DNA of 15,564 bases from Planctomycetota bacterium (GTDB taxonomy: Bacteria > Planctomycetota > Phycisphaerae > UBA1845 > UTPLA1): positions 1 through 15,564 of the forward strand of contig JAPULF010000360.1 of NCBI GenBank assembly GCA_027295245.1, given 5' to 3'. Numbering within the stretch: position 1 is the stretch's first letter; the number at the start of each line of letters is the position of its first letter. Positions 1 to 15,564 of this stretch are shown piece by piece. Below the pieces are notes generated by a model. The model did not search any database. It was not told where the DNA came from and saw nothing but the letters and a program-made list of their open reading frames with translations. The position numbers and the translations under genes are program-made.

Positions 1-1
1 G

Positions 2-697
2 ATCACTTTGGGCATCGACGCGGCGGTCATCAAGTTCAGCGAGACGGTATCGGAATTTCAGCCGGATGGCCCCGCGGGCCAAACCTTCGCCGCCCGACTG
101 GCCATGGTCATGGTCGGATCACTGGTCATCGGGGCGATTGCGGGAACGGCCCTTCGTCTGCACGAACGGCTCGAGGGCTTGGGTGAGGCGATCCACCGGA
201 AGTTGGGTAAAGCCCGGCAGGGGCGTTCGAGTGCGATCGCGCCCGGCGCCCAGATGGACGGTGGACGATTTGCCGAGGGGTTTCTCACGGCCAGCGTCAT
301 TTTCTGCGTTGGCCCGCTTACGCTATTGGGTTGTCTGAGCAACGGGACGCCGCCGCACGATCCGAGTCTCTTGTATATCAAGTCGTGCCTCGATTTGTTC
401 TGCTCCGCCGCGCTGGCGTCGACGCTGGGTCTCGGTGTGGTCTTCAGCGTGCTGACGATCCTAGTGTTCCAGGGTGGCCTGACTCTGGCGGCCGGCGCGG
501 TCGCCGGTTCGATTCCGAATCTTTCTCGCGACATGATGATCGTGGTCGGGGGTGTGGTGCTGCTTGCGACCGCATTGACGCTTCTAGATATTCGAAAGAT
601 ACCGGTGGCGAACATGCTGCCGGCGATCTTTTTGCCGCCGATAGTCATTTGGCTGGTTGACTCGATTGCGGCCGGCACCTTGATGCCGGCGGGGTGA
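2..697 (+). CDS. DUF554 family membrane protein, 5'-truncated by the window edge
   Basis: The reading frame is open from base 2, so the true start lies upstream; a TTG at 8 is not a convincing start. The visible part resembles the YqgA/YdfK (DUF554) family of polytopic inner-membrane proteins, whose function is unknown. Supporting features are a family-like central stretch with SNG and DPSLLYIKSCLD (compare E. coli YqgA DPSILIAKSFLD), a later hydrophobic segment with a GGVVLLATALTLL run, and the C-terminal VANMLPAIFLPP motif (YqgA has VVNMLPALLL). At least four hydrophobic segments remain, around residues 30-50, 95-110, 130-165 and 175-225 of the visible part. The N-terminal helix found in complete members is missing. 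The gene converges on the next one with 28 bp between stop codons and no obvious terminator. Confidence 0.8.
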   Translation: MTLGIDAAVIKFSETVSEFQPDGPAGQTFAARLAMVMVGSLVIGAIAGTALRLHERLEGLGEAIHRKLGKARQGRSSAIAPGAQMDGGRFAEGFLTASVIFCVGPLTLLGCLSNGTPPHDPSLLYIKSCLDLFCSAALASTLGLGVVFSVLTILVFQGGLTLAAGAVAGSIPNLSRDMMIVVGGVVLLATALTLLDIRKIPVANMLPAIFLPPIVIWLVDSIAAGTLMPAG

Positions 698-725
698 GCG
701 ACATCCCTCGCGCCGTTGGCACCCG

Positions 726-1289
726 CTACTTGGCGCGCTTGTACGTGCCCTTCATTTCAAGCTTCTTGAACATGCCCAACATGTCGACCGACTCGGTCAG
801 GTGCCAATCCAGCGTGTCTTTGTCCGTCACCTTCATCACGTATTTGCCGTGGCTGGTCGTTCCGTCGAGCCCGACGCTGTTGAACGGCATGGTCCAGGTC
901 TTCGATTCCGAGTCGTAGGAGGCCGTGCCTTTCTGCGGGTAGCCCCAGTTGTTGTCCATCGACCAGATATATTTGCCCGATCGCGGATCCCGGCTCCAGT
1001 TACCCGAGGCGTCGTACGACAGGTCGGCGCTCCGGGCGGAGATCTTCCCTTGCAGGCAGCGCTTGTCGAGTATCCACATCCATTCTGCCGTGCCGGTCCA
1101 GGACTTGTTCTTCTCGTCGGCGTTTAGGGCTTCGGCCTCCCACGTCCACTTCCCGACGAATACTTCGTAGGCGTCGAGCTCCGTCGCCCGTGGAGGTTGC
1201 TTGATCTTCGAAAAATCCACCTGTGGGGCCTGGCAGCCGACCAGGCCGATACCCACCGTCAGGGCCGCGAATCGTCGTATCATGTGCAT
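726..1289 (-). CDS. DUF1579-like lipoprotein
   Basis: This is a 187-residue protein with a short signal sequence ending in a lipobox, LVGC, with Cys19 as the lipidation site, so it is probably membrane-anchored in the periplasm. The body has alternating Trp/Gly-rich strands (VGKWTWE near 49, GTAEWMWILDKR near 66, LDWHLTESVDM near 160), typical of DUF1579 proteins, which are predicted lipocalin-like beta-barrels of unknown function. The GTSHGKY-like and final MKGTYKR strands also fit. The start chosen is the outer of two ATGs; it has AGAGGGA about 7 nt upstream on the minus strand. It is monocistronic, and no partner can be inferred. The family call rests on strand pattern and length only. Confidence 0.7.
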   Translation of the reverse strand: MHMIRRFAALTVGIGLVGCQAPQVDFSKIKQPPRATELDAYEVFVGKWTWEAEALNADEKNKSWTGTAEWMWILDKRCLQGKISARSADLSYDASGNWSRDPRSGKYIWSMDNNWGYPQKGTASYDSESKTWTMPFNSVGLDGTTSHGKYVMKVTDKDTLDWHLTESVDMLGMFKKLEMKGTYKRAK

Positions 1290-1334
1290 GGCGTATCCCT
1301 CTATCTTCCCAGGTGAAACAATTCACAAGAACGG

Positions 1335-1356
1335 AATCGCGATGCTACTCGCGATT
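1335..1356. other. Small perfect inverted repeat in the 1290-1574 intergenic region
   Basis: AATCGCG (1335-1341) and CGCGATT (1350-1356) form a perfect 7-bp stem with an 8-nt loop. It lies between the divergent lipoprotein gene and hflK, so it could be an operator or leader hairpin for either. I see no T-run on either strand, so it is not an intrinsic terminator. The rest of this 285-bp gap shows no gene; a TATGAT at 1522-1527 could be a -10 element for hflK but lacks a good -35. Confidence 0.35.
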
Positions 1357-1574
1357 GACGGGCTCGGCCAGCGTCAAACGGCGCGTCGCCCATGCTCTTC
1401 CGTGGGCGTGCTGCTGTTGCCGGAAGGCCTCCAGAACACACCTTGACGGCCGCCGGGAGACCCCCGGAGTATGAAATACGGGAAGTCTGGCGGTCCGTCA
1501 CCCGCAGTTCGATTCTCACGTTATGATCTGCTGACGAGAATCGCGCGAAAGCGTTGTACACGGAGGTAGCACCC

Positions 1575-2591
1575 ATGGATCCAGAGTTCGCGGAAGTTCA
1601 GGCACACATAAACCGAGTCTGGCTACTGTACCGGCGTCGAGTATACGCAGTGTTGGCTGTTCTCGCCCTGCTGTGGCTGGGCATGACGATGTACTACAAG
1701 GTCGGCCCCGACAGCGAGGGAGTCGTGCTTCGTCTGGGAGAGTATTCCAAGACCGCACAACCCGGCCTGCATTTCAAGCTCCCGTGGCCGATCGACACAT
1801 ATTTCATCGTGCCGGTCAGGAAGGTGCAGTCGCTCGAGTTCGGGTATCGCACCGAGGAGGCCGGGCGGCGGAGCCGATACGGCCGGCAGACCGACGATCA
1901 GAAGACGTTGGCCCGCATGCTGACGGCCGATCTGAACCTGGCCCACGTCGAGTGGGTGGTGCAGTACCGCATCAAGGATGCCAATCTATACCTGTTCCGC
2001 ATCGGAGGCGGCGCGGGCCACGCAATCAACGCGGCCGATCTGATTCAGGATGTCTCCGAGTCGGTCATGCGGCGGATCATCGGTGATGTCAGCGTGGATT
2101 CGGTCATTACGACGGGGCGCGAGGAGATTGCCGACCTGGCGGAGGTCGAAATGCAGCGAATGCTCGATTCCTACGAATCCGGCATTCACATTGTGACCGT
2201 CAAGCTGCAGTCGGCCACGCCGCCCGAAAAGGTCAAGGACGCCTTCGACGCGGTGAATCGTGCCAAGCAGAACAAGGAACGGGTGGTCAACGACGCCAAG
2301 GGAGAGCGGAACGACGTCATCCCCGAGGCCCGCGGCAAGCGTGATCAGCTCATTCTGGAGGCCGAGGGATACGCCCTGAGAAAAGTCAAAGAGGCGAATG
2401 GCCGTGCGAACGCATTCCTTTCCCAATTGTTGGAATACGAAAAGGCGCCGGCTATCACCAAGACGCGTCTGTACATCGAGGCCATGGAAGTGGTCCTCCA
2501 ACAAGTTGATGAGAAGATCATCATTGACGAAACCATCGAAGGCGTGCTGCCGCTGCTGAACCTCGGCGGCACGACGGGAGGTGCCCGATGA
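1575..2591 (+). CDS. hflK: HflK, SPFH-domain regulator of FtsH
   Basis: HflK pairs with HflC in a membrane complex that encloses and modulates the FtsH protease. The 338-residue product has a short cytoplasmic N-terminus and one TM helix (about 23-42). An SPFH/band-7 domain follows (about 43-225), containing EGVVLRLGEY and the QPGLHFKLPWPID motif. A charged coiled coil spans about 225-285, followed by the HflK signature APAITKTRLYIEAMEVVL (291-308). It is shorter than E. coli HflK (about 419 residues) because it lacks the Gly/Pro-rich N-terminal extension. I chose ATG 1575, with GGAGG at 1562-1566, over an in-frame TTG at 1554. The stop overlaps the hflC start by 4 bp, implying translational coupling. 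Confidence 0.95.
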   Translation: MDPEFAEVQAHINRVWLLYRRRVYAVLAVLALLWLGMTMYYKVGPDSEGVVLRLGEYSKTAQPGLHFKLPWPIDTYFIVPVRKVQSLEFGYRTEEAGRRSRYGRQTDDQKTLARMLTADLNLAHVEWVVQYRIKDANLYLFRIGGGAGHAINAADLIQDVSESVMRRIIGDVSVDSVITTGREEIADLAEVEMQRMLDSYESGIHIVTVKLQSATPPEKVKDAFDAVNRAKQNKERVVNDAKGERNDVIPEARGKRDQLILEAEGYALRKVKEANGRANAFLSQLLEYEKAPAITKTRLYIEAMEVVLQQVDEKIIIDETIEGVLPLLNLGGTTGGAR

Positions 2592-3538
2592 AAGGGTCCA
2601 CCATATTGATTCTGATGTTCACCTTGATTCTCTTGATCGTGGCGAGCGGCGCTGTTTATATCGTGCCCGAGGGCCAGCAGGCGATCGTCACGCAGTTCGG
2701 CAAGCTGGTGAAGGATCGGACCAAGGCGGGTCTCTATTTCAAGATTCCGCTCGCCCAGGACGTCCACATGCTGGAGAAGCGGTTGCTGCCGTGGGACGGC
2801 GATCCGCAGGACATGCCGACCAAGGACAAACGCCGCATTGGGATCGACGTATGGGCCCGCTGGCGGATCGTCGATCCCAGGAAGTTCTTTACCGCGGTCG
2901 GCACGGAGAACAACGGTCAGCAACGGTTGGACGAGCGGGTGGACTCGGCGGCCCGGGCGGTGGTCGCCAACTACAACCTGATCGAAGTCGTGCGGAGCAC
3001 CAACCAAAAGCTGCAGTACGAAAGCGAAGAATTGGAAAATGACTGGGCCTTACGCCGCGAACAGATCTTCACCGGCCGCGAGAAAATGGAGAAGGAGCTG
3101 AAGGTCATCGCCAGCGAAGGGCTGATGGAGACCTTCGGCATGGAGCTGGTGGATGTCCACATCAAGCGGATCAACTACGTGCCGTCGGTCCGCGAGAAGG
3201 TCTACGAACGGATGCGCTCGGAGCGGATGCGGATCGCCAAGCTGTACGAGTCCGAGGCCAAGGAGGAGCGCAACCGAATCCTCGGACAGACCCGAAAGGA
3301 ACTCGACGAGATCGAGGGCGATATGCAGCAGCGGTCGGCGGAGATCCGCGGCGAAGCCGACGCCCAGGTGATCCGGATCACCGCGGCAGCATTCGGCAAG
3401 TCGCCTGAGTTCTACGAATTCCTGCGCCGGCTGGAGGCCTACAAGAACACCCTGACCGGCAAGACACGCCTGGTGCTCTCAACGAAGAACGCGTTTCTTC
3501 AGCAATTCCATGGCACGACGGACAAGTCCGCCGAGTAG
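2588..3538 (+). CDS. hflC: HflC, SPFH-domain partner of HflK
   Basis: The 316-residue product starts with a TM helix (about 5-25) and continues into an SPFH domain: VPEGQQAIVTQFGKLV, then KAGLYFKIPLAQDVHMLEKR, which matches the HflC family closely. Family features further on are VDSAARAVVANYNLIEVVRS, the MELVDVHIKRINYVPSVREKVYERMRSER stretch, and a coiled coil with EAKEERNRILGQ. The ending, LRRLEAYKNTL...LVLSTKNAFLQQF, corresponds to the conserved HflC C-terminus. The ATG overlaps the hflK stop (ATGA at 2588) and has GGGAGGT a few bases upstream. Together with HflK it should sit on the periplasmic face of the inner membrane around FtsH; ftsH is not in this window. Confidence 0.95.
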   Translation: MKGSTILILMFTLILLIVASGAVYIVPEGQQAIVTQFGKLVKDRTKAGLYFKIPLAQDVHMLEKRLLPWDGDPQDMPTKDKRRIGIDVWARWRIVDPRKFFTAVGTENNGQQRLDERVDSAARAVVANYNLIEVVRSTNQKLQYESEELENDWALRREQIFTGREKMEKELKVIASEGLMETFGMELVDVHIKRINYVPSVREKVYERMRSERMRIAKLYESEAKEERNRILGQTRKELDEIEGDMQQRSAEIRGEADAQVIRITAAAFGKSPEFYEFLRRLEAYKNTLTGKTRLVLSTKNAFLQQFHGTTDKSAE

Positions 3539-3636
3539 TGGATGCGGATCATGGACAGCGGTGAATGATCGCGCAACTTCATGGCCATTCACGAATTACG
3601 CTTCGTCCGTGTTGTGTGAGTTCGCGCGTGGATCTG

Positions 3637-4875
3637 CTAGTTCGGTGGTAGAAGCCCATTGATCGAATTCGTCAATTCGAAGACTTCCGCGTTTCGCGAA
3701 GGCGCTTCGTTTTGAAGAAACGACACGCCGCCCCCGACAAGTAGCACGCGATTCTCCGTGATTGGTACGGCAACAAAGTCATCGTGGGCGAAGTGCATCG
3801 ATCCGTGGGCAACCCATTGGTCGATCGTCGAATCAAAAACGGCAAAATAATCGAGTTCGGTATCGCGACCCGATGCCTGCTGCTCGCCGCCGAAGACGCA
3901 CGCAAAGTCGCCAAGCACGACAAGTTGATGGTCGGCGATTCCCCCTTCGCGATCCGGCGGCTTCGGCGCTTCGACGATCGCATCGTTGGCCGCATCGTAC
4001 AAGTATGAACGGTTCGTCGTGTCGCCGGAGCTTGTCTGGCCGCCGACGATCAGTATGCGCCCATCAGGCAGTCTGCCTGCCGCTAGATCGTCGACGCCGT
4101 GCGCGAGCGTCGATGACATGATGATCGAGGACATCGTGCAAGGGTCGAGTAGTTCGATCGTGTTCGATCCTGTTCCGGATCCGCCGATCAGCAGCACGCG
4201 ATCCTCGCCGTCAACGCCGCCGAAATCCTCGATCACAACCGCCGCGTGGGACGATCGGCGGTGTTGCAACTGGACGTCTTCCGACCACGCGTCCCCGGCC
4301 GGTGCGAATACCTGCCAGCTGGCGCCGCCGGCGATCACGACACGGCCGTCCTTCAGACTCGATGCGGTATGATCCGCGCGCCGCGCCGACATCGGCGGTC
4401 CATTCACGAACACGCCTGTTGTGGGGTCGTACACTTCGACCGTGTTCAAGGGCGTGCCGACGTGGGTACCGGCCGCCCCGGTTCGACCACCCGTGATCAA
4501 CACGCGACCGTCCTGCAAGGTTGTTTGGGTGTGGCTGCTGCGGGGTGTCAGCATCCGTGCGATCGAACCGTCCGGTGCGTGGGCAAACCCGAACGAATTC
4601 GTTCGAGGGTCAAAAAAAGTGACGGCATCCAGTGTCGAGAGCGACAAGGGCACAAACTGTACGCCCAATCCGCCCGTAACCATCACGGAGCCGTCTTCCA
4701 AAGCCGACGCCCTGTGGAAAAAGCGTGCGATCCTGTCGCCGCCGACCGGCAGGAACAAGAAAGCCTCGATTTCCAGGCAACCCGCGGCGGTCAGCGAAAG
4801 GGCCGAAAGCGTCGCAACCATGCAAGCACGGCCACGCAGGGCCGTCGGGTCGGAGTGTGTGAATCTGCGAGTCAT
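3637..4875 (-). CDS. Kelch-repeat beta-propeller lipoprotein
   Basis: The 412-residue product begins with a signal sequence ending in LTAAGC, making Cys33 the probable lipidated residue; the n-region is long, and Met19 is an alternative start. The rest is built of kelch motifs, each with a DGRVLITGG-type strand. Examples are DGSVMVTGG, DGRVLITGG, DGRVVIAGG, DRVLLIGG, DGRILIVGG, FACVFGG and NRVLLVGG, which gives about seven blades, a full propeller. Such propellers usually act as binding scaffolds; no galactose-oxidase catalytic residues can be assigned. A perfect TATAAT on the minus strand (4896-4901) and AGGAA before the ATG support the start. It is divergent from the condensation-like gene and converges on hflC across about 100 bp. 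Confidence 0.85.
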   Translation of the reverse strand: MTRRFTHSDPTALRGRACMVATLSALSLTAAGCLEIEAFLFLPVGGDRIARFFHRASALEDGSVMVTGGLGVQFVPLSLSTLDAVTFFDPRTNSFGFAHAPDGSIARMLTPRSSHTQTTLQDGRVLITGGRTGAAGTHVGTPLNTVEVYDPTTGVFVNGPPMSARRADHTASSLKDGRVVIAGGASWQVFAPAGDAWSEDVQLQHRRSSHAAVVIEDFGGVDGEDRVLLIGGSGTGSNTIELLDPCTMSSIIMSSTLAHGVDDLAAGRLPDGRILIVGGQTSSGDTTNRSYLYDAANDAIVEAPKPPDREGGIADHQLVVLGDFACVFGGEQQASGRDTELDYFAVFDSTIDQWVAHGSMHFAHDDFVAVPITENRVLLVGGGVSFLQNEAPSRNAEVFELTNSINGLLPPN

Positions 4876-4895
4876 TCGAGTATTCCTGCGACCGA

Positions 4896-4901
4896 ATTAT
4901 A
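4896..4901 (-). promoter_or_regulatory. -10 element for the kelch lipoprotein gene
   Basis: The minus strand reads TATAAT exactly, 20 nt upstream of the kelch ATG (4875). No good -35 is seen 16-18 nt further upstream. It lies in the shared upstream region of two divergent genes, so control of the two may be linked. Confidence 0.45.
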
Positions 4902-4988
4902 CGCCCAATGGACAGGGCGACGATCGCTTTGCAGAATATGCAGCGCAGCCGGGAAGGTTCGAATGGACGCCGGTTTCGGATTGAGTTT

Positions 4989-6386
4989 ATGGCCGCCGTT
5001 GCGACACAACCGAGTTCGGCGCCCCGAGACGCCGACGGGGCGATTCGCAACGGGTTCGGCGCCCCGGACCGTTTCATGTACGTCGCGCACGAAGCCCTGC
5101 GTTCCATCGGGCACGCGGGATTCTTGTGCCAGACGCATCTTTGGTTGGACGGTCGGATTGACGAAGCCAGGTTGCGCGACGCATTGGCGCGCCTTTCGCA
5201 GCGCTACCCGATCGTGGTTGCCCGGACCGTAAAGCACACCAAGCGTGACGCGGTGCATTGGGAGTCGCGTCCCGACGCCGTCTGTACGCTGGCCGTCTCC
5301 ACGCTGGAACGGCCCGACACGGCGTCGGTTTGGCGCTACGCCGAAGCGCTGTTCGCGTCTCCGGTGGATCTCGATCGCATCGACCCGATTTCATTTCACC
5401 TGCTTCACCTGCCCGACGGACGCGACGTCCTGATTCTCCATTGGTGCCACGCGCTCATGGACGGCAAGGCCCCCGAATTGGCGCTTCAGGAAATCGATCG
5501 ACTGTCTTCCGAGGTCGAGGCGAACGACCCGTCCGATGACAGTGCATTGACAGAGACATCGCCCGCGGATCAAGACGGCCCCGATGAAATCCTGACTCAT
5601 TTGCGCCGTTCCACACCGATGCGTCGAATCCGTTGCTCTCTCAGGGTGATTGCATCTCAGATGGGAATCCCGGTCAGATCGATCACGCTCGTCCCGCCCG
5701 AGACCACGGGCTGGGTGCTCGAGCCGACCCGCATCAACGTCAAGACCCTGGAGCCTGGTGAAACAGACGCCTTGACCGCCCGGGTCAAGAGAATCTGCGG
5801 GTTCTCGAATCTGTCGCCGGCAATCCTGGCCAGCGTGTTCCGGGTCATCAGCCGAATGTCACCCTGTCGGCAGGGACGCCGCACGATCTTCCAAACAGAC
5901 GTGCCGCTCAATCTCCGCGCACCCGGCGCGACCGGACCGATCTTCAGGAACTTCATGTCGTTCATCGCGGCGCGGGCGACCTTCGCCGAACTCGGCAATC
6001 GCGATGCGTTGACTCGGATGCTGAATTCTCAAATGCGCGATCAGCTCCGGCGCGGCATTGATGTCGGCAACTTGCAGATGATGACGGTAATGAGCCGCTT
6101 TGCCGGCGTCTTGGTCTCGCATATGAAGGACCGGCTACAACGCAAACCGCTGACGCTGGGCTACGGCTTTCTCGGGCCCGTCGCCGGCGGGTTCGATCGG
6201 TTTTGCGGCGTGCCGATCGGCCAGTTGTACACGCTGAACTCGGCGCTCTCGCCACCGGGCATCACTTTGCAGGCAAACCAGTGCCAAGGGCGGATCAACC
6301 TCGCCCTGACGTACATTTCGGATGTCATTCCGACGGAAACGGCCGGGGAGTTTCTCGACGCCGTTGCCAAGGATCTCCTCGCGTAG
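4989..6386 (+). CDS. Stand-alone condensation/acyltransferase-like protein (HxxxD superfamily)
   Basis: This 465-residue protein resembles the chloramphenicol-acetyltransferase-like fold that includes NRPS condensation domains, alcohol acetyltransferases and wax-ester/PapA-type acyltransferases. The N-terminal half has a typical opening (GFLCQTHLWLDGRIDEARLRDAL...RYPIV) and the active-site motif HWCHALMDG. This preserves the HxxxD pair (His154, Asp158); the first His of the HHxxxDG form is replaced by Cys. The C-terminal half contains a GYGFLGPVAGG...SPPGITLQANQCQGRINLALTYISD region, like the second lobe of this superfamily. There is no adenylation or carrier domain, so it is a free enzyme. 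Acyl donor and acceptor cannot be told from sequence. Starts at 4908 and 4938 are also in frame; 4989 is preferred because GGA lies 8 nt upstream and the earlier residues look non-domain. The start is uncertain. Confidence 0.75.
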   Translation: MAAVATQPSSAPRDADGAIRNGFGAPDRFMYVAHEALRSIGHAGFLCQTHLWLDGRIDEARLRDALARLSQRYPIVVARTVKHTKRDAVHWESRPDAVCTLAVSTLERPDTASVWRYAEALFASPVDLDRIDPISFHLLHLPDGRDVLILHWCHALMDGKAPELALQEIDRLSSEVEANDPSDDSALTETSPADQDGPDEILTHLRRSTPMRRIRCSLRVIASQMGIPVRSITLVPPETTGWVLEPTRINVKTLEPGETDALTARVKRICGFSNLSPAILASVFRVISRMSPCRQGRRTIFQTDVPLNLRAPGATGPIFRNFMSFIAARATFAELGNRDALTRMLNSQMRDQLRRGIDVGNLQMMTVMSRFAGVLVSHMKDRLQRKPLTLGYGFLGPVAGGFDRFCGVPIGQLYTLNSALSPPGITLQANQCQGRINLALTYISDVIPTETAGEFLDAVAKDLLA

Positions 6387-6460
6387 GATCGCACCTTGGA
6401 TTTCGAGTGAACGCCCTCGCAGCAGGGGGTACCGGCATCGTTTGACAAAGCGCGTGGTAA

Positions 6461-6496
6461 AGAGCGGAGCATTCCCGGCCGCGCCGGAATCGCTCT
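6461..6496 (+). terminator. Stem-loop after the condensation-like gene, possible transcription stop
   Basis: AGAGCG pairs with CGCTCT, and inside it ATTCC-c-GGC pairs with GCC-GGAAT across a CGC loop. This gives about 14 bp with a 4-nt and a 1-nt bulge. It starts 75 nt after the stop codon. There is no following T-run, so it is either a Rho-independent-like stop without a U-tract or an mRNA 3'-end hairpin. Confidence 0.4.
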
Positions 6497-6543
6497 CCGA
6501 TCGCGGAAACCAACCGCACCCGGCACCGCAGGGCCTCTCCGCG

Positions 6544-6573
6544 TTGACCTCACCGTGATACACTTGTTAGAAT
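6544..6573 (+). promoter_or_regulatory. Sigma70-type promoter for hflX
   Basis: TTGACC (6544-6549), an 18-bp spacer and TAGAAT (6568-6573) match the housekeeping consensus at 5/6 and 5/6. Transcription would begin near 6580, about 20 nt before the hflX start codon. Confidence 0.6.
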
Positions 6574-6600
6574 CATGGAAAAGGAGCGCGCGAACCCGTC

Positions 6601-7953
6601 TTGCAGGATACCCAACGACAATCCGAAAGTGTGCATGCCGAGCGCGCCGTCCTGGTCGGATTGCTCTTGCCGGGCCGGGAATACACCGGTACGCGCTACG
6701 ACCCGCTCTCCGAATTGAAAGGCTTGGCCACGGCGGCAGGCGCCGAGGTCGTCGGCCGGGTCATTCAAAAACGGAATCGCCCCGCACCCGGAACATACAT
6801 CGGTCGAGGCAAGGTCGCCGAACTCGCGGAGTATGTCGAGGACAAGTCGGCGGACGTCGTCGTATTCGACAACGAACTGACCCCGTCGCAGATTCGAGAG
6901 ATCGAGAAACTGGTTCGCAGAAAAGTTCTCGATCGGACCGAGTTGATCCTCGACATCTTTGCAAGCCGCGCCCAAACCCACGCCGCGCGTTTGCAGGTCG
7001 AATTGGCGCAGCTCGAATACACCGCCCCGCGACTTCGTGGCATGTGGACCCACCTGGAACGAATTGCAGGCGCCGGCGGCGGGACCACCGCCGGTGCAGT
7101 CGGTGGAATCGGTACCCGCGGACCCGGCGAACGTCAGATCGAAATCGACCGCCGCATCGTCCAGAAACGGGTGACGTTGCTCAAGGAGCAATTGGCCAAG
7201 ATCGATCGTCGAAAGCTCCGCGAAGTACGGGCCCGCAGCGACTACTTCACGATCGGACTGGTCGGCTACACCAACGCCGGCAAGAGCACGCTCCTGAACG
7301 CCCTCACCGGCGCCGAGGAAATGGTGGCGGACAAGCTATTCGCCACGCTCGACACCAAGACACGGCGCTGGAATCTCGGCGAAGGCCGTGCGGCCCTACT
7401 GTCGGATACGGTCGGCTTCGTCCGTGATCTGCCGCACAATCTCGTAGCGTCGTTCCGGGCAACGCTCGAAGAGGCGATCCATTCGAATCTACTCCTGCAC
7501 GTGGTCGACGCCGCGTCGCACAACGCCTCGAGCCAGATCAGGGCCGTTGAGTCCGTTCTCGCGGAACTCGGCTGCCAGGAAACGCCCACGATTCTCGTCC
7601 TCAACAAGATCGACTCTATAACCGATTCCTCCGACATCCACCTGCTGCGGACTCGGCGTCAGGACGCGATCGAAGTATCCGCTCGAACCGCACGCGGATT
7701 GGACGAGTTGAGGGAGCGGGTCGTTCAACGGATAGAGGAACGATACGTCAGAGTCATCGTGGATGCCGACCCTGCAAACGGCAAACTCCTGGCGTACGTC
7801 AGTCAGCACGGGCAAATCTGTGCGCGCGAGTACCCGGACGGTCGCATGCGGCTGGAGCTTCGGCTCCCGCCTGCCGAAGTGCCACGGTTGGTCGATCTCG
7901 GCGGACGCGTCATCGAGCACGCCCAGCGTCCCAGGCCGGCCCGTGCGGGCTGA
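6601..7953 (+). CDS. hflX: GTPase HflX, ribosome-associated
   Basis: HflX is a translation-associated GTPase that binds the 50S subunit and rescues stalled or heat-damaged ribosomes. The 450-residue product has the N-terminal HflX domain with the glycine-rich linker (GAGGGTTAGAVGGIGTRGPGE, about 157-177) and the preceding QLEYTAPRLRGMW. The G domain follows: G1 GYTNAGKS (222-229), G2 region FATLDT (247-252), G3 DTVGF (269-273), G4 NKID (335-338) and G5 VSAR (359-362). A short C-terminal domain ends the protein. The start is a TTG, the first possible codon after an in-frame stop at 6568; AAGGAG lies 14 nt upstream, rather far. GTG 6631 is an alternative. In E. coli hflX sits directly before hflK; here they are about 3 kb apart with two unrelated genes between. 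Confidence 0.95.
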   Translation: MQDTQRQSESVHAERAVLVGLLLPGREYTGTRYDPLSELKGLATAAGAEVVGRVIQKRNRPAPGTYIGRGKVAELAEYVEDKSADVVVFDNELTPSQIREIEKLVRRKVLDRTELILDIFASRAQTHAARLQVELAQLEYTAPRLRGMWTHLERIAGAGGGTTAGAVGGIGTRGPGERQIEIDRRIVQKRVTLLKEQLAKIDRRKLREVRARSDYFTIGLVGYTNAGKSTLLNALTGAEEMVADKLFATLDTKTRRWNLGEGRAALLSDTVGFVRDLPHNLVASFRATLEEAIHSNLLLHVVDAASHNASSQIRAVESVLAELGCQETPTILVLNKIDSITDSSDIHLLRTRRQDAIEVSARTARGLDELRERVVQRIEERYVRVIVDADPANGKLLAYVSQHGQICAREYPDGRMRLELRLPPAEVPRLVDLGGRVIEHAQRPRPARAG

Positions 7954-8002
7954 TATCGGTCGGTGACTCGCCTGTCAAGTTGACTCCGAATCGATCCGAG
8001 AA

Positions 8003-8059
8003 CCAAGCGCGGGCCTGCGCGGGCCCCTGCGAAGGTGCAGGCCCGCGAAGACCGCTTGG
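8003..8059 (+). other. Strong stem-loop between hflX and the PilZ gene pair
   Basis: CGCGGGCCTGC (8008-8018) pairs perfectly with GCAGGCCCGCG (8037-8047), and CCAAG (8003-8007) pairs with CTTGG (8055-8059) around a 7-nt bulge. The 18-nt loop includes CCCTGC, which could compete for the same GCAGG partner. No T-run follows, so it is either a U-less terminator for hflX or a structured 5' leader of the PilZ operon, ending 29 nt before the start codon. It matches no riboswitch class I know. Confidence 0.5.
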
Positions 8060-8088
8060 CACCGATAATGTGTCCTTGGGGAGACACC

Positions 8089-8793
8089 ATGAAAAACCAC
8101 ACTTGCCTGGATACGGAAGGCTCAAACCGAATCCTCGAAATGGCGATCCGCTCGCAGTCTCAGGCAACGGTTGACACGCCGCTGGCCGACGTGCCGCTGA
8201 ACGGTGCATTGATCGCGGCCGACGGGGAAACCCTCTTGATACGTTTGACCGGCCTGCCGTCTTTCGATCCGGCAGACCTGGTCGGGCGTGAATGCGATGT
8301 GAAGTTGCATGATAGTCAAGCCTATGCGTTTACCTGCACCGTTCACGGTGTTCCTCGATGGGGCCAGTCGATCGCGCTCGCGGTCAGCCGGCCGGAGACG
8401 GTTGAGGTCCTGGAGCGACGCCGACTAGGACGCGCTGCACTGGCTCCGTCTTCCGAAGTGACAATCGAATGGCGCGTTCGAGACGCCGCACACAGCCACG
8501 CAGCGACCCTGCTCAATATCAGCGCGGGCGGACTGGCCTGCCGGATGGATGAAAACGCCGCTCGAGGAATCAACGATGGATCCCGCGTGACGCTTTCGTT
8601 CGAATTGCCGTCGAGCGGTCCGACGTTTCGCCTCTGTGCGATCGTGTCCAACAAGACCCCCGCGAGCGAGGACTGCGTCATTCTGGGAATGGAATTTCTA
8701 CGGTCGCGGGATTCCAAGGCCCAGTTGGAGGCCCTTGGAGAGATAGTCAAGAACCCCAGATGTGCGATGAGCCTCGCGGGAGCGTCCGCATGA
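8089..8793 (+). CDS. PilZ-domain protein, predicted c-di-GMP receptor
   Basis: This 234-residue cytoplasmic protein has a C-terminal PilZ domain. The c-di-GMP binding signature is complete: RRLGR (RxxxR, Arg111-Arg115) followed by NISAGG ([D/N]xSxxG, Asn143, Ser145, Gly148). The domain closes with LGMEFLR near 199-205. The N-terminal part (about 35-100) is a beta-rich region like the flagellar-brake (YcgR-type) N-domain but diverged. ATG 8089 is preferred because GGGGAG lies 5 nt upstream; the longer open frame back to 8035 overlaps the leader stem-loop. The stop overlaps the start of a second PilZ gene by 4 bp, so the two are co-translated. Effector and output are unknown. No diguanylate cyclase or phosphodiesterase is present in the window. 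Confidence 0.85.
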   Translation: MKNHTCLDTEGSNRILEMAIRSQSQATVDTPLADVPLNGALIAADGETLLIRLTGLPSFDPADLVGRECDVKLHDSQAYAFTCTVHGVPRWGQSIALAVSRPETVEVLERRRLGRAALAPSSEVTIEWRVRDAAHSHAATLLNISAGGLACRMDENAARGINDGSRVTLSFELPSSGPTFRLCAIVSNKTPASEDCVILGMEFLRSRDSKAQLEALGEIVKNPRCAMSLAGASA

Positions 8794-9575
8794 GCGTGGA
8801 GGAAACACTCGAATCCAAATCTGATGCGGCGGTGCTCGATTGGGCCGCGGAGCGTAAGGTTCCGGCGACCATCTCAATAAAGAGCGACCAAAACTGGTCC
8901 GTTTTCAAGTCGCATATTCTCAGACACGACGAAGAATCGGGCGTGTTCCAGATTTCCTGTCCGAGCGGCGACGGCGAGGTCCCCATCGAGACTGCCCCCG
9001 GCCAGCAATTGGGAATCTCCTTTCGCCGCGGACACAAGAAGTGCATGTTTACGACTTCGGTCGTGATGCGACGCAGAGAGAATCTGCCGAACCTGGGGGA
9101 AGTCGAAACGGTTGTGTTACGCTGCCCCGACCGCATCCGCGAAGTACAACGCCGGGCCTACCAGCGCGTGACCGTACCGCCTGAAACATTCATCGCAATC
9201 AAACTGTGGGAAGGCGGTGCTCCGTCATCGCATGAGCCCTCCTGGCCCATCTGCTCGGGTCGAGTCGGCAACGCATCGGTCGGCGGCGTCCTTATTGATG
9301 TTCGTGAAGATCAGAACCCGCGGCTGACAATCGGCGATCTGGTCGGCGTGGAGATTACGGCATCGCCCGGAAAGCCGCCGCTGATCGTCGAGGCCCAGTA
9401 TCGCCACTGCGCAATAACCGCGCCCGGCCGCCTCAGTTTGGGATTTCAATTCGTGGGGTTGGAGCACGAATTGCCGGGCCGGGCGTCGCTCTGCGAACTG
9501 ACGGGCTTCGTGCGGGGCCTTCAACGCGACGCCGGTCGCCGGGATCGTTCGGCCGGGAGCATACGGGCGAAGTGA
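8790..9575 (+). CDS. Second PilZ-domain protein with YcgR-like N-domain
   Basis: This 261-residue protein is coupled to the upstream PilZ gene (ATGA overlap at 8790, GGGAG 7 nt before the ATG; an earlier in-frame ATG at 8760 lies inside the upstream gene). Residues about 25-115 look like a YcgR N-domain (FKSHILRHDEESGVFQIS...GQQLGISFRRG). Then comes RRAYQR, which contains RxxxR (Arg122-Arg126) in the linker before the PilZ barrel. NASVGG (Asn161, Ser163, Gly166) completes the c-di-GMP site, and LSLGFQFVGLE (215-225) is the usual last strand. The two proteins have the same architecture but low similarity, which suggests an old duplication. YcgR acts on the flagellar motor in enterobacteria; whether this one does is inference. 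Confidence 0.88.
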   Translation: MSVEETLESKSDAAVLDWAAERKVPATISIKSDQNWSVFKSHILRHDEESGVFQISCPSGDGEVPIETAPGQQLGISFRRGHKKCMFTTSVVMRRRENLPNLGEVETVVLRCPDRIREVQRRAYQRVTVPPETFIAIKLWEGGAPSSHEPSWPICSGRVGNASVGGVLIDVREDQNPRLTIGDLVGVEITASPGKPPLIVEAQYRHCAITAPGRLSLGFQFVGLEHELPGRASLCELTGFVRGLQRDAGRRDRSAGSIRAK

Positions 9576-9696
9576 GGTCCATCGCGCATATCCGCGTCCA
9601 GGCCATTCCCTCACATCCGCTGGTCTAGCACATCGGGCTATACACTCGTCGATCAATGCGTCCGGAATCAAGAAAGTTGGTTCGCGCGAAGCGCGC

Positions 9697-9735
9697 AAAA
9701 AAAGAGGATCCGAGCTCGCCGTTACTCGGACCCTC
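9697..9735 (-). terminator. Intrinsic terminator on the minus strand
   Basis: Read on the minus strand, GAGGGTCCGAG pairs with CTCGGATCCTC (11 positions, one A-C mismatch) around a 10-nt loop and is followed immediately by seven T residues (9703-9697). No minus-strand protein gene lies just upstream, so it must end either a small RNA or long read-through from the gene at 10528. Confidence 0.75.
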
Positions 9736-9781
9736 CAAGCCAGGCTGTCCCGCTCAGTAGCGGAAGACCCACAGCCTCGGT
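9697..9781 (-). ncRNA. Candidate small RNA, about 85 nt, novel
   Basis: On the minus strand a sigma28-like promoter (9787-9814) is followed by a compact folded segment. AGGCTGT pairs with ACAGCCT, and within it CCGCT-actg-AGCGG forms an inner hairpin. A short linker leads to the terminator hairpin with seven Ts. Promoter, fold and terminator all point the same way and fill the gap, which is what a discrete sRNA gene looks like. An alternative is a leaderless 20-codon ORF (9784-9722), starting MTEAVGLPLLSG and stopping inside the terminator loop. It has no ribosome binding site, so I prefer a non-coding RNA. It does not resemble 6S, SRP, tmRNA or GEMM. Target unknown. Confidence 0.5.
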
Positions 9782-9786
9782 CATTG

Positions 9787-9814
9787 TTATCGGCACGGGT
9801 TGGAAGGGCCTTTA
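9787..9814 (-). promoter_or_regulatory. Sigma28 (FliA)-like promoter of the small RNA
   Basis: The minus strand reads TAAA (9814-9811), 16 nt, then GCCGATAA (9794-9787). The -10 box equals the enterobacterial FliA consensus exactly, and the spacing to TAAA is within the range known for sigma28/sigmaD promoters. It lies just downstream of two PilZ genes, which would suit a motility connection; that link is inference. Confidence 0.45.
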
Positions 9815-9854
9815 AGCATCCGCGGACGGCTTCGCCACTTCGTGCATTCGCGTG

Positions 9855-9860
9855 TATAAT
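9855..9860 (+). promoter_or_regulatory. -10 element upstream of the lipoprotein gene
   Basis: TATAAT occurs exactly, preceded by TG. The -35 region (TTCGCC, 9831-9836, 18-bp spacer) is poor. Transcription from here would give a leader of about 100 nt before ATG 9964. Confidence 0.45.
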
Positions 9861-9963
9861 CGGACGTGCGCGCTTATCGGAGCCTGCGAATGCGAAAAGA
9901 TTGCGCGGTTGTGCGCCGCAACCGGCAAAAGAATGTACCGGCGGGCACGGACTGCTCTTGATC

Positions 9964-10521
9964 ATGTCTTCGGCCACTCGAATTCTTGCGATGGTCGGGT
10001 TGCTTCACGTCCTGGTGTCAGGTTGTGAAGAAGAAACGGGGCCGCCCCCGGACCCGCCGAAGAAAAAAGAGAATAAACCGGTCGTCGACGTGAAGCACTC
10101 GGCGGTCATTCAGGCCGATCGACGCTTCTCCATTCCGAACATGGCGATCGTATTTCAAGTGGATTCGATCGGATCCGGTGAAATGGGTGTTTCGTTGACG
10201 ACCCTGCGGCCCGCCCCCGATGGCTCGCGGTTGATTTTCGGCACATTCCAAGACGCGGAGACTATCAAGGAGCTGGAGCAAAAGCCGATTCGGTTCACCG
10301 GCAGTCGCATGTTCCTTCCCAATCAAAATGGGATCTTCACCCAATTCGCGGCATACGGGCCGAAGTCCGCCACTCTGACGATTACGAGACTTGAAGACGA
10401 AGAAGCGAGCGGAACGCTGGAGGGTGAATTCTACCGCTGGCCGCTGCCGAGCGCGATCGCGGCCCGACCGACCGTCGTCGATCTGACCGTGCGGTTCTCC
10501 GCGGTGGTGATCGTTCGCTGA
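9964..10521 (+). CDS. Predicted lipoprotein of unknown function
   Basis: The 185-residue product starts with a short hydrophobic signal (ILAMVGLLHVLVSGC), with Cys21 as the lipidation site. A low-complexity tether follows (EEETGPPPDPPKKKE), typical of a lipoprotein linker. The remainder (about 45-185) is a beta-rich domain without motifs I recognise; it contains FQVDSIGSGEMGVSLTTL and ends in a strand, VVDLTVRFSAVVIV. The open frame extends upstream to 9784, but ATG 9964 is the first ATG and places the signal peptide at the N-terminus. No clear ribosome binding site precedes it. It converges on the next gene with 6 bp between stops. Confidence 0.7.
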   Translation: MSSATRILAMVGLLHVLVSGCEEETGPPPDPPKKKENKPVVDVKHSAVIQADRRFSIPNMAIVFQVDSIGSGEMGVSLTTLRPAPDGSRLIFGTFQDAETIKELEQKPIRFTGSRMFLPNQNGIFTQFAAYGPKSATLTITRLEDEEASGTLEGEFYRWPLPSAIAARPTVVDLTVRFSAVVIVR

Positions 10522-10527
10522 GCGCCG

Positions 10528-11178
10528 TCACGCGCGGTCGCCATTCGCGTGCTCGACCCATCGCATCAAATACGGTCGAAGCAAACGATTGAGGTCCTCC
10601 GCATCGACGCCGGCGAATCGCTGTATGACGACGGCGAGGTCTTCTTGGCATTCGGTGTGTCGCATTTCGAGCGTGAGCAACTCGTCCGGAATCGACGCCA
10701 GTATTTCGGGATCGATGTCCTCGAGGGTCCTGAGGCTCATGCCGTGCCACGAATACGCATTCGATCCAAACGGGCCCAGTTGCAATCGGACCGACTCAGA
10801 CGTGATCGAAACATGCAGGCGGGCCGGCCAAGCCGCCAATGCGAACCACCGGGCCGACAGGATTCCGCAGACGGCGGCCGCCAAGCCCAGACACGCGAGA
10901 ATCGAGACGAGCGCGACGAAAAAGGCCCGTTCGTTTTCCCAGAGAAGTTCCCAACGCATCGGGGAAGTGCCGATCCATGCCGCGACGCAAATCCGCACTG
11001 CCCCACCGAGGAACACGGCCGCGAAGGCACGATAAAAGCCACGAACCAGCGCGCGACTGCGGTCGACCGAAAGGACATGCTCCGGCAAACCGCCCATGTC
11101 ACGAGAGATTCCACATTGCGACGAAGCGGTCGCATTTGCTTCGCTCGCGCCTGCCGAGGATGCTTTCGTTGATGTCAT
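10528..11178 (-). CDS. Unknown two-TM membrane protein
   Basis: The 216-residue product has a polar, Ser/Ala-rich N-terminus (1-45) and two hydrophobic segments (about 47-70 and 85-115). A soluble C-terminal domain follows, opening with LHVSITSESVRLQLGPFGSNAYSWHGM. TM pair, beta-strand domain and acidic helix are reminiscent of small bacterial proteins with a PH-like domain after two helices (YcxB-type), but I cannot confirm this. The frame has no internal stops and its codon use fits the neighbours, whereas the overlapping plus-strand ORFs look like shadows. ATG 11178 lacks a good ribosome binding site; a Met at residue 28 is a possible later start. It is divergent from the exported nuclease/phosphatase gene with 70 bp between. 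Confidence 0.6.
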   Translation of the reverse strand: MTSTKASSAGASEANATASSQCGISRDMGGLPEHVLSVDRSRALVRGFYRAFAAVFLGGAVRICVAAWIGTSPMRWELLWENERAFFVALVSILACLGLAAAVCGILSARWFALAAWPARLHVSITSESVRLQLGPFGSNAYSWHGMSLRTLEDIDPEILASIPDELLTLEMRHTECQEDLAVVIQRFAGVDAEDLNRLLRPYLMRWVEHANGDRA

Positions 11179-11218
11179 CGCGTGATTCTAGTATCCTGTA
11201 ACCACATCTATTGTTCTC

Positions 11219-11230
11219 ACCCGATCGGGT
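11219..11230. other. 12-bp perfect palindrome in a divergent promoter region
   Basis: ACCCGATCGGGT is self-complementary and sits 18 nt before the ATG of the exported nuclease/phosphatase gene, just upstream of its GGAGGG ribosome binding site (11237-11242). It could be a repressor operator or a weak leader hairpin. Confidence 0.35.
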
Positions 11231-11248
11231 TCTCACGGAGGGAAACAA

Positions 11249-12517
11249 ATGACCAGACATGCCATGATTCTCGCTGCACTTCTTCCTTTCATCACGGTCG
11301 CCGCCCGGGCCGCGGAAAACGATCCTTCGGGATATCCCGTTGTCCACTGGAAGGACGCGGCCAGGTATCTCGGGAAGGTCGCGGTCGTTCAGGGTCGGAT
11401 CGTCGCCGCCCGGAACATCGGCAAGATTTGCTTCCTCAATTTCGATGATCCCGCAAGCCGCACGTTTACGGCCATTGTCAAAGAACGCAATTATAAGCGG
11501 TTTTCGACACCACCGGAGGTGCTGTACAAGGACAAGTGGGTCAGGATTCGCGGCATGATCAGCGAGTATCGGGGCAAGCTGCAGGTCGAGGTCCTCGATC
11601 CGGACCAGGTCACGGTCCTCGAGAAGGAAGAGCCGATTCCACCGGAGCGGCATGTCGATCGGCCGCCGTTCGACGGCACCGTTACAGTGGGTACCTTCAA
11701 CCTGTTGAACCTGTTCGACGACCACGACGATCCATATCACGCCGATGAAGGGACCCCGGCCAAGCCGGAGAAACAACGCAAGGCCGCCGCCGCCGCCATA
11801 CGGAAGCTCAATGCCGACGTCCTGGCCCTTCAGGAAGTCGAGAACCGAGGCGTCCTGGAGGAGTTCGTGCGCACATTACTGCCGGACATGGGCTATGAAC
11901 ACGTTGTCTGTTTCGAGAGCAACGACCGTCGCGGTATCGATTGCGCCGTCCTGTCCCGGATTCCGGTCGGGCCGGTGAGTTCGTATCGCCATCTGCGATT
12001 CAGCGACGGCTCCGGGGCGGTGACGCGGTTTCGTCGTGATTTGATCGAAGTGCGAATCGAGCCGAACGGATATGAAGCATTCACGGTCTTTGCAGTACAT
12101 CTCAAGAGCAGGGCGGGCGGCGGCAAATCGCTTGCGTTGCGCAAAGCGGAGGCCCGCCAGATTCGGGTCATTCTCGACGGGAAGCTTCGCAAAAACCCGG
12201 CGGCCCGGTTTGTTCTCTGCGGCGACATGAATGACACGTGGGAAAGCGACCCGCTGAAGATTCTACGCGGAGAGGGAGTGGCCGAACTGACGGGTTTCGT
12301 GGATCAACTTCCAAAAGGAACGGTGACATACAAGGGGCGCAACGGCGATGTGATCGATTACCTGCTGTGTTCACCGGAAATGGCGCGGCGATACGAACCC
12401 AAATCGTATCGTGTCGATTCGGGTTCACTCGATGTCTGCGGGTCGGATCATAATCCCGTGATCATTCGCTTCTTGCTTGCACCGGCCTCGACGAGCGCCG
12501 GCGGGCGTGCCGGGTAA
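11249..12517 (+). CDS. Exported endonuclease/exonuclease/phosphatase family protein with OB-like N-domain
   Basis: This 422-residue protein has a Sec signal (HAMILAALLPFITVAARAAE, cleavage near 22). Residues about 30-126 look like an OB fold (YLGKVAVVQGRIVAARNIGKICFLNF...WVRIRGMISEYRGKLQVEV), as in secreted nucleases that bind nucleic acid. Residues 143-412 are an EEP domain with FNLLNLFDD (Asn151), LQEVEN (metal ligand Glu196), RRGIDCAVLSR, VHLKSR (His284), CGDMNDT (Asp326, Asn328) and GSDHNPV (Asp400, catalytic His401). The full catalytic set is present, so it should be an active metal-dependent phosphodiesterase; extracellular DNA or RNA is a plausible substrate, with phosphomonoesterase or sphingomyelinase-like roles less likely. 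GGAGGG lies 6 nt before ATG 11249. It is monocistronic. Confidence 0.85.
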   Translation: MTRHAMILAALLPFITVAARAAENDPSGYPVVHWKDAARYLGKVAVVQGRIVAARNIGKICFLNFDDPASRTFTAIVKERNYKRFSTPPEVLYKDKWVRIRGMISEYRGKLQVEVLDPDQVTVLEKEEPIPPERHVDRPPFDGTVTVGTFNLLNLFDDHDDPYHADEGTPAKPEKQRKAAAAAIRKLNADVLALQEVENRGVLEEFVRTLLPDMGYEHVVCFESNDRRGIDCAVLSRIPVGPVSSYRHLRFSDGSGAVTRFRRDLIEVRIEPNGYEAFTVFAVHLKSRAGGGKSLALRKAEARQIRVILDGKLRKNPAARFVLCGDMNDTWESDPLKILRGEGVAELTGFVDQLPKGTVTYKGRNGDVIDYLLCSPEMARRYEPKSYRVDSGSLDVCGSDHNPVIIRFLLAPASTSAGGRAG

Positions 12518-12808
12518 TCGATCGCGTCAGCAAGAAAAACAACAGCGGTATTGCAACCCGAGCGGCAGGTTTTGCCGATTGAGCGCATTTTTCGCTGCAT
12601 CGTCTGTCCGGCTGCGTCCGATAGTAGAGAAACGCCGAGAACGGCGATAGGTGGTGATATCGGCGGATCCCTCTTGGGGAATCTGCTTTAAGTACTGTTC
12701 CTTCAAGCTGTTACAACTATATCGAATACCAGGATTCTGACGAACTCTTGCTCTCCATGACCTCAGAATCGAAAAAGAAAAAGCGGCTTTCCAATGCGGA
12801 TTATTGTG
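12518..12808. other. Intergenic stretch with nothing recognised
   Basis: No gene with a ribosome binding site and no known RNA is seen. The stretch is visibly less GC-rich than its neighbours, especially after 12640. It contains a small CGCCG-agaa-CGGCG hairpin near 12632. An ORF of 50 codons begins inside it (12757-12909) but lacks support. Confidence 0.4.
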
Positions 12809-12838
12809 TTGACACCGAAATCTGGGATCAGATAGACT
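12809..12838 (+). promoter_or_regulatory. Sigma70-type promoter for the small-peptide genes
   Basis: TTGACA (12809-12814), an 18-bp spacer and TAGACT (12833-12838) match the consensus at 6/6 and 4/6. The start would be near 12845, at the foot of the next stem-loop, giving a leader of about 158 nt before the first small ORF. Confidence 0.5.
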
Positions 12839-12843
12839 ACGGC

Positions 12844-12884
12844 CCAACTTGGCAGGAAAGGCGTGAGAGCGCTTTCCAAGTTGG
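12844..12884 (+). other. 5'-end stem-loop of the small-peptide leader
   Basis: CCAACTT (12844-12850) pairs with AAGTTGG (12878-12884), and GGAAAG (12855-12860) with CTTTCC (12872-12877). A further CG/CG step closes a 6-nt loop, giving about 15 bp in all. It sits exactly where transcription from the TTGACA promoter would begin, so it may protect the 5' end. The 10-mer GAGCGCTTTC in its 3' arm (12867-12876) recurs at 12915-12924, offering an alternative partner for the 5' arm. Confidence 0.5.
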
Positions 12885-13002
12885 TTCGGAAAATGTACGG
12901 CACGGTTAAGAAACGAGCGCTTTCATCCCGGAGCGACGTTTCAAAGTGGCCGGCTGATTTTTGAGTAGAATATCCGGGAATGTTTAGCGAAAGGGAACCT
13001 AG

Positions 13003-13149
13003 ATGTTGAACGCGATTGTATTTTTCCTCCAGACGATTGCTGAGCTGAGCAGCAACATTATCACCAACCTGATTCCGACTGCTCCGCTGGATTGGCTCTT
13101 TGACCCGATCGACATTCTTATGTCGGCCGCTCTTGCGTTCTTTATTTGA
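13003..13149 (+). CDS. Small hydrophobic acidic peptide 1 (48 aa), novel family
   Basis: ATG 13003 has AGGGA 6 nt upstream. The 48-residue product starts MLNAIVFFLQTIAELSSN, continues with NLIPTAPLDWLFDPIDIL and ends SAALAFFI. It contains no Lys, Arg or His; its charges are Glu14, Asp30, Asp34 and Asp37. Two hydrophobic stretches flank a Pro/Asp/Trp-containing centre, so it should associate with membranes or be an amphipathic helical peptide; there is no classical signal sequence. The best evidence that it is translated is the paralogue at 13311: 19 codons differ synonymously and only 8 change the residue. I do not recognise the family. A short hydrophobic toxin-like or surface-active peptide is possible, but type I toxins usually carry basic residues. 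Confidence 0.8.
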   Translation: MLNAIVFFLQTIAELSSNIITNLIPTAPLDWLFDPIDILMSAALAFFI

Positions 13150-13190
13150 CGCAGCCCAAACGCATCAATCGGCGTCGACGCGAGACAGTT

Positions 13191-13291
13191 GGGAACACGT
13201 TCCGGAACGGCCGCTACGTTCCCGGGGGATCGTTTGGAAGTGTTGCCGCGTGTCATAGAGTCACTTGAGTGTAGTGAAGAGTTTCGGGAAC
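13191..13291 (+). other. Leader of peptide 2 with repeated GGAAC/GTTCC units
   Basis: GGGAAC (13191), the palindrome GTTCCGGAAC (13199-13208), GTTCCCG (13218-13224) and CGGGAAC (13285-13291) crowd this gap between the two paralogous ORFs. GGGAAC can pair with GTTCCC to form a hairpin (13191-13223). Alternatively GTTCCCG can pair with CGGGAAC just ahead of the ribosome binding site, 7 bp plus G-U pairs. The two pairings are mutually exclusive. DNA half-sites for a regulator are an equally good reading. Confidence 0.5.
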
Positions 13292-13310
13292 TTGTTCGAA
13301 AGGAAGACTA

Positions 13311-13454
13311 ATGCTTAATGTGATTCTGTTCTTCGTTCAGACTTTTGCTGAACTGAGCAGCAACATTCTCACCAATCTGATCCCCACGGCGCCGTTGGAC
13401 TGGCTGTTCGACCCGATCGACATCCTGATCTCGGGCGCACTCGCGTTTTCTTGA
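13311..13454 (+). CDS. Small hydrophobic acidic peptide 2 (47 aa), paralogue of peptide 1
   Basis: ATG 13311 follows AAAGGAAG (13299-13306). The product starts MLNVILFFVQTFAELSSN and keeps the centre NLIPTAPLDWLFDPIDIL unchanged, ending SGALAFS. It is identical to peptide 1 at 39 of 47 positions. All replacements except the last (Phe to Ser) exchange one non-polar residue for another. Lys, Arg and His are again absent. The roughly 25 nt before the start are also shared (CGGGAA...CGAAAGG), so gene and leader were duplicated together. A hairpin (13456-13481) and then a textbook terminator follow, so peptides 1 and 2 may share a transcript. Function is unknown. Confidence 0.85.
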   Translation: MLNVILFFVQTFAELSSNILTNLIPTAPLDWLFDPIDILISGALAFS

Positions 13455-13538
13455 TTAGCTGTCCGAATATCGGATGAGCTATGCAGCGAGGCACGCGTCG
13501 GGTTTTCAATGAGGCGCGTGTAATCACGATCAAAAGCT

Positions 13539-13573
13539 AAAGGGACACGGACGGCAAGTTCGTGTCCCTTTTT
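13539..13573 (+). terminator. Rho-independent terminator after peptide 2
   Basis: AAAGGGACACG (13539-13549) pairs perfectly with CGTGTCCCTTT (13561-13571) around an 11-nt loop, and the T-run continues to 13573. This is the strongest plus-strand terminator in the window and marks the end of the small-peptide transcript. Confidence 0.92.
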
Positions 13574-13779
13574 CGTCTCTTCTTCACGCCTTCCGATCGA
13601 TGCCGACCCAACACCCCCCTCTGACCGCTAGGGCATTCACGGCGTTCGACGCAGTTTTGGCGCGCCCTGTAGTCTTATGTCCGAAAATTTCTTGCGCGCC
13701 TGAACCCTCAGAGTCGTTTTCCATCTACCCGACTTATCGGACCCTCATGAAGCTAAACTCGCCCCCGGTGCACTGGCGA
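13574..13779. other. Intergenic stretch, no gene supported
   Basis: Between the terminator and the structured leader of peptide 3 I see no ribosome binding site with a credible ORF and no known RNA. A 60-codon open frame (13600-13782) lacks a Shine-Dalgarno sequence and has unlikely composition. CCGACTTATCGG (13729-13740) can form a 4-bp hairpin. Confidence 0.4.
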
Positions 13780-13912
13780 TAAACCCCTGCAGGTCGCCAT
13801 GCCTCACGGGGGGCCTTGGCCGAATCCCGCTCGAGCCGGTCGGAGCGTTCCCGCCGACCTCAGTGGCGACGGGTTTACGGCGATGGAAACGGAACCGAGT
13901 GGCGGGAACGCT
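13780..13912 (+). promoter_or_regulatory. Candidate structured RNA leader (riboswitch-like) of peptide 3
   Basis: TAAACCC (13780-13786) and GTCGCCA (13793-13799), separated by CTGCAG, pair perfectly with TGGCGAC-GGGTTTA (13864-13877), giving a 14-bp closing stem. Inside lie two hairpins. One is CGGG/CCCG (13807-13829) with an inner GGCC-tt-GGCC. The other is GGTCGG/CCGACC (13838-13859), whose 10-nt loop AGCGTTCCCG is fully complementary to CGGGAACGCT (13903-13912), 20 nt before the start codon. A multibranch fold with a loop-to-downstream pseudoknot near the ribosome binding site is typical of ligand-sensing or self-regulating leaders. I cannot match it to a known riboswitch or ribozyme class. 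Confidence 0.55.
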
Positions 13913-13932
13913 TTTAGAATTGAGGTGTAGCA

Positions 13933-14040
13933 ATGTTCTGGGATTTTGTCCTCGCGTCCTTGATCGGCCTAATCGACTTGAATCCGTTCCTCGACTTCTT
14001 CCTCACGCCGCTCGCGTGGGTGATCACATTCGCCACCTAG
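13933..14040 (+). CDS. Small hydrophobic acidic peptide 3 (35 aa), possible distant relative
   Basis: ATG 13933 has GAGGTG 5 nt upstream, one of the better ribosome binding sites in the window. The 35-residue product starts MFWDFVLASLIGLIDL and continues NPFLDFFLTPLAWVITFAT. Like peptides 1 and 2 it has no Lys, Arg or His and three Asp. Its FLDFFLTPLAW matches PLDWLFDPIDI of the other two as a pattern: Leu-Asp, aromatic, hydrophobic pair, any residue, Pro, hydrophobic. It shares the CGGGAA box before the ribosome binding site. It may be a membrane helix or amphipathic peptide. With no paralogue to compare, coding status rests on the ribosome binding site, composition and context. Confidence 0.6.
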   Translation: MFWDFVLASLIGLIDLNPFLDFFLTPLAWVITFAT

Positions 14041-14380
14041 GAGTCGCTAGCCGACTGTCGAGTCCGGAAACCGATACCGGGCCGGACTGAACTCGGTTCG
14101 ATTAGGAATCGTGCAGATGGAGCTAATGTCTGTGATCATCTGGGGTTAGGTATGCCCCCTGCGTGATCTCGCAATGCTCCCCATCGAGAATCGTCATTAG
14201 GGCCTGTGCGCGGACTCGCGCTCGGGCCCTATTCGTTTGGCAGATGGGTCACGATGACGTTCGGACTACGGGGGCCGAACTTGGTATCATCTTCGCAAAT
14301 CGAGCTAGAATGCAGGATTCGTCAGTCGTCGCTGGATGATGACCGAGGAGTGGTCGTCGCTTTCTTGAGGGTGTCCGGAA
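14041..14380. other. 340-bp region between peptide 3 and accD: hairpins and a possible promoter, no gene
   Basis: After peptide 3 comes AGTCCGG...CCGGACT (14061-14088), a 7-bp stem with an inner CCG/CGG step and no T-run, which may end that transcript. A second hairpin, AGGGCC/GGCCCT with inner GCGCG-gact-CGCGC (14199-14230), follows. TAGAAT at 14306-14311 with TTGGTA 19 nt upstream is a possible, weak promoter for accD. The open frames here overlap accD or lack ribosome binding sites. Confidence 0.45.
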
Positions 14381-15181
14381 ATGGCCAAAGTGGAAGTTCG
14401 CGAAGGACTCTGGATGCGCTGCGAGGGTTGCAGCAAGATGATCTTCCGGAAACTGATGGAAGAGCACTTGCACGTGTGTCCGGAATGCTCTCGCCATTAT
14501 CGAATCAGTGCTCCTACGCGAATAGAACACCTTTCTGACACCGGGACGTTTGAGGAATTCAACGCCGATCTTGTTTCCACCGATCCGCTGAAATGGACGG
14601 ACACCAAGTCTTATCGTGAACGCCTCGCGACAACCCAGAAGACGACGGGCCTCAAGGAGGCCGTCTTGACGGGACGGGCCTACATCAAGGGTCGCGCCGT
14701 CATCCTGGCCGTCATGGATCCTTTCTTCGTAATGGGATCGATGGGCGCGGTCGTCGGAGAGAAGATCGCGGCCGCGATCGAGCGGGCCACGGAATTGTCG
14801 TTGCCCATCATCATCGTGACATGCTCCGGGGGTGCCCGCATGCAAGAGGGCTTGATCAGCCTGATGCAGATGGCCAAGACGGCCGCGGCGCTTGCCATCC
14901 ATGACCAGGAAAAGGAGCTTTACATCACGGTCATGACCGATCCGACGACGGCCGGCGTGGCAGCCAGCTATGCATTTCTGGGTGACGTCATTCTCGCCGA
15001 ACCCGGCGCGATGATAGGATTCGCCGGCCCGCGCGTGATTCGCGACACAGTGCAGACGGAGTTGCCCACGAGCTTTCAGACTGCCGAGTTCATGCTCGAG
15101 CACGGCCATATCGACCGAATCGTCGCCCGGAGCGATCTCCGTAGCGAGATAGGCCGGATCATCGATTTCTGTGGCAAGTAA
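14381..15181 (+). CDS. accD: Acetyl-CoA carboxylase carboxyltransferase subunit beta
   Basis: AccD with AccA transfers carboxyl from carboxybiotin-BCCP to acetyl-CoA, making malonyl-CoA for fatty acid synthesis in the cytoplasm. The 266-residue product begins with the bacterial zinc ribbon, MRCEGCSKM...HVCPECSRHY, with ligands Cys14, Cys17, Cys33 and Cys36. The crotonase-like carboxyltransferase core follows: FVMGSMGAVVGEKIA, the CSGGARMQEGLISLMQMAKT motif (acyl-CoA oxyanion site), MTDPTTAGVAASYAFLGD and EPGAMIGFAGPRVI. The end, LPTSFQTAEFMLEHGHIDRIVAR, is diagnostic. It is a little shorter than E. coli AccD (about 304), mainly at both ends. GAGGGTG lies about 9 nt before ATG 14381. accA is not in the window. 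Confidence 0.97.
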   Translation: MAKVEVREGLWMRCEGCSKMIFRKLMEEHLHVCPECSRHYRISAPTRIEHLSDTGTFEEFNADLVSTDPLKWTDTKSYRERLATTQKTTGLKEAVLTGRAYIKGRAVILAVMDPFFVMGSMGAVVGEKIAAAIERATELSLPIIIVTCSGGARMQEGLISLMQMAKTAAALAIHDQEKELYITVMTDPTTAGVAASYAFLGDVILAEPGAMIGFAGPRVIRDTVQTELPTSFQTAEFMLEHGHIDRIVARSDLRSEIGRIIDFCGK

Positions 15182-15276
15182 TCCGCCGGACCTGCATTCC
15201 GCCAGACGCATGACGATTGAATCGACGAATTGCGCGGTTCCGACGATTCCGAGGGTTTGGACACCTCAAATGCAGC

Positions 15277-15314
15277 GAAGGAAACGATGGTTTCGTGATC
15301 CACCCGTTTCCTTC
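15277..15314 (+). terminator. Stem-loop after accD, possible terminator
   Basis: GAAGGAAACG (15277-15286) pairs perfectly with CGTTTCCTTC (15305-15314) around an 18-nt loop. There is no T-run after it. It lies in the 171-bp gap between accD and the exchanger gene, so it may separate the two transcripts or be part of the exchanger leader. Confidence 0.45.
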
Positions 15315-15352
15315 AAGGTGTTTCATGCAGGTTGGGTGCGGGTGAACTTCCC

Positions 15353-15564
15353 ATGATTCTCGACCTGCTCGGCGTGTTGGGAGGGATAGTGCTTCTCGTG
15401 GCCGGCGGCGAGGTTCTGGTCCGCGGGGCCGCGGCGCTTGCGCGAGCGATGGGGGTGTCGGCCATGCTGGTCGGCGTCACAGTCGTGGCCTTCGGGACAT
15501 CGGCTCCCGAATTCGTCGTGTGTGTTACGGCGGCATGGCGAGAAAAAACGGACATCGTGGCCGG
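15353..15564 (+). CDS. Na+/Ca2+ exchanger of the CaCA family (YrbG-like), 3'-truncated by the window edge
   Basis: The frame opens at ATG 15353 and runs to the window end without a stop, giving about 70 residues. The first TM helix (LLGVLGGIVLLVAGGEVLVRGA) is followed by ARAMGVSAMLVGVTVVAFGTSAPEFVV. This is the alpha-1 repeat of the K+-dependent Na+/Ca2+ exchanger family, with the ion-binding G(T)S(A)PE motif; E. coli YrbG has GMTVVSIGTSLPE in the same place. It should be an inner-membrane cation antiporter. The usual nine or ten helices and the second alpha repeat lie outside the window. The ribosome binding site is weak, but no better in-frame start is seen. Confidence 0.88.
   Translation, partial: MILDLLGVLGGIVLLVAGGEVLVRGAAALARAMGVSAMLVGVTVVAFGTSAPEFVVCVTAAWREKTDIVA

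Follow-up and report, generated by a model that had tools for sequence, protein, structure and literature searches.

Paired genes for short hydrophobic peptides preceded by long leaders are a known kind of bacterial arrangement. Staphylococcal beta-type phenol-soluble modulins are helical peptides of about 44 aa encoded by tandem genes, and in the cyanobacterial downstream-peptide and glnA RNA motifs a leader RNA lies ahead of a short ORF. Membrane type I toxins, such as HokB, TisB, LdrD, IbsC, Fst, ZorO and DinQ, are short, hydrophobic and helical, are sometimes duplicated, and have a long 5' leader (in part after PMC8309996); among the toxins tabulated in that source, the C-termini are positively charged except in IbsC, ShoB and DinQ.

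The locus described here resembles each of these systems in part. It shares short, hydrophobic, helical peptides with the type I toxins, but its peptides are acidic, with few or no basic residues, and are predicted to form two helices, and the locus is chromosomally fixed, with neither a conserved antisense promoter nor a convincing Pfam match. Like the modulins, the peptides are short, helical and encoded in tandem, but they belong to Phycisphaerae, have their own conserved leader, and show no evidence of export and no convincing match to Pfam, which presumably holds the staphylococcal phenol-soluble modulin family. With the downstream-peptide and glnA motifs the locus has in common a conserved leader 5' of a small-protein gene, but it yields no Rfam match at the gathering score.

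A small-peptide gene family upstream of accD

The window, that is, the whole stretch of 15,564 nucleotides analysed (GCA_027295245.1, contig JAPULF010000360.1), comes from a 3.13-Mb draft genome, 75.5% complete, of a planctomycete of the family UTPLA1 (Phycisphaerae, order UBA1845). An initial annotation had proposed two tandem genes for peptides of 48 and 47 aa, separated by 161 bp, and both ORFs were recovered at the same positions (Table 1). Of 47 residues compared, these copies, here termed class A, share 39; 19 of their codons differ silently and 8 by replacement, exactly as first counted. The direct repeat spans 137 nt (13003–13139 and 13311–13447, 80%), that is, nearly the whole ORF and little beyond. 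Direct reading places Shine-Dalgarno-like sequences ahead of both ORFs, as reported (AAAGGG, 12990–12995; AAGGAAG, 13300–13306), and neither peptide contains Lys, Arg or His, again as described, their net charge being -4. The view of the pair as real genes missed by annotation is upheld, but it was too narrow, overlooking a third gene of the window and a conserved leader. This third gene belongs to class B, which was discovered by reading the DNA 5' of accD in other family members, where it mostly forms a tandem pair (consensus MxWDFVIxALIGLIDLNPLLDLIFTPLSWALLFF). Elsewhere in the window, the ORFs at 8035–8793 and 8760–9575, which overlap by 34 bases, encode neighbouring PilZ-domain proteins, the second also giving a sub-threshold YcgR-type N-terminal match.

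Table 1. Features of the peptide locus in the window (positions on the 15,564-nt stretch)
Feature	Position	Strand	Basis and remarks
Promoter-like TTGACA-N18-TAGACT of the class-A pair	12809..12838	+	Motif scan; comparable sites in G003, G009 and G011
Hairpin in the 5' leader of the class-A pair (CCAACTTGG...CCAAGTTGG)	12844..12884	+	Folding of 12838-12987
Arms TCCCGGA (12926-12932) / TCCGGGA (12973-12979), 5' of the copy-1 Shine-Dalgarno sequence	12926..12979	+	7 bp; reached by 11/100 shuffles, alone not significant
Class-A peptide copy 1 (A1), 48 aa	13003..13149	+	ORF call, class-A searches, codon recount
Arms GTTCCCG (13218-13224) / CGGGAAC (13285-13291), 5' of the copy-2 Shine-Dalgarno sequence	13218..13291	+	7 bp; reached by 15/100 shuffles
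Class-A peptide copy 2, 47 aa	13311..13454	+	ORF call, class-A searches, codon recount
Terminator-like inverted repeat and T run, between class-A pair and class-B gene	13539..13571	+	14-nt arms 13539-13552 / 13558-13571
Conserved leader 5' domain (model R1), starting at the -10-like TAAACT	13754..13833	+	Covariance model (window sequence included)
12-bp perfect complementary arms 13844-13855 / 13901-13912, GTTCCC/GGGAAC element of the class-B leader	13844..13912	+	0/100 shuffles reach 12 bp
Class-B peptide, 35 aa, third family gene of the window	13933..14040	+	Profile E 3.7e-19 (own sequence in model); class-B matches in 13 other family genomes
accD, acetyl-CoA carboxylase carboxyltransferase beta subunit	14381..15181	+	PF01039, PF17848; conserved downstream neighbour, outside the peptide unit

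Searches with profiles of the two classes confined the peptides to the window's family. The class-A profile matched 7 of 114 genomes of the order, four of them strongly (G000, G003, G009 and G011, all in the family), which places class-A homologues in three genomes besides that of the window; the remaining three matches (E 0.04–0.06) lie within longer frames. Class-A homologues also form nine protein clusters with 74–94% identity, among which that of P0004 may represent the window's own second copy. The class-B profile matched 14 of 397 genomes of the class, every one in the family, with two or three copies in 12 of the 14 (three in G006, one of them unlinked) and a single copy in G016, at a contig end, and in the window. 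Taken together, every one of the 17 family genomes sampled has peptides of at least one class: four have class A and 14 have class B, the window counting in both groups. The strong matches to either class are free of internal stops. Across a phylum sample of 343 genomes per profile, both profiles matched only the window's own genome, with one chance-like exception, a class-B match (E 0.003) that lies in a 508-aa frame and was judged to be chance. Additional weak matches from a single-sequence search of 101 relatives were likewise rejected (E 0.18–0.95 outside the family and E 0.89 in G009), nearly all lying in frames of more than 100 aa and one in a frame of 74.

In each of the 15 loci that could be read, accD lies downstream of the peptides; G005 and G016 do not enter this count, their peptides and accD being on separate contigs or accD not having been found. 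An endonuclease/exonuclease/phosphatase-family gene precedes the peptides in 12 of the 15 stretches. Scanned over 4 kb, the family loci were passed through a small-ORF filter (ATG, Shine-Dalgarno sequence, hydrophobic, few basic residues), which also admitted one probable chance ORF of 30 aa in L051. A similar filter passed nothing ahead of accD, over at most 1.5 kb, in 16 control loci from outside the family, namely those returned from the accD search (accD being present in 59 of 61 genomes).

The constant position ahead of accD would suit cis-acting leader peptides, that is, small ORFs whose translation controls accD itself. We regard this as improbable, because a gap of roughly 0.2–1.2 kb separates the final class-A or class-B copy from accD, because other ORFs intervene in five loci (one of 166–171 aa in L054 and L058, other small ORFs in three), and because a terminator-like repeat lies 3' of the class-A pair in the window. 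Attenuation, moreover, needs neither conservation of the whole peptide nor its duplication. The repeat itself had been called a terminator, and its 14-nt arms ending in a T run fit that call, although the terminator scan omits it.

Two further sets of sequences were noted at or away from the locus. Immediately 5' of accD in the three class-A genomes other than the window's lie other hydrophobic, K/R-poor ORFs of 45–52 aa with Shine-Dalgarno sequences (L017 8745–8903 and 8959–9114, plus strand; L018 6520–6663, plus strand; L019 8854–8991, minus strand), and aligning them with the class-B peptide did not settle a relationship. The unlinked third class-B copy of G006 (L088, G006:C259:64000-70000; match G006:C259:67023-67118, minus strand) is preceded by an in-frame N-terminal extension, with no TTGACA-TAAACT promoter seen in front.

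Promoters and the conserved leader

The clear promoter of the initial annotation stood in part: the number of sites is at chance (2, against 1.2 expected), but TTGACA recurs at a near-equal distance in the other class-A genomes. It lies 194–216 bases before the first class-A copy in all four (window, G009, G011 and G003, with spacers of 18, 18, 18 and 16 and -10-like sequences TAGACT, TATATT, TAAACT and TAAACT, respectively), and is absent from the third class-A gene of G009. The element TTGACA-N18-TAAACT is present in 13 of 13 class-B loci outside the window, beginning 189–205 bases 5' of copy 1 in 10 of 11 measured loci and 395 bases in L048. A strict pattern of TTGAC, 13–17 bases and TAGCTAAACT gave nine matches in the 17 family genomes, eight of them at the peptide locus; it does not fit the peptide locus of the other nine genomes. 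Ahead of the window's class-B gene (13730–13759), TAAACT is kept at 13754–13759 and TTGACA is lost, perhaps because the class-A pair took over.

Tandem copies behind a long leader are also what a type I toxin-antitoxin system would present, in which membrane toxins are silenced by a structured leader together with an antisense or trans-encoded small RNA. This is the main rival explanation, and we consider it unlikely. A consensus scan for promoters of cis-encoded antitoxins gave minus-strand matches in 2 of 12 class-B loci, which belong to sister genomes, against a plus-strand promoter in place in 10 of the same 12, and in one of five class-A stretches, that of the window; an antitoxin encoded in trans is conceivable. 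The single syntenic place of the peptides in 15 of 15 readable loci is, in addition, unlike a mobile or patchy module.

The 5' domain of the leader was captured in a covariance model, R1, built from 14 class-B sequences. At E <= 0.1, R1 matched 26 of 114 genomes of the order, including all 17 of the family, 16 of these at E <= 4.2e-9. The class-A genomes G003 and G011, left out of the model, were matched at E 1.7e-17 and 5.7e-16, about 110–120 bases 5' of the first class-A gene, and in G009, also left out, two of the three class-A genes are preceded by weak matches (E 0.004 and 0.02). No R1 match lies ahead of the window's copy A1, which is preceded by a different leader with a strong hairpin. 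Comparison of the two protein profiles cannot join the sequences (hhalign probability 5–7% over 8–9 columns), but R1 upstream of class-A genes ties both classes to one locus, where class A has probably diverged from class B or taken its place. Eleven weak R1 hits (E 0.005–0.08; nine in other families, two at unlinked places in G014 and G005) were judged to be chance and dropped, because they have no TTGACA within the 30 bases before them and no filtered small hydrophobic ORF within 900 bases, counted from the start of the match and fewer at stretch ends.

Median pairwise identity over nine class-B loci is 62% for the leader 5' domain, 57% for the rest of the leader, 49–50% for spacers and 69–73% for the ORFs; the stretch between the two copies is at background (49%). 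Closer to the genes, GTTCCC 74–100 bases and GGGAAC 21–31 bases before the start codon occur in 17 of 22 leaders, examined over 200 bases each and with second class-B copies not among them. The exceptions are variants in window A1 (TCCCGGA/TCCGGGA) and L050, and absence in L048 and before the second copies of G003 and G009. For 7 of the 22 leaders, no more than 3 of 100 shuffles yielded a stem as long as the longest one observed. Since the GTTCCC/GGGAAC core is invariant, it cannot show covariation, and the flanks of the helix, with 38 pairs against 31.8 expected, do not differ significantly from chance (1252 of 10000 shuffles reach this number).

Two alternative folds of the 5' domain were compared, and both fit without either being settled. 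Their cells are paired in 81–83% of cases, against 26–50% when the folds are slid; changes on both sides are no more frequent than in the slid versions. Covariation is weak, the best score being reached by 6 of 500 shuffles. Folded singly, six 5' domains gave z from 0.12 to -3.82, and three longer class-B leaders gave -0.34, -1.30 and -1.77, a stability equal to or little above that of shuffles; the class-A leader (12838–12987) gave -2.17, with 4 of 200 shuffles as stable. Rfam returned no match at the gathering score in the window, 11 class-B loci and 5 further loci, and an E-value search of one stretch each gave one chance match in the window (E 2.2) and none in L053. Inspection by eye picks out hairpins that differ in sequence in the interval separating the two peptide genes (L049 7430–7499, L053 7405–7500, L055 7358–7445); in addition, L049 and L057 have a T-rich stretch that might base-pair with the copy-2 Shine-Dalgarno sequence.

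As far as the DNA comparison reaches, these data show that the two classes agree in the spacing of their promoter and that most genomes also keep a conserved leader, which may constitute a candidate new class of leader RNA.

Peptide properties, selection and matched copies

The sampled peptides are 35–49 aa long (class A 47–49, class B 35–39). Class A has 0–2 basic and 1–5 acidic residues (15 sequences) and class B 0–2 and 3–5 (20 sequences), and over all 35 GRAVY ranges from 0.75 to 1.56 and net charge from 0 to -5. From this composition we infer a membrane location. AlphaFold2 predicts two helices for each class, at residues 2–23 and 30–47 in class A (mean pLDDT 82.5) and 2–16 and 18–34 in class B (mean pLDDT 91.5). 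In a Foldseek comparison with the PDB, class A had no match and class B nothing below E 6; the class-B matches above that value include c subunits of ATP synthase, with which the model shares at most a hairpin-like shape (TMq 0.62, E 6.6, not significant), the peptides being about half as long and without a Pfam match.

Being shorter than 60 aa, hydrophobic and helical in both models, the peptides resemble membrane type I toxins as far as these are covered in PMC8309996. Against that reading, they are acidic and mostly without Lys or Arg, and no convincing Pfam match was found.

Helix 1 of class A is amphipathic (moment 0.416, reached by 0.1% of shuffles) and helix 2 of class B weakly so (about 3% of shuffles reach its moment). 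Together with the tandem arrangement of short helical peptides, this would suit products exported after translation and active outside the cell or at its surface, such as a two-peptide bacteriocin, a surfactant of the phenol-soluble-modulin kind or a signal. Several observations make such secretion rather unlikely, somewhat more so than a toxin. No gene for export or modification was recognised next to the peptides, whose immediate neighbours are accD and the endonuclease-family gene, although bacteriocin immunity proteins can be tiny. The peptides are conserved across the whole family rather than variable, they have no convincing Pfam match, and typical bacteriocins are less acidic and less hydrophobic.

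The initial annotation knew of no described family for the pair, and the wider searches agree. At E <= 1, Pfam matched none of the 20 class-B members and one of the 15 class-A members (DUF4444, E 0.18, chance); NCBIfam matched none of 10 proteins, mostly class A, and one of 20 class-B members (a VirB3 model, E 0.17, chance); and PADLOC-DB, again at E <= 1, matched none of the 15 class-A and 20 class-B members, so that no anti-phage defence model was hit. PDB sequences contain no convincing relative of either class: similarities to proteins of the Roco type (Rab family; E 7e-4 to 0.11, positions 13–29 of the profile, no stretch passing alone) and to MB21D2 (E 0.6) were attributed to composition and rejected. 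Among viral contigs, 28 and 53 stretches fit the patterns and none was confirmed. A literature search on small peptides of Phycisphaerae and planctomycetes, planctomycete toxin-antitoxin systems, tandem type I toxins, structured RNAs and phenol-soluble modulins turned up no description of the locus. By the tests of Pfam, NCBIfam, PADLOC, PDB, viral contigs and literature, the class A and B peptides are a new family.

Codon comparison indicates what has been conserved. Between the two class-A copies of the window, the only class-A comparison of this kind, dS is 1.37 and dN 0.089 (NG86, 47 codons), and differences at first, second and third positions number 6, 3 and 21, so that the third-position excess claimed initially is confirmed (21 of 30; one-sided binomial p 4.4e-5). 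Twelve within-genome pairs, compared over a 27-codon core, give 38, 6 and 117 differences, 117 of 161 being at third positions; these pairs are partly non-independent, sister genomes being included, and the L048 pair is identical in DNA. Between genomes, where the comparisons are of class B, dN was below dS in 78 of 78, with dS saturated in 13, and dN/dS near 1 was not seen.

The same codon pattern already contradicts the reading in which the function lies in the RNA and the ORFs are incidental: the leader is conserved, as that reading would have it, but the third-position pattern, dN below dS in 78 of 78 and background identity (49%) between the copies make it extremely improbable.

Within genomes, the copies resemble each other more closely in protein than comparisons between genomes at like dS would suggest, with the caveat that dS from 27 codons is noisy in such short genes. 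At dS 0.8–1.3, dN is 0.034–0.087 within genomes (3 pairs) against a between-genome median of 0.188 (93 comparisons); at dS 1.3–2.0 it is 0–0.034 (2 pairs) against 0.242 (61); and at dS 0.3–0.8 it is 0.017–0.108 (5 pairs) against 0.149 (79), 28% of the between-genome values in this last band being no higher than the highest within-genome value. Two pairs fall outside the bands, L048 (dS 0) and L050 (dS saturated), and the L050 copies, at dN 0.33, do not match each other, contrary to the pattern. Among the close relatives L049/L051 and L058/L086, a peptide is often nearest in protein to its counterpart copy in the sister genome rather than to the other copy of its own genome. Gene conversion could be an alternative source of matched copies, yet dS should then drop too. 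Silent-site drift (dS 0.35–1.9) with a protein nearly constant within the genome, as seen in most genomes, and differing between species points to a pair that must match. At the level of sequence, then, the peptide genes are shown to be conserved family-wide under protein-level purifying selection, and the copies within most genomes to be closer in protein than their silent divergence predicts.

A proposed matched membrane microprotein pair and its meaning

We propose that the locus encodes a co-expressed, matched pair of acidic, hydrophobic, two-helix microproteins that are membrane-associated and whose translation is gated by the leader, a reading that in our judgement could equally well prove right or wrong. 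Transcription would start directly after TAAACT and cover both peptide genes. The leader would fold, GTTCCC and GGGAAC would pair just ahead of the Shine-Dalgarno sequence, and this pairing would modulate how the first peptide is translated. Both peptides would reside in or on the cytoplasmic membrane as hetero- or homo-oligomers, where the pair might alter either some property of the membrane or one of the membrane proteins of this lineage. More tentatively, and with less confidence than in this outline, the locus might specify a lineage-defining, two-part membrane microprotein complex, whose tandem-encoded subunits co-evolve in each species, under a dedicated promoter and a new class of cis-regulatory RNA that senses the state of the membrane or cell and opens the first ribosome site.

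With this locus comes a family of microproteins that has a conserved promoter and leader RNA of its own, occurs in every one of the 17 members sampled from a bacterial family and is matched by none of the annotation libraries searched. A locus kept across an entire bacterial family can still escape family libraries, and this peptide pair offers a natural test of why bacteria retain duplicated micropeptides.
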